Origin: an uncultured Burkholderiales bacterium
GTDB taxonomy: Bacteria; Pseudomonadota; Gammaproteobacteria; Burkholderiales; Burkholderiaceae_C
Length of the DNA stretch: 64,000 bases
Reading direction: 5' to 3'
Assembly: GCA_903933115.1 (NCBI GenBank)
Contig: CAIZIT010000033.1
Location: 1-64,000 of the forward strand
This document shows, in pieces, positions 1 to 64,000 of this stretch (the stretch's first letter is position 1; each line of letters opens with the position of its first letter). The position numbers and the translations under genes were made by a program. The notes under the pieces are model-generated. The model saw only the letters and a list, made by a program, of their open reading frames with translations. It was not told the origin of the DNA and searched no databases.

Positions 1-740
1 ATGTTGGTCGTGTCCACTTGGACGAAATCTTGATTGGGGTGCTTTCTGCCCCCTTGTGGGGGCACAGAGGCCATGGTGCCCTCGATCAACTTCAACAAAG
101 CTTGTTGAACCCCTTCACCCGAGACGTCCCTGGTGATCGATGGGTTGTCAGATTTGCGCGTGATTTTATCGATCTCATCGATGTAGACGATGCCCCTTTG
201 AGCACGCTCAACCTCATAATTGCAGGTCTGTAAGAGCTTTTGGATGATGTTCTCCACATCCTCGCCCACATACCCCGCTTCGGTGAGCGTTGTCGCATCC
301 GCCATCACAAAGGGCACATCGAGCATTCTGGCCAAAGTCTGTGCGAGCAGTGTTTTACCCGATCCAGTGGGGCCGATCAACAAAATGTTGCTCTTGCTAA
401 GCTCAACATCGCTCTTTTTGGCCTTTTCTTTGTGCTTTAAGCGCTTGTAGTGGTTGTAAACAGCCACCGACAAGGATCTCTTGGCAACCTCTTGTCCAAT
501 CACATATTGGTCCAAGTTGTTCTTGATTTCTTGAGGTGTGGGCAACTCACCCTTTTCACCCTTCAAACTGACGGCGGCGTTGGGCAATTCGTCACGAATG
601 ATTTCATTGCACAGGTCAATGCATTCATCACAGATAAAAACAGAAGGTCCCGCAATGAGCTTTTTGACCTCGTGCTGGCTTTTGCCACAAAACGAGCAAA
701 AGAGTGTTTTTTCTGTTGAAGCGCCTTTTTTCTCGGCCAT
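1..740 (-). CDS. clpX: ATP-dependent Clp protease ATP-binding subunit ClpX (partial, runs off left edge)
   Basis: AAA+ unfoldase that recognises tagged substrates and feeds them to the ClpP peptidase in the cytoplasm. Only the first ~246 codons are in the window; the 3' part lies beyond position 1. The translation opens with the ClpX zinc-binding domain (C15, C18, C37, C40 as two CxxC pairs), followed by the Walker A motif GPTGSGKT at about residues 123-130 and Walker [10 protein letters not shown] at about 185-193. The ATG at 738-740 gives the usual N-terminus just before the zinc domain. It lies downstream of clpP and tig in the conserved tig-clpP-clpX order, 170 bp after clpP. Confidence 0.97.
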
Positions 741-833
741 GTAAGATTCTTTAAGTAAAGGTTTGACGAATGATAACTAAAAAGTTGGGGCCCCTTGGGG
801 CCCTAGCCAGGAAAAAGCACAAAGAAACGGGGA

Positions 834-882
834 TTTTTTGATGCCCAGGCGCGACACAGCGCCAGACCTGGGCACAAAAAAA
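834..882. repeat. Long imperfect inverted repeat between clpP and clpX
   Basis: T6 at 834-839, the arm TGCCCAGG at 842-849, an inner GCGC/GCGC pair, the arm CCTGGGCA at 867-874 and A7 at 876-882 together make an extended hairpin. The T tract precedes and the A tract follows the stem on both strands, so it is not a canonical intrinsic terminator; the T and A tracts would lengthen the stem. A second GC-rich palindromic stretch (GGGGCCCC, TT, GGGGCCC at 787-803) lies nearer clpX. Either could act as an RNA processing or attenuation structure between the two genes; function is inferred only. Confidence 0.5.
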
Positions 883-910
883 TTAGAGACCACTCCAAAC
901 CTTTCAGGGT

Positions 911-1519
911 TTAAGGCCTCTTGGCAATGACTTGGTCGACCAATCCGTACTCTTTGGACTCCTCAGCCGTGAGGTAGTAATCTCGCTCAGTATCGCGTTC
1001 AATTTTCTCCAAGGGCTGGCCAGTGCGCTCGGCCAAAATCTTGTTCAATTGCTCACGGGTCTTCAAAATCTCTCTTGCAGCAATTTCGATCTCAGTGGCC
1101 TGACCCTGTGTACCCCCCAAAGGCTGATGAATCATCACTTTGGAGTTGGGAAGGGAGAATCTCTTGCCCTTGGCACCAGCGGCCAAGAGGAAAGCGCCCA
1201 TGCTGGCCGCCATGCCAATGCACAGGGTGGAGACATCGGGCTTGATGAAGTTCATCGTGTCATAAATGGCCATGCCAGCACTGACAGAGCCACCGGGCGA
1301 GTTGATGTAAAAGGAAATGTCCTTATCAGGATTTTCGCTCTCCAAGAAAAGCAATTGAGCAACGACCAAGTTGGCCGTCTGATCATTGACAGGGCCCACC
1401 AAGAAGATCACGCGCTCTTTGAGCAGACGAGAGTAAATGTCGTAAGACCTCTCACCTCGGCCAGATTGCTCGATCACCATGGGGATCATGCCCAGGGCTT
1501 GAATGTCTAAGTTGCTCAT
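911..1519 (-). CDS. clpP: ATP-dependent Clp protease proteolytic subunit ClpP
   Basis: Serine peptidase that forms the two-ring degradation chamber used with ClpX or ClpA. The 202-residue length is normal for the family. The catalytic triad is readable: S106 in GMAAS, H131 in MIHQPLGG and D180 in [10 protein letters not shown]. The YINSPGGSV strand that binds substrate is at residues 71-79. The start at 1519 leaves a short N-terminal propeptide ([10 protein letters not shown]) before the conserved region. It sits between tig (42 bp upstream) and clpX (170 bp downstream), all leftward, as in most proteobacteria. Confidence 0.98.
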
Positions 1520-1561
1520 GTGTGGATTCTTTCCTAGAGTGTGTTGTTCCTGTTACCGCTT

Positions 1562-2872
1562 TTAAGCTTGACCCATCAACTCTTCAAAAGTGACGATTTT
1601 TTCCTTGACTTTGACTTTGGAGAGCACAAATTGAGTCACATTCTCCTCCACCACCAAAGCTTCCACTTCGGCCAAGTTTTGTTGATTGCTGTAATACCAA
1701 CGGCTCACCTCTTCGGGCTTTTCATAGCTGGAGGCCAAATGCTCAATGTGCTCTTTGATTTGCTCGGGCTTGGCATACAAATCGTTGTTGCTCACCAACT
1801 CCGAAACCACCAAACCTAGACGAACACGGCTCTCCGCTTGGGGCCTGAAGAGGTCCTCAGGAATGGGGGCCTTATCAGCGTCCTTGATGCCTCTTTGCTT
1901 CAAATCCGCACGGGCTCTCTCAACCATGCGGTCAAGCTCAGACTGGACAATGGACTTGGGCAAATCGAGCTCGGACTTGGAGACCAAGGCGTCCAAGACG
2001 ACTTGCTTGTTTTTGCTCAACAAGCGAGATTTCACTTCGCGCTGCAAATTCTTTTCAATGTCAGACTTCAAGCCGTCTACGGTGGGTGTTGCAACACCCA
2101 AAGACTTCACAAAGGCTTCATTGAGTTCGGGCAACTGAGCGGTTTCAATTTTCTTCAACGACACCATGAAGTCGGCCGTTTTACCAGCCACATCCTTGCC
2201 GTGGTAGTCAGCGGGAAAGCTCAAGGGGAAAGTCTTGCTCTCGCCTGTCTTCATGCCCTTGACAGCCTCTTCAAACTCTTTGAGCATTTGACCCTCGCCC
2301 ACGACAAATTGGAAGTCGCTGGCTTGACCGCCCTGGAAGGGCTCGCCGTCAACCTTGCCCTCAAAGTCCACGCTCACTCTGTCGTTGACTTCCACTTGGG
2401 CGTCTTTGGCTTTTTGATTGAAGGTGCGTCTTTGCTTGAGCAAGATGTCAATGGTTTTGTCGATCGCTTCTTGATTGACTTCGGCATGGAATTTCTCAAC
2501 CTCTACGCTGGAGAGATCACCGAGTTTGACCTCGGGATAAACTTCAAAAACAGCGTCAAAAGCAAGCTGACCCTCAGGAGACTCTTCCTTTTCGCTGATT
2601 CTTGGCGCACCCGCCACACGAATCTTGGCTTCATTGGCGACCTTGGAAAAAGCCTCTCCCACCTTGTCGTTCATCACCTCGTACTGAACGGAGTAGCCAT
2701 AGCGCTGGGCCACAATGTTCATGGGCACTTTGCCGGGCCTGAATCCATCAATCTTGACTTGTCTTGACAATTTCTTGAGACGCTGGTCGACCTCTTTTTG
2801 AATGGTTTCAATGGGTAGTGTGAGGGTGACTTTTCTCTCTAATTTCTCAAGAGTTTCAATGGTGACTGACAT
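1562..2872 (-). CDS. tig: Trigger factor, ribosome-bound chaperone and prolyl isomerase
   Basis: Binds the ribosome exit tunnel and shields nascent chains; also a peptidyl-prolyl cis/trans isomerase. Domains in order: the N-terminal ribosome-binding domain with signature GFRPGKVP at residues 43-50, an FKBP-type PPIase domain at about 163-244 and the helical C-terminal chaperone arms. The reading frame stays open upstream to 2911, but the ATG at 2870-2872 gives the standard start MSVTIETLEK and a 436-residue protein, close to the usual ~432. First gene of the tig-clpP-clpX set; its promoter must lie in the 404-bp gap to its right. Confidence 0.97.
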   Translation of the reverse strand: MSVTIETLEKLERKVTLTLPIETIQKEVDQRLKKLSRQVKIDGFRPGKVPMNIVAQRYGYSVQYEVMNDKVGEAFSKVANEAKIRVAGAPRISEKEESPEGQLAFDAVFEVYPEVKLGDLSSVEVEKFHAEVNQEAIDKTIDILLKQRRTFNQKAKDAQVEVNDRVSVDFEGKVDGEPFQGGQASDFQFVVGEGQMLKEFEEAVKGMKTGESKTFPLSFPADYHGKDVAGKTADFMVSLKKIETAQLPELNEAFVKSLGVATPTVDGLKSDIEKNLQREVKSRLLSKNKQVVLDALVSKSELDLPKSIVQSELDRMVERARADLKQRGIKDADKAPIPEDLFRPQAESRVRLGLVVSELVSNNDLYAKPEQIKEHIEHLASSYEKPEEVSRWYYSNQQNLAEVEALVVEENVTQFVLSKVKVKEKIVTFEELMGQA

Positions 2873-3276
2873 TTTATTTTTACTCCAAAAAGACTTAAAA
2901 GGACCCGTCAACGAGCCCCTGAAAGGGCCAATCCAGCCCTAAGATACAAAATTTAAAGGACCAAAACCAGGCAGCGAGACTTGAAAACAAGCCAAGCAAG
3001 CTGCCCAGATCAACCCTCAAGAACATTTATTTTTCAGTCAACGGTGGGCTTGGCCTTTCAAAAAATGAAAGACTCGTCCCACCGAATCAAAAAAAGGGCC
3101 TGTTTGAGCTGTGTGCGAGACAAGCCCAAACCCTCACTTTTTGAGCCAACGCTACCTTGAAGTTTGCGCCAGGTTCCGAATCTCCCGATTCTATCCTAGC
3201 CAACGTGGCTTTTTAGGCACGCCAAAAACACCCCTTCCCAAAGAAGGAAAGGCGTTATAGAGAGATAAATGGGGCT
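2873..3276. other. Intergenic region upstream of tig
   Basis: 404 bp without a supported gene between the DUF1501 gene and tig, both leftward. It should contain the tig promoter. On the minus strand a TAGAAT hexamer lies near 3192-3197, but no good -35 element is visible at the right distance, so I make no promoter call. Near the DUF1501 stop there is a hairpin with a T-rich tail, listed separately. No tRNA or conserved small RNA was recognised. Confidence 0.5.
3223..3252 (-). terminator. Probable terminator downstream of the DUF1501 gene
   Basis: Read on the minus strand, CCTTTCC (3252-3246) pairs with GGGAAGG (3239-3233, one G-T wobble) around a 6-base loop. After a few bases the T5 run at 3227-3223 follows. 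It lies 20-50 bp past the stop codon of the DUF1501 gene and would isolate that gene pair from tig. The T run is not directly attached to the stem, so it may be weak. Confidence 0.4.
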
Positions 3277-4683
3277 TTAAGTGAAAAACCCAAGGTCTTT
3301 TTGCGAAAAGTTTTTCAAATTCGGCAAAATGCTCAATTGATCCAAAGCGGAGACCCCAAACCAGGTGGCCAACGTGGAGGCCACTTGATCCACGGCAATG
3401 GTGGGCAGCAAGCGGCCCTGACCCACATCATCAGGCCCAGAATTGGCAATCACTGGCGGGGTGCCTACATATTTTTGCCCTTTCACAGCCCCACCCATCA
3501 CAAAATGCATGCTCCCCCAGCCGTGGTCTGAGCCGTCGCTGTTGCTGAGCAAGGTCCGACCAAAATCCGATGCCGTGAAGGACGTCACCTGTTGAGACAC
3601 ACCCAACTCCACTGTCGCCTTGTAAAAGGAAGACATGGCATCCCCCACCAGTTGCATGAGACCGGGATGGTATTTGGTGAGACCTGTGTGGTTGTCAAAG
3701 CCCCCCAAGGAGACAAAAAACACTTGCCGCTTGACCCCCAGTGCGTTTCGAGCAGCGATCAGCTTGGCCACCACTTGGAGTTGATCGGACAAGCTGTTGT
3801 TGATGGGAAAGGACGTTGTCAGGGGATTGATTTGTGACAACGCTGCGCTCACTTGGTCGTGCGCATCGATGGAGCGCGCGGTGGTTTTGATGTACTCTTG
3901 CTCGAGCATGTGGGAAGAAGGCGACACGATCAATTTGTTCAAAGCCGCTTGACAAGCGCTCGAGCCGAACAAGGTGCTTTTGATGCCATTGATTTGCACC
4001 GAGCCCGAGGTGCTCAGTTGATACTGAGAGGTGTACTTGCCGGTCAGATAAACCGCGTTTCCACCCAGGCCTATGCAGGTGAAAGCGGCCTTCGAGTTGC
4101 TCGACTGAAAGAGATCTCCCATGCGCCCGCCCCAACCCGAGGTCGCGCCTTCTGGATAACTGGACTGCCAATAAGACTGTTGGTCGTTGTGCGAGAAGAG
4201 TTTGGGGGGCAAAGGCACGGAAGCGCTGGTGTACTGCGCCTTGGTGGTCGGCTGCACCAAAGTGCCCACATTCAAAATCACACTCATTTGACCGGCATTG
4301 AAGATCGGCATCCACGACGAGAGCTCTGGAGCGAGCGCGTATTGCCTGGCGTTGGCCAAAGGCGTTAAAGGATTCAAGACCGTGTCGGTCAAAAAGGGCG
4401 TGTCAATGGCCAAATTGGACCTGAAACTGTTGTAAGCCGCGTGACTGGGCGCATCATAGGGAATCAAAGTGTTGGCGTAGTCGTTGCCCCCGTACATGAA
4501 CACACAAACGATGGCTTTGTAGTCACCACTCGCCAAGCTTGAGGAGGCGGCAGCGGCCTCCGACAGGGCTGCCAAATTCATCGCCAAAGGGGCGGCCGCA
4601 CCAGCGACACTCAGGCTCAGACCCGTCTTTAAAAAGCTTCTTCTGGATTGATTGGACTCGAGGACTTGTATTTTGGGATGCAT
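3277..4683 (-). CDS. DUF1501 family protein, Tat-exported
   Basis: 468-residue member of the DUF1501 family (alkaline-phosphatase-superfamily-like secreted proteins of unknown function). The reading frame extends upstream to 4842, but that part overlaps the preceding gene. The ATG at 4681-4683 gives MHPKIQVLESNQSRRSFLK, where SRRSFLK is a twin-arginine signal motif, followed by an Ala-rich hydrophobic stretch, so export in folded form is likely. Typical stretches such as FMYGGNDYANTLIPYD and HNDQQSYWQ are present, as is a later ASDFGRTLLSN. It starts 8 bp after the stop of the DUF1800 gene, and this pairing is common in Gram-negative bacteria. Substrate and cofactor are unknown. Confidence 0.9.
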   Translation of the reverse strand: MHPKIQVLESNQSRRSFLKTGLSLSVAGAAAPLAMNLAALSEAAAASSSLASGDYKAIVCVFMYGGNDYANTLIPYDAPSHAAYNSFRSNLAIDTPFLTDTVLNPLTPLANARQYALAPELSSWMPIFNAGQMSVILNVGTLVQPTTKAQYTSASVPLPPKLFSHNDQQSYWQSSYPEGATSGWGGRMGDLFQSSNSKAAFTCIGLGGNAVYLTGKYTSQYQLSTSGSVQINGIKSTLFGSSACQAALNKLIVSPSSHMLEQEYIKTTARSIDAHDQVSAALSQINPLTTSFPINNSLSDQLQVVAKLIAARNALGVKRQVFFVSLGGFDNHTGLTKYHPGLMQLVGDAMSSFYKATVELGVSQQVTSFTASDFGRTLLSNSDGSDHGWGSMHFVMGGAVKGQKYVGTPPVIANSGPDDVGQGRLLPTIAVDQVASTLATWFGVSALDQLSILPNLKNFSQKDLGFFT

Positions 4684-4691
4684 CCTGATCC

Positions 4692-6803
4692 TCACTTCAA
4701 AACAATGTATTGCGGACTGGCCATGACCAGGGTCAGGGCGGCATATATTCGATTCAAGACCCCTGCAGCCGTGGTGACCGAGATGGTGTCCAAGGCCGTT
4801 TTCATGGTCAGCATCACATCGGCACTGAGCTCTTGGGCACACAGCAAGGTGTTGAGTTCATTGAGCAAGGCTGTGGAGTCTTTGGCGATGGCAACAAGGG
4901 CGGTGTAGTCGGCCTTGACGTCGCCAACGCCTGAACCGGAAACAACCCTTTGCATGAAGTTGATGTAGGCCGCTACGGAGGTCTCATCCACGATTTGCAA
5001 CTCCGGCGCCAAAAGACCCGCATCGGATAGGGCTGTGTTGGGCGGCACGTAGCCGGGCCGAAAGAAATTGAACACCGTGGCAGATCGTAAGGGGGACTGC
5101 CCAAGCGCTGTACTGGTACTGGACAAATCCCCTACAGCCCAGGCATTGGAAGCGGAGGTCGCGCCAAAGGCACGCGCCCAATTCAAGAAACGGACCACGG
5201 GCTCACGAATTTTGCCCACAAAGGGGCTTTGCGTGATCAAGCTCATGTCTCTGGCCTCTGGGTCCATCAAAATGGCTTTGATCACCGCCTTCAAGTCGCC
5301 TCGCACCGAGGCGCCGTTGTTGATGAACGCATTGGCCACGCGGTTGACGTAACTGGGGCTGGGGTTGCTGCACACCAAACGTTGAATCATTTGTTTGGCC
5401 AAAAAGGGGGGCAAATTGGGGTGATTAAAGACCGTGTCCAAGGCCACCTTCAACGACTGCGTGGCCGAGCTGCCAGAGGGGATCGTCACACCCAGAAAAG
5501 TTTTTGCACCTGTCTCGTACCTCGAACTCACCTGCACCATGGGGCGAAGCATCAGCCCTGGTGGGTAAGGACTGGTGAGTCCGCTCGTGTCCAGATCCCA
5601 GCCCGTGAAGACCCTTGCCAAGCCACTCACATCGGCTTGCGTGTAGGTCTCAAGTGGCACGCCCGCGCTCATTTGCGGCGTGCCGTCGTTGTTGAGCTTG
5701 ATGAGGCCAATCGTAAAGAGCTGCATGAGCTCTCGGGCGTAGTTCTCATCGGGTTGACTACCCGTCACCGTATTGGCTTTGATGTTGCCCTTGTAGGTGA
5801 GGTAGTAGCCCATTGCAGGGCACAAGGTGATTTGCTCGAGCAAGGTGCGGTAATTGCCAAATGCATTTTGCTCCAAAATATCCAAATACTTGGCAACGCC
5901 AAATTGTCTCCACTGGCTGGGCACCCCCAAAACAGACAACACGCACAACTCCGACAGCATCAAAACCACCCGTTGCCTCAAGGCATCGTTGGAGGTGATG
6001 AGTTTTCGCCAAACCACGTTGTCCATGCCGGCGGTGCTATTGATGTTCGCCGCGTTGTCGTACCCCATGGCGAGCATCATCTCGGTGTAGGACTGCGTGA
6101 TGGGCATGGAGGTTTGCGCATCCAACCACTGTGAGACGGAGCTTGCTGTGAAGGCGTTCAACTGATCTCTTGTAAAACCCAGCGTGGCTTGATGCAAAAA
6201 CCGAGACGCCGCATTCACCCCAGTCAAAGAGCAAAGCCCTCCATTGACCAAGCAAGCAAAGCCCTGTAAGGACCCCACTCGTGTGAGCGAATTGGCGCTG
6301 ATGGGCCCGAGCACAAACACATCCCCACTGGAGTCCCCTTGCGCACTGACACCCAAATAGGTCTGCGTGCTCGGGTAATAACGGTACAAATAGGTGTTGT
6401 AGACCAAATTGGTCGAGCCGCTTGGAAACAAGGTGGGGTATTGAGTTTGTGCCCAATCGAAAAACGCATTGGCATCCGTCGTGTTGCTGGCAGCCCCTAC
6501 GGTGGGGGACGCACTGAGCAAACTTTTCTTGGTCAACTCGGGGGGAACTGTGGCCAAAAGGGAGAAATTGTCCTGGGCCAAACTGGGGTCGGTGAGCGCG
6601 CGTCCCGAACTCGGATCCACGCCCGCTCCGCCACAGCCCGACAAAAGGGCCAAAGCGCTGGACGCGAGTCCCAAATCCTTCCAAGACAAAAAGGGAGCAA
6701 AGCCGTCCTCTTCGGACGCAAGATGCGCTTCATGTCCAAGTGTTTTGGAGACCTGTGGCGCGTTTCGCAAGCTGCATTCCTCTTGATGGTTTAACAAAGC
6801 CAA
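4692..6803 (-). CDS. DUF1800 domain protein, probable exported lipoprotein
   Basis: 703-residue protein of the DUF1800 family, function unknown. Conserved blocks visible include LHQATLGFTRDQL, PDENYARELMQLFTIGL and ADVSGLARVFTGWD. An N-terminal hydrophobic segment ends in LLSGC (C57), a plausible lipobox. With the ATG at 6803 the stretch before it is ~40 residues, long for a signal peptide. An alternative TTG at codon 39 would give MSWKDLGLASSALALLSGC, a well-proportioned lipoprotein signal, but no good ribosome binding site is seen for it. It is co-transcribed with the DUF1501 gene (8-bp gap). Confidence 0.88.
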   Translation of the reverse strand: MALLNHQEECSLRNAPQVSKTLGHEAHLASEEDGFAPFLSWKDLGLASSALALLSGCGGAGVDPSSGRALTDPSLAQDNFSLLATVPPELTKKSLLSASPTVGAASNTTDANAFFDWAQTQYPTLFPSGSTNLVYNTYLYRYYPSTQTYLGVSAQGDSSGDVFVLGPISANSLTRVGSLQGFACLVNGGLCSLTGVNAASRFLHQATLGFTRDQLNAFTASSVSQWLDAQTSMPITQSYTEMMLAMGYDNAANINSTAGMDNVVWRKLITSNDALRQRVVLMLSELCVLSVLGVPSQWRQFGVAKYLDILEQNAFGNYRTLLEQITLCPAMGYYLTYKGNIKANTVTGSQPDENYARELMQLFTIGLIKLNNDGTPQMSAGVPLETYTQADVSGLARVFTGWDLDTSGLTSPYPPGLMLRPMVQVSSRYETGAKTFLGVTIPSGSSATQSLKVALDTVFNHPNLPPFLAKQMIQRLVCSNPSPSYVNRVANAFINNGASVRGDLKAVIKAILMDPEARDMSLITQSPFVGKIREPVVRFLNWARAFGATSASNAWAVGDLSSTSTALGQSPLRSATVFNFFRPGYVPPNTALSDAGLLAPELQIVDETSVAAYINFMQRVVSGSGVGDVKADYTALVAIAKDSTALLNELNTLLCAQELSADVMLTMKTALDTISVTTAAGVLNRIYAALTLVMASPQYIVLK

Positions 6804-7391
6804 GTCTCCATTTTTTTACAGTCTTTGGGGCTTTCAGTTTTGCACTTCTCTGTGGGTTCAAATCGTCCCATGCACTTGAATCTTTAAGTGAAAGCGAAAA
6901 AAAGAACGTCCTGAACGAAGAGCCAATGAACTCAAGAGCGCGAGAAGGAGGCTGACATGGAGCATGCTTTTAAAACGTTTAAAGCAAGCGGAACACCCCC
7001 CATCGAGAGAAGTTCACTGGCAACGCACTCGAGCCGTATGGATGCATTAAAACCCAGAAGCCCCTCTTACACAAGGGTGTAAACACCCAATTGGTGTGCA
7101 TGCACCAGGAGCACCTTTTGTCATCAGGGTGTCATGCTGACGGTATCGCGCTGACGGTATCGCGCTGACGATAAGGGGCTGACGATAAGGGGCTGAAGGT
7201 GTGGGACTGGTAAGTGGATCAAGATGAAAACCCTCCAGCAACTCCAAGCACTGCACATCATGGATCCAACCATGAGCACGCAAAGCATTGGCACCTCTTG
7301 AGCGAAGAGGCCGAATCGCCTGCGGGTCTTTGCAAGTGTGTGTAAAAAAAAGGGGGGGGAGGTGTGAGTGGTTGAGTGATGAACCGTTGAG
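6804..7391. other. Intergenic region between the DUF1800 gene and tRNA-Leu
   Basis: 588 bp with no supported gene. It holds a GGGTGT-AA-ACACCC inverted repeat (7075-7088), a four-copy 14-bp tandem array (listed separately), and an A8-G8 homopolymer double run at 7344-7359. Read on the minus strand the latter is C8T8 just downstream of tRNA-Leu and may help end that transcript, although no hairpin directly precedes it. The leftward DUF1800/DUF1501 operon promoter should lie at the left end, but no clear hexamers are seen. Confidence 0.5.
7136..7191. repeat. Tandem repeat, 14-bp unit, four copies
   Basis: Two perfect copies of GCTGACGGTATCGC (7136-7149, 7150-7163) are followed without a gap by two perfect copies of GCTGACGATAAGGG (7164-7177, 7178-7191), then a truncated GCTGA. 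The two versions share GCTGACG and differ in the second half, so duplication probably occurred twice. Non-coding, between DUF1800 and tRNA-Leu. Confidence 0.9.
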
Positions 7392-7478
7392 TGGTGCGAC
7401 TGACTGGACTCGAACCAGCACAGCATTTCTGCCGATAGGACCTAAACCTATTGCGTCTACCAATTTCGCCACAGTCGC
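7392..7478 (-). tRNA. tRNA-Leu (anticodon UAG)
   Basis: An 87-nt class II tRNA on the minus strand. The acceptor stem GCGACTG pairs with CAGTCGC, followed by A73 and an encoded CCA. The anticodon stem ATAGG/CCTAT encloses the loop TTTAGGT, giving anticodon UAG for CUA and other CUN codons. The T arm reads GGTTCGAGTCC, and a long variable arm is present as expected for leucine. A TAGAAT hexamer at 7492-7497 is a possible -10 element. Confidence 0.96.
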
Positions 7479-7686
7479 ATCCTGGGTATAGATTCTAAGT
7501 GCTTTTTCTCGTCTGCTTGAGCTCAGGATGTCGCAGAAAAAAGAAATCACCTTAAAACCACAAAACCCAGCACTTGAGCAATGAATTCAAGGTCTTCGAA
7601 AAAAACAAAACAAAGGTCTCGCCTCAGAGCGAAAGAAATACACCGGAGCTCAGGCACGAGGACGATAAGCTTGGTAGCATGGAGGG

Positions 7687-8439
7687 GTGAAACATTATGA
7701 AAACTTCCCCGTCGCCTCCTGGCTTTGCCCGCCCGCTCTTCGAGCGCCCATCATGGCCATTTACCACTTCGCCAGAACCGCTGACGACTTGGCCGACGAA
7801 GGCGAGGCGCTCGCCAGTGAAAGACTTCAAAATCTCAACATCTTCAAAGCGCAGCTTCGGCTGTGTTTCAAGGACCCTAAAAGTCTTCTCGAGCCCTACC
7901 GCGACTTGTTTCTCGATTTAAGCCAAGCCATTGAAGATTTTCGGCTCCCCCCGGCTCCACTTTTTTCATTGCTCGAGGCGTTTGAACAAGACGTGATGTA
8001 CACACAAGCCGAGAGACGCTATGAAAGCAAGGAAGCCCTTTTGCGGTATTGCTCCAAATCGGCCAACCCCATTGGGCGACTGCTTTTACACTTGTATGGT
8101 GTGCATGAAGCGGATTCGCTCCGAAGGAGTGACGCCATTTGCACCTCTCTTCAATTGATCAATTTTTGGCAAGACTTGAGTGTGGACATTCCGAGGGGGC
8201 GTTTTTATCTCCCCCCAGATACCGATTTGGCGTATGAACTGAGCTTTGCACATGCGCTTATGATTCAAGGCGCCCCCTTGTGTGAGCGCTTACCGGGGCG
8301 TGCCGCATGGGAGCTGAAAATGGTGGTCCAAGGTGGCCTCAAAATTCTTCAAAAATGCAGAAAAATCAACACCTTTGAACACCGCCCCGTGATCAGGCTG
8401 TATGATTTTCCATCGATGATCTTGCGTTCGCTGTCTTAA
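7687..8439 (+). CDS. hpnC: Squalene synthase HpnC (hydroxysqualene-forming branch)
   Basis: Trans-prenyltransferase of the squalene/phytoene synthase family; in the HpnCDE route it acts after HpnD on presqualene diphosphate to give hydroxysqualene. 250 residues starting HYENFPVASWL, the typical HpnC N-terminus. Both aspartate-rich motifs are visible: RTADDLADEGEA and FWQDLSVDIPRGRFYLP. The only in-frame start near the conserved N-terminus is the GTG at 7687, because an in-frame TAG lies at 7675-7677. A GGAGG at 7681-7685 sits unusually close to it. First gene of hpnC-hpnD-hpnE, 99 bp before hpnD. Confidence 0.92.
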   Translation: MKHYENFPVASWLCPPALRAPIMAIYHFARTADDLADEGEALASERLQNLNIFKAQLRLCFKDPKSLLEPYRDLFLDLSQAIEDFRLPPAPLFSLLEAFEQDVMYTQAERRYESKEALLRYCSKSANPIGRLLLHLYGVHEADSLRRSDAICTSLQLINFWQDLSVDIPRGRFYLPPDTDLAYELSFAHALMIQGAPLCERLPGRAAWELKMVVQGGLKILQKCRKINTFEHRPVIRLYDFPSMILRSLS

Positions 8440-8538
8440 AGCCAAGTCCCCAAAAGGCCTAGAAGTCCATCGCCCAAAGCCCCACTCACTGGGGTTCTCA
8501 TCCCCAAAAGACCCTCAGTCAATGGCACAATCACCACC

Positions 8539-9378
8539 ATGACGCCTCAGCAATATGTTCAAGACAAAGCCGCCTCCTCAGGCAGCAGCTTTTATTACGC
8601 ATTTCTCTTCCTCCCCAAGCCCAGGCGCTTGTGCATCACGGCCTTTTACGCCTTTTGCCGCGAAGTCGATGACGTGGTCGATGAGGTGAGTGAACCCGGC
8701 GTGGCGGCCGCCAAGTTGGCTTGGTGGCGTCAATCCGTTTTGGATGCTTTTGAGGGGCAAATTCATCATCCTGTTTTAAAAGCCCTCATGCCTTGGTGCG
8801 ATGAGTTTCAAATACAGAGCCACCATCTCTTGTCGATCATCGAGGGCTGCGAGATGGATTTGACCCAAACCCGGTATTTGGACCGCGCCAGTTTGGAGCG
8901 CTATTGCCACTTGGTGGCAGGCGTTGTCGGGGAGGTCTCGGCTTTGATTTTTGGTCAGCAGTCTGCCCAAACCCAAGCCTACGCACATCAATTGGGTCAA
9001 GCCTTTCAATTGACCAACATCATCCGCGACGTGGGTGAGGATGCCATGCGGGGGCGCATTTACTTGCCCATCTCGGAGTTGCAGCAGTTCGATGTCAAGG
9101 CCCATGAAATCCTCAACAGGATTGACTCTGAGCGCTTCAAAGCTTTGATGGCTCACCAAGCCTCAAAGGCCAAAGCGCTCTACGCAAAAGCCTTTGAACT
9201 CTTGCCAGATGTGGACAAACGGGCTCAAAAACCGGGTCTCATGATGGCGAGCATTTACCGAACGCTTTTGGATGAAATTGAGAGGGCTGAGTTTCCCGTG
9301 CTGAACCAGAGGGTCTCCCTCACGCCCATTCGTAAACTCTGGCTGGCTTGGAAAGTACAAGCCCTGGGGCTTTATTAA
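8539..9378 (+). CDS. hpnD: Presqualene diphosphate synthase HpnD
   Basis: Condenses two farnesyl diphosphates to presqualene diphosphate, the first committed step to squalene and hopanoids. 279 residues. The first Asp motif is CREVDDVVDEV and the second is TNIIRDVGEDAMRGRIYLP, both diphosphate-Mg2+ binding. SSFYYAFLFLPKPRR is the typical N-terminal block. The start at 8539 (MTPQQYV) matches the family. It is followed 8 bp later by hpnE. Confidence 0.94.
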   Translation: MTPQQYVQDKAASSGSSFYYAFLFLPKPRRLCITAFYAFCREVDDVVDEVSEPGVAAAKLAWWRQSVLDAFEGQIHHPVLKALMPWCDEFQIQSHHLLSIIEGCEMDLTQTRYLDRASLERYCHLVAGVVGEVSALIFGQQSAQTQAYAHQLGQAFQLTNIIRDVGEDAMRGRIYLPISELQQFDVKAHEILNRIDSERFKALMAHQASKAKALYAKAFELLPDVDKRAQKPGLMMASIYRTLLDEIERAEFPVLNQRVSLTPIRKLWLAWKVQALGLY

Positions 9379-9386
9379 GACCTCAA

Positions 9387-10823
9387 ATGAAACCCAGGCT
9401 CACCATTGTCGGCGCTGGCTGGGCGGGCCTAAGTGCGGCGGTCAAAGCCACCCAAAGCGGCTTTCAGGTTCACCTGATTGAAGCCTCTTCTTCTCCGGGT
9501 GGACGCGCCAAGAGCGTGATGCACCAAGGGGTTCAATTTGACAACGGCCAACATGCTTTGCTCGGGGCTTATTCGGCAACGCTTGAGTTGATGAAATCGA
9601 TCGGACTTGACCCCCAAGAGCTCTTTGATGAGCAAAACCTCATGTGGTCTTACCCCAGTGGAGAGCCCTATGCTTTGCCAGAAGACCGCTATCCTTTGAA
9701 GTTGGCAAGATCGGTTTTGATGAGTCAGCGCTTCGATGCGCTTGAAAAACTCAAACTCTTAAAGCCTGTGCTCGTTGGACTCCAGCTCCAGCTGGGCATG
9801 GGCGCACGCGTTTCAACCCCAAGTCCATTCGGCTCTAACCTTGTGGCCAGTGGTCATGCCGGTGAGCATGACCGTGCACTAGCCCCTGTTCTCTCATCAA
9901 CCCACTTGGCGCGCGACACGACCGTGGCGCAACTCTTTCAAGGGGTCTCGCGCTCGGTGATCCAAGACCTCATCTCCCCTTTGTGTTTATCGGCCATGAA
10001 CACGCCCCTGGAGCGCGCCAGTGCAAATGTTTTTATTCGGGTCTTGCGGGACGCGTTCATGGACCCTCCCCGCTCCTCCAATTTTTTATTGCCCAAAAGA
10101 CCCTTGAGCGAGATCATGCCCGAGAGAGCCGTTCAGTGGCTTTTGGCCCAAGGGGCCATGGTGGAGATGGGGCGAAGGATTGAGGACTTGCGGCAACTCG
10201 ATCCTGAAGGGCCTTGCATCTTGGCACTGCCCCCTTGGCAAGCGGCCACGCTCACCCAAGAGAGCTATCCCGAATGGTCGCAATGCGCAAAAAACTTAAA
10301 GCACAATGCCATTGCCAGTGTCTACATCAAAGGCCATGCAAGGAGGAAGCACTTGGGGCCGAAGGCTTTACGCCAAGCCAACACCGCCCTCCGGGCCGTG
10401 GTCTGCTTTAACGAACACCTCGAACTCGATCGTTGTGTTCATCCCCAATTTGGTGTTCAACTCGAAGCTCCACAAAGCGCACCCACAGATGGGCCCGAGC
10501 GCCCGACTCCACAAATGGACTTGGCGGCCCAGCATTGGGCGTTGATCGTGAGTGTGGCCGATCCGCTCAAGCGTCAAGAGATCATTCAAAATGCTTTATT
10601 GACAGCGCAAAAACACCTGGGACTGGTGGATGCACAGATGCTCTTTTGCACGGTCGAAAAACGGGCCACTTTTTCATGTGAAGCCCACACGCCAAGACCG
10701 CCCGGTTTCATCGCAAGAGGCCTATGGGCGTGTGGGGACTATGTGAAGGGGCCCTATCCCGCAACGCTTGAGGGCGCTGTTCGCTCGGGGTTAAATGCCG
10801 TTCAAATGCTCTTGGACACTTGA
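9387..10823 (+). CDS. hpnE: Hydroxysqualene dehydroxylase HpnE
   Basis: FAD-dependent amine-oxidase-family enzyme that reduces hydroxysqualene to squalene. 478 residues from the ATG at 9387; the frame is open from 9348, but that part overlaps hpnD. The dinucleotide fold IVGAGWAGLSAA starts at residue ~6, with GGRAKS about 30 residues later and a C-terminal RGLWACGDYVKGPYPATLEGA block that closes over FAD. No squalene-hopene cyclase is in the window, so the pathway end product cannot be decided here. Completes the hpnCDE cluster. Confidence 0.92.
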   Translation: MKPRLTIVGAGWAGLSAAVKATQSGFQVHLIEASSSPGGRAKSVMHQGVQFDNGQHALLGAYSATLELMKSIGLDPQELFDEQNLMWSYPSGEPYALPEDRYPLKLARSVLMSQRFDALEKLKLLKPVLVGLQLQLGMGARVSTPSPFGSNLVASGHAGEHDRALAPVLSSTHLARDTTVAQLFQGVSRSVIQDLISPLCLSAMNTPLERASANVFIRVLRDAFMDPPRSSNFLLPKRPLSEIMPERAVQWLLAQGAMVEMGRRIEDLRQLDPEGPCILALPPWQAATLTQESYPEWSQCAKNLKHNAIASVYIKGHARRKHLGPKALRQANTALRAVVCFNEHLELDRCVHPQFGVQLEAPQSAPTDGPERPTPQMDLAAQHWALIVSVADPLKRQEIIQNALLTAQKHLGLVDAQMLFCTVEKRATFSCEAHTPRPPGFIARGLWACGDYVKGPYPATLEGAVRSGLNAVQMLLDT

Positions 10824-10951
10824 GCTCTGATGAACTTGAACGCTTGAGCTTTTTTCCATCAAGGGCTCCATTTGAAACACCGGCACTGAAGCAGCCATGC
10901 GCTCCACCATCCCCATGCACCCATGGACTCGTTCACAGCAAAGTCTGCGTC

Positions 10952-11653
10952 TCAAGCCTTCTCATCACGCAACAAGTCCACCAACTCACCCAAATCTCGG
11001 ACCATCCAAGGACACTCGCCCTCGCCCGGCCAAGTGCGTTGCTCACGGTTGACCCACACACAAGGCATCTCCAGACCCCTCGCACCCCAAATGTCCGTGT
11101 GCGCATCGTCTCCAATGTGTAAGAGCTCGTCTGGCTCCAAATTCAAACGCGCCAGGGTGTGTTGAAAAATTCTGGGGTCGGGCTTGGCCACGCCAAAATC
11201 TTGTGCACTGATGGCGTGAGAAAAATACGCCCCCAAGCCCACTTGCTCAATGTTGGCATTGCCATTGGACAAAGCCACCATAGGGTATCGATCCTTCAAA
11301 GCGTCCAAAGCGGGGATCACATCGGGATACATCTGAACCGTTTGACGCGCTTGAAAGAACACTTCAAAGGCATCCTCCACCCCATGTGTGGGCTCCCCAG
11401 CCCTTTGGAGCACCTCTCGAATGAGCTGCTTTCTGATGGCACTCAAATCGTGAAGTTGGTCCTTGAATTGGATCTTCAAACTCTCTCTGAGCGAGCTCAC
11501 CAGGGCTTGATTTTGATAGACCGGTAAGGCGTTGGGCGTGTTTTCACGAAACCAAGCCGTGAGTGCGGCTTCTGCCGCGACCAATGTGGGCCCAATGGGC
11601 CACAAAGTATCATCTAAATCAAAAGACAAAGCCCGGATTTTTTGGATATTCAT
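10952..11653 (-). CDS. HAD-IA family hydrolase (YjjG-like phosphatase)
   Basis: 233-residue haloacid-dehalogenase-superfamily phosphatase. Motif I is SFDLDDTLW (nucleophile and acid/base Asp), motif II is VALSNGN, motif III includes the Lys of AKPDPRIF, and motif IV is HIGDDAHTDIWGA. The helical insert after motif I marks subfamily IA. Resemblance is to nucleotidases/phosphoglycolate-type phosphatases; the substrate cannot be told. It is divergent from hemH, with only 22 bp between the two starts, so their promoters must overlap each other or the coding regions. Confidence 0.88.
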   Translation of the reverse strand: MNIQKIRALSFDLDDTLWPIGPTLVAAEAALTAWFRENTPNALPVYQNQALVSSLRESLKIQFKDQLHDLSAIRKQLIREVLQRAGEPTHGVEDAFEVFFQARQTVQMYPDVIPALDALKDRYPMVALSNGNANIEQVGLGAYFSHAISAQDFGVAKPDPRIFQHTLARLNLEPDELLHIGDDAHTDIWGARGLEMPCVWVNREQRTWPGEGECPWMVRDLGELVDLLRDEKA

Positions 11654-11675
11654 GAATTGGATGAGAAAATAGGGT

Positions 11676-12776
11676 ATGACTCAAAATTTAAGATTCAGAA
11701 CTGAACCCACTTATCGCCATGGTCAAGAGGCCAAGACCGCGATCATTTTATGCAACTTGGGCACGCCCGAAGCACCCAACAGCCAAGCCTTGAGGGTCTA
11801 TTTGGCTGAGTTCTTGAGCGATCCGCGCGTGGTTGAAATTCCCAGATGGATTTGGCTCATTATCTTACACGGCATCATTTTGCGCTTCAGGCCCGCCAAG
11901 TCTGCACAAAAGTACGCCTCCATTTGGACTGAGGAAGGCTCACCCTTGAAGGTCTGGACCCAGTCACAAGCAAAGAGCCTTCAAGCGCTCTTTGACCAAG
12001 CAGGAGAGCGTGTGATCGTGCGCTACGCCATGCGCTATGGACAAAGCTCAGTGGGTCAAGTCATGGATGAGCTCAAAGCCCAAGGCGTGAACAAGGTCTT
12101 GGTCCTACCGGCCTATCCTCAATATTCCGGCACCACCACAGCCAGCGTTTTTGACGCCTTTTACACCTGGTCTCAAAAGTCTCGTGTCATCCCAGAGTAC
12201 CGTTTCATCAACCACTACCATGACCACACGGCCTACATCGAGGCCTTGGCCAACCGAGTGCAAGCGCATTGGCGCACCCACTCCAAAGCCCCTCTTTTGG
12301 TGATGAGCTTTCACGGTGTGCCCGAGAGAACCCTTCACCTGGGAGACCTCTACCACTGCGAGTGCTACAAAACGGCTCGCCTCTTGGCCGAACGACTGGG
12401 ACTCGAGCCCACACAGTACAAAGTCACTTTCCAGTCGCGCTTTGGCAAGGCCAAGTGGCTTGAGCCCTACACCGAGCCCACCATTCGTGAATTGGCCAAA
12501 ACAGGCACCAAACACATCGATGTGATTTGCCCAGGTTTTACGAGCGATTGCTTGGAGACCTTGGAGGAGATCAACATGGAGGTGCGCCACGCTTTCTTGG
12601 AAGACGGCGGCGAGACCTATGGCTTCATTCCTTGCTTGAATGACGAACCGGCCTGGATTGAGGCGCTTTATGCGATTGCGCACCAACACCTCCAGGGCTG
12701 GGAGCTCGGCGCACCGGATTCAGCAGCACTGGAGAAGTCCCGAGCGCGGGCACTGAGTTTGGGCGCCAAGGACTGA
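11676..12776 (+). CDS. hemH: Ferrochelatase
   Basis: Inserts Fe2+ into protoporphyrin IX, the last step of haem synthesis. 366 residues. The metal-site residues are visible as H213 in MSFHGVPERT and E294 in SDCLETLEEI. ILCNLGTPEAP near the N-terminus is typical, as is TFQSRFGKAKWLEPYTEPT. The start at 11676 (ATG) has only a short AGGG upstream at 11671-11674. The gene's stop codon abuts a tandem array of 8-bp units. Confidence 0.96.
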   Translation: MTQNLRFRTEPTYRHGQEAKTAIILCNLGTPEAPNSQALRVYLAEFLSDPRVVEIPRWIWLIILHGIILRFRPAKSAQKYASIWTEEGSPLKVWTQSQAKSLQALFDQAGERVIVRYAMRYGQSSVGQVMDELKAQGVNKVLVLPAYPQYSGTTTASVFDAFYTWSQKSRVIPEYRFINHYHDHTAYIEALANRVQAHWRTHSKAPLLVMSFHGVPERTLHLGDLYHCECYKTARLLAERLGLEPTQYKVTFQSRFGKAKWLEPYTEPTIRELAKTGTKHIDVICPGFTSDCLETLEEINMEVRHAFLEDGGETYGFIPCLNDEPAWIEALYAIAHQHLQGWELGAPDSAALEKSRARALSLGAKD

Positions 12777-12840
12777 GGACATCAGGACATCAGGACACTT
12801 GGTACTGAGGTACTGAGGTATTGAGGTACTGAGACGCTTA
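12777..12840. repeat. Tandem array with 8-bp period immediately after hemH
   Basis: Starting on the base after the hemH stop, eight consecutive 8-mers can be read in register: ggacatca, ggacatca, ggacactt, ggtactga, ggtactga, ggtattga, ggtactga, gacgctta. The first three and units four to seven form two related subfamilies (GGACAYYW and GGTAYTGA). The array fills most of the gap between convergent hemH and the end of the catabolic operon. No hairpin terminator was seen here. Confidence 0.9.
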
Positions 12841-12862
12841 GGAACCGCGCACACGAAGCACC

Positions 12863-13735
12863 TCAAGCGTCGTATTTTTTCCCCAGCGCCAAAAGCTCAG
12901 GCGTTTCAATGACCGCGTTCAAGCCATCAAAGTCGAGCATTTGCGACCTGAAGGGCTCCGTGGTTTGATGGGTGTGAAGGCTCTTGAAGTAGGCCTGCAT
13001 GTTGTGGATCAATGCCCTGACCGTACCCCCCGGAAAGATCACCAACTTAAAGCCCCGATCGGACAAGAGTTTGGCGCTCTCAATGGGCGTTTGCCCGCCT
13101 TCCACCATATTGGCCAACAAGGGCACGCGTGAGGCAAATCGATCGCACACCACTTTCATGTGCTCAGGCGTTTTGATGGCTTCGATAAAGAGCGCATCCA
13201 CCCCACACGCCAAGTAAGCCTCAGCTCGGTCCAAGGCCGCCTCAAAGCCCTCCACCGCTATCGCATCCGTTCTTGCAAGAATCAAGGTCTGCGCAGAGCG
13301 TCTGGCATCCAATGCCGCATGGAGTTTGCCCTTCATCTCCGCAATGCTCACCACATTCTTGCCCGCCAAGTGACCACATCGTTTGGGAAAGGTCTGGTCT
13401 TCGAGTTGAATCATCTTCGCACCCGCGCGCTCAAACTCTTTGACCGTTCTTTGGGTGTTCAAAGCATTTCCAAACCCCGTGTCCGCATCGACAATGACCG
13501 GCAAATCCACGCGCTCGGTGATCAAAGAGAGCGTTTGACAGACCTCCGTGGCGGTGGTCAAGCCCACATCAGAGCGCCCCAAGCGGGTATAGGCGATCGA
13601 AGCCCCTGACAAGTACAAGGCCTCAAAGCCCGCTTGCTGAGCCAGTAGAGCACTCAATGCATCGTAGACGCCAGGTGCGAGCACTGCGCCGTCACGCTTC
13701 AAACGCTCTTGAAGTGATAAAGGGGATGTAGACAT
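12863..13735 (-). CDS. Isocitrate lyase/PEP mutase family C-C lyase (2-methylisocitrate or 2,3-dimethylmalate lyase-like)
   Basis: 290-residue (beta/alpha)8 barrel enzyme. IVDADTGFGNALN supplies Mg2+-binding acids, and FPKRCGHLAGK carries the Cys of the K-(K/R)-CGH signature found in isocitrate, methylisocitrate and dimethylmalate lyases. That cysteine argues for cleavage of a 2-hydroxy- or 3-hydroxy-dicarboxylate rather than phosphonate chemistry. It is the last gene of the long leftward operon (22 bp after the flavoprotein gene). With the LeuCD-like hydro-lyase upstream, the pair resembles a hydratase-plus-lyase sequence such as dimethylmaleate to dimethylmalate to propionate plus pyruvate; this is inference. 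Annotation pipelines may call it carboxyvinyl-carboxyphosphonate phosphorylmutase. Confidence 0.85.
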   Translation of the reverse strand: MSTSPLSLQERLKRDGAVLAPGVYDALSALLAQQAGFEALYLSGASIAYTRLGRSDVGLTTATEVCQTLSLITERVDLPVIVDADTGFGNALNTQRTVKEFERAGAKMIQLEDQTFPKRCGHLAGKNVVSIAEMKGKLHAALDARRSAQTLILARTDAIAVEGFEAALDRAEAYLACGVDALFIEAIKTPEHMKVVCDRFASRVPLLANMVEGGQTPIESAKLLSDRGFKLVIFPGGTVRALIHNMQAYFKSLHTHQTTEPFRSQMLDFDGLNAVIETPELLALGKKYDA

Positions 13736-13757
13736 GAAACTCCTTGACTGGAAAAAA

Positions 13758-15236
13758 CTAAGGTGCAGAACTCAACTGCGCATGAATGGCTTGAGCCGCA
13801 ATGAAGGCACTGGCCATGGCACTCAAGAGGCCATTGCCAGACAAATAGCCCCAGACCTCAGGGCCAGAGACCCCTCTTGCAGCACCTCCACCGGCCCAAA
13901 GATTGGGCAAAGAAACTTGGGACTGGATTTGCACCCTGCACGTGCCATCGATCTCCAAGCCGCCTTGCGTGTGAAACAACGCACCGGTGACCTCGATCGC
14001 GTACAAAGGACCCTCAAAGGCGCGATCGAAGGCGCGCTCGACGGTACGTTGATGCGGCGATTGCTCTGACACCTCTTCGTCACGGCTCTTCACAGGCGGC
14101 AACAAGGACTCCAAGGTAGCTTGGAGCACCGAAGGCGCGCAACCGATCCAATTCGCCAACGCCTCGTTCGACTCAAAGCGCTTGACCCCGCCCATTTTCT
14201 CCAACGCCTGGAAATCAGGGAACGTTCTTCCCAAATTCAAAAGCGCCTCATCAAAGACATTGAACGCAACACCTTGGGGCTGGCTGAGCACCTCCACTGA
14301 GGCCTCTGAGTAGCCCCCCGTTTCGTTGTGAAAGCGTCGCCCCTCCTGATTGACTTGAATGGCGCCCTCCATCATCAAAGCCCAAGTCACCAACACGCCC
14401 TGCGACTTGGCCCAAGAGCCATGACCTTGGAAAGCCCCCAAGTCGCCTGTTTGAGCTTGAAGCCCTTTGCCCCAAAGCAGCGCACTGCCGTCATTGCCCA
14501 CATGGCCCGCATAGATGGCATCCTTCATTTGGGGAATGTGCTCTTGAACCAGTTGCGCATTGCCCCCAAAGCCATTGCAAGCCAAAAAGAGCGCATCCAT
14601 GCGCACCCACTCCATGCTTTGATCGGGCCTTTGGTAGGCAATGGCCATGACTTTTTGACTGCCCTTGAGCACCCAAAGCTCTAGGACATGGGCCTGTGTC
14701 AGGAGTGAAATTTGTGCTTCCTGACAGGCCCTTTGGAGCTGGTCCATCAACGCTTGCCCGGTTCTTTGGGGCAAGGTGTGCATCCTGTATTGGGCGTGTC
14801 CGGGGTATAAAAAATGGGTCAAGACGTCCCACTCGAACCCATGGTTTTGACTCAAGGCGTCCAAGGCTTTGGCAATCGACTGCGTGTAAGCACTCACCAA
14901 ATGGGGCGCAGCCAAGCCATGGGCTTTGTCTTGAATATCACGCGCAAAGGCCTCGGGGCTGTCCTCGAGCCCCAAGGCTTTTTGTGCAAGCGTGCCCGCA
15001 GCGGGAATGAAGCCCGAGGACAAAGCACTCGAGCCACTGGGTACGAGGTCTCGCTCCAACACCAGTGCGTCGATCCCCAGGTCATGCAAGTGCAGCGCTG
15101 CAGAAAGACCACACGCGCCCCCACCCACGATCACCACAGGAAAGTGCACCTCACGGGCTTCAAGCGGCAGGGCGGCCAAGAGGCTCGCCTCATCGTCAAA
15201 AACGATCACTTGGGGTTTTGGGGTGGCGCTGCTCAT
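13758..15236 (-). CDS. FAD-dependent dehydrogenase, fumarate reductase/succinate dehydrogenase flavoprotein family
   Basis: 492-residue FAD_binding_2 protein. The Rossmann motif VIVGGGACGLSAAL is at residues 35-48, the substrate-site block VNQEGRRFHNETGGY lies further on, and a C-terminal NLWAGGGAARGVSG block closes the FAD site. Relatives include fumarate reductases, tricarballylate dehydrogenase and 3-ketosteroid dehydrogenases, so it probably introduces or removes a C=C bond next to a carbonyl or carboxylate. The frame is open to 15365, but the ATG at 15234-15236 forms a 4-base overlap with the stop of the isochorismatase-fold gene, which supports that start. No Tat or Sec signal was seen, so it should be cytoplasmic. 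Confidence 0.85.
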   Translation of the reverse strand: MSSATPKPQVIVFDDEASLLAALPLEAREVHFPVVIVGGGACGLSAALHLHDLGIDALVLERDLVPSGSSALSSGFIPAAGTLAQKALGLEDSPEAFARDIQDKAHGLAAPHLVSAYTQSIAKALDALSQNHGFEWDVLTHFLYPGHAQYRMHTLPQRTGQALMDQLQRACQEAQISLLTQAHVLELWVLKGSQKVMAIAYQRPDQSMEWVRMDALFLACNGFGGNAQLVQEHIPQMKDAIYAGHVGNDGSALLWGKGLQAQTGDLGAFQGHGSWAKSQGVLVTWALMMEGAIQVNQEGRRFHNETGGYSEASVEVLSQPQGVAFNVFDEALLNLGRTFPDFQALEKMGGVKRFESNEALANWIGCAPSVLQATLESLLPPVKSRDEEVSEQSPHQRTVERAFDRAFEGPLYAIEVTGALFHTQGGLEIDGTCRVQIQSQVSLPNLWAGGGAARGVSGPEVWGYLSGNGLLSAMASAFIAAQAIHAQLSSAP

Positions 15237-15844
15237 GGAAGGACCTGGCCCTCTTGCTCTAAAAACTCTTGACACGTGAGCACGCGAGCCACAGAGGCCA
15301 TGTCGCTCAAGGCGGCTTGGTGCTGCGCATCCGCAAAAGCCGCACAACCATCGGACAAGACCCATGTGTCATAGTCCCTCACATGGGCATCTCTCACCGA
15401 ACTGGCGACGCCCCCGTTGGTGACGATGCCACAAACGAGCAGCCTCTCCACACCCGCTTTTTTGAGCACCCAGTCGAGCTGGGTGTTGAAAAAGGCCGAA
15501 TAAGCCACCTTGCAAACACTCACATCGACCACGGGTGCCAACGCCTCCACCACCCCTTGGCCCCAGGAGTTGGGCGCAAAGTCGCCTCGCCTTAAAAAAG
15601 GTCTCTTCTCGAGCAAATGCGCTGAGATCATGGGCTCACCCAGCGCATCGGGCCACAAAGTGAACAAGGACGCACAAACCAGTCCGCCTTGAGCCTTGAT
15701 CGCTTGGGCCACGGGCAAGACCCGCTCAGGCAAGGCCTTGGCCAAAGCACTGCTCGTGTTCCCCCTTGCGTAAGCGCCTTCGTCGCTCAAGAAGTCGTTT
15801 TGCAAGTCCACGATGAGCATGGCGGTTTTGGTGTGGTGTTTCAT
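15233..15844 (-). CDS. Isochorismatase-fold hydrolase lacking the usual catalytic cysteine
   Basis: 203-residue cysteine-hydrolase/isochorismatase superfamily protein. The conserved Asp (D13 in IVDLQNDF) and Lys (K112 in VCKVAYSAF) are present. In the motif where amidases such as nicotinamidase or N-carbamoylsarcosine amidase carry the nucleophile (G-x-x-T-x-x-C-V) this protein reads GIVTNGGVASSVRDA, with Gly at position 145. True isochorismatases (EntB, PhzD) also lack a Cys there, so the fold can work on ester or vinyl-ether bonds without it. The real substrate is unknown. It sits 25 bp after hyuA and overlaps the flavoprotein gene by 4 bases. Confidence 0.83.
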   Translation of the reverse strand: MKHHTKTAMLIVDLQNDFLSDEGAYARGNTSSALAKALPERVLPVAQAIKAQGGLVCASLFTLWPDALGEPMISAHLLEKRPFLRRGDFAPNSWGQGVVEALAPVVDVSVCKVAYSAFFNTQLDWVLKKAGVERLLVCGIVTNGGVASSVRDAHVRDYDTWVLSDGCAAFADAQHQAALSDMASVARVLTCQEFLEQEGQVLP

Positions 15845-15869
15845 CTCATAGTCTCCCTCTTGCCCAAGA

Positions 15870-17960
15870 TCACACCAAGGTGATCAGCATCAAACCCATG
15901 GCATCGACCGTGCCCTTAAAGCCCGGTTCAATCCAAATCGTGGTGTCAATTTGCTCCAAAATCGCAGGTCCCTGAATGCACGCACCCACAGGCAATGCAA
16001 GTCGGTCGTACCTGGGCACATCCCACCACTGCTTGTGGTGGTAGATGCGCTGGGTGCCCAAGATCTCCTCAGAGGTTTGACCCTTGGGTGCCAAAATCGA
16101 GAGATCAAACTTGGGACGCACACCAATTTTGGTGTAACGCAAGTTGAGCACTCGAATGGCAACACCCTTGAGCACGCGACCAAAGGCCTCTTGGTAAGCC
16201 CGCTCAAAGCTCGCCTGCACCCCTTCAAGCGTGATCTCACCGGGCTCCAAGCTCACACTCAAGGTGTGGGTCTGCCCTTGGTAGAGCATGTCCAGAGCCA
16301 CCAACTCGGTGATGTGCGTGAACTTGACGCCTGAGGCGTCAAGTCGTGCTTGAGCGCTCTTGGCGAGTGCATCAATTTTGAGTTGAAGCGCTCCGGTGTC
16401 CAAGGCCTTCAGGGCTTGGTTCAAGGTCTGCACGGCATCATGGCGCATATCGGCCATCACACAGCCCAGCGCAGAGGTCACACCCGGGTACCTGGGCACA
16501 ATCCCCACACTCACGCCCACCTCACGCATCATGGCACACACATGCAGCGCCCCTCCCCCCCCAAAGGGCATGTAGGCGAACTGCCTGGGGTCATGGCCCT
16601 TTTCAATGGAAACCAATCGAATGGCACCCGCCATTTTGGCATTGGCCAGGGTCAAAATCGCTTCCGCCGCCTCATGCACCTCCAGCCCCAAGGGCTTGGC
16701 CACCCCTTGCTCGATGGCGGCTTGGGCCAAGCCCACATCCAAGGCCTGCAAGGAGCCTGCACCCAAAGGTCTCTTGGCAGCGATGCGCCCCAAAAGCACA
16801 TTGGCATCGGTCACCGTGGCTTGCTGATTGCCCCTGGCGTAACAAGCCGGACCTGGGAAACTGCCCGCCGACTGGGGTCCGACTTGGAGCATGCCGCTGT
16901 TGTCCACCCAAGCAATGGAGCCCCCTCCTGCACCAATGGTCTCGATTTGGATCATGGGCGAGCGCACCACCAAACCGAACTCAATGGAGGTTTGCGCCGA
17001 GAGGCTGGCCTGACCATTGGCAATCAAGGACACATCAAATGAAGTCCCCCCCATGTCGCCAGTGATGACGTCCAAAAACCCTGAGGCCTTGGCAACCTCG
17101 GCACATGCAATCACCCCGGCCGCAGGGCCCGAGAGCGCCGTTCGAACCGGAAACTCACTGGCGGTTTGTGAGGACATCACGCCGCCATTGCTTTGCACGA
17201 TCAACAACTCGCCTGCAAATCCATGGGCCTTCAAATCCGACTCCAAGCGGCCCAAATAGCCACCCACCACGGGCTGCAAAGAGGCGTTCAAACTGGCGGT
17301 GGAACAGCGCTCGAACTCACGAATTTCTGGCAACACGTCAGAGGCAACACTCACATAGGGGTTGGGCCAAATCGACTTGATCGCCTCCAAAGCGAGACGC
17401 TCGTTTTGTGGATTGGCATAGGCGTTGATGAAAAACAAACAAAGCGCCTCGCACCCTTGATCCAACAACCAGCGAGCTTGCTCGAGCACTTGAGCCACAT
17501 CCACGGGGGTGTGCACACTGCCATCGGCCAAGACGCGTTCGTCGACCTCTCTTCTAAAGTTGCGTTCGATGATGGGCGAGAAACTGCCTCTCAGGCCCCA
17601 AGTCTGAGGGCGATCTCTGCGCCGCATCTCCAGCACATCCCTAAAGCCACGGGTCGTGATCATGCCGGTTTTGGCCACTTTGCGCTCCAAGAGCGCGTTG
17701 GTGCCCACCGTCGTGCCGTGAACAATCGTGGCGATGCGGTGCACTTGATGGCCCTCAGCGCTGGCTCCACCGGTATTCTCGGCTTTGGCGTTGTCGATCT
17801 TGGCCACACCATTCATGAACCCCTTGGCCTCCTCACCACGGGTGGAGGGCACCTTGATGATTTGCGCCTCTTGGGTTTGCTCGTTGAGCACAAAGAGGTC
17901 CGTGAAGGTGCCACCCACGTCGACACCCACCATCCAATTTTTAGTTTGTTGCTCGCTCAT
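15870..17960 (-). CDS. HyuA-type ATP-dependent hydantoinase/oxoprolinase subunit A
   Basis: 696-residue ATP-binding subunit of the hydantoinase/5-oxoprolinase/acetone carboxylase family. The actin-fold phosphate-binding motif VGVDVGGTFTDLFV is at the N-terminus, with a second glycine-rich block GDMGGTSFDV and IGAGGGSIAW in the middle. These enzymes couple ATP hydrolysis to opening of lactam or hydantoin rings, or to ketone carboxylation. The ATG at 17958-17960 overlaps the hyuB stop by 4 bases, so the two subunits are translationally coupled. The family does not reveal the substrate; candidates are hydantoins, N-methylhydantoin, oxoproline, caprolactam-like lactams or cyclic imides. Confidence 0.92.
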   Translation of the reverse strand: MSEQQTKNWMVGVDVGGTFTDLFVLNEQTQEAQIIKVPSTRGEEAKGFMNGVAKIDNAKAENTGGASAEGHQVHRIATIVHGTTVGTNALLERKVAKTGMITTRGFRDVLEMRRRDRPQTWGLRGSFSPIIERNFRREVDERVLADGSVHTPVDVAQVLEQARWLLDQGCEALCLFFINAYANPQNERLALEAIKSIWPNPYVSVASDVLPEIREFERCSTASLNASLQPVVGGYLGRLESDLKAHGFAGELLIVQSNGGVMSSQTASEFPVRTALSGPAAGVIACAEVAKASGFLDVITGDMGGTSFDVSLIANGQASLSAQTSIEFGLVVRSPMIQIETIGAGGGSIAWVDNSGMLQVGPQSAGSFPGPACYARGNQQATVTDANVLLGRIAAKRPLGAGSLQALDVGLAQAAIEQGVAKPLGLEVHEAAEAILTLANAKMAGAIRLVSIEKGHDPRQFAYMPFGGGGALHVCAMMREVGVSVGIVPRYPGVTSALGCVMADMRHDAVQTLNQALKALDTGALQLKIDALAKSAQARLDASGVKFTHITELVALDMLYQGQTHTLSVSLEPGEITLEGVQASFERAYQEAFGRVLKGVAIRVLNLRYTKIGVRPKFDLSILAPKGQTSEEILGTQRIYHHKQWWDVPRYDRLALPVGACIQGPAILEQIDTTIWIEPGFKGTVDAMGLMLITLV

Positions 17961-19678
17961 GCGGCACCTCCTTTGACCACGGTCCGGACGTACCCACCGG
18001 CCTGATCGGCTTGAATGAGCGCTGGCGATCTGTCTTTGGGGTTCCCATACCCTCCTCCCCCAGGCGTTTGAAGCCTCAAGCGCTCACCCTTTTGGAGCTC
18101 GATGCCCAGCATCTTCGAGCCCATGCTGGGGGTGTGCCACTCATGGTTGTTTTCGTACTCAAAAAGATTTTTTGCGCCGTCTTGTCCTCCGGCAATGCCT
18201 TTGGGGGCAAAACGTGCTCGCTCGCCAAATAAAAACGCTTGTGCGTGTTGCTCCAAAAGCTCGATCTCATAGACCGCACCCAGGCCGCCTCGGTATTGAC
18301 CCTGTCCTGCGGAATCCTCCCTCAAGGCCCACTGCGTGAAACGCACTGGGTAAGCGGCCTCCAAGATCTCCAAGGGCGGAATGGTGGCGGTGGAGATGGG
18401 CGCATTGCCGTGACTCAATCCGTCTCCTTCGCTGTGGCCTCCATGACCCCCTCCAAAGAAACTGAACATCACCCATCGCTCTCCTTTCCTCCCCTCATCA
18501 CTCCTGTAGCCCGACAAAGACAACGCATTGATGGTGCCGTAAGCGTGGGCCAAGGCCAGTTGAGGATGGGCTTTTGCTGCGGCGCTGAAGATCACATCGA
18601 TCATTCGAAGGATCGTCTCGGTGTAGCCCCCAACAGGACGAGGCCTTTGAGCGCTGATCACCAAGCCATCAGGGATCACAAAGTCCACCGCATCCAAGAC
18701 CCCGGCGTTGGCGGGCACATCGGGAAACAAATGCTTCAAAGCGACATAACAAGCCGCAACGGCGGTGGCTTTGGAGATGTTGACAGGCCCCGCGCATTGC
18801 TTGGCCGATTGGGAGAAGTCGAGGCTCAAGCGCTCGCCTTGAACCGTCATCTTCAAATGGATCCCCAGGGGCTGGTCTTGAACACCGTCGTTGTCCAACC
18901 AGTCCTCAAAGCTGTACTCTCCATCGGGCAAGGCTTTGATGTGCGCTTGCATGAGTTTCAAAGCGCGTTGTCTGAGCTCCTTCATCACCGACAAAATCAG
19001 CGCGGGCTCATACTCCTCAAGCAAGCCGTCCAAGCGCTTGACCCCCAAATCGAGAGCGGCCAACTGCGCATTCAAATCCCCCCACAAGCTATCGGGCAGT
19101 CTGGAGTTGGCCTTCAAAATGGCCAACACATCCTCTTGCAAGACATCGCCTTGAATGATGCGCACGGGCGGGATTTGCACCGCCTCTTGCCAACACTCGG
19201 TGGCCTGAGGGTTGTAGTTACCAGGTACGGCCCCGCCCACATCGTGCCAATGGGCTGCAGAGGCCAAATAGCAATAAAGCTCTCCATCTTTGAAGTAAGG
19301 CCTCACCAACTTGAAGTCATTGGCATGCGTTCCGCCCTCATAAGGGTCGTTGAAGAGCCAGGTGTCCCCGGGCTTCATCCCGCCCCTGGAGTCGGCCACG
19401 GCACGAGCAGCCTTGACGGCAAAGGCCATGACACCGACAAAAATCGGTAAACCCGACTTGCCCTGCACCAAGGTGTCGCCACTTTGTGCATCGTACAAAC
19501 CATGACATGCGTCGTGTGCTTCCGCAATGATGGGGTTGAAGGCGCTTCTGTAGAGAGTCGCATCCATCTCATCGGCGATTTGCTCCAATCGTCCTTTTAA
19601 AACGGCCAGCGTCACGGGATCGACTGCGGCATTTGCGGTTGCGCTTTGAGCCTCGGGGGCTTGAGAGTGATCAGACAC
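17957..19678 (-). CDS. HyuB-type hydantoinase/oxoprolinase subunit B
   Basis: 573-residue partner of HyuA. The family blocks LKGRLEQIADEMDATLYRSA, DTWLFNDPYEGGTHANDF and SAAHWHDVGGAVPGNYNPQA are present; the last contains the His/Asp metal-binding cluster (HWHDVGG). The start is a GTG (19676-19678) that overlaps the end of the LeuD-like gene by 8 bases. The C-terminus has the usual Gly-rich ending (TPGGGGYGNPKDR). Together with HyuA it would form the cytoplasmic ATP-dependent ring-opening enzyme of the operon. Confidence 0.92.
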   Translation of the reverse strand: MSDHSQAPEAQSATANAAVDPVTLAVLKGRLEQIADEMDATLYRSAFNPIIAEAHDACHGLYDAQSGDTLVQGKSGLPIFVGVMAFAVKAARAVADSRGGMKPGDTWLFNDPYEGGTHANDFKLVRPYFKDGELYCYLASAAHWHDVGGAVPGNYNPQATECWQEAVQIPPVRIIQGDVLQEDVLAILKANSRLPDSLWGDLNAQLAALDLGVKRLDGLLEEYEPALILSVMKELRQRALKLMQAHIKALPDGEYSFEDWLDNDGVQDQPLGIHLKMTVQGERLSLDFSQSAKQCAGPVNISKATAVAACYVALKHLFPDVPANAGVLDAVDFVIPDGLVISAQRPRPVGGYTETILRMIDVIFSAAAKAHPQLALAHAYGTINALSLSGYRSDEGRKGERWVMFSFFGGGHGGHSEGDGLSHGNAPISTATIPPLEILEAAYPVRFTQWALREDSAGQGQYRGGLGAVYEIELLEQHAQAFLFGERARFAPKGIAGGQDGAKNLFEYENNHEWHTPSMGSKMLGIELQKGERLRLQTPGGGGYGNPKDRSPALIQADQAGGYVRTVVKGGAA

Positions 19679-20204
19679 TTGATTTCTTTCGTAACTTTAA
19701 AACATTCACCAAACCTTGGAGCCGGACCATTTCCATCAAAAACTCAGGGATCGGCTCACAAGGCAATTCATGACGCTCGTCAACCCAAACCCGTTGACCG
19801 ATGACTTTGATGCTTTGCCCCTCTTTGAGCTCATGGGCCCTTGGACAGGTCAAGAGCAACAAGCCCAAATTGAAAGCGTTTCTAAAAAACAAACCACTGT
19901 AAGAGGGGGCAATGACGGCCTTCAGGCCCAAGTGAACCAAGACGCCTGCGGCTTGCTCACGCGAGGACCCCACACCAAAGCCTTCCCCCGCAGCAATGAC
20001 ATCGCCGGCTTGGACATTGGACGCAAACTCAGCCCTGACGCCCTCCAAGGTGTGCTTGGCAATGGTGGGCAAGTCAAACTTCATGTAAGCACCCGGCGCG
20101 AGAGCGTCTGTGTCAATTTGAGCCCCCAAGGCCCAAACCCGAGAAGAGGGTTGGAGAGCGAAGTCGCCCCCCTCAGAAGGATTCCACTGAGACGTCTGGT
20201 TCAT
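19671..20204 (-). CDS. LeuD-like small subunit of an aconitase-superfamily hydro-lyase
   Basis: 177-residue swivel-domain subunit resembling 3-isopropylmalate dehydratase, homoaconitase or dimethylmaleate hydratase small subunits. AQIDTDALAPGAYM matches the IDTDxIIP block, and GFGVGSSREQAAGVL carries the GSSRE(H/Q)A signature whose Ser and Arg contact substrate. It overlaps the LeuC-like gene by 4 bases upstream and hyuB by 8 downstream, so it belongs to the catabolic operon rather than to leucine synthesis; no leuA or leuB is nearby. Substrate unknown. Confidence 0.87.
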   Translation of the reverse strand: MNQTSQWNPSEGGDFALQPSSRVWALGAQIDTDALAPGAYMKFDLPTIAKHTLEGVRAEFASNVQAGDVIAAGEGFGVGSSREQAAGVLVHLGLKAVIAPSYSGLFFRNAFNLGLLLLTCPRAHELKEGQSIKVIGQRVWVDERHELPCEPIPEFLMEMVRLQGLVNVLKLRKKSSV

Positions 20205-21511
20205 GACAGCATCTCCCGGACATCGGTGATTTTGCCCCTCAGTGCAGAGGCGGCCACGGTGTAGGGCGAGCCCAAATACACTTGAACGCTGGCCGGTCCC
20301 ATGCGGGCTTTGAAGTTTCTGGCGGTACTAGAGATGACAGTCATGTTCTCTTCAAACGTGGCGCCGTATCCCGCACAAGCACCGCAGCTGTTGGGCAGGA
20401 CCTGCGCGCCAGCATCGACCAAGATTTGCATCACCCCTTCATCTTGAGCAATGCGTTGATCGTGTGCACTGGCGGGTGCCACCATCAGGCGTGTCTTGGG
20501 ATGAATGCGCTGGCCTTTGAGCACTTGGGCTGCTGCGCGCAAATCATCGAGCTTGGCCCCTGTGCAAGCACCAATGTAGGCGATGTCGATGGGGATGTCG
20601 CTGTACTCGATCACCGAGCGGGTGTTGGCCGGGCTGTGAGGCGCTGCGACTTGGGGCGCCAAGTCGCTCGCTTTAAAATGGTGACATTCATCGGATGAGC
20701 CCTCATCGCTCGACCACATGGGCAACGCCTCCAACACCTGCTCGGCAACCCCCGCCTCTCGCAAGTACGCGAGCGTGACTTCATCGGCGCCAACGAGTCC
20801 CGCCTGCGCACCCATCTCCGCACTCAAATTCGACAAGGTCATGCGCTCTCTCATGCTCAAGCCCTTGACCGTCTCGCCCGTGAACTCCAAGGCCTGGTAC
20901 TGTCCACCATTCAAGCCCATCTTGGAGATCATGTGCAGCATCATGTCCTTGGCCATGACACCGGCACTCAGAGCCCCGCTCCAATTCATCTCAATCGTTT
21001 TGGGCACTTGGAGCCAAATCTCCCCTGTGACCACCACGCCCAGCATTTCTGTCGCCCCTATGCCAAACATGTAGCATCCAAAGGCCCCACCGGTTGGTGA
21101 GTGAGAGTCCCCACCCACGCAAAACATGCCAGGCTTTAAATGACCTTTCTCGGGCAAGACCACATGGCAAATGCCTTGACTGTCGATCACATGGGGCAAG
21201 TTCCACTGACGGGCAACATCGCGTGTGATTTTTAAAATTTTTCGAGAATCGTCGTCTTGCTCTGGCACGTAGTGATCCATCACCAAGACCACCTTTTGCG
21301 GGTCCCAAATTTGAGCCCCCAGCTCTTTGAGCATGGGCTCCAAGCGACGAGGACCTGAGGAGTCGTGAAACATGGCCAAGTCCACGGCACAGTTGACAAT
21401 CTCACCCACACGCACCGAGGACACGCTGGCGGCTTGGGCAATGATCTTTTGTGCCAAGGACTGAGGCCCTTGCAGGGGTACTGAGGGGGTTTGAACAACG
21501 CGGGGGTTCAT
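20201..21511 (-). CDS. LeuC-like large subunit of an aconitase-superfamily hydro-lyase
   Basis: 436-residue iron-sulfur subunit. The three cluster cysteines are C316 (IGACTGAKLDD) and C376/C379 (NSCGACAGY), with the spacing usual for isopropylmalate isomerases. FCVGGDSHSPTGGAFG is the family DSH block. The frame is open to 21550, but the ATG at 21509-21511 overlaps the tctC stop by 4 bases and is preferred. Family members isomerise or hydrate 2-hydroxy/unsaturated di- or tricarboxylates (aconitate, isopropylmalate, homoaconitate, dimethylmaleate). Its position between a carboxylate-binding protein gene and hyuBA points to a catabolic substrate. Confidence 0.88.
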   Translation of the reverse strand: MNPRVVQTPSVPLQGPQSLAQKIIAQAASVSSVRVGEIVNCAVDLAMFHDSSGPRRLEPMLKELGAQIWDPQKVVLVMDHYVPEQDDDSRKILKITRDVARQWNLPHVIDSQGICHVVLPEKGHLKPGMFCVGGDSHSPTGGAFGCYMFGIGATEMLGVVVTGEIWLQVPKTIEMNWSGALSAGVMAKDMMLHMISKMGLNGGQYQALEFTGETVKGLSMRERMTLSNLSAEMGAQAGLVGADEVTLAYLREAGVAEQVLEALPMWSSDEGSSDECHHFKASDLAPQVAAPHSPANTRSVIEYSDIPIDIAYIGACTGAKLDDLRAAAQVLKGQRIHPKTRLMVAPASAHDQRIAQDEGVMQILVDAGAQVLPNSCGACAGYGATFEENMTVISSTARNFKARMGPASVQVYLGSPYTVAASALRGKITDVREMLS

Positions 21512-22547
21512 TCTGGCTTTGCTCCTGAAAATTTCACCACTTCGCGCCACTTGGCGATGTCTTGCTCTAAAAATTTTGCAAACTCTTGAGGGCTGTTGCC
21601 AACGGGGGAGGCGCCTTCGGACTCAATGCGCCGCCTGACCTCAGCCGTTTGAATGGCATTGATCGAGGCCTCGCTCAGTCTTTTCGTCATCTCCGAGGAC
21701 AACCTCGCTGGCCCAAACAAACCAAACCAAGCGCTGGACTCAAAACCGGGGAGCGTCTCAGAAATGGTGGGCACATCGGGAAAAGCACCTAAGCGCTTTG
21801 CAGAGGTGACCCCCAGTGCTTTGAGCTTGCCGCTGGCGATGTACTGCTGCGCGTTGCCAATGTTGGCAAACATCAACTCGACTTGGCCGGCCAAGACGTC
21901 TTGTATGGCTGGCGCAGTGCCTCGGTAGGGAATGTTGGCAATGCGAGCGCCGGACTTGAGCTTGAACATGTCACCCGCCATGTGCAAGGAGGAACCCACA
22001 CCACCAATGGCGAAATTGAGCTTGTCGGGTTTTTTCTTGGCCAACTCCATCAACTCGGGCACAGTCGATAATTCAAACTCGGATGGGCCACCAAGATGGA
22101 GGGCGAAGAGGAGACCAGTGTGATGGGGGTGAAGTCCTTGATCGGATCAAAGGGCAAGTGGGGGTAGAGAGATGCGTTGATGGCATGGGAGGTAAAACTC
22201 ATCAAAAGCGTCAAACCATCAGGGCTCGCTTTGGCCACCGCATCGGCAGCCAAGTTGCCGCCCGCACCTGTTTTGTTCTCCACCAAAACCACTCGACCCA
22301 ATTGTTGCCCCATGGCTTGGGCCATGGCGCGGGCCATGGTGTCGGTCGTCCCGCCTGCGGGTGCCCCTACGAAAATTTTAATGGGCGCAGCATTGGACGG
22401 GGGGGCAGATTGCGCGAAAAGGCTTTGCTGAACAAGCAGCATCAAAAGGTAAAGGGCCAAGGCCATGCTTCTTTTGAACACCGAGCTCAAAGCGTTGATG
22501 GGGTGCCACATAAAATTTTTCATGCTCATCTTCAACAAGTGGATCAA
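21508..22547 (-). pseudogene. Bug/TctC family periplasmic substrate-binding protein, interrupted by a frameshift
   Basis: Two open frames together make one ordinary Bug protein. The 5' part (22547 to about 22070) has a signal peptide ending LFAQ-SAPP, then APAGGTTDTMARAMA and VENKTGAGGNLAADAV, and ends in PSILVAHPSLN before running out of frame. The 3' part begins in the other frame with STVPELMELAKKK and runs through PYRGTAPAIQDVLAG to 21508. Adding one T near 22068-22073 (AATTATCG to AATTTATCG) restores PSLNLSTVPELM. This is either a real 1-base deletion or a sequence error. The gene lies between livF (220 bp) and the LeuC-like gene (4-base overlap). Confidence 0.85.
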
Positions 22548-22572
22548 TTCAGGGATGAATGAAAGGATTAAT

Positions 22573-22604
22573 GAATTTAAGAATTTAAGAATTTAAGAAT
22601 TTAA
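22573..22604. repeat. Tandem repeat, GAATTTAA x 4
   Basis: Four perfect, contiguous copies of the 8-mer GAATTTAA at 22573-22580, 22581-22588, 22589-22596 and 22597-22604, in the 220-bp gap between the tctC pseudogene and livF. AT-rich against a GC-richer background. It lies 25 bp upstream of the 5' end of the tctC reading frame on the minus strand, where a change in copy number could alter promoter or ribosome-binding spacing. Confidence 0.93.
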
Positions 22605-22767
22605 CAATTAGGGGATGGACTGCAACACCGTCTTTTGCATCCAAGGCGCCAAGAAAAAGTCAAACGCCAAGGAGGATCCAGAGCGCTCAAGACGTCTGAG
22701 GTCTGAGGGGGACTCATCGGGATTTAAGAGACCTCCTAAAGGGCTCAAGCGCAGGCTTTGCATGGGA

Positions 22768-23478
22768 CTACACACCCAAGTAAGCTTGACGCATGGCATC
22801 GCTCTTCAAGAGCTCTGCAGGTTCACCCGAGAACCGCATCTCACCATTCTCAATCACGTAAGCCCTGTCCGCAATTTCAAGCGATTGGGCCACATTTTGC
22901 TCCACCAACAAAATGGACAATCCCGTCTCTTTCAAGGACTTGATCAATTCGAACATCTCTTGAACCAATAAGGGAGAAAGTCCCAGGGAAGGCTCATCAA
23001 GAATGAGCAACTGGGGCTCGGCCATCAGCCCTCTGGCGATGGCCACCATTTGCTGCTCACCGCCACTCATGGTCCCGGCCAATTGGGAGAGCCTTTCACG
23101 CAAGCGGGGGAAAATCTCCAAAACACGAGACTGGTTGATTTGTCGATTTTGGGTTGCGCGTGTGTAAGCGCCCAGTTGCAAATTCTCAAGCACCGTCAAG
23201 TTGGGAAAGATCTTCCTGCCCTCAGGAACATGAATCAAGCCACAACGCACGATCTCTTTGTAATGCCATCCCGAGATCTCTTGGCCGTCAAAGACAACTC
23301 GACCCGAGCGCGTTTTGATCAACCCACACAAGGTGTTGTTGAGCGTGGTCTTGCCCGCACCGTTGCTGCCCAGCAATGCCACCAACTCTCCTTTGGCGAC
23401 CTCCAAAGAGACGTCTCTGAGAATGTTGACCTGTCCATAACCGCTCGACAAGGCGTTGACTTCAAGAAGGGCTCTCAT
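22768..23478 (-). CDS. livF: Branched-chain-type ABC transporter ATPase LivF
   Basis: 236-residue ATP-binding subunit of a HAAT-family importer. Walker A is GSNGAGKT at residues 37-44, the signature is MSGGEQQMVAIARGL, and Walker B is LLILDEPSLGLSP. HVPEGRKIFPNLTVLENL is typical of LivF. The start at 23478 overlaps the livG stop by 4 bases. Last of the five liv genes. The operon context makes amino-acid uptake per se uncertain; LivF-type importers also take urea, amides and aromatic acids. Confidence 0.95.
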   Translation of the reverse strand: MRALLEVNALSSGYGQVNILRDVSLEVAKGELVALLGSNGAGKTTLNNTLCGLIKTRSGRVVFDGQEISGWHYKEIVRCGLIHVPEGRKIFPNLTVLENLQLGAYTRATQNRQINQSRVLEIFPRLRERLSQLAGTMSGGEQQMVAIARGLMAEPQLLILDEPSLGLSPLLVQEMFELIKSLKETGLSILLVEQNVAQSLEIADRAYVIENGEMRFSGEPAELLKSDAMRQAYLGV

Positions 23479-24245
23479 GCTGCAGCCCCCTCTTGCCCCA
23501 TAGGCATTTGGCCTTGAGCCATTCGCTTGGCCATGCCGTGGCCTAAATACGCCTCAATGACTTTGGTGTCGGTGGAAACACTTTTAGGGGTGCCCTCAAA
23601 AATCAATTGGCCTTGAGACAAAACCCAAGCGTATTGAGCCAAACTCATCACCGCTTGCATCACATGCTCAATCATCAAGACGGTCACCCCCGAGCTCACG
23701 ATCGAGCGGATCACGGGAATCATCTCTTGAATCTCAGAGGGGTTGAGTCCTGCCAAGACCTCATCGAGGAGCAGCAATTGGGGCTCAGTGGCCAATGCAC
23801 GTGCAAGCTCCAAGCGCTTGCGACCGGCAACGGTCAGCTGCGAGGCGGCTTGATCCAACACCCCAAGAAGACCCACCTTGCGGGCCACATCCTCTGCTCG
23901 CGCCATCGCTTTGGCTTTTTGTGGGTGGTGCAAATAAGCGCCAACGGCAATGTTTTCTCTCACCGTTTGAGCAGCAAAGGGCTGAACAATTTGAAACGTT
24001 CGGGTCAATCCACGGCGAGCACATTCGTAGGCAGACACACCTGTGATGTTTTGGCCTTTGAAAAAAATCTCTCCAGCATCGGGACGAATGAAACCCGACA
24101 TCAGTGAAAAAAGCGTGGTCTTGCCCGCTCCATTGGGACCAATGAGAGCCGTTAAAGTGCCCTCTTCAATCGTCAAACTCACACCCTGCACGGCCTTCAG
24201 CCCCCCAAAGGAGCGAGAGACCGAATGGACTTCTAAAAGGTTCAT
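23475..24245 (-). CDS. livG: Branched-chain-type ABC transporter ATPase LivG
   Basis: 256-residue ATPase. Walker A is GPNGAGKTTLF at residues ~33-43, followed by GLTRTFQIVQPFAAQTV in the family position. The ABC signature is atypical (QLTVAGRKRLELARALA, with VAGRKR in place of LSGGQ), as is common in LivG-like subunits, and Walker B is LLLLDEVLAGLNPSE. It overlaps livM upstream and livF downstream by 4 bases each. Confidence 0.95.
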   Translation of the reverse strand: MNLLEVHSVSRSFGGLKAVQGVSLTIEEGTLTALIGPNGAGKTTLFSLMSGFIRPDAGEIFFKGQNITGVSAYECARRGLTRTFQIVQPFAAQTVRENIAVGAYLHHPQKAKAMARAEDVARKVGLLGVLDQAASQLTVAGRKRLELARALATEPQLLLLDEVLAGLNPSEIQEMIPVIRSIVSSGVTVLMIEHVMQAVMSLAQYAWVLSQGQLIFEGTPKSVSTDTKVIEAYLGHGMAKRMAQGQMPMGQEGAAA

Positions 24246-25324
24246 GGTTGGACCTCACGGTGAGCTGGTGGGGAAGCGGCCAAGGACGACTCGGCTGAGG
24301 CAGGCGCTTGCTCAGGCTCCTTAGCTGCAGGCCCTGATGCAATTGCAATGGAGCCTGAGGGTGCCAAGGCCTCTTGGCCTTGGCCTTGGCGCCAGGGCCA
24401 CCAACGCAGACCCGCAAATCCTCGGGGCAAAAAGACCATGATCAAGATCAACAACACGCCATAAATGACCATGTTGATGCCAGGCAACTCGCCAAACATG
24501 TTTCTCGTGAGCTCGGCCAACACCTCAAGCGCAAAAGCCCCAAGCACGGGCCCCCAAAGGGTGCCCATGCCTCCCACAATAGCACCCACCAGTGCAGAAA
24601 TGGAGGTGTGCGCTCCAAAGGCCAGAGCCGGGTCGATGTACTGAAAGACTTGAAGATAAAAGGCACCGGCCACGCCCATCAACAAGGCCGACAAACCACA
24701 CGCCAACCACTTGACCCGAAAGGGGTTGACCCCCAGCGCCTGGGCTGCATCCTCGTTGTCGCGCACCGCTTGCAAGTAAGCGCCAAGTCGCGAGTGCTTG
24801 AGCCAAGCGGTGATGAGCAATGCACAAACCACCCAAAAAAGAATCAACCAAATGAATCCCGCTCTGGAGGAGAATTGCATGTTGGCAAAGGACTCGGACA
24901 AGGGAAGCATCAAGCCCACACCCGCGCCCGTGAAATTGGCTGACAAGGCGAGGATTCGAAACACCTCTGCAAAGGCCAAAGTGATCAGTGCAAAATAAGA
25001 GCCCTTCAATCCATACCTGAAGGACAACCCCCCAACCAAGAGCCCCAAAGCGGCGCTGAAAACCATGGACAGCATGAGGCACACCCAAGGATTCAAGCCC
25101 AATTCGAGCTGAAAGACCCCTTGTGTATAGGCCCCCATGCCAAAAAAGAGGGCATGCCCAAAAGAAAATTGACCTCCAAACCCTCCCAGAATGTTCCAAG
25201 ACTGTGAGAGCAAGGTTGCAAAGAGGGCCATCATGCACAAATTGAGCAGCACACCGGAGTGAACAAACAAAGGCACGCATGCAATCGCAATGGCAAACAA
25301 GGCAATGGCTTTTAAATCTCTCAT
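24242..25324 (-). CDS. livM: Branched-chain-type ABC transporter permease LivM
   Basis: 360-residue inner-membrane permease with about nine hydrophobic segments. The family blocks SFGHALFFGMGAYTQGV, VRDNEDAAQALGVNPFRVKW and VGGMGTLWGPVLGA are present. A ~40-residue Ala/Pro/Glu-rich C-terminal tail (from about residue 318) follows the last membrane segment and is not part of the core family. The ATG at 25324 overlaps the livH stop by 4 bases. Confidence 0.94.
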   Translation of the reverse strand: MRDLKAIALFAIAIACVPLFVHSGVLLNLCMMALFATLLSQSWNILGGFGGQFSFGHALFFGMGAYTQGVFQLELGLNPWVCLMLSMVFSAALGLLVGGLSFRYGLKGSYFALITLAFAEVFRILALSANFTGAGVGLMLPLSESFANMQFSSRAGFIWLILFWVVCALLITAWLKHSRLGAYLQAVRDNEDAAQALGVNPFRVKWLACGLSALLMGVAGAFYLQVFQYIDPALAFGAHTSISALVGAIVGGMGTLWGPVLGAFALEVLAELTRNMFGELPGINMVIYGVLLILIMVFLPRGFAGLRWWPWRQGQGQEALAPSGSIAIASGPAAKEPEQAPASAESSLAASPPAHREVQP

Positions 25325-26193
25325 GATTTGAGCCCAAATAAGCCCTGGGGCCTCACCAACAAGACCAAAATAAAAATCACAAAGATCCCCACTTGTCCCA
25401 AAGAGTCGCCCAAAAAGAGCCCTCCCACCGATTCAATGACCCCGATCAAGAGCCCTCCCACCACAGCGCCCAAGAAGCTGCCCATACCGCCCAAGACGAC
25501 GATGGTAAACGCCACCAACACAAAACCGCCACCCACTGTGGGGTTGACATAAAAGGCGGGCAACAAGAAACATGCAGCGGCGCCCAAGCAGGCCAAACCA
25601 ATTCCAAAACACATGGCATAGACGTGCTCGACATCAATGCCCATCAACCTCGCACCCGCCTTTTCCTTGGCAACAGCTCGGATGGCTTTGCCCAAGTCGG
25701 AGGTCTTCATGAAGGCCATCAACACCAAGGAGACGATCAATGCGCCTGCACACGAAAAGAGCTTGGGCAGCGCAATCATGGCAGGCCCCACGGCCACAGT
25801 GGTGAGCGTGTAAGGGGTCTCAATGTTTCGAGTGTCGGAGTGAAAGAACAAAAGCGCCAAGTTCTCCAACACAATCGAGATACCGAGCGTGACCAACAAG
25901 ATGTTCTCATCCTTGCCGTGCGAGGCATGGTTGATGATCCCTTTTTGCAAAACATAGCCAAAAGCGAACATCATGGGAACCACGATGGGCAGGGCCAAAT
26001 AGGGATCGACCCCACACCGGGTGTTGAGAAAGTAAACGGCATAAAGCGCCACCATCAAAGAGGCCCCATGGGCGAAATTGATGATGTGCAGCACGCCGTA
26101 AATGAGCGTCAATCCAAGAGCGATCAGGGTGTAGACCGCACCCATGGTCAGTCCGTTCAAGACCGATGAGAACACAATTGAGAGATCAAACAC
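25321..26193 (-). CDS. livH: Branched-chain-type ABC transporter permease LivH
   Basis: 290-residue inner-membrane permease. The N-terminal block GAVYTLIALGLTLIYGVLHI with INFAHGASLM is the LivH hallmark, and GGMGSFLGAVVGGLLIGV near the C-terminus is conserved. Several transmembrane helices are evident. Separated from livK by 78 bp and overlapping livM by 4 bases. Confidence 0.95.
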   Translation of the reverse strand: MFDLSIVFSSVLNGLTMGAVYTLIALGLTLIYGVLHIINFAHGASLMVALYAVYFLNTRCGVDPYLALPIVVPMMFAFGYVLQKGIINHASHGKDENILLVTLGISIVLENLALLFFHSDTRNIETPYTLTTVAVGPAMIALPKLFSCAGALIVSLVLMAFMKTSDLGKAIRAVAKEKAGARLMGIDVEHVYAMCFGIGLACLGAAACFLLPAFYVNPTVGGGFVLVAFTIVVLGGMGSFLGAVVGGLLIGVIESVGGLFLGDSLGQVGIFVIFILVLLVRPQGLFGLKS

Positions 26194-26271
26194 CAGTCAA
26201 TCCTTGAGAGCTGAAATAAAAAAGGGAGCGTGGACTTTTTTTCAAAAGCCAGCCCCCTCCTGACAAAACGA

Positions 26272-27474
26272 TCAAGCGTTCAAAGGAAAGATGGGTTCCG
26301 CTTCACGGTACTCACGTGGAATGATCACTTTGATGTCCCCTTTGATGACCTGAGTCATCAAAGGCTGGGCACCCATGTTTTGTCCGTTGACGAACTGGGT
26401 GGGACCGTAAGGCATGATGTGGTCAGAGAATTTGGTCTTGTTCAACGCATCAATGATGGCTGCTCGGTCGGTGGACTTGGCCTCCTCGATCGCTTGAGCC
26501 AACAACTTGGTGGCGGTGTAGCTCATGAAGAGCTCATAGCTGAAATACAAGCCCTTGGCTTCCGCGCGTTTTTTGAGCTCTTGAGCTTTTTTATCTTTGG
26601 GGTTGAACCAGTGGTTGCAGTCGATGATGCCGTTGGCCGCATCGGCATACTCTTTGACAAATTTATAACTCGAGGCTGCACCGCCCAAGACAGAGTAAAT
26701 GGCTTTGGGCACCACTTTTTGTTGCTGCATGGTTCTCACGAGAAGCGCGTACTCGTTGTAGTAGTTCGCTGGGATCACGATGTCGGGATTGACTTGCTTC
26801 ATGCGCAAGACAATGTTGCTGAAGTCGCGGCTGGGGTTGGGGTGCTTGATCACCTCCTTCACATCGTAGCCGTAGCCAGGCAACTCTCGAGACAAGAGGT
26901 TGGCCGTACCTGTTCCAAACAAGGACTCTTCATGAATGATCATGACCGTCTTGGCAGGCTTACCGGCTGCGGTGTTGAGCACATGCAAGTTGGCCACAGC
27001 GATTTCAGCGCATTTCTTGTAACCAGGGCCAAATCTGAAGGTGTTTTTGAGACCGCGTTCAACAATTTGATCGGCAACACCCACATCCACGATATGAGGC
27101 AAGTTGTATTTGGCTGCCGTTTGTGTGGTGGCCAAACAAATGGCGGAGGCAAAAGCACCCACAATGGCACTCACGCCTGCCTCATTCATTTTCTCGACCT
27201 CTGCCGAACCGCCCTGAGGGGTGGACTGTGCATCGCCCAGCAAGGGCTCCAACTTGGCACCGCCAAGGGACTTGATGCCCCCCGACTTGTTCACATCCTC
27301 AATGGCCATCATCGCACCTTCTCGGCACTGCTGACCCGAGTAGGCCAAAGCACCTGTCACAGGATGAATGATCCCCACTTTGACGGACTTGGCTTGGGCG
27401 CCACCCACCAAAGGGAAAGCCAGAGAAGTCGCAGCAACGGCGCCTTCAGAGATAAATTGACGACGAGATTTCAT
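26272..27474 (-). CDS. Branched-chain-type ABC transporter periplasmic binding protein (LivK-like), Tat signal
   Basis: 400-residue type I periplasmic binding protein that would deliver ligand to LivHM. The frame is open to 27531, but the ATG at 27472-27474 is preceded by AGGAGA at a good distance and gives MKSRRQFISEGAVAATSL, a twin-arginine signal followed by a hydrophobic run ending GGAQA. VKVGIIHPVTGALAYSGQQC opens the mature domain. First gene of the ~14.6-kb leftward operon. The ligand is unknown; the downstream enzymes suggest a carboxylate, amide or cyclic imide rather than leucine. Confidence 0.93.
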   Translation of the reverse strand: MKSRRQFISEGAVAATSLAFPLVGGAQAKSVKVGIIHPVTGALAYSGQQCREGAMMAIEDVNKSGGIKSLGGAKLEPLLGDAQSTPQGGSAEVEKMNEAGVSAIVGAFASAICLATTQTAAKYNLPHIVDVGVADQIVERGLKNTFRFGPGYKKCAEIAVANLHVLNTAAGKPAKTVMIIHEESLFGTGTANLLSRELPGYGYDVKEVIKHPNPSRDFSNIVLRMKQVNPDIVIPANYYNEYALLVRTMQQQKVVPKAIYSVLGGAASSYKFVKEYADAANGIIDCNHWFNPKDKKAQELKKRAEAKGLYFSYELFMSYTATKLLAQAIEEAKSTDRAAIIDALNKTKFSDHIMPYGPTQFVNGQNMGAQPLMTQVIKGDIKVIIPREYREAEPIFPLNA

Positions 27475-27550
27475 AGGGGTTCTCCTTGGTGAGCAAGAAA
27501 TGGACTGAGTCAAAAGTCTACAGTGAGCCAAAAGAATGGATACTCTCTAT

Positions 27551-27570
27551 TTTAGACAAGCTTGCCTAAA
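27551..27570. promoter_or_regulatory. 20-bp near-perfect palindrome upstream of the liv/catabolic operon
   Basis: TTTAGACAAG/CTTGCCTAAA is self-complementary except for one mismatched pair (A against C). It ends 77 bp upstream of the livK start and just upstream of an AT-rich TAAAATAG stretch on the minus strand that could hold a -10 element. Size and symmetry fit the operator of a dimeric helix-turn-helix regulator, but no regulator gene lies next to it. Confidence 0.45.
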
Positions 27571-27633
27571 CGATCTGAACCAATCTGGAAACCCCCAGAA
27601 AACCCTAACTCTTTCCCCCCATCATAATGCAAA

Positions 27634-28353
27634 TTATTTCTCGTTCTGTGAATTTTTTTCGCCTCTTGGATGCATGTGGATGCCCATTCTGGACAAGATG
27701 CCGTCCCTTTTGATGGCGTGCCACAAAGCGCCAAGGAGGTGCAGCGTCACCAAAACCATCAAGGTGTAGGCCGTGCTTTCGTGAACGCTCGAGCAAACCG
27801 CTTTCAAATCCGCAGAGGGCTCTAAGAAGCGAGGAAGCGCCCAACCGAAAAATTTAACCGGATAGGGCGTGAAGTTCGAGCCCAAAAATCCACTCAGGGG
27901 CATCAACAAAAGACATAAATAAAGGGCCAAATGGTTCAACTTGGAGAGCATCAACTGCCACAAACTCAATCGAAGGCCATCGACTTGAACAGGATGGAGC
28001 ATTCGCCAAATCAAACGCAAACACATCAAAAGTCCAATCACCAAACCCCAAGATTTATGCCAATTGAACCAACCCGCTCTCAGACCCACAGGCGCTTTAG
28101 GCAAGTCGATCATCCACCACCCCAAAACCAATTGATAAAGGATCAATGCAGCAAGCAACCAATGCAGGCTTATCGCAATGCGCCCATAGGCACGTCGCTT
28201 GTCCCATGAAGGGTCCAACAAAAGGTCATTGTGGGCGTGGTCTGAGGCCAAGCCAGTTGGACCCATCGGGTCATGAGAGGCGTTCTGATCCTTGCTAGGA
28301 CTTGGCAAAGGTGTCATAAGATGGATGATGTTAAGGGATGGAGCAAAAAGCAT
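27634..28353 (-). CDS. Cytochrome b561 family membrane protein
   Basis: 239-residue four-helix dihaem b-type cytochrome of the bacterial b561/YceJ family. Haem-ligand histidines are visible in each helix: SLHWLLAALILYQ, NWHKSWGLVIG, LNHLALYLCLLLMPLSG, and VTLHLLGALWH. It would pass electrons between quinol and a periplasmic partner. The start is uncertain: 28353 or the ATG at 28317, neither with a clear ribosome binding site; the first ~55 residues are polar and poorly conserved. Last gene of the leftward PQQ-dehydrogenase/cytochrome c/beta-propeller group, 23 bp after the propeller gene. Confidence 0.85.
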   Translation of the reverse strand: MLFAPSLNIIHLMTPLPSPSKDQNASHDPMGPTGLASDHAHNDLLLDPSWDKRRAYGRIAISLHWLLAALILYQLVLGWWMIDLPKAPVGLRAGWFNWHKSWGLVIGLLMCLRLIWRMLHPVQVDGLRLSLWQLMLSKLNHLALYLCLLLMPLSGFLGSNFTPYPVKFFGWALPRFLEPSADLKAVCSSVHESTAYTLMVLVTLHLLGALWHAIKRDGILSRMGIHMHPRGEKNSQNEK

Positions 28354-28376
28354 TGAACGCTTGAGAGCGTCTCAAC

Positions 28377-29351
28377 TCAGGGGCTAGCGGCACCCCATGG
28401 AAGGCGACCCACCTCTAAGTTTTTGATCAATTGATGGGTCCTTAAATCAACAATGCTCACCGCATGGCTTCTTCCTGCTGCCACATACAACTTTTGTCCA
28501 TCCGAGCTGATGGCCATGTTCCAAGGCCTGGCGCCTACGGTCACGGTTTTTAGGAGCTCTAGCTTATTCACATCAACAACAGATACGGTCGCATCGCCAC
28601 CATTGCTGGCATAGAGCTCTCGCCCATCTTTGGAGAGCATGAGCCCATTGGTTCGAGAACCCACTTGAAGGGTTTTGATGACGCGTTGAGTTTTCATGTC
28701 AATCACCACCAAGGTGCTCTCGGACTCCACCGCCACAAACGCCAGTGAAGCGTCTTTGCTGAACGCAATTCCCCTGGGACGCTGGCCCACGCGAATTGAG
28801 GCGACTTGACTCATGGCGTTCAAGTCGATCAAATCCACCTGGTCTGCCTCTTCGGCAGAAGCCAGCAAAAAACGTCCATCGGGGCTGAATACCGCATGCT
28901 CGGGATTTTTACCTTTGACTTCAACAGAGGCTTGCAGCGATAAATCACGGGTCCGAATGAGACTCACGCTGTTGGTCTCTTCATTGGCAACAGAGACCCA
29001 CTGGCCATTGGGTGAACAATAAACAGCCTCTGGTGAGCGACCCACTGGGATACGCTTTTGGATGAGGTTCGACTTCAAATCGATCACCAACAATTCTGCA
29101 CCTTCTGCATTGCTCACGAACAAACGCTCACCGCCTGGACACACCGCGATACCCCTTGGCTTACCGACGCCATTGATGAGACCCACCACTTGGTCGGTTT
29201 GACTGTCCACAACAGACACACTGCCAGAGCCCTCATTGGAGACATAAATCAGAGAAGCACTCGCCAAAGAAAAGCATGAATTGAGGGCAAGCAACTGGAG
29301 GATAAAACGAAAAAAACTTTGCATGGGGAACTGACTCAATAATGAATTCAT
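28377..29351 (-). CDS. Periplasmic YVTN-type beta-propeller protein, PQQ-module associated
   Basis: 324-residue secreted beta-propeller. After a signal peptide ending in SLASA, about seven ~42-residue repeats follow with the pattern V-x-V-(I/V)-D and P-x-G-(I/M)-A, e.g. SVSVVDSQTDQVVGLING and KPRGIAVCPGGERLFVSN. The frame is open to 29378, but the ATG at 29349-29351 overlaps the cytochrome c stop by 4 bases. Such propellers accompany PQQ dehydrogenases in many methylotroph and alcohol-oxidation clusters, where they may scaffold electron transfer or maturation; that role is inferred. Confidence 0.87.
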   Translation of the reverse strand: MNSLLSQFPMQSFFRFILQLLALNSCFSLASASLIYVSNEGSGSVSVVDSQTDQVVGLINGVGKPRGIAVCPGGERLFVSNAEGAELLVIDLKSNLIQKRIPVGRSPEAVYCSPNGQWVSVANEETNSVSLIRTRDLSLQASVEVKGKNPEHAVFSPDGRFLLASAEEADQVDLIDLNAMSQVASIRVGQRPRGIAFSKDASLAFVAVESESTLVVIDMKTQRVIKTLQVGSRTNGLMLSKDGRELYASNGGDATVSVVDVNKLELLKTVTVGARPWNMAISSDGQKLYVAAGRSHAVSIVDLRTHQLIKNLEVGRLPWGAASP

Positions 29352-29650
29352 CGACCTCGGGTCATGACATAAAGCCACAAACGCTCCATGTCATCCCTTG
29401 AGAGCACCGTTTTCCAAGAAGGCATGCCATTCTTGCCGTTGCTCACTGACTCAAGGAATCTAGATTTGCTGTCTGCGGGAAATTTTCGCAAGTCGTAACT
29501 GACTGTGCCTGGATTGACCATGTCCTCTCCGTGGCAAGTTTGGCAATTGTTGTCATAAAGCTCTTTTCCCTGCTCCGCAGTAAGGGGAAGTTGAGCAAAG
29601 CTCAACGAACAACCCAACAAAGAAGTCAGGACAATGAAGTACTTCAACAT
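29348..29650 (-). CDS. Small periplasmic cytochrome c, probable electron acceptor of the PQQ dehydrogenase
   Basis: 100-residue class I cytochrome with signal peptide (MLKYFIVLTSLLGCSLSFAQ), haem-binding CQTCH at residues 36-40 and a likely axial Met76 in NGMPSW. The frame can start at a GTG at 29671, but the ATG at 29648-29650 gives a better signal peptide. It lies 24 bp after the PQQ dehydrogenase gene, so it is the natural electron acceptor; cytochrome b561 downstream may then connect to the quinone pool. Confidence 0.88.
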   Translation of the reverse strand: MLKYFIVLTSLLGCSLSFAQLPLTAEQGKELYDNNCQTCHGEDMVNPGTVSYDLRKFPADSKSRFLESVSNGKNGMPSWKTVLSRDDMERLWLYVMTRGR

Positions 29651-29674
29651 GCTTTTTTTTGATGCTCGCACAGA

Positions 29675-31354
29675 TCAACGTTGGGGTAGCGCAAAGGTCC
29701 ATACCGAGCCGCCGGGATTGACTTTATTGAGTCTTTCGTCCCCAGCATTTTGCGCGTACACCCCCCCAATACCAGAGATCACGGTGACGTATTGACGTCC
29801 TTGGTGAGACCAAGTGATGGGCTGACTGGTGATGCCTGAACTGGTCTGAAAGCTCCAAAGCTTGCGGCCATTGAGCGCATCAAAGGCCATGAATTCGCCT
29901 TGCATATTGCCCGTGAAGAGCACATCGCTTGCCGTGACCGTCAAGCCTGCCCAGTGGGGGATCTGAGTGGGGTACTCCCATTTGACCTTGGCCGTGAGCG
30001 GGTCCATGGCTCTGAGCCATCCTCGATTGCCGTCCTCTGGCCAAAGCTTTTTGATGGCCACACCAATGTAGCGTTGTCCACGTGACTTGTACTCCACAGG
30101 GCCCGTGTGCTTGATGAGCATCCCACCTTCAAGCGTATTGGCATAAAGCAAACCCGTCTTTGGACTAAAACTCATCGGATACCAATTCATGCCCCCGGTA
30201 TTGGCAGGCCATGACTCCACCTCTTGCCCCGTTTCAACCAACTTGGTCGTGGACTCACTCCAAATGGGGCGACCGTTTGCATCCAAGCCCTTGGCCCAAG
30301 TGACCTTGACATATTTGTTGCCAGCAACGATTTGTCCTGTGGCTCTGTCAATCACGTAGAGAAAGCCATTCTTATCGGCGTGCATCAATACTTTTTTCGT
30401 CTCACCCTTGACCTTGATGTCCGCCAGTACCATTTGACTCACGCTGTCAAAATCAAAAGGGTCTCCTGGCGTGAACTGAAAAGCCCAGGCCAATCGACCC
30501 GTTTTGGGGTTGACTGCGATCACGGACGAAGCATTCTTGTTGTCACCTTTGCGCATGGAAGCGTTCCAGGGTCCTGCATTGCCTGTGCCCCAGTAAATCA
30601 AGTCCAACTCTGGATCGTAGGACCCGGCCACCCACGTGGTGGCACCTCCTCGGTCAGCGGTGTCTCCTGGCCAGGTCTCGCTTCCAGGCTCTCCTGGAGC
30701 TGGGACGTTGTAATGGCGCCATAACTCCTTGCCAGTTTGAGGATCAAAACCCGCCAAAAAGCCTCGAGTGCCATACTCTCCACCCGCCATCCCCGTCACA
30801 AGAACACCGTTGGCAACGATAGGCGCTCCTGTCACGGAGTATCCGTCTTGCCAATCCATCAATTTGGTACGCCACAACTCTTTGCCGGTCTTTGCATCCA
30901 AGGCCAGCATATGGGCGTCAGGCGTGCCTCTGAAAACCTTGCCATCAAAAAGAGCAGGACCTCGATTGACTTGACCACAACAAATGACTCGAGGAACCCC
31001 GGAATCCAACTCCAAAGCATGCTTCCAGAGGATCTGTCCTGTCAACGCATTGATGGCCAAAGTCGAATTGAAGTTGGTCACATACATCACGCCATTGAAG
31101 ACCAATGGCTGAGCCTCCTCCCCCAAATTACTGGCCATTGAAGTGCTCCAGACTGGCACCAGTCCTTTGGCATTTTTGGTGGTGATTTGCTTTAAGGGGC
31201 TGAAGCGTTGGGCGTTATAACCCATGCCATTGCTCAATACAGACTCGCCCTTCAAGGGCGCATTCAATATTTCGTCAATCGTCTGGGCATGTGATAAAAA
31301 AGAGGCCAGGATCAATACAATGAATAGACTCGAGCGAGGGTTCATAAAATTCAC
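29675..31354 (-). CDS. PQQ-dependent alcohol dehydrogenase, lanthanide-type active-site pattern
   Basis: 559-residue periplasmic quinoprotein with signal peptide (cleavage near SHA-QT) and an eight-bladed propeller. Visible active-site residues: the adjacent cysteines C125-C126 (VICCGQVNRG) that form the ring disulfide, E193 (GGEYGTRGF), N259 (GTGNAGPWN), and the catalytic Asp D301 followed two residues later by D303 (DPFDFDSV). In XoxF, ExaF and PedH an Asp at +2 binds lanthanides; calcium enzymes carry Ala or Ser there. No haem domain is fused, so electrons should go to the adjacent cytochrome c. First gene of its operon and divergent from a Bug-protein gene. Confidence 0.9.
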   Translation of the reverse strand: MNFMNPRSSLFIVLILASFLSHAQTIDEILNAPLKGESVLSNGMGYNAQRFSPLKQITTKNAKGLVPVWSTSMASNLGEEAQPLVFNGVMYVTNFNSTLAINALTGQILWKHALELDSGVPRVICCGQVNRGPALFDGKVFRGTPDAHMLALDAKTGKELWRTKLMDWQDGYSVTGAPIVANGVLVTGMAGGEYGTRGFLAGFDPQTGKELWRHYNVPAPGEPGSETWPGDTADRGGATTWVAGSYDPELDLIYWGTGNAGPWNASMRKGDNKNASSVIAVNPKTGRLAWAFQFTPGDPFDFDSVSQMVLADIKVKGETKKVLMHADKNGFLYVIDRATGQIVAGNKYVKVTWAKGLDANGRPIWSESTTKLVETGQEVESWPANTGGMNWYPMSFSPKTGLLYANTLEGGMLIKHTGPVEYKSRGQRYIGVAIKKLWPEDGNRGWLRAMDPLTAKVKWEYPTQIPHWAGLTVTASDVLFTGNMQGEFMAFDALNGRKLWSFQTSSGITSQPITWSHQGRQYVTVISGIGGVYAQNAGDERLNKVNPGGSVWTFALPQR

Positions 31355-31482
31355 AACATCAGCCTTTCAAACAATCAACGCATGAAAAAAATCCATGTAG
31401 GCAACTTGAACGGCATTGCGCTCAACAGCACTGGATATTTTGTCTTTATTTCATCTGAATACGATAGGTATTAACGCTCAAA

Positions 31483-32490
31483 ATGCAACACCCCTCTTCC
31501 CCTAGCCTCGTAAAATCCTTGCGCTTGAGCCTGCTCACAGGCGCGCTGCTTTTACTCCACACCTGCGTTTTTTCACAATCGAACTACCCCAGTAAACCCA
31601 TCAAAATCATCGTGCCCTTTACACCTGGGGGTGTAACCGATTTATTGGCCAGAGACATTTCCCAGCGGCTGGGCTCACGCTTGGGGCAGTCCGCCATTGC
31701 TGAGAACAAAGCGGGTGCCAACGGCAACATCGGAGCCGAGATCGTGGCCAAGTCCAAACCAGACGGTTACACACTGCTATTGACAGCAGCCAATATCGCC
31801 ATCTCCGCTGCCGCACAAAAAAAACTCGGTTACAGGTTATTTGAGGATTTGGCACCCATTTCCCTTTTGGCCAAGGGACCCTACATCCTGGTATCGCCTG
31901 CGCATCACCAGCGCTTTGCATCATCAACTTTTCAAGAGTTGATTCAAAACGCAAAGAGCAACCCTGCTCAACTCTCTATGGCTTCTTCTGGCGCAGGAAG
32001 TGCTGGCCATTTGTCTGGGGAGCTCTTACAAATTGCAGCCAACTTGAAGTTCACACACATTCCCTACAAGGGACAAACTGAGGCGATGACGGACATCTTG
32101 GGAGGCCAATCCAGCGCGCTCTTCTTTGCAACGGTTGCTGTAGTGAGCCCCCACATGAACGACGGCAGGATCAACATCTTGGCGGTGACCACCAAATCAC
32201 GCTCACCTTTACTGCCTCAAACCCCAACCATCAGTGAACTGGGTTACCCAAACTTTGATGTCAGCACTTGGCATGGCATCTTTGCCCCCAAAAATACCCC
32301 CAAAGAAATCATTGATAAACTCAACAGTGAGATCGTTTTGTTTTTCAACAGTCCTGAAATTCAAAAGAAATACTCCGCCCAAGGCCTTCAAATCGCCACC
32401 AGCAAGACTGATGAATTCAGTGATTTTTTACATTCAGAAGTCTCACAATATGAAAAAGTCATCAAAGCGGCCAACCTCACCATCGATTGA
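31483..32490 (+). CDS. Bug/TctC family periplasmic substrate-binding protein
   Basis: 335 residues, intact. A signal peptide precedes SNYPSKPIKIIVPFTPGG, the family opening; VTDLLARDISQRLG, AENKAGANGNIGAEIV, HIPYKGQTEAMTDILGG and TPTISELGYPNFD follow. These proteins bind carboxylates or other small acids; no tctA or tctB membrane gene is present in the window, as is common for orphan Bug proteins. It is divergent from the PQQ dehydrogenase (128-bp gap) and followed 4 bp later by an alpha/beta hydrolase, with which it is probably co-transcribed. Confidence 0.92.
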   Translation: MQHPSSPSLVKSLRLSLLTGALLLLHTCVFSQSNYPSKPIKIIVPFTPGGVTDLLARDISQRLGSRLGQSAIAENKAGANGNIGAEIVAKSKPDGYTLLLTAANIAISAAAQKKLGYRLFEDLAPISLLAKGPYILVSPAHHQRFASSTFQELIQNAKSNPAQLSMASSGAGSAGHLSGELLQIAANLKFTHIPYKGQTEAMTDILGGQSSALFFATVAVVSPHMNDGRINILAVTTKSRSPLLPQTPTISELGYPNFDVSTWHGIFAPKNTPKEIIDKLNSEIVLFFNSPEIQKKYSAQGLQIATSKTDEFSDFLHSEVSQYEKVIKAANLTID

Positions 32491-32494
32491 TCCC

Positions 32495-33355
32495 ATGAAC
32501 ACCCATCTTAGCAACTCATCCTTTAAAAAAGAAACCATCAAAGATCTTGAAGTCAACTACGAATGGACCGACTTCAGCCTTCCCTGGGAGAGCAAAAAAC
32601 GAGAAACCGTATTCATGTACCACGGCTACATCAGAAGTGCTCTTTTTTGGCAAGCTTGGGTACCCCTGATCGCCAACGAGTTCAAGGCGCTAAGAATGGA
32701 TGCGAGGGGCTGTGGGGAGACATCAAAGCCACCTGAAGACTATGTCTATACTTTTGAACAAATGGCTGATGATGCGATTGACTTCCTCGATCATCTCGAG
32801 CTGAAAAAGGTCCACTGGGTTGGGGAGTCCTCAGGGGGCATTGTGGGCTTGGCGGTCGCTTTGAAATATCCTGAGCGTTTACACTCGCTCACCCTTTGCG
32901 ATACCCCATTCAAGCGCCCCACACACATTGACAAAACCTACACCTTGGGTGAAGTGGACCGTGCAACGGCATTCGAAAAATTCGGTATTGCTGAGTGGTG
33001 CAGACAAACCCTATCGTTTCGACTTGACACCAACCGCGCCTCCAAGGAGCTTTGTGAATGGTATATCCAACAAATGGACAAGACGCCCATTCATGTGGCC
33101 AACTCCATAGAAAGAATGATTGGGCAAGGCGACTTTTGGCCTCTTTTGCCTCAAATTAAAACACCCACCTTGATATTGGCAGGCAAAGACAGTCCCATTG
33201 CGCAAGAAAAACAAATGGCCGAGATGCAGCAACACATGCCCAGCGCAAAGTTGGTGGCTTTTGAGGGCTACAGACATGGCATCAATTTGATCGCACCAGA
33301 CAGATGTGTGAGTGAACTGAAGAAATTCATCGAGGAGCTGAACCTTCCAAAATAA
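32495..33355 (+). CDS. Alpha/beta hydrolase
   Basis: 286-residue alpha/beta-hydrolase-fold protein. MYHGYIRSALFW provides the oxyanion region and VGESSGGIVGLA the nucleophile elbow (Ser of G-E-S-S-G). A later Asp lies in LAGKDSPI, and the catalytic His is in GYRHGINL. Family members act on esters, lactones or C-C bonds; the substrate is unknown. The frame is open from 32234, but that part overlaps the upstream gene, so the ATG at 32495, 4 bp after its stop, is chosen. Confidence 0.88.
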   Translation: MNTHLSNSSFKKETIKDLEVNYEWTDFSLPWESKKRETVFMYHGYIRSALFWQAWVPLIANEFKALRMDARGCGETSKPPEDYVYTFEQMADDAIDFLDHLELKKVHWVGESSGGIVGLAVALKYPERLHSLTLCDTPFKRPTHIDKTYTLGEVDRATAFEKFGIAEWCRQTLSFRLDTNRASKELCEWYIQQMDKTPIHVANSIERMIGQGDFWPLLPQIKTPTLILAGKDSPIAQEKQMAEMQQHMPSAKLVAFEGYRHGINLIAPDRCVSELKKFIEELNLPK

Positions 33356-33431
33356 AAGAATGAAACACGAAGGGGTGTTTGAGTTTGCTCCTCGCCCTCT
33401 TGCTCCACTCCTTTAATTTTGATTTCAAAAA

Positions 33432-34361
33432 ATGAATTCCTCATCAAGTCAGCTTCAAATCAAGCCATTGGATTTAGGCATTCAATGCTTTTTCAAAGCC
33501 ATGGGCGGACAAGGGGAGTTGCGTTTGCATGACCGGCATCAATCACAGTTGGATTTGGAAAAAATTGCCAAGGTCTGCGTTGAAGAAGTAGTTCGCATAG
33601 AGCAAAAATACTCAAGATACCTGCCTTCAAGTGTCATCAGCCTCATCAATCAAGCAAGCGGCATCCAATCAACGCCCATTGACGCAGAAACCTTTGAACT
33701 TTTAACGTTTGCAAACGAACTCTTCAAAAGTAGCCAAGGACTTTTTGACATCACCAGCGGCATTCTCAGACGAGTTTGGGACTTCAAATCAAAGCGTATA
33801 CCGTCCAAGGAGGAAATTGACCAACTCTTGCCATTGATTTCTTGGCCCAGCGTTCGGTTGGACTCTCAAGAGATTTATCTGCCCCAAAAATCCATGGAAA
33901 TTGATTTAGGCGGATTTGGAAAGGAATACGCCGCCGACCGGGTGGCAAAAATTCTAACTGAGAGCAACATTCAAAGCGGGTTCATCAATCTATCTGGTGA
34001 CATCAAAGTTATTGGCCCCAAATTGGACAACTCTGCATGGCAAATGGGCATCCAAAACCCGAGACAGTCGCACCAACTCCTTGCATCCATCCCCATTCAT
34101 CAAGGGGCATTGGCCACCAGTGGTGACTATGAGCGGTTTTTCTCTGTAGGCAACAAGCGCTACTGCCACATCCTAAGACCCGACACGGGCTTACCGGTGA
34201 ACCACTGGCAGAGTGTCAGCGTGGTTGCCCCTTTGGCCATCGTGGCAGGCAGCTGCAGCACCATCACCATGCTGCTCCAAGAAGAGGGCTTGACCTACTT
34301 GAACAACACCGGCTTTTCCTACCTGGCCATTGATAGCCAAGGCCAAGTCCATCAAAAATAA
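33432..34361 (+). CDS. ApbE family protein (FAD:protein FMN transferase-like)
   Basis: 309-residue flavin transferase homologue. Conserved blocks: FDITSGILRRVWDF, EIDLGGFGKEYAADR, FINLSGDIKVIG, and ATSGDYERFF with HILRPDTGLPV. Classical ApbE has an AD-(A/L)-x-T metal-binding block near the end; here the segment reads VAGSCSTITML, so the metal-binding Asp is replaced. No lipoprotein signal or membrane anchor is seen, unlike most periplasmic ApbE proteins. No FMN-binding-domain partner is in the window. It lies 13 bp upstream of the sensor kinase gene and may be co-transcribed with it. Confidence 0.85.
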   Translation: MNSSSSQLQIKPLDLGIQCFFKAMGGQGELRLHDRHQSQLDLEKIAKVCVEEVVRIEQKYSRYLPSSVISLINQASGIQSTPIDAETFELLTFANELFKSSQGLFDITSGILRRVWDFKSKRIPSKEEIDQLLPLISWPSVRLDSQEIYLPQKSMEIDLGGFGKEYAADRVAKILTESNIQSGFINLSGDIKVIGPKLDNSAWQMGIQNPRQSHQLLASIPIHQGALATSGDYERFFSVGNKRYCHILRPDTGLPVNHWQSVSVVAPLAIVAGSCSTITMLLQEEGLTYLNNTGFSYLAIDSQGQVHQK

Positions 34362-34374
34362 TGCTGCTTTGATC

Positions 34375-36330
34375 ATGAAAACTCTCTCGATCTTGACCCC
34401 CTTCAAGTTGGTCCTGACCCTTTTTCATGTCCTCTTTCTCTGGCTGATCATATGCAATGGCGCAAATGCCCACCCCATTGCCGCACAGGGCTATTGGGAA
34501 GATCCTACGGGAGCGGCAACACTGCCCTTCGTCACCCACCAAAATTTCACCCCCTATCAGGGCGTCCTGTCCAAAGGTTTTACCAACTCCACCTTTTGGA
34601 TCAAGTTAACGGTTGAACCCTCCGAGAACGCGCAAAACCCGCAATCCCCTGCCGTCGCAGAGCCCCTCCAAAGGCAAGCTTCTGCCTCAGACTTGATCCT
34701 CAGAATCAGACCCAACTATTTAGATCTGATCGAGCTTTATGACCCAGAGGTCAGCGCCAAGGAGCCTCTCGAATCAACTGGTGACATGACCCAATGGATT
34801 GCAACAAAACCCTATCAAGCCATTGACCATAACTTGGTTCTGAAACAGGTCACCCAATCGAAAACGGTCTACTTGAAGTTCAAGACCCTCAGCACCAGTC
34901 AAATCTACATCGATTGTCAAACTCCCAGCGAGTTCATTGTCTCCAGCAACACACTGAATTTCATTTACAGCGCGACGCTTGCATTGCTGCTTTTCTTCTT
35001 TACGTGGATTTTCGTCAATTGGTTGATCGATAAAAGTACTCTCAACTTACTTTTTGTGGTGAAGCAAGGTATTTTTTTGAGTTATACCTTTTGCTTTTTT
35101 GGGTATTTCCGCGTTTATTTAAGTGATGTTTTTACACCCCAAGAGATCAATGCCTTTTATAACGTTTGGATCCAGATCACCGTCGTTTCAAGCATGTGGT
35201 TCGAATCGCGTTTTTTGAAATTGCACCAAGCACCCATTTGGTGTGACGTGATGGCCAAAATCCTATTGGTTTGGGGCGTTATCAATATTTCCTTGATCTT
35301 TATGGACACCACACTTCACGCCCTATTTTCGAACATGGTGTTGACAGGGGTCGGTATCCTGATGCTTTTTTTTGCTGCTTTTTTCATTCGATCAAGTGCA
35401 ATTGAGAAATCGACCATCAAGCAACTTCAACTTGAAAAGTGGATCATTGTGACTTACTACTGCATCATCACTGCGGTGGTCATGGTTTTCGTCATACCCG
35501 GGCTGGGCTTATCGAAGTTGCCCACACTCAATCTTTACGCTGTCATCTCTTACGGCTTGAGTTCAGGTGTTTTGATGACGGTGCTGCTCCATATCAGGAC
35601 GAGGAATATCGCCAAACTGAGAGCTGAGGATGCAATAGCATTGAAACTCTCCATAGAGCAGTTTGAAATTGAAAAGAACAAACGCAAAGAACAAACGGAT
35701 TTTTTGCACATGCTCATGCATGAACTGAAAACACCCTTATCGGTCCTGGACTTGGCGCTTCACAGCAGCAACAAATCCCCCAAAAATCAACAGTATGCAA
35801 GCCGAGCCATTACAGACATGAAATCGATCATCGAGCGGTGCATCGACACCGATCAAATGCAAGAAAATAAATTGATCATCAAACATGAATCCATACATGT
35901 CTCATCGCTCATTGAGGACATCTTGGACACCGATGAGTTCAGTAAATCAAGAGTGCAGCTTGAATGCGAGGTCGACTCTGATGTGACCTCTGATTTTCAA
36001 TTCCTGAGAATCATTTTGAACAATCTCATTCATAACGCTGTACGCTATGGACATCCAGATGAAAAGGTATTGATCCGCATCGAGTCCGACACACTCACTC
36101 AAGACCACAAGAGCCTTCTCATCTCCATCCTGAACGCTCCAGGTTCGGCTCAATGGCCGGACAAGAACAAGGTCTTCGAAAAGTACTACCGCTCCCCTGG
36201 TGCACAAAAGCAGTCTGGCACGGGCTTAGGACTTTTTTTGGTCAGCAATTTATGCAAAAGAATTGGTGTCCTTTGCGCATATGATCCAACTCCAACACAT
36301 ATTCAATTTAAAGTATGGATTCCCAATTAA
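34375..36330 (+). CDS. Sensor histidine kinase with 7TMR-DISM input module
   Basis: 651-residue membrane kinase. After a signal/anchor segment comes a periplasmic 7TMR-DISM-type domain (about residues 35-190, with NSTFWIKLTV typical of it), then about seven transmembrane helices (to about residue 405), a coiled stretch, the dimerisation H-box FLHMLMHELKTPLSV with H449, and an ATPase domain with N-box NNLIHNAVRYG and G-box SGTGLGLFLV. The frame opens at 34330, but the ATG at 34375 is clear of apbE. It overlaps the response regulator by 16 bases. The ligand is unknown; DISM domains often sense carbohydrates or small organic ligands. Confidence 0.9.
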   Translation: MKTLSILTPFKLVLTLFHVLFLWLIICNGANAHPIAAQGYWEDPTGAATLPFVTHQNFTPYQGVLSKGFTNSTFWIKLTVEPSENAQNPQSPAVAEPLQRQASASDLILRIRPNYLDLIELYDPEVSAKEPLESTGDMTQWIATKPYQAIDHNLVLKQVTQSKTVYLKFKTLSTSQIYIDCQTPSEFIVSSNTLNFIYSATLALLLFFFTWIFVNWLIDKSTLNLLFVVKQGIFLSYTFCFFGYFRVYLSDVFTPQEINAFYNVWIQITVVSSMWFESRFLKLHQAPIWCDVMAKILLVWGVINISLIFMDTTLHALFSNMVLTGVGILMLFFAAFFIRSSAIEKSTIKQLQLEKWIIVTYYCIITAVVMVFVIPGLGLSKLPTLNLYAVISYGLSSGVLMTVLLHIRTRNIAKLRAEDAIALKLSIEQFEIEKNKRKEQTDFLHMLMHELKTPLSVLDLALHSSNKSPKNQQYASRAITDMKSIIERCIDTDQMQENKLIIKHESIHVSSLIEDILDTDEFSKSRVQLECEVDSDVTSDFQFLRIILNNLIHNAVRYGHPDEKVLIRIESDTLTQDHKSLLISILNAPGSAQWPDKNKVFEKYYRSPGAQKQSGTGLGLFLVSNLCKRIGVLCAYDPTPTHIQFKVWIPN

Positions 36331-37010
36331 GCATTGTTTTGGTCGAAGATCACGACGCGCTTCGTGAACTCACGACCGAAGCGCTTGAAGAACTTGGTCA
36401 CCAAGTCACGGCATTGACTTGCGCAGAGGAGCTCGAAGACGCTTCTAAGGCTATACCCACGGACTTGTTCATCCTTGACTTGAATTTGCCTGGTGAAGAC
36501 GGCATCAGCCTTTCTCGAAGGATCCGAAACTCACACCCCAAAGTCGGCATCATCATCTTGACCGCTCGCTCAACGTCCAAAGACAAGGTGATCGGCTACG
36601 AAAGTGGGGCGGATTTGTACATCACCAAACCTGTTGACCGAGAGGAATTGATTGCTGCAATCAAGAGTCTCACTCGACGTCAGGTGGAAATGAGAGATCA
36701 AAGTACCAGTGGCCCCCTTAGACTCTTGGTCTCGAATTTGGAACTGACGGGCCCCAAAGCCAAGACCAAAGTCTCTGCCGCTGAGGCTTCTTTGTTGACC
36801 GCCTTCTCCAGAGCACCATCGGGTCGTCTAGAAATTTGGCAAATGGCTGAAATACTCCATCAAGATCTCTCAGAAATCAGTAAATCAAGTCTAGAGGTAA
36901 GGATTGTTCGACTGCGAAAGAAAATGGTTGAAGTTGGAGGTCAAGCACGTGCCATTGAGTCCATTCGCGGCGTTGGCTATCAATGTTTGATCCCGATCAA
37001 AGTCTTGTAA
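36315..37010 (+). CDS. OmpR-type response regulator
   Basis: 231-residue two-component regulator. The receiver domain has acidic residues E11/D12 (LVEDHDAL), phospho-acceptor D55 (LFILDLNLPGEDG) and the switch Lys in YITKPVD. The C-terminal winged helix ends with the usual SIRGVGYQCLI. It overlaps the upstream kinase gene by 16 bases and is its cognate partner. Targets are unknown; the nearby PQQ and apbE genes are candidates by location only. Confidence 0.93.
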   Translation: MDSQLSIVLVEDHDALRELTTEALEELGHQVTALTCAEELEDASKAIPTDLFILDLNLPGEDGISLSRRIRNSHPKVGIIILTARSTSKDKVIGYESGADLYITKPVDREELIAAIKSLTRRQVEMRDQSTSGPLRLLVSNLELTGPKAKTKVSAAEASLLTAFSRAPSGRLEIWQMAEILHQDLSEISKSSLEVRIVRLRKKMVEVGGQARAIESIRGVGYQCLIPIKVL

Positions 37011-37226
37011 GGCTCTGGCAAGATGCCTACTGGGGGCAGTGGAGTTGCGACCTCAGAATTCCAAGAGCTTGTTTTTAAAGTCCCAGGATACAAAACTTGC
37101 TGACGATGATTTTTTGTTGTATTTAAATGCACCGCGTCTGTCTAATTTCTTTCATAATTTTAACTTCCCCTCCATAATTGAAGAACTGTATCTTCTATAA
37201 GGAACCCTCATTTGGGGACTGGATCA

Positions 37227-37979
37227 ATGGTTGGAAAAGTTGCCCTCATTTCTGATGTTCACAGCAATTTGGAAGCACTTGAGAGCTGCCTTGCTTTTGC
37301 CCAAAAAGAAGGCGTTGACCGATTTGCTTTTCTTGGAGATTTGGTGGGCTACAACGCGGATCCGAGTGCCGTCATCTCCATTGTGAAAAAAATTGTTGCT
37401 CAGGGCAAGGGCTTTGCGCTTCTTGGCAATCATGATGAAGCCATGTTCAAAAAGACTGGCCTCAATTTTAACCAAGAGGCCATGACAGCCATTGAATGGA
37501 CTCGAGGGCAGTTAAAGACTGAGGACATTCATTTTTTGGAAGAACTGCCTCGAATCCAAGTAGAGGATCAAGCTTTTTACGCCCACTCTACGCCTTTTGA
37601 GCCAGAGGCATGGCATTACGTTCAACACCCCCAACATGCAAGGAGGTGCTCAGAATTCTCCACCAAACCCTATACGATTCTTGGGCATGTTCATGACTGT
37701 GCCATTTATTACGAGTTGCCCAGCCATCAGTTTTATATGTTAAAGCCCCTCCCCGATCTCCCCATCAAAGTCCTCAATCGCCGCAAATGGGTCATCATGG
37801 CAGGCTCCGTGGGGCAGCCTCGTGACGGGCAACCCAAAGCGCACATGTCCATCATGGATTTTTCTAAGCAAAGCATCACCTTTCATCGCTTGGCCTACGA
37901 CCATGTCACGGCAGCTCAAAAAATTGAAAATTCTGGTCTGCCCAAAAGCTTGGCTCGGCGTTTGATTTTTGGTTTTTAA
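37227..37979 (+). CDS. Calcineurin-like metallophosphoesterase
   Basis: 250-residue dinuclear-metal phosphoesterase. Metal motifs in order: ISDVHSNLEAL (D10, H12), FLGDLVGYNADP, LLGNHDEAM and TILGHVHD, then SVGQPRDGQPKA typical of the YfcE-like/protein-phosphatase-like branch. A TTG at 37212 is possible, but the ATG at 37227 gives the standard N-terminus. Its stop is 1 bp from the start of the Ser/Thr kinase gene, so the two are co-transcribed, and a role as the opposing phosphatase is plausible but unproven. Confidence 0.9.
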   Translation: MVGKVALISDVHSNLEALESCLAFAQKEGVDRFAFLGDLVGYNADPSAVISIVKKIVAQGKGFALLGNHDEAMFKKTGLNFNQEAMTAIEWTRGQLKTEDIHFLEELPRIQVEDQAFYAHSTPFEPEAWHYVQHPQHARRCSEFSTKPYTILGHVHDCAIYYELPSHQFYMLKPLPDLPIKVLNRRKWVIMAGSVGQPRDGQPKAHMSIMDFSKQSITFHRLAYDHVTAAQKIENSGLPKSLARRLIFGF

Positions 37980-37980
37980 C

Positions 37981-39414
37981 ATGCCAACCAATGCCTCTAT
38001 CAAACCCATCGGCGAGACCTTCTTTGAAGGCAATACGATTGACGGCTTTCTCGTTGGCAAAAAATTACACGACGGTGGAATGGCCAACATCTTCAGTGCC
38101 ACCAAAGAGGGGATTGATGAGCCCATTGTTTTAAAAATCCCTAAAGTGGGACCCAACCAGCCCATTGAGAGCTTCATCGGTTTTGAAACGGAATTGAACG
38201 TTTTAAACGCGCTCACCAGTACTTATGTGCCCAAGCTCTTTGCGTCTTCAGACATCACAGAAACACCTTATCTGGCGATAGAGAGAATTTCTGGCCAATC
38301 TCTGCAAGCTCAAATGGACAGTGGCAAGTCGTTCAGCATGGACGAGATCATCTTGATTGGCGTTCAACTGTCAACTGCATTGGATTCCATTCACCAAGCA
38401 GGTGTGATTCACCACGATTTAAAGCCAGGCAACATCATCATCGATGATGAATCAAAATTGTGGCTCATTGACTTTGGTTTGGCACACCATCATTTTTTAC
38501 CTGATTTGCTTGCTGAGCAAGATCAAAAGGGCATTGGCTCTGCGCCCTACGTCTCTCCAGAGGCCATCTTCGGTATTCGGGATGATGCCAGAAGCGATCT
38601 TTTTTCAGTGGGTGTGATTTTGTATGAGTTGTTGACCGGCATTTTGCCTTTTGAAGAGACTCACTCGTTAAAAGGTCTGAAGAAGCGCCTTTGGGAAATA
38701 CCGATTCCGCCAAGAAAGCTTCGCCCAGAGACACCCGCTTGGTTGCAGGAGATTGTCTTGAGCGCTCTTGAGCCCAAAGCGGTTCAACGCATTCAAAGTG
38801 CATCCCAGTTCAGACATTTTTTAAAGTTTCCCAAAAGCGTTGATTTGACAGAACGCTCAACTTGGATAGAAACGGCGCCCCTCAAAAAACAAATTTATAA
38901 ATATTTCCAAAACATAGGTTATCAACCTCAATTTGCAGCGGATCGACCTCAACTCCACTCTGGCGTTCACACGATTTTGGTGGCTCTTGAAACAGAGGAC
39001 TTCGATGCCCAGGAGTTCTCTTTTCTTGAACATGCTGTGAAGGACACCTTGAAATCACATGCCCAGGCCAGAGTCATTTGTATCAGTGCTTTGACGCACC
39101 TCAGCGATGAAATTGAAGCTTCAGAAATCGACAGTCACAGCGGTCAAGTCAGAGCCCATTTGGCTCAATTGAAAAATTGGTCAGCCTCCCTCGACTGTCC
39201 ATCAGATCGCTTGACTTGCCACATCATCATCACGCAAGATCCAGCTCAAAAAATTATTGATTTCGCCCAATCTAATGAAGTCAACTTGATCATCATTGGT
39301 GCATCAGAAGCGCACAGGTCGCTCTTACCCGGCAAGAAATCCACCATGTCTGCAATCGTTGAAAACGCACCCTGCAGCGTCTTTGTCGCCAAGCCCCCAA
39401 AGTCATCGATGTGA
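37981..39414 (+). CDS. Hanks-type Ser/Thr kinase fused to a C-terminal UspA-like domain
   Basis: 477-residue two-domain protein. The kinase domain (about residues 20-285) has a glycine-rich loop LHDGGMANIFS, K52 in VLKIPK, catalytic D146 in IHHDLKPGN, DFG at 164-166 (LIDFGLAHH) and SPE in the activation segment (SAPYVSPEAIF). The residue before the catalytic Asp is His rather than Arg, so it is a non-RD kinase. From about residue 325 a universal-stress-protein-like fold follows (TILVALETEDFDAQEF to NLIIIGASEAHRS and NAPCSVFVAKPP). No membrane segment, so cytoplasmic. It starts 1 bp after the phosphoesterase gene. Confidence 0.9.
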   Translation: MPTNASIKPIGETFFEGNTIDGFLVGKKLHDGGMANIFSATKEGIDEPIVLKIPKVGPNQPIESFIGFETELNVLNALTSTYVPKLFASSDITETPYLAIERISGQSLQAQMDSGKSFSMDEIILIGVQLSTALDSIHQAGVIHHDLKPGNIIIDDESKLWLIDFGLAHHHFLPDLLAEQDQKGIGSAPYVSPEAIFGIRDDARSDLFSVGVILYELLTGILPFEETHSLKGLKKRLWEIPIPPRKLRPETPAWLQEIVLSALEPKAVQRIQSASQFRHFLKFPKSVDLTERSTWIETAPLKKQIYKYFQNIGYQPQFAADRPQLHSGVHTILVALETEDFDAQEFSFLEHAVKDTLKSHAQARVICISALTHLSDEIEASEIDSHSGQVRAHLAQLKNWSASLDCPSDRLTCHIIITQDPAQKIIDFAQSNEVNLIIIGASEAHRSLLPGKKSTMSAIVENAPCSVFVAKPPKSSM

Positions 39415-39551
39415 TGCGCTCCAAGTTTGAGAACTTCATCGATGAAGCAAGACAATTTTGGATTCAAGTGGTGTTCAATCCAATGATCACAAATGTGGAT
39501 GTTCGGCTGCAGAACCTGCCAGTTTACGTACTGGCTCGTAAGCCTGCGAAC

Positions 39552-39830
39552 TCAACCAAGCAGCCCCGGCTCAGACAAAAGCTTCTTGAGCTTAGGCTTG
39601 GCGCTCACGGGCTGATCCAGTGCAGCCTGAAACGCGAGCCACTTCTCGTCACTCAGCTCGAAACGGGCGCAGTCAGCCAAGGTCTGGTTGGCCGCGATGA
39701 TGCCCGCATCAAGCAGAAACTCGCTCACATTCTTGTGCGCCACGCGCGCCGCTTCCTGAAGCAATTGCTTCACGGGCGAACTGGCGCGCACATCGATGCG
39801 CTCAGATTTGGAATGAATGACTGCGGTCAT
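39552..39830 (-). CDS. DUF1778 (TacA-type) antitoxin, orphan
   Basis: 92-residue protein of the DUF1778 ribbon-helix-helix antitoxin family. SERIDVRASSPVKQLLQEAA is the typical opening, followed by NVSEFLLDAGIIAANQTLAD. These antitoxins normally precede a GNAT acetyltransferase toxin (TacT) that modifies aminoacyl-tRNA. Here only 137 bp separate its stop from the kinase gene end and no toxin frame is found there, so the toxin appears lost. The frame is open to 39881, but the ATG at 39828-39830 fits the family. Confidence 0.83.
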   Translation of the reverse strand: MTAVIHSKSERIDVRASSPVKQLLQEAARVAHKNVSEFLLDAGIIAANQTLADCARFELSDEKWLAFQAALDQPVSAKPKLKKLLSEPGLLG

Positions 39831-40153
39831 GGCAACCCTTTTTTTGGATGTTTCTCCATCGTAGCGTCCGGACAATGTCATGACAAGCGTTTTTTAATTA
39901 CTGTACCCATCATGCACCGCCAGCACCTCCAAAGCGCCAACCAAAACGGCGGTGCAACATCAACAAAAAAAGCGTGCAATCGGTACGGTTCAAATTTGGG
40001 TTTTGAACGCGCTAGGTCAAGAGGTTTTGAGCACAAAGCCGTCTCAACAGTTCGATCACCCCGTCAAAGGGTGACTTTCTTCAAGATCGGGAGTAGCTTT
40101 GGAAGAAACAAGTCTTTCAGATCAATCACTTGCAAACAGGCGTTTGAAGGATT

Positions 40154-40256
40154 GAAAGAAGTCTTGGCGGGGCAGAACAACCTTCATCACAAACCGCCTA
40201 CATTTCTGATGGGCGAGCAAATCAAGCACTTGGTGTCCAGTTCATCTTTCGAAATG
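40154..40256. repeat. Direct repeat copy A flanking vapBC
   Basis: Matches copy B at 41148-41248 in the same orientation with small gaps. Shared runs are GTCTTGGCG, GGCAG, CATCACAAACCGC, GATGGGC and AAGCACTTGG, in the same order and spacing; roughly three quarters identical by eye. Copy A lies about 105 bp upstream of the vapB start. Confidence 0.8.
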
Positions 40257-40329
40257 TCGATATATTGATGTAACTCGCGCCGCTGATCGACTTGATATTT
40301 GGCTTTACATTCGCTTCCTCCTGGATTAA

Positions 40330-40345
40330 GATGTACACGTACATC
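40330..40345. promoter_or_regulatory. Probable VapB(C) operator
   Basis: GATGTAC-AC-GTACATC is a perfect 7-bp inverted repeat with a 2-bp spacer, 15 bp upstream of the vapB ATG. VapB antitoxins bind such palindromes as dimers, with VapC as co-repressor, to autoregulate their operon. An AAAGG ribosome binding site follows at 40350-40354. Confidence 0.65.
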
Positions 40346-40360
40346 CACAAAAGGTTCGCC

Positions 40361-40597
40361 ATGGCCAACACCAAACTTTTCAAAAACGGTAACTCGCAAG
40401 CCGTTCGCATTCCTGCCGAACTTGCCTACAGCTCTTGGGACCTTGATCTGGTCATCGAGCGACAAGGGGACGAGTTGCGCATCCGTCCGGCCCAGCGCCG
40501 CATGGGCGATGTGTTGGGCAAACTTGCCAAGTTCTCACCTGACTTCATGGCCCAGGGCCGGGGCGAAAACATGGAGGGCGAGCGCGAGACTTTATGA
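40361..40597 (+). CDS. vapB: VapB-type antitoxin (AbrB-like DNA-binding)
   Basis: 78-residue antitoxin that neutralises VapC and represses its own operon. TKLFKNGNSQAVRIPAEL is the AbrB/SpoVT swapped-hairpin DNA-binding signature of VapB/MvaT-type antitoxins. The frame is open from 40292, but the ATG at 40361 follows a ribosome binding site (AAAGG) and the operator dyad. The stop overlaps the vapC start by 4 bases. Confidence 0.92.
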   Translation: MANTKLFKNGNSQAVRIPAELAYSSWDLDLVIERQGDELRIRPAQRRMGDVLGKLAKFSPDFMAQGRGENMEGERETL

Positions 40598-41007
40598 ATC
40601 CGAAGTACATGCTCGACACCAACATCTGCATCTACCTCATGAAGCATCAGCCTCCTGAGGTGCGCGAGCGGTTTGCCCAGTGCTTTGTGGGCGACGTTGT
40701 TATTTCTGCGGTGACTTTGGCTGAGCTTGAATTCGGTATCGCCTGCTCAAGCACTGCGGCACAGGAATCCAACCGGTCAGCACTGGAGAGCTTGCTCGAC
40801 GACATCAAGGTTGCGCCTTTTGATGCACAAGCTGCCAAGGCCTACGGCCCCATCCGCGCAGCCTACAAAGATCGCAACCGCGATGCCCTTGACAAACTCA
40901 TCGCATCCCATGCGGTCGCTTTAGGAGTGACACTGGTGACCAACAACGAAGCCGACTTTGTGAACTACGCTGGATTGAGTGTTGAAAACTGGGTCAGTAG
41001 TCATTGA
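40594..41007 (+). CDS. vapC: VapC-type PIN-domain ribonuclease toxin
   Basis: 137-residue PIN endoribonuclease; relatives cleave initiator tRNA. The acidic metal-binding residues are D8 (YMLDTNICIY), E44 (SAVTLAELEFG), D100 (RDALDKLIASHA) and D121 (TNNEADF), so the active site looks intact. It overlaps vapB by 4 bases. The module is bracketed by direct repeats A and B, suggesting it moved as a unit. Confidence 0.93.
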   Translation: MNPKYMLDTNICIYLMKHQPPEVRERFAQCFVGDVVISAVTLAELEFGIACSSTAAQESNRSALESLLDDIKVAPFDAQAAKAYGPIRAAYKDRNRDALDKLIASHAVALGVTLVTNNEADFVNYAGLSVENWVSSH

Positions 41008-41147
41008 GATTGTGAATAAGGTCTTGTGCCGGTTCACAGACATTGAGGCCTATGAAGAAGCCTGTCTGATCCGGAAAGTGTTCCAGCAGCGCACCCAAGG
41101 AGGCCCCGAACGGGTTGTCAATTGTTCGAACGACTTGGAATCAGTTC

Positions 41148-41248
41148 GAAATAGTCTTGGCGCGGCAGCCCTGACTACATCACAAACCGCATAAAAGTTT
41201 GATGGGCAAGCCAATTAAGCACTTGGCGTCCGATACATCATTCTAAAG
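41148..41248. repeat. Direct repeat copy B flanking vapBC
   Basis: Second copy of the repeat at 40154-40256, same orientation, starting about 140 bp after the vapC stop and ending just inside the 3' end of the GNAT gene. The offset between copies is about 994 bp. See copy A for the shared runs. It lacks the inverted core sites of integron attC sites and the terminal inverted repeats of insertion sequences. Confidence 0.8.
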
Positions 41249-41744
41249 ATTGAGACGGCAGCAATTTGCGATGACGACGAAATGCTTTTAGGGCATCGTA
41301 CAACGCCTCTGATGAGACTTCGAAATGCAACCTACCGTCAACACTTGGTAATTGAATAAACCCTAGTTTCTCGTGCAGGCGGACAGATTTGTAATTACGG
41401 GCGTGAACTCGTGTACGAAGCATAGAGGCTGGCCAACACTTTATACATTCAGTCGCCTGTTCAAGAAGTGAACGCAGAACCAAGGATCCAATGTAATTTG
41501 GGTGTATTTGAAGAGATGGAACGTAAAACTTGCCATCTACTGGCGGGATGTACTCTAGGTATGCAAGTAGTTTGTTGTTTCTTCTCACCTGAAGAATATT
41601 TGCTCCATTTGCCAGTTCACGACGCAATCCCTCAAATCGAATCACTGGATCAAATAATCCGTTTTCCGACACAAAATGAGATGCCATATTTAACCGATCA
41701 AGTTCGACTATTTCTTCTTCGAGTTTTGAGAGCGGTTTTTTCAT
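41238..41744 (-). CDS. GNAT family N-acetyltransferase
   Basis: 168-residue acetyltransferase-like protein. The C-terminal half carries the GNAT pattern: a beta-strand FYVPSLQIHP, a helix with LVLRSLLEQA, then RVHARNYKSVRLHEKLGFIQ, the typical N-x-x-(S/A)-x-x-x-x-x-K-L-G-F motif near the end. Base composition is more AT-rich than in the flanking housekeeping genes. The start is uncertain: an ATG at 41744 or a GTG at 41822. It is not adjacent to the DUF1778 antitoxin and is unlike the usual TacT N-terminus, so I do not call it a toxin. Confidence 0.7.
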   Translation of the reverse strand: MKKPLSKLEEEIVELDRLNMASHFVSENGLFDPVIRFEGLRRELANGANILQVRRNNKLLAYLEYIPPVDGKFYVPSLQIHPNYIGSLVLRSLLEQATECIKCWPASMLRTRVHARNYKSVRLHEKLGFIQLPSVDGRLHFEVSSEALYDALKAFRRHRKLLPSQSLE

Positions 41745-41878
41745 CAGTGCTTCAGATATCAATTTATTATTTGACACAAGATTCAGAAAAATCCAATTCT
41801 CGGTGAACAAAAAAAAGCGCACAGGGCAGCAGAGATAAGCATCAACTCCGCTGAGCCACTAAAAAAAACTGAGAAACT

Positions 41879-42171
41879 TTACGTAGGCTCCAAGACTTCA
41901 GAAATATCACGCGCCCCGTGCACTATACGAACGATTGTGATCTGCTCTGTAGTGGACTCAAAAAAATCACGTAGTTGCCATGCGCGCATGAGCGCAAGTC
42001 ATCAGAAACTTCGGGCCGCAACCGATAACCCGCGGAATTGAGACAAATTTTTTCGCAATGCGCACGCAATTCAGCCACGAAAGTTCTGGCGCGTATTAGA
42101 TTATCAAGTGCAATATAGTCGCCTATCTCCTCAAGATCGAACGCAGCCAATGGAGTTATTAGTAACTGCAT
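41879..42171 (-). pseudogene. parE: ParE-type toxin, frameshifted in a homopolymer
   Basis: The first ~70 codons encode a RelE/ParE-fold toxin (TPLAAFDLEEIGDYIA, YRLRPEVSDDLRS, GNYVIF). After YVIF the frame breaks at a run of seven T (A7 at 41960-41966 on the plus strand) and stops at 41923. With eight T the translation continues FESTTEQITIVRIVHGARD, the conserved ParE ending, to a stop at 41879-41881 (97 residues in total). The toxin is therefore probably inactive, unless the run length varies or the sequence is wrong here. It overlaps the parD stop by one base (TAATG). Confidence 0.82.
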
Positions 42172-42437
42172 TAGCGAGCTTGGCGAGTCGCCTGCTGCGC
42201 ATATTTGTCTTCTAATCGATCAAACACGGGGGCCGCAGCAAGCGCTGCGCCGCTCGCCTTGCCTTCGGCGATATCATTTCTCAGCGCTTGGAGTTGTATG
42301 GCCTGCTGGCGCTCGGTGTCCTCGAGCAATCGCAGCCCAGCACGGACGACTTCACTGACGTTGTTGTAGCGACCGCTTTCAACTTGGTCGCGGATAAAGG
42401 TCTCAAAATGCGGGCTTAGAGCAACGCTGGTGGGCAT
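42171..42437 (-). CDS. parD: ParD-type antitoxin
   Basis: 88-residue ribbon-helix-helix antitoxin. SVALSPHFETFIRDQVESG, then RYNNVSEVVRAGLRLLEDTE matches ParD/CopG N-terminal DNA-binding domains, and the remainder is the flexible toxin-binding tail. It starts at 42437 with an AGGAG-like sequence upstream and is coupled to parE by a TAATG overlap. A dyad that could be its operator lies just upstream. Confidence 0.9.
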   Translation of the reverse strand: MPTSVALSPHFETFIRDQVESGRYNNVSEVVRAGLRLLEDTERQQAIQLQALRNDIAEGKASGAALAAAPVFDRLEDKYAQQATRQAR

Positions 42438-42707
42438 GAGGCTCTCCTAACCGTTAATAACTATTATTATTTATCAGCCAGCACGGCTTGTCAAGCTTAT
42501 CAGGGTGCGTTTACTGTTATCAAGGAAAAGACCAAGCCAAAACAATCTGGACAACGAAAATTAATTCAGGTTGCTTCAAAGCCTGTTTTGCCTTCAGCCG
42601 CAAATCCACGGCTCGGAACCAAGTCAAAAAAAGTCATTAGGTTTTGAGACAAACGGGGTTTGAGACGCCTTTCTCGGGCTGCAGCAGCAGGTCGCAGTTA
42701 GGAGCCC
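42438..42707. other. Intergenic region between parD and the tRNA-Ser terminator
   Basis: About 270 bp (345 bp to the tRNA itself). It holds the AT-rich parD promoter region with dyad TAATAA-CTA-TTATTA and otherwise no recognisable gene. No partial copy of the tRNA-Ser 3' end, which would mark an attachment site, was found here or elsewhere in the toxin-antitoxin cluster. Confidence 0.5.
42455..42469. promoter_or_regulatory. Possible ParD operator dyad
   Basis: TAATAA-CTA-TTATTA is a 6-bp inverted repeat with a 3-bp spacer, 18 bp upstream of the parD start and within an AT-rich stretch suited to a promoter. ParD proteins autoregulate by binding short palindromes in this position. AT-rich dyads arise easily by chance, so this is tentative. 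Confidence 0.4.
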
Positions 42708-42736
42708 AAAACAAAAAGCCCCGCTTGATGCGGGGC
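42708..42736 (-). terminator. Intrinsic terminator after tRNA-Ser (and lysC)
   Basis: On the minus strand GCCCCGC (42736-42730) and GCGGGGC (42724-42718) form a perfect 7-bp GC stem with a 5-base loop, followed directly by TTTTTGTTTT. It ends the leftward transcript that includes tRNA-Ser. Confidence 0.88.
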
Positions 42737-42782
42737 CTGAGGCTGCCTCAAGTCCTACTGAGCAGGTTTGAGGTCTTTGTAC

Positions 42783-42875
42783 TGGCGGAAACGAAGGGAT
42801 TCGAACCCTTGATGAGGCTCAACACCCCATACTCCCTTAGCAGGGGAGCACCTTCGGCCACTCGGTCACGTTTCC
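42783..42875 (-). tRNA. tRNA-Ser (anticodon GCU)
   Basis: 93-nt class II tRNA with encoded CCA. The acceptor stem GGAAACG pairs with CGTTTCC, the discriminator is G73, the anticodon stem CTCCC/GGGAG encloses CTGCTAA (anticodon GCU, reading AGC/AGU), and a long variable arm and GGTTCGAATCC T arm follow. It begins 11 bp after the lysC stop and probably shares its transcript. Its 3' end faces the toxin-antitoxin cluster. Confidence 0.96.
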
Positions 42876-42886
42876 TAATACCTCTA

Positions 42887-44155
42887 TTATGCCTTATCTT
42901 GGTCTAAATCAAACGTCTTGTGCAATGCTCTGACGGCCAACTCCATATATTTTTCATCGATTACCACAGAGGTCTTGATCTCTGAGGTGGAAATCATCTG
43001 GATATTGATGCCTTCTTCGCTCAAGGTCTTGAACATTTTGCTGGCCACGCCAACATGACTTCTCATGCCAATGCCCACAATGGAGACTTTACAAATTTTC
43101 GTATCTCCGACCACCTCAGCAGCACCCAACTCGGGGACGACTTGATTCTTAAGGAGATCCAATGTTTTTGCATGATCGTTCCGGTGAACCGTAAAACTGA
43201 AGTCGGTTTTACCGTCTTTGCTGAGGTTTTGGATGATCATGTCCACTTCGATATTGGCCTGGGCGACTGCACCCAAAATTTGATAGGCAATGCCAGGCTT
43301 ATCGGGCACGCCAATCACAGAAATTTTGGCCTCGTCGCGGTTGAATGCGATTCCAGAAACGATTGCTTGTTCCATTTTTTCATCTTCCTCAAAACTGATC
43401 AATGTGCCTGAACTGGCCTCTTCTTTTAAGTCGATATCCCATGGGGTAAAGCTAGACAACACCCTCAATGGCACTTTGTACTTGCCTGCAAACTCCACAG
43501 AGCGAATTTGAAGCACTTTGCTGCCCATGGAGGCCATCTCGAGCATCTCTTCAAAACTGATGGTCAAAAGCCTTTTGGCCTCTGGCACCACCCTGGGGTC
43601 GGTGGTGTACACACCATCCACATCTGTATAAATCAAGCACTCACTGGCTTTGAGAGCAGCCGCAATGGCCACAGCCGAAGTGTCTGAGCCGCCACGCCCC
43701 AAAGTCGTGATGTTGCTGTGCTCATCAACGCCTTGAAAGCCCGTGATGATCACGACCTTGCCTTTGGCCAAATCAGCCATCACCCGTTGGTCCTCTATCG
43801 ACTCAATTCGGGCTTTGGTGAAAGCGCTGTTGGTTCTGATGGGCAGCTGCCAGCCCGCATAGCTCACTGATTCAACGCCCTCAGCTTGGAGTGCGATGGC
43901 CAACAAAGCTGATGAGGCCTGCTCGCCTGTAGAGGCCAACATGTCCAATTCGCGCTGGTAGGCCAAATTGGCCGAGGTGGGTGCCAACTCTTTCGCCAGA
44001 CCCAAGAGCCTGTTCGTCTCTCCACTCATTGCTGAGGGAACCACCACCATTTGATAGCCCGCACGGCTCCATTTGGCGACCCGTTTGGCCACATTTTTAA
44101 TGCGATCGGTGCTCCCCATTGAGGTGCCACCATATTTATGAACAATCAAAGACAT
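42887..44155 (-). CDS. lysC: Aspartate kinase
   Basis: First step of the aspartate pathway to lysine, threonine and methionine. 422 residues. KYGGTSMGS is the nucleotide-binding N-terminus, TTLGRGGSDTSAVAIAA the kinase signature and YTDVDGVYTTDPR the aspartate-site block. Two C-terminal ACT domains (about residues 265-420, e.g. ISVIGVPDKPGIAYQIL and VSIVGIGMRSHVGVA) provide feedback control. Followed by tRNA-Ser and preceded by tilS with a 3-bp gap. Confidence 0.97.
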   Translation of the reverse strand: MSLIVHKYGGTSMGSTDRIKNVAKRVAKWSRAGYQMVVVPSAMSGETNRLLGLAKELAPTSANLAYQRELDMLASTGEQASSALLAIALQAEGVESVSYAGWQLPIRTNSAFTKARIESIEDQRVMADLAKGKVVIITGFQGVDEHSNITTLGRGGSDTSAVAIAAALKASECLIYTDVDGVYTTDPRVVPEAKRLLTISFEEMLEMASMGSKVLQIRSVEFAGKYKVPLRVLSSFTPWDIDLKEEASSGTLISFEEDEKMEQAIVSGIAFNRDEAKISVIGVPDKPGIAYQILGAVAQANIEVDMIIQNLSKDGKTDFSFTVHRNDHAKTLDLLKNQVVPELGAAEVVGDTKICKVSIVGIGMRSHVGVASKMFKTLSEEGINIQMISTSEIKTSVVIDEKYMELAVRALHKTFDLDQDKA

Positions 44156-44158
44156 CGT

Positions 44159-45169
44159 CTATTTCACTCGCTGATTAGGCAAAACCCGATATTCTACCAA
44201 CTCAAGGACGTCATTTTTTCTGACCACGAAAGACTCACCCACCTTCAGTTGAATATCGTGCCCCCTCGTGCGACACGCCATGATCAAACGATTCAACTCT
44301 CTCAACTGTGAGGAACTCGCCATGCATCCTTGGGCACTGAGCCAATGGCGCAATACATTCGATCGCCTCGCCTCAGAAAGCGCTTGAAGGGCCTTGATTT
44401 GTGGCGCAATACCAACAGAAATCAAATCCTCCTCGGCCAACTCTTGGAGCAAGGTTTGAGCCTGAGCGATGTGGGCTGCACTTCGGGCCAAAGTTTCTCT
44501 AAAGGTGGGAAACACCTCGTAGAGGGACGGCAGAATTCTTTTCCTGATCTTGTTTCTGGTGAAGCCTTCATCTTGATTGGTGGGATCTTCCACCCAATCG
44601 ATGCCTTGAGAGCTGGCCCAAGTTCTGAGTGACTGGCCACCGACCCCAAGAAGGGGTCGATGAAAGGTGATGCCATTTTGTTGCCACTGCGCTCTCATGC
44701 CCGATAAGCCCGGTAAACCTGAACCCCGTGACAAGGCCAAAACCACAGTTTCGACTTGATCATCTGCGTGTTGCGCCAACGCAATGTGCTGAACGACGCC
44801 ACCCCAATGGGCCTTCAGCACATCTTCCAAAGCTTGGTACCTGGCTCGACGGGCCGCGTCTTCAGGACTTTGTCCCGGTTGGTGCTTGGCGTTCACATGA
44901 ATGGAGGCAAAGGCAATGGCGTTTTGAGCGCAAAATTCTCTGCAGTGCCTCTCAAAACCATCCGCCGCATCTTGAAGTCCATGGTGCACATGGACAGCAT
45001 GCACCTGTCCAGGCCACTTCAAGTGACAAGCCCACAACAATGCCATGGAATCGGCGCCCCCGCTCAAGGCCACGGCCAAAGGCCTTGGTGCCTCAAACCC
45101 ATGGAGCCAATCAGGCACCGTCTTATGGGGATCCAATGGGGAGGAGGACTTTGGGGTTGAATGGGTCAT
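44159..45169 (-). CDS. tilS: tRNA(Ile)-lysidine synthase
   Basis: Modifies C34 of tRNA-Ile(CAU) to lysidine so that it reads AUA. The PP-loop SGGADS is at residues 36-41, followed by HAVHVHHGLQDAAD and LAQHADDQVETVVLAL. GFTRNKIRKRILPSL ends the catalytic domain, with a C-terminal tRNA-binding part. The frame is open to 45211, but the ATG at 45167-45169 is preferred (336 residues). It lies between accA and lysC, 3 bp before lysC. Confidence 0.94.
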   Translation of the reverse strand: MTHSTPKSSSPLDPHKTVPDWLHGFEAPRPLAVALSGGADSMALLWACHLKWPGQVHAVHVHHGLQDAADGFERHCREFCAQNAIAFASIHVNAKHQPGQSPEDAARRARYQALEDVLKAHWGGVVQHIALAQHADDQVETVVLALSRGSGLPGLSGMRAQWQQNGITFHRPLLGVGGQSLRTWASSQGIDWVEDPTNQDEGFTRNKIRKRILPSLYEVFPTFRETLARSAAHIAQAQTLLQELAEEDLISVGIAPQIKALQALSEARRSNVLRHWLSAQGCMASSSQLRELNRLIMACRTRGHDIQLKVGESFVVRKNDVLELVEYRVLPNQRVK

Positions 45170-45261
45170 GAATGAGGATGCTTTTGGACGCCCCCAATGG
45201 AGCGAGTTCAAATGGGGTGCTCCAATTTAAACGATCGCGTTGGTTCAGGCCAATGTGGCAG

Positions 45262-45306
45262 ATATGACCGATATGACCGGTTTGACCGATATGATCGATG
45301 AATTCG
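45262..45306. repeat. Tandem repeat, 9-bp unit, five copies
   Basis: GATATGACC, GATATGACC, GGTTTGACC, GATATGATC and GATGAATTC follow one another at 45262-45306 in the gap between accA and tilS. The first two are identical, the next two differ by one or two bases, and the last is degenerate. Non-coding on the evidence; a small plus-strand frame across it has no homology. Confidence 0.8.
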
Positions 45307-45356
45307 TGGGGCTGATGGAAGTCCTTGAGCTGACAGAAGATTTCCCCCCCAGCCCA

Positions 45357-46325
45357 TCAAAGCTTCGTGTCCGTGTAACGCCCATAGCTTTGGAGCCTCT
45401 CAAATCTTCGCTCCAAAAGATCTTTGGTCTTTAAGTCACACACTTGTCGCCAAGCATCACTCAAACCGCGCTTTAGTTGGGCCGCCATTTGTTTATGATC
45501 CCTGTGAGCTCCACCAACGGGCTCATTGACGATTTTGTCCACCAAACCCAATGCCTTCAAGCGGTGAGCGGTGATCCCAAGAGCCTCAGCAGCCACCTCG
45601 CTCTTGTCGGCCGACTTCCACAGTATGGAGGCACAGCCCTCGGGACTGATCACCGAGTAGACAGAGTATTGAAGCATCAAAAGTTGATCGCAAACGCTGA
45701 TGGCCAAAGCTCCGCCCGAGCCCCCTTCACCAATGATGGTCGTGATGATGGGCACCTCCAGCTGGGCCATCTCAAAAATGTTTCGCCCAATGGCCTCACT
45801 TTGCCCCCTCTCCTCCGCATCAATACCCGGATAAGCGCCAGGCGTGTCTACAAAGGTGAAGACCGGGATTTTGAACTTTTCAGCCGTTTTCATGAGCCTC
45901 AAGGCTTTTCTGTAGCCCTCTGGCCTACTCATGCCGAAGTTTCTCAGCGTTCTCTCCTTCGTATCTCGACCCTTTTGATGACCCAAAACAAGACAAGGAT
46001 TGCCATTGAAACGGGCCAAGCCCCCCACAATGCTCAAGTCGTCGGCAAAGTGTCGGTCACCATGCATTTCCACAAAATCGGTGAACAACTCGTTGATGTA
46101 ATCCAGGGTATAGGGGCGCTCGGGGTGGCGGGCAATTTTGGTGATTTGCCAAGCACTCAAATCGCTGTAAATGTCTTTGGTCAATTGTTGGCTTTTTTTA
46201 GAAAGCTGCTCAATCTCTTGCGAAATGTCCACGGCAGACTCGCTTTGGACGTACCGCAACTCTTCAATTTTGGACTCCAACTCGGCAATGGACTGCTCAA
46301 AATCTAAAAACGTTTTCTTTGCCAT
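45357..46325 (-). CDS. accA: Acetyl-CoA carboxylase carboxyltransferase subunit alpha
   Basis: With AccD transfers CO2 from carboxybiotin to acetyl-CoA, making malonyl-CoA for fatty acids. 322 residues, standard length. The family opening [19 protein letters not shown] and the crotonase-fold blocks [26 protein letters not shown] and [12 protein letters not shown] with [13 protein letters not shown] are all readable. 17 bp after the DNA glycosylase gene. Confidence 0.97.
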
Positions 46326-46342
46326 CTTCTTTCAACCTCAAA

Positions 46343-46990
46343 TCAATAAGTCACTGGCACAGGATCCAGTGATCTCCAAATATACCAAGTCGCAACGCTG
46401 CAGTAGGGTGCCCAAGCCTGAGCCACCTCTCTCGCATCGCTGCGACTGACGGCCTCGCCCGAGAAATAGTTCTGGCTGATGCCATTCAAAAGCCCCACGT
46501 CATCGAGAGGCAAAACATTGGGCCTTAACAAATGAAAGATCAAAAACATCTCCGCCGTCCAGCGACCAATGCCCCGAATCGCCACCAACTCCTCAATGAT
46601 GTCATCATCGCTCATGCTCTCCCATTTGGTGGGATGAACGTCTCCATTCGTGAAATGAAGGGCCAAGTCTACAATGTACTCGACCTTTCGGGCCGATAAA
46701 CCCGCTGCTCGCATGTCGTCGACCTTGAATTTCAAAACCCGAGCCGGCGTGAGCGTGGACTTGCTCAATGCAGCAAATCGATCCCAGACCGTTTGGGCCG
46801 CTTTCACGGAAATTTGCTGACCCACGACACTTCTGGCCAAAGTCACGAAAGCGTCACCCCTTGTGGCCAGTTTGGCGTCCCCAAATTGAGGGATCAAACG
46901 CTTCATGACTCGGTCTTTTTTGCTCAAGTAACGACACGCTTCTTCCCAGTAATTGGGGCTCTCAGGAGCGATGGAACTTGAAGCCTTCAA
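46343..46990 (-). CDS. DNA-3-methyladenine glycosylase II-like (HhH-GPD)
   Basis: 215-residue base-excision-repair glycosylase of the AlkA/HhH-GPD superfamily. [18 protein letters not shown] is the family core, [18 protein letters not shown] the helix-hairpin-helix, and PLDDVGL contains the catalytic Asp (about residue 164). No iron-sulfur cysteines. The start is not an ATG: a TTG at 46990-46988 overlaps the cysS stop as TTGA and has GGGAG eight bases upstream; another TTG at 47005 is possible. The protein lacks AlkA's N-terminal domain, like other short bacterial homologues. Confidence 0.88.
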
Positions 46991-48369
46991 TGCAATTGCT
47001 CCCAAGTGGTGCCTGAAGCGGAGTCCTTCAACACAATGCCCTGATCCAAGAGGGACTTGCGAATTTCATCGGCCAATGCGAAATTTTTATCCTTTTTGGC
47101 TTGAGCCCGTGCTTGGATTTGCTGCTCAATGTCTTGTTCCGTCAGCGTTGCACCGGCTTTTAAAAATGCCTCTGGCGAAGACTCCAAAATCCCCAAACAG
47201 CCGCCCAACGCTTTCAAGAGACCCGACAATTGGGTGTCTTTGGTTTTGTTCACCTCAGAGGCCAAGTCGAACAACACCGAAACCGCCTCAGGCGTTGCGA
47301 AATCCTCGTTCATGGCCTCTTTAAAGCGCTTGGCATAAGGGTTGGCCCAATCGATTTGAGACAAAGGAATGTTCGTGGGCTTGACCGTATCGAGTGCCGT
47401 GTACAAACGCTTGAGGGAAGCACGCGCGTCGTTCAAATGAACATCGCTGTAGTTGAGTGGACTCCTGTAATGACTCCTCACAACAAAGAAGCGAAGTGTT
47501 TCAGCATCAAACACCTCCAAAACCTCTCGAATGGTGAAAAAATTACCCAAGCTCTTGGACATTTTTTCATTGTCCACATTCACAAAACCGTTGTGCATCC
47601 AATACTTGGCCATGGCTTTGTGGTTGGCGCCTTCACTTTGTGCAATTTCATTTTCATGGTGTGGGAACTGCAAATCTGCTCCTCCTCCATGCAAATCAAA
47701 ACTCTCCCCAAGGAGCGCGCAAGACATGGCCGAGCACTCAATGTGCCAACCTGGTCGCCCCAGACCAAAAGGCGCCTCCCACTTGGCTTCCTCGGGCTCA
47801 CTCTCCTTGCCACCTTTCCAAAGGACAAAGTCCAAGGGGTCGTCTTTGCCATCCAGCACTGCAACTCGCTCTCCCGCGTGCAATTCGTCCAAAGACTTGC
47901 CGGACAATTTTCCGTATCCAGGAAATTTTCTGACTGAAAAGTTCACATCCTGCCCCGCACGGTAAGCCAGTCCATTGGAGAGCAGCGTCTCGATCATGCT
48001 CACCATTTGCGGGACATAATCGGTGGCCCTGGGTTGCGCGTTGGGCTCCTCAATATTCAGTCTCTTGGAGTCGTCTTGCAATGCCGCAATCATTCGATCG
48101 GTCAATGAACGGATCGTCTCGCCATTCTCTACAGAACGACGAATGATTTTGTCGTCAATGTCGGTGATGTTTCGAACAAAGTTCACTTTGAAGCCCAAGA
48201 CCTTGAACCAGCGCTGGACGATGTCAAACGCGATCATGGAACGCGCGTGACCAATGTGACAAAAATCATAAACCGTCATGCCACACACATACATACTGAC
48301 CTGACCCTCTCGAAGGGGCGTGAAGTGCTCAATCGACTTGGACAGGGAGTTGAAAATTCGAAGTGACAT
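46987..48369 (-). CDS. cysS: Cysteinyl-tRNA synthetase
   Basis: Class I aminoacyl-tRNA synthetase that charges tRNA-Cys. 460 residues. [18 protein letters not shown] contains the first zinc Cys and the HIGH motif, [18 protein letters not shown] the zinc site, [19 protein letters not shown] the family block and [11 protein letters not shown] the KMSKS loop. Its stop overlaps the TTG start proposed for the glycosylase gene. Confidence 0.97.
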
Positions 48370-48770
48370 GACGATTTAGAAAAAAATGATTGGTCCACAA
48401 AGCGCCCAGATCCTTGAGAGGTGGAGAGGACTTTGTTTGAAACAGTGGCGCTCCAATGCTTGGATGCAGTGGAGCCCACCTTAAAATACGTTGGCTTGAC
48501 CCCGGGTCATTTGTCCTTGATAAGCTTGGATCCTTTCTTCTTGCAAGAGATTTTTTTGTTTCAACCCTTGCTCCAAGCATCCGAGACCTATTAAGGAGAG
48601 CAGGAAGCTCCACCAATTCCGCTTTCAGCAACTCTGACATCAAAAGATTCACATGAATTCTTTTGACTTCATTTAATATAATGCTCAGGTATTTTACGAC
48701 TTCTTTAATTTTTTTGACCAAGGGCTGGCCTATCAATTCACTTTTTTTAGCTTTTATCAAAAAAGCGCAA
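48370..48770. other. Intergenic region between divergent cysS and the TPR gene
   Basis: About 400 bp holding promoters for two divergent transcripts. A TATAAT hexamer at 48676-48681 on the plus strand could serve the TPR gene, but the -35 region 17 bp upstream is poor. The right part stays open in the TPR frame from 48663, so a longer N-terminus is possible. No RNA gene was recognised. Confidence 0.45.
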
Positions 48771-49298
48771 ATGCAAGGTTCCCAGCTTTGTGCGATCGTT
48801 CTTTTTCTCCTTTGCTTGAGTTCGAGCGGTCCTTGCTTGGCCGACCCTCATGAAGAGGTGTTGAAATTGCTCAAACAAAACTTGAACGATCAAGCCTTTG
48901 TCTTGGTGAGCGAGTACCTCAAAGACCACCCCCTTGATCCTCAAATGCGCTTTTGGCAAGGTAATTTATGGGTCAAAAAGGGAGAAAAGGGACTCGCTGG
49001 GGAGATTTTTCTGCGTTTAACGCAAGACTACCCCGAGTTGAGCGAGCCCTACAACAATTTAGGTATTTTGCAGTTCGAAGCGGGTGAATACCAAAAAGCC
49101 AAAAGCTCCTTTGAATCTGCACTCAAAGTTCAACCCCATTACGCGCTTGCCATGGAGAATTTGGCCGACACGTATTTGTTGCTGTCTCGCACGACCATGG
49201 AGCAAGCCCAAGCGCTGGATCCCCAATCCAAGTCCTCCCGCAACAAGCTAGAATTGATCAATCAGTTGCTGCTCGATTGGAGCAAAGCTCAAAAGTAG
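48771..49298 (+). CDS. Exported tetratricopeptide-repeat protein
   Basis: 175-residue periplasmic protein of unknown function. A signal peptide (QLCAIVLFLLCLSSSGPCLA) is followed by about three TPR units between residues 30 and 140, the clearest being SEPYNNLGILQFEAGEYQKA and a next unit with ALAMENLADTYLLLSR. TPR arrays mediate protein-protein contacts. The reading frame opens at 48663, but the ATG at 48771 places the signal peptide at the N-terminus. It lies upstream of two peptidyl-prolyl isomerase genes. Confidence 0.8.
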   Translation: MQGSQLCAIVLFLLCLSSSGPCLADPHEEVLKLLKQNLNDQAFVLVSEYLKDHPLDPQMRFWQGNLWVKKGEKGLAGEIFLRLTQDYPELSEPYNNLGILQFEAGEYQKAKSSFESALKVQPHYALAMENLADTYLLLSRTTMEQAQALDPQSKSSRNKLELINQLLLDWSKAQK

Positions 49299-49372
49299 TC
49301 GCCAAGCTTCACCCACGTCACCATTTAACCTTGGGACTGGTCAAACCGTTCCAACATCCTGACCCCAAATAT

Positions 49373-50092
49373 ATGTTTTTTGCCCCATCTTCCATTTTGA
49401 ATCGCGCGATGCATGTGCTCCTTGCATCATTGGCATGTCTTGTCCTGAGCTTTGGAGCAGCCTATGCTCAAAGCCCTAACAAAGCCGACAACCCAAGAGT
49501 CAAAATTTCAACCAATCTGGGCGACATGGTCTTGGAGTTGTACCCTGATAAAGCCCCCAAAACAGTGGCCAACTTTTTACAGTATGTGAACGACCATCAC
49601 TATGACGGCACGATTTTTCACCGCGTCATTGCAGGCTTCATGATTCAAGGTGGCGGATACACCAAGGCTTATGCAGAAAAACCCACCCGTGCACCTGTGG
49701 TGCATGAGGGCCAATCTGCATTGGCCAAAGGGGGTGATAAAAACGTCATCGGTACGGTTGCCATGGCCAGAACCTCTGAGCCCAACTCCGCCACCTCACA
49801 GTTCTTCATCAACATTGCTGACAACGCCTTTTTAGATCCAACTGTCGTGCCTCCAGGAGACCCTGTTCCGAGTTTCACCTACAATGGAAGAACCTACACC
49901 AACGTGCCAAGAGCCAACTTGGAGAACAACCCCAAGCTCGTGGGCTACACCGTTTTTGGTAAAGTCATCCAAGGCATGGACGTTGTCGACAAAATCAAAT
50001 CCATTCCCACTGGAGCCTCTGGCCCCTTTCCAAGCGACGTTCCTAAAACGACCGTCATCATCAATTCAGCTTCAATCATCAAATCATCATGA
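49373..50092 (+). CDS. ppiA: Periplasmic peptidyl-prolyl cis-trans isomerase (cyclophilin)
   Basis: 239-residue exported cyclophilin that assists folding in the periplasm. The signal peptide ends in AAYAQS. The cyclophilin core shows [35 protein letters not shown] and a final [15 protein letters not shown]. Compared with ppiB it has an insertion around [19 protein letters not shown] (about residues 150-180). The start is 49373 or 49409; the former gives an N-region with an Arg. Its stop overlaps the ppiB start by 4 bases. Confidence 0.92.
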
Positions 50093-50601
50093 CACAACCC
50101 ACCGTTGAGCTCCACATCGCCGAGCATGGCATCATCACTCTCGAGTTGGACGCAGAAAAAGCGCCCTTGACCGTTGCCAATTTCCTGAAAAATATTGAAA
50201 GCGCTCACTACGACAACACCATCTTTCACCGCATCATTCCTGGCTTCATGATCCAAGGTGGCGGTTTTGCGCCCGGCATGAAACAAAAAGAAACCAGTGA
50301 CACCATCGAAAACGAAGCCAAAAACGGTCTCAAAAACGATCACTACACAGTGGCCATGGCCAGAACCTCAGACCCCCATTCAGCGGGTGCACAGTTCTTC
50401 ATCAACGTCGCCAACAACGACTTCTTGAACCACACCTCTCCCACGCCTTCAGGCTGGGGATACGCCGTTTTTGGCAAAGTCATCAAAGGCCAAGACATCG
50501 TTGACGCCTTGAGCAAAGTCAAAACCGCTCGCAAAGGTTTTCACGACGATGTGCCCAAAGAAGACGTTGTGCTGGAAAAGGCTGTGGTGATTCAAGACTG
50601 A
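50089..50601 (+). CDS. ppiB: Cytoplasmic peptidyl-prolyl cis-trans isomerase (cyclophilin)
   Basis: 170-residue cyclophilin with no signal peptide, so cytoplasmic. [39 protein letters not shown] and [17 protein letters not shown] are the family blocks; the catalytic Arg is in FHRIIPG. It overlaps ppiA by 4 bases; the two probably arose by duplication and diverged by compartment. Confidence 0.95.
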
Positions 50602-50751
50602 GCGCCAAGCGCTCTGTGCACCCCCTTGCATGAATCGCTCCAAAGCGCTGCCATGGGTCGTGCAAGAAGAGGCTTGAACTGTTGACAAGCGGGGCAGAAA
50701 TTGAAGCGACTGGCTTGGCCGGTTGATGAAATAAGTGCTGTGCGCTCTTTA

Positions 50752-50787
50752 CATGCTGTGCATGCTGTGCATGCTGTACAAGTTGCG
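50752..50787. repeat. Tandem repeat, 9-bp unit CATGCTGTG, about four copies
   Basis: CATGCTGTG at 50752-50760 and 50761-50769 are perfect, CATGCTGTA at 50770-50778 differs by one base, and CAAGTTGCG at 50779-50787 is degenerate. It lies in the 246-bp gap between ppiB and lpxH. Confidence 0.85.
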
Positions 50788-50847
50788 TATACATGCTTGA
50801 TGCCCTTTTGACCCCGATGGCCCAACTCAGCCCGCCCCAAAAAACCA

Positions 50848-51636
50848 ATGGAGATGAGCATTTCAAACACCCCCGCACTGCACCAAGTTGAAGATCCCAC
50901 TTGGAGCTGTGTGGACTTCATCTCCGACTTGCACCTGAGCGCTCAAAGCCCAGAGACCCTGCAAGCCCTGGAGTCCTACCTCTTCAAAACACCCGCTCAA
51001 GCGGTGTTCATCTTAGGCGATTTGCTAGAGGTCTGGATCGGAGACGACAGCTTGGATCATGAGGCATTCAGCGTGGAGCGTTCTTGTCTCCACATGATCC
51101 AAGAAGCCGGACTTCGTACCCCCATTTTCTTCATGCCCGGCAACCGGGACTTTTTGATTGGCGAGCGCTTTTTCGCTGAGAGTGGCATGCGAGCCCTGCA
51201 TGACCCGTGCGTGCTCAAAACACAAGGAAAACGTATTTTATTGAGCCATGGCGATGCACTGTGCACGACTGATGTGGACTATCAAAACTTCAGACAACAA
51301 GTGCGCAGTGAGTCCTGGCAAATCCAATTCTTGAGCATGCCCTTTGATGATCGTCTCTCGATGGCGCTCCAACTCAGAGCACAAAGCCAAGAAAAACAAG
51401 CGATGATGCAACCCGGTGAACATGCAGATCTTGATCACAAAGCGTGCTTAGGCGAACTGCTCAAACATCAATGCGAGCTGATGATTCATGGACACACCCA
51501 TCGCCCCAAGCGACACGAACTCGATTCAAGCCATGCGCGTGAGGTCTTGAGCGACTGGGATGCAACAAGTCTCCCCCCCAGAGCCCAAGTGCTTCGACTG
51601 GAAAACACCCGACTCCAGCGCTTGGATCTCCTTTAA
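50848..51636 (+). CDS. lpxH: UDP-2,3-diacylglucosamine diphosphatase
   Basis: Hydrolyses UDP-2,3-diacylglucosamine to lipid X in lipid A synthesis, at the inner membrane's cytoplasmic face. 262 residues. Metal-binding motifs in order: FISDLHLS (D27, H29), ILGDLLEVWIGDD, MPGNRDFLIG, LLSHGDALCTTD and MIHGHTHRPKRH. A slightly longer N-terminus than usual and an ATG-GAG-ATG start region leave 50848 or 50854 possible. Confidence 0.94.
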   Translation: MEMSISNTPALHQVEDPTWSCVDFISDLHLSAQSPETLQALESYLFKTPAQAVFILGDLLEVWIGDDSLDHEAFSVERSCLHMIQEAGLRTPIFFMPGNRDFLIGERFFAESGMRALHDPCVLKTQGKRILLSHGDALCTTDVDYQNFRQQVRSESWQIQFLSMPFDDRLSMALQLRAQSQEKQAMMQPGEHADLDHKACLGELLKHQCELMIHGHTHRPKRHELDSSHAREVLSDWDATSLPPRAQVLRLENTRLQRLDLL

Positions 51637-51710
51637 GGCTCTCGCCCCAAAACACAAGTGCTGTGGCTGATGAAGCCTTTGGAGAAGACGCTCTTCATTC
51701 AGCCTTGATG

Positions 51711-51732
51711 GCCGCTTTTGCAGTGGCTTTTT
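51711..51732 (+). terminator. Possible terminator after lpxH
   Basis: GCCGC (51711-51715) pairs with GTGGC (51723-51727, one G-T pair) around a 7-base loop and is followed directly by T5 (51728-51732). It is short, but placed in the gap between convergent lpxH and the DUF349 gene. Confidence 0.45.
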
Positions 51733-51766
51733 AGGCAGAATTTTGAGCTGAATTTCCCAGCCGGCC

Positions 51767-54700
51767 TCACTTCTTCATCAACACCTTCAACACCGCTTGC
51801 AAACGATGTGCACTTTGAGACTCAAAGGGCGAGCTTAAAACTTGAGCCACATCTTGAGCCCAAGTTTGTACCGGCGCTGGATCGTTTCTCTTGGTGAGCA
51901 ACTGCAACTGGAGCGCACGTCGATCACTCAGGTGTTCGGCTGGTGTGGGCTGCTCAGAGGCCATCTCCAATCGAAGCAAAGAAGTCTTGAGTTGTACATC
52001 GCTGGGCTGGGGTTGATTTTTAATCGCTTGAACCATCGCCACTCGGTCTTGAGCTTGAACCCTAGGGCCCAACTCTTTGAGGGCCGGAACGCGCTCAGCG
52101 TCCCTAGACTCCCACGCGCTCAACAACTGCGTCAAGGACTCCCCATGGGCCAGAGCAGACAGCTTCTTCAGCGCCAATTGGGCTTGCTCAAAAGCATGAC
52201 GCTGAGCGCGAAAGGCTTGGTCTCCCAAGCGAGGACCCCTGGGCGCGTCAAAGGTGGGCTTGCCGCGATTTTCAAAACCAGGCTTCTTATGACGATCATG
52301 CGCATGATCGCGGCCACCATCGCGGGCTGGGTCTCTTGATTTTGCGCCCCTTGAATCTTTGAAGCCCCCTGGAGCAGCAGCTGGCGACTCCTTCTTTTGA
52401 CCGGGCCGGTCGTCTCCACGAACAGCAATGACGGGTTTGGGCGCTGGCTTGGGCTTTGCATTGACGTTGGCAGTATCTGGGCTTTGGCTTTGGCTTTGGT
52501 TTGGGCTTTGGTCTTCTTGCCCAGCGAGTGCTTGATCGGACGCAGAGAGGTCGACGTGGACATCCGCTTGCACGCTCTCAGGCACTGGCACTGGCACTGG
52601 CTCTGTCTCAGGCACTGACACGGGTACTGACGCAGTTTCGCTCGATGCATCAACAGCTGGCAAAGTCTTTGCAGCCGGTTGAGCTGTTGAGTGCGCTTCT
52701 GGAGAAGACCCCTCGCCTCTCATCAACCTGTCCAAGACTTGCATGCATTCGCGAATCGCTTGTGCATCTTGTTTCGTGACCGCCTCATCAAGCGCTTTTG
52801 AGGCCGCAATCACAGCCATATCGTGAGCACTCACCGCAGCAAAGGATTGCTCACGCTGCTTGGTTTTTCGATCAAACGCTTCATCAATGGGTTGCCTAAA
52901 TGCATCCCAGAGCTTTTGCTCTTGCTTGCGGTCCAAGACCACCGATTGCGACTCTTGCTGCCAGCGCTGTTGCAAGTTCTTGACCGCATCGACTCTTAAA
53001 TTGGTCTCTGCCCCTAAGCGCTTGGCCTCCTCGATCAAAGCCCACCGCATTTGGATGCTCTTTTCTTGAACCGATTCGAGTGGCGCATGGGCCAACTTCA
53101 TGGCTTCTTTCCAAAGGGCTTGAAGCTCCACGAAAAGTTTTTCGCTCACATGACCACTGTCTCTCCAGCGGTCAGAGAACTGATGCAACTGCCTCACAAC
53201 AGCCTTCCAGTCGGGTCCTTGGGCATGGGTGGCGCTCCAAGCTTTCAACTCCTCAATCAAGGCCAATCGCTGCGCTTTGTTTTGCGCACTCTCCAACTTG
53301 ACCTTCTCCACCCAAATCTCCACCACTTTGTGCGCTCGGTTGCAGGCTTGGTCAAAGCGCTTCCACAGAGCATGGTTGGGCATGCCGCCCTGATCCACTT
53401 GCTTCCACTGCTCACGCAACTCGCGAAGCGTTTCTTGCATCTTTCTGCCACCCATGACAGGCACCCATGTCATTTCTTGGGATTTTTGAACAACAATTTC
53501 TTGATCCTTGGAAGCGTTGGATGAACGAGAAGCGCCCTCTTGTGGATCAGAGGCCTGCTCGGCTACGGGGCTTGGGTGAGAGGCGGTGTCTTGAACAGGG
53601 TCTTGAATCGTTTCGTGAACCAATTCTTGAACGGGTGAGGGTTCGCTCTGAGCAATGTCAAGAGTGCTGGACTCCACATTCGAAGCCGACTGAGGCGGAA
53701 CAATGATCTTCTTCTTTTGTTCAGCCTTGATGACCTTGGTCACATGGTGGGCCTTGTCTGCCTTGACAGCCACCTTTTTGAACAAGGATTCAGCCTTTTG
53801 AACCAACTCGAGTCTCAATTGGTCAGCTCTCCACTTTTGCCAGCCCTCCAATTCACTGGCAGCGGCCAAGGCCGCTTGGGCTTTGTGCTCGAGCCTTTCA
53901 TCAATCCAACGTGCATGGTCTTTGAGCACATTGCGAAGATTTTGTGCGGCACTGGCACTGGCTTTGCCGTGCCCCTCAGCCAACTCACTCTCGAGCACAC
54001 TCAAAACGACTTGAACGGCCTGGGTCGCTTTGGATTTGAGCTCTGGGTCCACCTTGGGCTTGGAAGGAGAAGCAACGGGTGCCTCACCCATTCCCCTTTG
54101 GGCTTTGATCTCCTCAGCCCAAGCGGGCACTTGGGGCAGCGCTTCATCTGCGGATGCACTTGACTTTTGAGCCTGCGTCAAAGCGTCACTGAAAGCACTC
54201 CAAAGAGCCTGCATTTGTTCTCCACTGCTGCTCAAAGCCGGAGCATGCTTCAAATCGACACTGGCCCAATGCTCGTCTCCAGTGATCTGCTCTTTTGCGC
54301 TGACCCATGCTTGAACATCTTTGGACAAGGACTCTTGCAACTCAAAAGCCTCGCGCCAAGGTTTTGTAGAGAGCACCTCTATTCTTTGGGCCATCATCAC
54401 GGCGGCCTCTCTTTGTACCTGCGCACGATGCTCCAAGTCCTCGACCTTCTTGATGCGCTCAAAGAGTTGGACCTTCAAACTTGCCAAAGGCTCCTTGGAC
54501 AAGGGTGCTCCGGCCTTTGCAGCGTCCCTTTGCCAAGCCAAAGCATCGGCAATTTGAAACTTTTGCAGGCCCAGTAGGGCTTGTCCCTTCAAGGCCCAGT
54601 CCTCAAGGAGTTGCTCCTGAGACTTCAAACGCTTTAACTCATCGAGCTTTTCTCGCAACTGCTTGGAGACGCCCTTGTCTCTAGAACTCATCTCCTTGTA

Positions 54701-55018
54701 GACCTCTTGAATCAGCACAGCGTCTGGCCCAGTGCTCAACCAATCTCGGATACGCGTACTCCTCTCGCCTGAGGTGGGCACACTGAAAGCGCCTCCAGTC
54801 AAAGCATCCAATTGTTCGTGGCTATAAAGGTTGTCGGGGTTTGGGGTCACGGGGAAAGACTCATGTAAATCATAAAAAAAAGAAGTGGCCCTATCAGCCA
54901 CCGTTCTCACTAACCGTATTGTGAACGACTTTCGAGTCCATTTAAGACTCTTTGCGCCTTTGGACTTGAAAGTTCTCTTGTCCAAGCACCTTGATGCCTG
55001 CCCAGTGGAGCCCATCAC
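51767..55018 (-). CDS. Large DUF349 domain protein
   Basis: Up to 1083 residues, cytoplasmic, rich in Ala, Gln, Glu and Lys with long helical (coiled-coil-like) stretches. Several DUF349 units are recognisable by spaced Trp residues, such as TLRELREQWKQVDQGGMPNH with ALWKRFDQACNRAH after it, and VDAVKNLQQRWQQESQ. Low-complexity linkers occur at about residues 450-520 and 770-900, where 6-bp coding repeats give PVPVPVPES and QSQSQSPD. The conserved region starts at about residue 68 (EQLDALTGGAFSVPTSGER), so the true start may lie downstream of 55018. Function unknown; DUF349 proteins often accompany cell-envelope or stress genes. Confidence 0.8.
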   Translation of the reverse strand: MMGSTGQASRCLDKRTFKSKGAKSLKWTRKSFTIRLVRTVADRATSFFYDLHESFPVTPNPDNLYSHEQLDALTGGAFSVPTSGERSTRIRDWLSTGPDAVLIQEVYKEMSSRDKGVSKQLREKLDELKRLKSQEQLLEDWALKGQALLGLQKFQIADALAWQRDAAKAGAPLSKEPLASLKVQLFERIKKVEDLEHRAQVQREAAVMMAQRIEVLSTKPWREAFELQESLSKDVQAWVSAKEQITGDEHWASVDLKHAPALSSSGEQMQALWSAFSDALTQAQKSSASADEALPQVPAWAEEIKAQRGMGEAPVASPSKPKVDPELKSKATQAVQVVLSVLESELAEGHGKASASAAQNLRNVLKDHARWIDERLEHKAQAALAAASELEGWQKWRADQLRLELVQKAESLFKKVAVKADKAHHVTKVIKAEQKKKIIVPPQSASNVESSTLDIAQSEPSPVQELVHETIQDPVQDTASHPSPVAEQASDPQEGASRSSNASKDQEIVVQKSQEMTWVPVMGGRKMQETLRELREQWKQVDQGGMPNHALWKRFDQACNRAHKVVEIWVEKVKLESAQNKAQRLALIEELKAWSATHAQGPDWKAVVRQLHQFSDRWRDSGHVSEKLFVELQALWKEAMKLAHAPLESVQEKSIQMRWALIEEAKRLGAETNLRVDAVKNLQQRWQQESQSVVLDRKQEQKLWDAFRQPIDEAFDRKTKQREQSFAAVSAHDMAVIAASKALDEAVTKQDAQAIRECMQVLDRLMRGEGSSPEAHSTAQPAAKTLPAVDASSETASVPVSVPETEPVPVPVPESVQADVHVDLSASDQALAGQEDQSPNQSQSQSPDTANVNAKPKPAPKPVIAVRGDDRPGQKKESPAAAPGGFKDSRGAKSRDPARDGGRDHAHDRHKKPGFENRGKPTFDAPRGPRLGDQAFRAQRHAFEQAQLALKKLSALAHGESLTQLLSAWESRDAERVPALKELGPRVQAQDRVAMVQAIKNQPQPSDVQLKTSLLRLEMASEQPTPAEHLSDRRALQLQLLTKRNDPAPVQTWAQDVAQVLSSPFESQSAHRLQAVLKVLMKK

Positions 55019-55556
55019 CGCCTTGAGGGAAAACTGGAGGGGTCTGATCCATGCGGGCCGGCCGATCCAAGGTGCTTTTATGGGCGCTCATGGGGTAGGC
55101 ATGTGGACGCTCCTGTGTTGCGGTTATGTTAGCGATTATGTTTGCAGTTACTTGAGCGGTTACTTGAGCGGTTATTTGAGCGATCATGAGGGCGATCTAC
55201 TGTGCAGCCCAGCTCTCGAGGGCCACTTTTTTGGCCCCCAAGGTGAACGCTCCAAGACTTTGAGACATCTAGACCGAGAGATCCCAAAAAAACAAAATAA
55301 ACGATTCGTATTCACTTAAAATTAAAATGACAACTTTATAATTAAATTAATTTGTGGTTCAACTGTTTTTTTATGCAATAAGCCTTTAAAATACGATAAA
55401 GCACCTTACTTATTGTTTTCTATCCGTTCTTCTCTTCATTTACTGCTCAACATCCTCTCTACGACACACAGGGTGCATTCTTTTTTGAGCTGATTTAAAA
55501 AAATTCAATCCTCTGGGGCCTCCCAAACCCCAGACCATTTTCACAAGGCAAGTGTA
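55019..55556. other. Intergenic region with 12-bp repeats and an AT-rich promoter zone
   Basis: 538 bp between the divergent DUF349 and transglycosylase genes. The left half holds a seven-unit 12-bp tandem array (listed separately). The right half (about 55300-55400) is very AT-rich, probably the promoter region of one or both genes; no hexamer pair is convincing enough to call. Frames reading through the repeats are artefacts. Confidence 0.5.
55122..55205. repeat. Tandem array with 12-bp period, seven units
   Basis: Units in register: GGTTATGTTAGC, GATTATGTTTGC, AGTTACTTGAGC, GGTTACTTGAGC, GGTTATTTGAGC, GATCATGAGGGC, GATCTACTGTGC. The central three are nearly identical and the outer ones progressively degenerate, the usual pattern of a minisatellite decaying from its edges. 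On the minus strand it reads as AQVT/ANIT-like four-residue repeats, but no real gene is indicated. Confidence 0.85.
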
Positions 55557-56378
55557 TTGAGCACGCTACAAAAGTTCAACTTGAGTCTGAAAGTCATTGC
55601 GCAAGACGTTGCTGAAGGTTTTTTCTTCATCACGCACAGCAGCTTGGCTTTTTTAGGGCTGAGTGTCTTTTTTCTCACCATGGTGCTCACCCTCAGACCA
55701 GAATTGAGAGAGAGCGGAGAGATCATGCTCATAAATTGGCTCCAAGAGCGTCGAGCCGACGAGACGGGCTTGATGAGCGATGCCGATGCGGTTGACCGAG
55801 CCACGGCCACCAACCCCTATCATTTGCCCAAGCAACAATCGAACATCGCCTTTTGGCTGAGCAAGAAGTACCACGTTGCTCCTGAGCCCATTGGAGCCTT
55901 GGTTGAGGAGGCCTATGATTTAGGGGTTAAAAATCAAATTGAGCCCACTTTGATCCTCGCTGTGATGGCCATCGAGTCTGGGTTCAACCCTTTTGCACAA
56001 AGTGGCGTGGGCGCTCAAGGCTTGATGCAAGTCATGACCCACATGCACTCTGAAAAATACGAAGGCTTTGGTGGCGAATTGGCCGCCTTTGACCCCGTGA
56101 CCAATCTCAGGGTGGGCGTCAAAATTCTCAAAGATTTCATCTCAAAAGCGGGAAGCATTGAAGGTGGACTGAAACTCTACGTGGGCGACACCTCCAGCTC
56201 CGATGACAAAGCCTACTCCAGCAAAGTTCTGGCCGAACAAGCCAAACTCAACCAAGTCGCTCAGGGCATCAAAGTGCCCACGGCCATGCCCCCAAGCTTG
56301 ACCGCAGCGTCCACAGGTCTGGTGGAGAATTTATGGGAAAAGGCCCAAAAACTTGCGTCCTTTAAGGATGAACCCTAG
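55557..56378 (+). CDS. Membrane-anchored lytic transglycosylase (SLT family)
   Basis: 273-residue peptidoglycan-cleaving enzyme. An N-terminal hydrophobic segment (AFLGLSVFFLTMVLTL, about residues 31-46) anchors or exports it. The SLT core contains the catalytic Glu in VMAIESGFNPFAQS, followed by GAQGLMQVMT and NLRVGVKILKDFI. The start is a TTG at 55557 with AAGG eight bases upstream. The glycine-rich active-site motif is standard; the C-terminal ~50 residues are Ala-rich and poorly conserved. Confidence 0.88.
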   Translation: MSTLQKFNLSLKVIAQDVAEGFFFITHSSLAFLGLSVFFLTMVLTLRPELRESGEIMLINWLQERRADETGLMSDADAVDRATATNPYHLPKQQSNIAFWLSKKYHVAPEPIGALVEEAYDLGVKNQIEPTLILAVMAIESGFNPFAQSGVGAQGLMQVMTHMHSEKYEGFGGELAAFDPVTNLRVGVKILKDFISKAGSIEGGLKLYVGDTSSSDDKAYSSKVLAEQAKLNQVAQGIKVPTAMPPSLTAASTGLVENLWEKAQKLASFKDEP

Positions 56379-56657
56379 TTTCAAGCTAAACTACTTGGGT
56401 CTTGCAACTGGCGATAGACGAGTCATCAAGCCCTCATAGGCACCGAACTCGTTGACGTGGACATTTGTCAGGTGAAGCTCTCCCAAGAGCTCCCCACCAT
56501 CAAGAAACCACTAGGAAGCATAGACCATCACCTCGTGTGATGTTGAGCCGTTCGCCTGGGCAGAGTCCGTCACCCTTTTGGAGCTCTCCTGTCTTGACTG
56601 GAGCGCCCAAAGTTGACCGAATCAAAACCCTTTCTTCATGAAGAGGACTGCCGCACC
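56379..56657. other. Leader region upstream of glyA
   Basis: About 280 bp. It contains a perfect 6-bp hairpin AGCTCT-CCCA-AGAGCT (56476-56491) and a 5-bp hairpin ATCAC/GTGAT nearby (about 56530-56545). I compared it by eye with glycine and tetrahydrofolate riboswitch cores and saw no match. The glyA frame is open from 56613, but nothing before 56658 is conserved. Confidence 0.4.
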
Positions 56658-57902
56658 ATGTATCAAAAAAATTTACTCATCGAACAAACCGACCCCCAAC
56701 TTTGGCAGGCGATTCAAAACGAGAACACGCGCCAAGAGCAACACATTGAGTTGATTGCCAGCGAGAACTACGCTTCTCCAGCAGTGATGGCCGCTCAAGG
56801 CTCACAATTGACCAACAAATACGCTGAGGGCTACCCTGGTAAAAGATACTACGGTGGATGTGAATTTGTAGACATCGCCGAACAATTGGCTTTGGACCGT
56901 GTGAAGGCCATCTTTGGTGCACAGGCAGCCAATGTTCAACCCCACTGCGGAGCCTCCGCCAACGAGGCGGTTTTCTTGGCCTTTTTGAAACCCGGTGACA
57001 CCATCATGGGCATGAGCTTGGCCGAAGGAGGTCATTTGACGCATGGCATGCCGTTGAACATGAGTGGCAAGTGGTTCAACGTGGTGAGTTACGGCCTCAA
57101 CGAGAAAGAGGAAATTGACTACGCTCAGATGGAGAGAAAGGCCCATGAGTCCAAGCCCAAATTGATCATTGCCGGCGCCTCCGCCTACAGCTTACACATT
57201 GATTTTGAGTTTTTCGCCAAAGTCGCCAAAGACGTGGGCGCCATCTTCATGGTGGACATGGCCCATTACGCAGGCTTGATCGCAGCGGGCGTTTATCCCA
57301 ACCCCGTGCCCTTTGCCGATGTCGTCACTTCCACCACCCATAAAAGCCTCAGAGGCCCAAGAGGCGGCATCATTTTGATGAAAGCCGAACACGAAAAAGC
57401 GATCAACAGCGCCATCTTCCCTGGCCTTCAAGGTGGCCCCCTGATGCACGTGATCGCAGCCAAAGCCGTGGCCTTTAAAGAAGCCATGGCACCCGAGTTC
57501 AAGGTCTACCAAGCACAGGTGCTTAAAAACGCAGACATCATCGCCAAAACCCTCACACAACGCGGCTTGAGAATTGTCAGTGGCAAGACCCAAAGCCATG
57601 TGATGCTGGTGGACCTCAGGTCCAAATCCATCACAGGTAAAGTGGCGGAGCAAGTTTTGGGTCAAGCACACATGACCATCAACAAAAACGCCATCCCCAA
57701 CGATCCTGAAAAGCCCATGGTCACCAGTGGCGTGAGGATTGGCACACCGGCCATGACCACGCGCGGCTTCAAGGAAAAGGAAGCTGAGATCACCGCCAAC
57801 TTGATTGCCGACGTCTTGGATCACCCCCACGATGAAGCCAACATCGAGCGCGTGAAGCAGCAAGTGCATGCACTGACCAGTGCTTTTCCTGTTTACCGCT
57901 GA
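56658..57902 (+). CDS. glyA: Serine hydroxymethyltransferase
   Basis: PLP enzyme that converts serine and tetrahydrofolate to glycine and methylene-tetrahydrofolate. 414 residues from the ATG at 56658. [20 protein letters not shown] and the PLP-lysine block [16 protein letters not shown] (K229) are present, along with the C-terminal [12 protein letters not shown]. First of a rightward run glyA-nrdR-ribD that continues into the riboflavin genes. Confidence 0.97.
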
Positions 57903-57914
57903 TTTGCACCCCAG

Positions 57915-58364
57915 ATGAAATGCCCCTTTTGCGCTCATTTGGACACCCCTGTGATGGAGACTCGGGTCTCTGAGGAGGGGGACTTCATTCGAAGAAGAAG
58001 GCAATGCGGCTCGTGTGACAAGCGCTTCACCACCTACGAAAGGCCAGATGTGGCCTTTCCAATTGTGGTGAAAAAGGACGGTCGACGCATCGAGTTCGAT
58101 CGCAATAAACTGCTGGCCTCCATGCACTTGGCTCTTCGCAAGAGGCCCGTGAGCGTTGAGCAAGTCGATAACGCGATCGCTAAAATCGAAGAGCGTCTTC
58201 TTACCCTGGGCCACAGGGAGATCGACTCACACCGCTTGGGCGAGCTCTTGATGAAGGAGCTTAAAAAGCTCGACAAAGTGGCCTATGTTCGCTTTGCCAG
58301 TGTGTACAAGAACTTTGAAGACATTGACGAGTTCAAAACGCTGGTGGATGAGTTCGGTGCTTGA
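57915..58364 (+). CDS. nrdR: Transcriptional repressor NrdR
   Basis: Zinc-ribbon/ATP-cone regulator that represses ribonucleotide reductase genes when dATP is high. 149 residues. Zinc ribbon cysteines C3, C6, C31 and C34; RFTTYERPD links to the ATP-cone domain (about residues 49-139). It lies 12 bp after glyA and 51 bp before ribD, a conserved arrangement in betaproteobacteria. Confidence 0.96.
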
Positions 58365-58415
58365 TGCGCGGGTTGTCTGCACTCCCCCTTTGACGCCACC
58401 CAGATTAAGCCCTCC

Positions 58416-59570
58416 ATGAAGCCCCACGAACCTCAAGCCTCCTACATGGACTTGGCGCTCGCGCAAGCCCGCTTGGCCCTCTACCTCACCTCCCCCAACC
58501 CCAGAGTGGGTTGCGTGATCGTCTCCCCAAAAGGAGACATCATCGGGCGAGGTCACACCCAAAGGGCGGGTGGCGGACATGCGGAGGTGATGGCCTTGCA
58601 AGATGCCAAAAGCCAAGGCAAAAGCGTCAAAGGCGCCTCTGTCTACGTGACCCTTGAGCCTTGTGCACACACGGGTCGAACACCCCCATGTTGCGATGCA
58701 TTGATCAACGCCCAAGTCGGCGAAGTTTTTGTGAGCATCTTGGACCCCAACCCCTTGGTCGCGGGCCAAGGAGCGGCCAGACTGCGCGCAAACGGTATCG
58801 ACGTCCATATCGGACTGGGTGCTGAGCAAGCCACAGAGCTCAACCTCGGCTTTTTAAAACGCATGCAGCACCAAATGCCATGGGTTCGCTCCAAAATCGC
58901 CGCTTCGGTGGATGGTCACACAGCCACGGATTCGGGTGAGAGCCAATGGATCACCAGCTTTGAAGCTCGAGCCGATGGACATGCCTACCGCGCGCAGGCT
59001 TGCTGCGTCCTCACGGGCATCGGTACCGTCTTGGCAGACGATCCCACCTTGAACGTGAGGGAGGTCCAAACAGCCAGGCAGCCCGATGTGGTGATCTTGG
59101 ACTCCTCATTGCAGTGCCCTTTGAACGCCAAAATTCTCTCTCCTGAGCGACGCACCTTCATCTACTGTGCACTTCAACGCGACCCCCAAACCCAAGCACT
59201 GATCTACCCCAACACGAGACAAGCCAACTCCCTTCGCGAAAAAGTCTCGGCTCTGGAGGCCTTGGGCGTTCAAGTCTTGGGGCAGCCTTCCCCCAAAGCG
59301 CGTCTTGAGCTGAACTTCGTGATGCGAGATTTGGCTCGACTGCAAATGAATGAAGTGCATGTGGAGGCCGGAGCGGTCCTCAATGGCGCGTTGATGGCAG
59401 AGAACTTGATCGATGAGTTGATTTTGTACATGGCACCCACTTGGCTGGGTTCAGGCAAAGGCATGAGCCTCATGCCAAAGACAGGGTCCTTGAGTCAAGC
59501 CAAGCACTTTGAATGGCAAGGCGTTGAACGTGTGGGCCAAGACCTGCGTTTGTGCTTGAGAAGAAAATAA
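58416..59570 (+). CDS. ribD: Bifunctional diaminohydroxyphosphoribosylaminopyrimidine deaminase / reductase
   Basis: Second and third steps of riboflavin synthesis. 384 residues. The N-terminal deaminase has zinc ligands in GGGHAEVMAL (H55, with catalytic E57) and LEPCAHTGRTPPCCDAL (C83, C92). The C-terminal RibD reductase domain (from about residue 150) includes GIGTVLADDPTLNVR. Start ATG at 58416. Confidence 0.96.
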   Translation: MKPHEPQASYMDLALAQARLALYLTSPNPRVGCVIVSPKGDIIGRGHTQRAGGGHAEVMALQDAKSQGKSVKGASVYVTLEPCAHTGRTPPCCDALINAQVGEVFVSILDPNPLVAGQGAARLRANGIDVHIGLGAEQATELNLGFLKRMQHQMPWVRSKIAASVDGHTATDSGESQWITSFEARADGHAYRAQACCVLTGIGTVLADDPTLNVREVQTARQPDVVILDSSLQCPLNAKILSPERRTFIYCALQRDPQTQALIYPNTRQANSLREKVSALEALGVQVLGQPSPKARLELNFVMRDLARLQMNEVHVEAGAVLNGALMAENLIDELILYMAPTWLGSGKGMSLMPKTGSLSQAKHFEWQGVERVGQDLRLCLRRK

Positions 59571-59700
59571 CGGCTTTCTGAGCTTTTGCACCCTGAGACC
59601 GTGGGGATTTAGCGCCCACGTGAGCTTGAAAAAGAGAAAAAAGTCCCTAAAAAGCCCTTTGTACCTGCTCGCTCAGCTGGTTCTCTGCGAAAATAGAGAG

Positions 59701-60342
59701 ATGTTTACAGGAATCATCACAGGCCTTGGCCAAATCATCGCCGTCAAAGACCTCGGGGCAAGCCCCGAGCACGGCAAACAACTCACCCTCCAAGCGCCAA
59801 AGAGCTATCTTGACGATGTACAGCTGGGCGACAGCATTGCTTTGAACGGCGCATGCATGACCGTCACGGCCTTGGATCTCAAGCTCGAGCAGTTTTGCAT
59901 CGAAATTTCAGCCGAGTCTTTGGCCAAAACCCATGGCTTGACCCAGCACAGATGGGTCAATTTGGAAAAAGCGCTTCGAGCCCAAGACCGCCTGGGTGGG
60001 CACATTGTCTCAGGGCATGTGGATGGGACGGCTCGGGTGAGTCAATTCGAACCCATTGGAGAGAGTTGGACCCTAAAAATCATGGCCCCACTCGCTTTGA
60101 GTAAATTCTTGGCCTACAAGGGCTCTGTCACCATCAACGGCGTGAGCCTCACCGTCAATGATGTGGTCGATACCGCCCAAGGGACCGAGATCAGCATCAA
60201 TTTGATCTCCCACACCCTAGAGAACACCGCCCTGAAGACCCTCAGCGTCGGTGAGTTGATCAATTTAGAAATCGATACCGTAGCCAGATATGTTGAACGC
60301 ATGTTGAGTCTGAGCGATCCATCAAAGGCCACCCCACTATGA
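59701..60342 (+). CDS. ribE: Riboflavin synthase subunit alpha
   Basis: Dismutates two 6,7-dimethyl-8-ribityllumazine molecules to riboflavin. 213 residues made of two lumazine-binding repeats, opening with the hallmark [12 protein letters not shown]. The second repeat shows [15 protein letters not shown], then [13 protein letters not shown]. The frame is open from 59620, but the ATG at 59701 gives the invariant MFTGI start. Its stop overlaps ribBA by 4 bases. No FMN riboswitch was recognised in the 130-bp gap after ribD. Confidence 0.96.
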
Positions 60343-61469
60343 GCAAGAACCTCTTAGAGCCCATCTCTCCTGTAGAGGTGATTGTTGAAGACATCAAACA
60401 AGGTCGAATGGTGATCTTGGTGGATGAGGAAGACCGCGAGAACGAAGGCGATTTGGTCTTGGCCGCCGATTGCGTGAGCGCGCAAGCCATCAACTTCATG
60501 GCCAAGTACGGCCGAGGCCTGATTTGCCTCACCCTCACCAAAGAGCGGTGTGAGTTTTTAAAGCTGCCCCCCATGGCAGCACGCAATGGGACCGTCTACA
60601 GCACCGCCTTCACCATCTCCATTGAAGCCGCACAGGGGGTGACCACGGGCATTTCTGCGGCCGATCGCGCGAGAACCATTCAAGTGGCCGTGGACCCCCA
60701 AAGCCAAGCAAGCGATTTGGTCCAACCCGGTCACGTCTTCCCCTTACAAGCGGTCGATGGCGGTGTGCTGATGCGCGCGGGCCATACGGAGGCAGGTTGC
60801 GACCTCGCGAGCCTTGCGGGTCACTCACCCAGTGCTGTGATTTGTGAAATCATGAACGATGACGGCACGATGGCCAGGTTGCCGGACTTGCAAAAATTTG
60901 CTGCCGAGCATCAACTGCACATTGGCACCATTGCCGATTTGATCCAGTACCGCTCCAAAAATGAGAGCTTGCTGCAAAAGGTCTCATCGCGCACCTTGAA
61001 CACTCAACATGGAGAGTTCATCGCACACGCCTACCAAGACGTCCTCACCAAAGGGGTCCATCTTGCTTTGGTCAAGGGCGAATGGGCACAACACGCAGAA
61101 GTCTTGGTGAGGGTCCATGAACCTTTGTCCATCATCGATCTCTTAGAGCCCAACCGCAAGATGCACTCTTGGGGCCTGGATGAAACCTTGAGCATCATCT
61201 GCGAAGAAGGTGCTGGCGTGGTGGTGCTGCTCAATGCCGGCGAAAACGCTGAGCAACTGCTCTCTCAATTCCAAGGGACAGCAAAATCCTCCCATGCACC
61301 CGAGAGAGGTCGCATGGACTTGAGGAGTTACGGCATCGGTGCTCAAATTTTGAAGGACTGTGGCGTGGAGAAAATGCGGCTTTTGGGGCATCCTCGCCGC
61401 ATGCCGAGCATGACAGGATACGGTCTCGAGATCATGGGGTACCGCTCCAAGGTCGACGGCAGCATGTAA
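60339..61469 (+). CDS. ribBA: 3,4-dihydroxy-2-butanone 4-phosphate synthase with degenerate GTP cyclohydrolase II-like domain
   Basis: 376 residues. The N-terminal half is a complete DHBP synthase ([17 protein letters not shown], then [16 protein letters not shown]), making the four-carbon precursor of riboflavin. The C-terminal half aligns with GTP cyclohydrolase II in length and ending ([13 protein letters not shown]) but lacks the zinc cysteine cluster (C-x10-C-x-C) and surrounding catalytic residues, so cyclohydrolase activity is unlikely; a separate RibA would be needed. Such hybrids are known in betaproteobacteria. Confidence 0.93.
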
Positions 61470-61541
61470 GCTTAACCGCCCCACCACACAATCGCTCACC
61501 TCACCCCCGAACCGCTTACCAGAGACTTCTCACTCCCCCTT

Positions 61542-62096
61542 ATGCAGCACTTCAACTCCACCACGCCCGCCACACCCATTGACATCTCCCAGTGGCCCCG
61601 TCACTTGCTCTCGCAAGACGAGGGGGGCGAACAAGCCCATCCCGAACAAGCACGTGAGCGCAACTCGCACCTGAAGATCGGCATCGTCAAAGCCACCTTC
61701 AACGCAAGCGTCACCAACGCGCTCAAAAACGCCTGCATCGATGAGCTTTTAAAGTCGGGGGTTCAAGCACAAAACATTGTTTTGGTGGAGGTCCCCGGCG
61801 CCCTTGAGATTCCACTCGCACTCCAAGCGCTGGCTCAAATCGAGGACCCCGAGCCCTTTCACGCCTTGATTGCGTTGGGCTGCATCATTCGCGGTGAGAC
61901 CTACCATTTTGAATTGGTGGCCAATGAGTCGGGCAAGGGTGTGAGTCAGATCGGTTTGGACTTTCATGTGCCCATCGCCAACGCCATCTTGACGGTTGAA
62001 AATGAGGCGCAGGCCTTGGCACGCCAACACATCAAAGGGCAAGAGGCTGCAGCGGTGGCGCTGCAAATGGTGGGCGTGCTGGAGACATGGGCGTGA
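61542..62096 (+). CDS. ribH: 6,7-dimethyl-8-ribityllumazine synthase
   Basis: Penultimate step of riboflavin synthesis. 184 residues, with a ~40-residue N-terminal extension before the core [36 protein letters not shown] and [20 protein letters not shown] are diagnostic. The extension is hydrophilic and not part of the family core; an internal start is possible but no better candidate is seen. It overlaps nusB by 10 bases. Confidence 0.95.
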
Positions 62097-62671
62097 GCAA
62101 GTCCCCCTCCTCGATCGACCCTGAGGGCGTCACAGCTTTGACGCCCGAGCAAGCATTGGCTCAAACGCTTCAAGAGGCGCACGCTGAAGAGCGTTCTCCC
62201 AAAGCGGCCAAACCTGCGGCCCGCTCAGCGCGAACTCGCGCACGCGAATTTTCCTTGCAAGCCCTCTACCAATTGATGATTGGCAAGAACGACCCCAGTG
62301 ATATCGATGTGTTCACAAGAGATTTGGTGGGCTTTAAAAAGGCCGACTCGCTGCACTATGACACCTTGCTTCATGGCTGTGCGGCGCAAAGAGAGGACTT
62401 GGACGCTTTGATTTTGCCCCACCTTGACAGAAGTCTTGAGGAGATCTCCCCCATAGAGCGTGCTTGCATGTGGATGGGTGTGTTTGAATTCAAGCATTGC
62501 CTGGATGTGCCTTGGCGTGTGGTCCTCAATGAGTACATTGAGTTGTCCAAACAGTTTGGCGGCACCGATGGACACAAGTATGTCAACGCGGTCTTGAACG
62601 CCTTGGCCCCCGAGTTGAGGAGCATTGAAGTCTCTCAAGAAAGAGCCCAAAAAAGAAAACACTCCCTTTGA
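62087..62671 (+). CDS. nusB: Transcription antitermination factor NusB
   Basis: Binds boxA RNA with NusE in rRNA antitermination complexes. 194 residues with a ~45-residue Ala-rich N-terminal extension; the core runs from [16 protein letters not shown] to the C-terminal [32 protein letters not shown] and [13 protein letters not shown] are conserved. It overlaps ribH by 10 bases, the usual ribH-nusB coupling. Confidence 0.95.
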
Positions 62672-62693
62672 AGTGAAAGTCCAAGCGGTGACG

Positions 62694-63881
62694 ATGCGCA
62701 TCTCAAAACGAGCTCAAAGCATTGAGCCTTTTTTCGTCATGGAGGTGGCCAAAGCGGCCGCCCGTCTTGCCCAGACTTTGGGACCTGATGACGCCCCCAT
62801 GATTCACTTGAACATTGGAGAGCCTGACTTCACTGCTGCGCCTTTGGTACAAGAAAGGGCCATCCAGGCCATCGAGCAAGGTCTCAGCCAGTACACCCCT
62901 GCCATTGGCATCGATCCCCTTCGCGAGCGCATCTCTGAGTGGTACGCCTCACACTTTGGCCTCGATGTGCCCAGCACTCGGATTGTGATCACCGCTGGCG
63001 CCTCCAGCGCCTTGCAGCTCGCTTGCTTGACCTTGATTGAGCCAGGCGATGAGATCTTGATGCCAGACCCCAGTTACCCCTGCAATCGGCACTTCATCAG
63101 CGCTTGCGGCGGACAAGCCCAGTTGATCGCCTGTGGTGCAGCCGACAAATTTCAACTGAGCCTGGCCAGCGTTCAAGCCCATTGGAGCGAGCGCACCAGG
63201 GGTGTTTTATTGGCCTCTCCAAGCAACCCCACCGGCACATCGGTCGATTTTGAAGAGTTGAGGAAAATTCATGCCTTTGTCAAAGCGCAAAATGGCATCA
63301 CACTGATGGATGAGATCTACCTGGGTTTGAGCTTTGGGGAGGAAGCTGCCCGCTCAGCCCTGGCCTTGGATGATCAGATCATCAGCATCAACAGTTTTTC
63401 CAAATACTTCAACATGACCGGCTGGCGACTGGGGTGGTTGGTGACGCCTCAAGAGTTGGTGACACCCCTTGAGCGCTTGGCGCAAAATTTATTCATCTGC
63501 CCCAGCGCCATCGCTCAGCATGCCGCCTTGGCTTGCTTTGAGCCTCAGAGCTTATCGCTCTTTGAGCAACGAAAGGCTGCTTTCAAAAGCCGACGCGACC
63601 ACTTGGTCGAAGCTTTGAAGGCACTGGGGTTTGAAGTGCCTGTGCAGCCCGATGGCGCCTTCTACATTTGGGCCAACTGTCAGCCCCTTTACAGCGCCTT
63701 GGGGGTGAACAACAGTTGGGACTTCACCTTTGAATTGATGAAAAGAGCGCACATTGCCGTGGCACCGGGGAGAGACTTTGGTGCACACGACACCGAGCAC
63801 TTCATACGCATCTCGACCGCCAACTCGATGCCCCAACTGCTCCAAGCCATCACACGAATGAAAGCACTTTTTAAACCATGA
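62694..63881 (+). CDS. PLP-dependent class I/II aminotransferase
   Basis: 395-residue aspartate-aminotransferase-fold enzyme. The PLP lysine is K237 in [26 protein letters not shown] carries the conserved Asn (N178), and LNIGEPDF is the typical N-terminal block. Substrate specificity cannot be read. The ATG at 62694 is chosen over upstream in-frame codons because conservation begins at MRISKRAQ. The stop overlaps ybgC by 4 bases. Confidence 0.92.
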
Positions 63882-64000
63882 ACAACTTCATTTGGCCCTT
63901 GAGGGTTTACTGGGAAGACACCGATGCTGGGGGCATCGTGTTCTATGCCAACTATTTGAAGTTTTTTGAACGCGCGAGAACCGAGTGGTTTCGCTCCTTG
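63878..64000 (+). CDS. ybgC: YbgC family acyl-CoA thioesterase (partial, runs off right edge)
   Basis: The first 41 codons of a hot-dog-fold thioesterase of the Tol-Pal-associated YbgC family: [20 protein letters not shown] contains the active-site Asp, followed by FERARTEWF. The 3' end is beyond the window. The start overlaps the aminotransferase stop by 4 bases (ATGA). In many proteobacteria it precedes tolQ-tolR; that cannot be checked here. Confidence 0.93.

Follow-up and report, generated by a model that had tools for sequence, protein, structure and literature searches.

A vapBC toxin-antitoxin pair in an uncultured Burkholderiales bacterium lies between two imperfect direct repeats, which raises the question of whether the pair was caught between dispersed repeats or travels as a unit with ends of its own. 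In the first-pass annotation of the window (the whole stretch of 64,000 nucleotides that was analysed), the layout was taken to suggest either a module that recombination at flanking repeats of about 100 bp had captured or duplicated, or a cassette-like unit.

Repeats, core, and ends of the vapBC unit

The repeats bracketing vapBC are real. The copies at 40160-40254 and 41153-41247 align over 95 bp without gaps, at an offset of 993 bp and with 78% identity, and their 74 identities out of 95 compare with a mean of 41.9 and a maximum of 48 for the best 95-bp match in 60 trials, wherein both 500-bp repeat surroundings were shuffled in two-base blocks. The repeat is dispersed: within the window's genus, copy A has matches in 11 of the 84 genomes. 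Between the copies lie vapB (40361-40597, + strand), whose antitoxin product matches Pfam MazE_antitoxin (1.3e-7) and an NCBIfam VapB subfamily above cut-off, and vapC (40594-41007, +), encoding a PIN-domain toxin (Pfam PIN, 2.4e-18; NCBIfam VapC-like, below cut-off).

Exchange points were sought by comparing positions 39400-42500 of the window with 69 loci from a vapC search and with loci from other searches, five window copies being left out. Homology to the window repeatedly started at 40165 and repeatedly stopped at 41162, and the hexamer TGGCGG is common to both points. Among the 69 vapC relatives, only nine (L004, L007, L010, L011, L012, L015, L018, L065, and L071) have homology next to vapBC that extends to either exchange point; most of the others match only from approximately 40267-40378 to approximately 41007 and represent vapBC in other settings. 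To the right of TGGCGG lies either the body of the repeat or a tRNA-Ser 3′ end, the gene being on the opposite strand, and to its left either a second conserved sequence, ending in TTGTTCGAACGACTTGGAATCAGTTCGAAATAGTCT, or another flank. These sequences indicate that each repeat is a left end (LE) starting at the core and that a right end (RE) occupies the bases leading up to 41158. The core TGGCGG is itself the 3′ end (CCGCCA) of tRNA-Ser genes, read on the other strand.

So delimited, the vapBC cassette is one unit at 40165-41157. It opens with LE-A (40165-40260, +), composed of the core at 40165-40170 and the repeat body of copy A, and closes with an RE (41083-41157, +) that contains TTCGAAC...GTTCGAA. 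Directly ahead of the RE is the tail of an excisionase-like helix-turn-helix (HTH) gene (41007-41083, +), recognised from an alignment at 40988-41083 that covers residues 79-110 of the complete HTH protein at 66% identity. Copy B is the left end LE-B (41158-41255, +), with which the neighbouring unit begins and whose first six bases, TGGCGC, are a mutated core. With core B mutated and the HTH gene truncated, the window's vapBC copy looks worn, and its right side probably makes a poor substrate.

The proposal of capture or duplication by recombination between the repeats fits these ends badly: the exchange points are confined to the 6-bp core at the left edge of the repeat, the sequence left of the core is unlike between A and B, and whole units with exact ends recur among unrelated neighbours. 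Together, these three features point to site-specific recombination at tRNA-Ser-type sites and not to homologous recombination over 100 bp. Judged from the sequence, the repeats are the left ends of mobile units and not duplicated flanks. The alternative offered by the first-pass annotation, a cassette-like unit, was the right one, as the repeat also flanks other toxin-antitoxin genes and cargo of other kinds, and LE-bearing loci that lack vapBC were found (L156, L152, and L157). Its remarks that integrase and attC-type core are missing are borne out as well: a tyrosine-recombinase profile has no match in the vapBC unit, and the six single strands of three junctions show no excess of attC-like folding over shuffles (z −0.40 to +0.35).

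Past LE-B, the window contains a GNAT acetyltransferase gene (41238-41822, −), which is cargo of the presumed second unit, followed by parE (41923-42171, −) and parD (42171-42437, −) and then by flank T (42690-42782, +), a terminator-like sequence that touches a tRNA-Ser(GCT) gene (42783-42875, −; ARAGORN), the 3′ end of which forms the core at 42783-42788. On the opposite side, flank F (40066-40164, +) lies to the left of LE-A. The parDE stretch is also found after an LE in L011, L082/L156, L105, and L108/L152. Flank T occurs at 14 distinct loci, in every one of which the core comes next, and T and core are followed by an LE at seven loci and by LE-like variants at three (one also scored by the LE profile). 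Relatives of flank F occur next to tRNA-Ser(GCT) (88% over 127 bp) as well as at the distal array end in L345; L086/L360 has one ahead of TGGCGG, and in L084 one stands with no core. Because flank T is itself mobile and precedes an LE elsewhere, T may be read as a second right-end type, and the window as a series running from tRNA-Ser through a unit of T, ParDE, GNAT, and LE-B to the unit of RE, vapBC, and LE-A and on to a unit that starts with F, the units on either side of the vapBC cassette being ones that we infer. On the same reading, the array would be old, and its right ends would be of more than one type. That the flank at the tRNA-Ser gene of the window is an empty site was considered and rejected, flank T being mobile, and no true pair of empty and filled sites is shown. 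Further left, at 39552-39881 (−), the window carries a gene for a TacA1-type antitoxin (Pfam, 1.7e-23), and the open reading frames listed next to it include no acetyltransferase toxin; this stretch also occurs beyond the vapBC cassette in L004/L201 and ahead of vapBC in L014.

Cassettes with common ends at tRNA-Ser genes, in tandem arrays, and across genera

In the window and 20 loci, 34 cassettes of 843-10,827 bp were delimited, with TGGCGG present on the LE side in 33 and on the right-hand side in 33. The LE comprises approximately 95 bp, about 35 bp of which are the most widely shared, and the RE approximately 75 bp; the two are not terminal inverted repeats, as the identity of LE to reverse-complemented RE (mean 0.40, maximum 0.48) equals that of shuffled sequence (0.40). 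The RE is usually preceded by the small excisionase-like HTH gene, which is whole in 22 of the 34 cassettes, partial in six, and not detected in six, and which in better-preserved copies encodes a protein of approximately 110 amino acids. This protein is conserved across cargo types (17 aligned copies, mean column identity 82%) and matches PHROG phrog_66, "excisionase and transcriptional regulator" (8e-7 to 2e-4), and, below cut-off, Pfam HTH_17 (2e-4); no NCBIfam match was obtained, and its fold model (mean pLDDT 58.7) was too poor for structure searching. Three of the cassettes (L157, L231, and the tRNA-proximal unit of L345) lack a typical RE and run straight up to tRNA-Ser. In L230, L347, L183, L202, and L226, the sequence after RE or T is a variant left end (TGGCGGnGCAGn..., ...CCAACC...), so that the LE has more than one class. 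A reading frame spanning RE and LE was considered and dropped, as most right ends examined contain a stop codon in that frame.

The cargo, as assigned with Pfam and PADLOC, is broad. It includes VapBC, a chromate transporter with ChrB, TctC, a GntR-aminotransferase, a TonB-receptor plug, a periplasmic binding protein, a CoA-transferase, a short-chain dehydrogenase, CARF-RtcR, and a low-molecular-weight phosphatase-type protein with an MIP channel, the last of which is arsenic-like in our own reading. Different cargo may occupy the same kind of site between the same kind of ends: in two genomes, the chromate genes of L148 and the CARF-RtcR regulator and genes of unknown kind of L149 stand beside the same seryl-tRNA-synthetase-like gene and tRNA-Ser(CGA). 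Direct RE-core-LE junctions link four consecutive cassettes in L344 and five in L342 (Limnohabitans sp. 2KL-51), all in one orientation, and five is the longest run of consecutive cassettes in one stretch. The L149 cassette (6702-11526, G047:C90), whose CARF-RtcR type regulator was called by PADLOC at 1.1e-183 and has four neighbours that match no PADLOC family, is a candidate defence or RNA-repair operon. In addition, L184 (IMGVR_UViG_3300042869_001541) starts with the tail of an HTH gene, an RE, a core, and an LE, followed by L149-like cargo; given this start, what IMG/VR lists as a "viral" contig may be an array of cassettes instead of a phage.

A census of junctions, wherein profiles covering 75 bp to the left and 94 bp to the right of the core were trained on the 34 cassettes (the RE profile taking in nothing right of the core, and its training set including the three units that end directly at tRNA-Ser) and duplicates were removed, returned 92 distinct junctions: 35 with LE only, 31 with RE and LE, and 26 with RE only, counts that are not unbiased and are not population frequencies, since the loci were collected by similarity to the elements. 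The RE is followed by an LE in 31 of its 57 junctions, by a tRNA-Ser 3′ end in 20, and by something else in six, three of which carry TGGCGG-N8-GGATTCGAA, a tRNA-Ser-like piece; TGGCGG is present in 55 of the 57. ARAGORN called a tRNA-Ser at 19 of the 20 tRNA junctions, and in the remaining one (L003) the contig stops inside the gene. The anticodons at the cores are GCT, CGA, TGA, and GGA.

Individual cassettes are common to different sites and different genera. A chromate cassette in the array of genome G893 is 99.4% identical over 5,101 bp to a single copy at tRNA-Ser(CGA) in G011, a genome of a different genus, and the segment in common ends on one side at the left core and on the other 23 bases beyond the right core, within the tRNA or tRNA-like piece. 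A TonB-receptor cassette in the G880 array, which stands at tRNA-Ser(GCT), recurs at tRNA-Ser(CGA) in G913 with 95.4% identity over 3.9 kb. The vapBC cassette has full-length copies in three other genomes, 87-95% identical and with other neighbours, namely at tRNA-Ser(GCT) in L201 (94.9%), ahead of a ParDE unit in L011 (92.5%), and within the 2KL-51 array of L342 (87.5%). In the shared cassettes, homology ends at the cores, tRNA-like bases excepted.

With respect to distribution, the RE query matched 10 of 84 genomes of the window's genus, and samples of the family and the order yielded 11 of 399 and 12 of 399, respectively, half of those in the order being short, weak matches; some of the carrier genomes are fragmented MAGs. 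The HTH-RE query picked out 29 of the 90 genomes in G850's genus (a few over just 40-50 bases); several of the 29 have many copies on a single contig, and these supplied the arrays of L344 and L342. Plasmid and phage collections returned no DNA match to the cassette ends. The HTH protein found three plasmid records, all partial and below 60%, and, in IMG/VR, three loci, where the exact pattern found one right end and zero left ends.

A proposed recombinase acting in trans and the competing explanations

The findings are best explained by integron-like accretion of cassettes at tRNA-Ser genes, driven in trans by a site-specific recombinase, with the window as an old array; we put the probability of this reading at about 0.78. 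The recombinase, most likely a tyrosine recombinase, would be supplied in trans and would recombine the core of a free cassette with that of a tRNA-Ser gene or of a junction within an array, while excision would be steered by the HTH protein. A profile search for tyrosine recombinases gave zero matches in the 34 cassettes. The profile was built from PF00589 matches of these genomes and may miss diverged enzymes (a 439-aa recombinase of L356 has an E-value of just 4e-4), and the 21 of 21 sequences recovered in its control were all its own training sequences. Among the carriers, G000, G021, and G052 each encode two PF00589 proteins, both as long as XerC/XerD, and other carriers have more. Serine recombinases (PF00239) were rejected as the common resident enzyme, since 10 of 18 carriers, including the genome of the window, have none. 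No tRNAs were seen at 18 integrase loci, and a scan of both sets of integrase loci found one tRNA-Val, no RE, and one LE-like motif attributable to chance. Distant HTH_17 homologues had no integrase in short loci nor in four larger stretches.

One enzyme offers a lead, and only a lead. L356:246-893, beside an array locus, encodes a tyrosine recombinase of 216 aa that consists of the catalytic domain only (Pfam Phage_integrase, 8.7e-25) and scores far below integron-integrase cut-offs. That this enzyme, carried by a helper element, moves the cassettes would supply the preferred explanation with a named helper; we consider the idea possible but doubtful. In G899 and G947, approximately 140 bp separate the start of the gene from a junction of the form RE|TGGCGG, the far side of which mimics a tRNA-Ser 3′ end (TGGCGG-N8-GGATTCGAA), and a 56% relative adjoins F|TGGCGG in G031; against this, G899 and G947 represent one shared chromosomal locus (95% identical over 5.7 kb), relatives at eight further loci are accompanied by neither an LE or RE match nor a tRNA-Ser, G000, G021, and G052 show only genes of XerC/XerD size, and the family is widespread, with 1,205 plasmid records matching at less than 60% identity. 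As a separate observation, L362 (3097-18194, G659:C7) packs three short tyrosine recombinases into 15 kb, interspersed with two longer genes (451 and 455 aa) that look like their partners; this would seem to be another, distinct family of small mobile elements.

Non-autonomous transposons, whether Tn7-like or MITE-like, that duplicate a target of 5-6 bp and prefer tRNA-Ser 3′ ends would produce the same junction pattern, TGGCG(G) then being a target-site duplication, and would agree with cassettes in which the tyrosine-recombinase profile detects no enzyme on board. The missing terminal inverted repeats nevertheless speak against ordinary transposons, and since Tn7-like elements show target immunity, stacks of up to five units sit poorly with them, so that we regard this explanation as unlikely. 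Recombination of the cassettes by resident XerC/XerD, as in IMEX elements, draws support from the three carriers in which only two PF00589 genes, of XerC/XerD size, were found; it is improbable all the same, considering that core and arms do not appear to resemble dif and that other carriers possess more tyrosine recombinases. Homologous recombination or duplication between dispersed repeats, for all that the repeat is dispersed in the genus, is very improbable in view of the 6-bp exchange points at one repeat edge, the unrelated flanks left of the core, and the sharing of whole units with exact ends. An ordinary integron or CALIN array, which tandem same-orientation cassettes of mixed cargo with no integrase nearby might call to mind, can hardly be credited, inasmuch as the crossover lies at a tRNA-Ser core with conserved sequence on both sides of it, the lack of attC-like folding at the three junctions folded speaks against integron cassettes, and no GTTRRRY/RYYYAAC boxes were seen by eye.

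Relation to known systems

Integrons are the textbook route by which bacteria gather single gene cassettes. The present family has same-orientation tandem arrays, broad cargo, a 99.4% identical unit common to two genera, and no tyrosine recombinase found aboard, and whether it amounts to a second natural integron-like system is, in our estimation, evenly poised. Such a system would consist of pooled cassettes with double-stranded ends, most with a directionality factor of their own, that a recombinase encoded elsewhere captures at tRNA-Ser and stacks into arrays, and that freshwater Burkholderiales of different genera exchange. It would partly explain why toxin-antitoxin, metal, and defence-type genes cluster downstream of tRNA-Ser in such bacteria. 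Limnohabitans sp. 2KL-51, an isolate with a public sequence, makes the question of a trans-acting recombinase testable, and likewise the role of an excisionase-like gene on an integrase-less cassette.

A literature search, judged from titles and abstract openings, found no description of a tRNA-Ser cassette system. CIMEs and IMEs have att sites without integrase and accrete at a tRNA gene, and are usually seen as decayed single relatives of one ICE. The cassettes resemble CIMEs in having on both sides an att core derived from a tRNA 3′ end and in their stacking at a tRNA gene, and the tyrosine-recombinase profile had no match in the 34 units; they differ in forming a family of diverse cargo whose ends are shared across genera. 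Tycheposons are described as elements of 4-200 kb at tRNA-Met in Methylophilaceae with an xerD-type tyrosine recombinase present (PMC10872708). Both are tRNA-associated cargo elements of streamlined aquatic bacteria, but the present units measure 0.8-10.8 kb, lie at tRNA-Ser, and have no tyrosine-recombinase match. The islands at ssrA in Dehalococcoides stand in tandem at one RNA gene with direct repeats of its 3′ end (20 bp of ssrA), 16 of them with a serine-recombinase module and 15 without an integration module, the latter having been proposed as cis-mobilizable elements (PMC3146451). Tandem stacking at an RNA gene and a 3′-end repeat are common to both, whereas the cassettes have a core of 6 bp, use several tRNA-Ser genes, and gave no tyrosine-recombinase match in 34 units. 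Integron cassettes and CALINs form arrays of small cassettes in one orientation, with the integrase not nearby and the cassettes presumably moved in trans (PMC11389934). Our arrays share the single orientation and the lack of a nearby integrase; unlike CALINs as described there, they have tRNA-Ser attachment, two conserved double-stranded ends, no attC-like folding, units of up to 10.8 kb with operons, and an excisionase-like gene on most units.

Two further loci were observed at other tRNA genes. L289 (7727-13251, G017:C25) has a tRNA-Phe, after which come an HTH_17 relative of 172 aa, a gene resembling TctC, and genes that look catabolic by eye, with no integrase match, and is possibly a parallel family at another tRNA. 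L276 (G403:C2) has an HTH_17 relative, 61% identical to the query, in like geometry ahead of tRNA-Ala.
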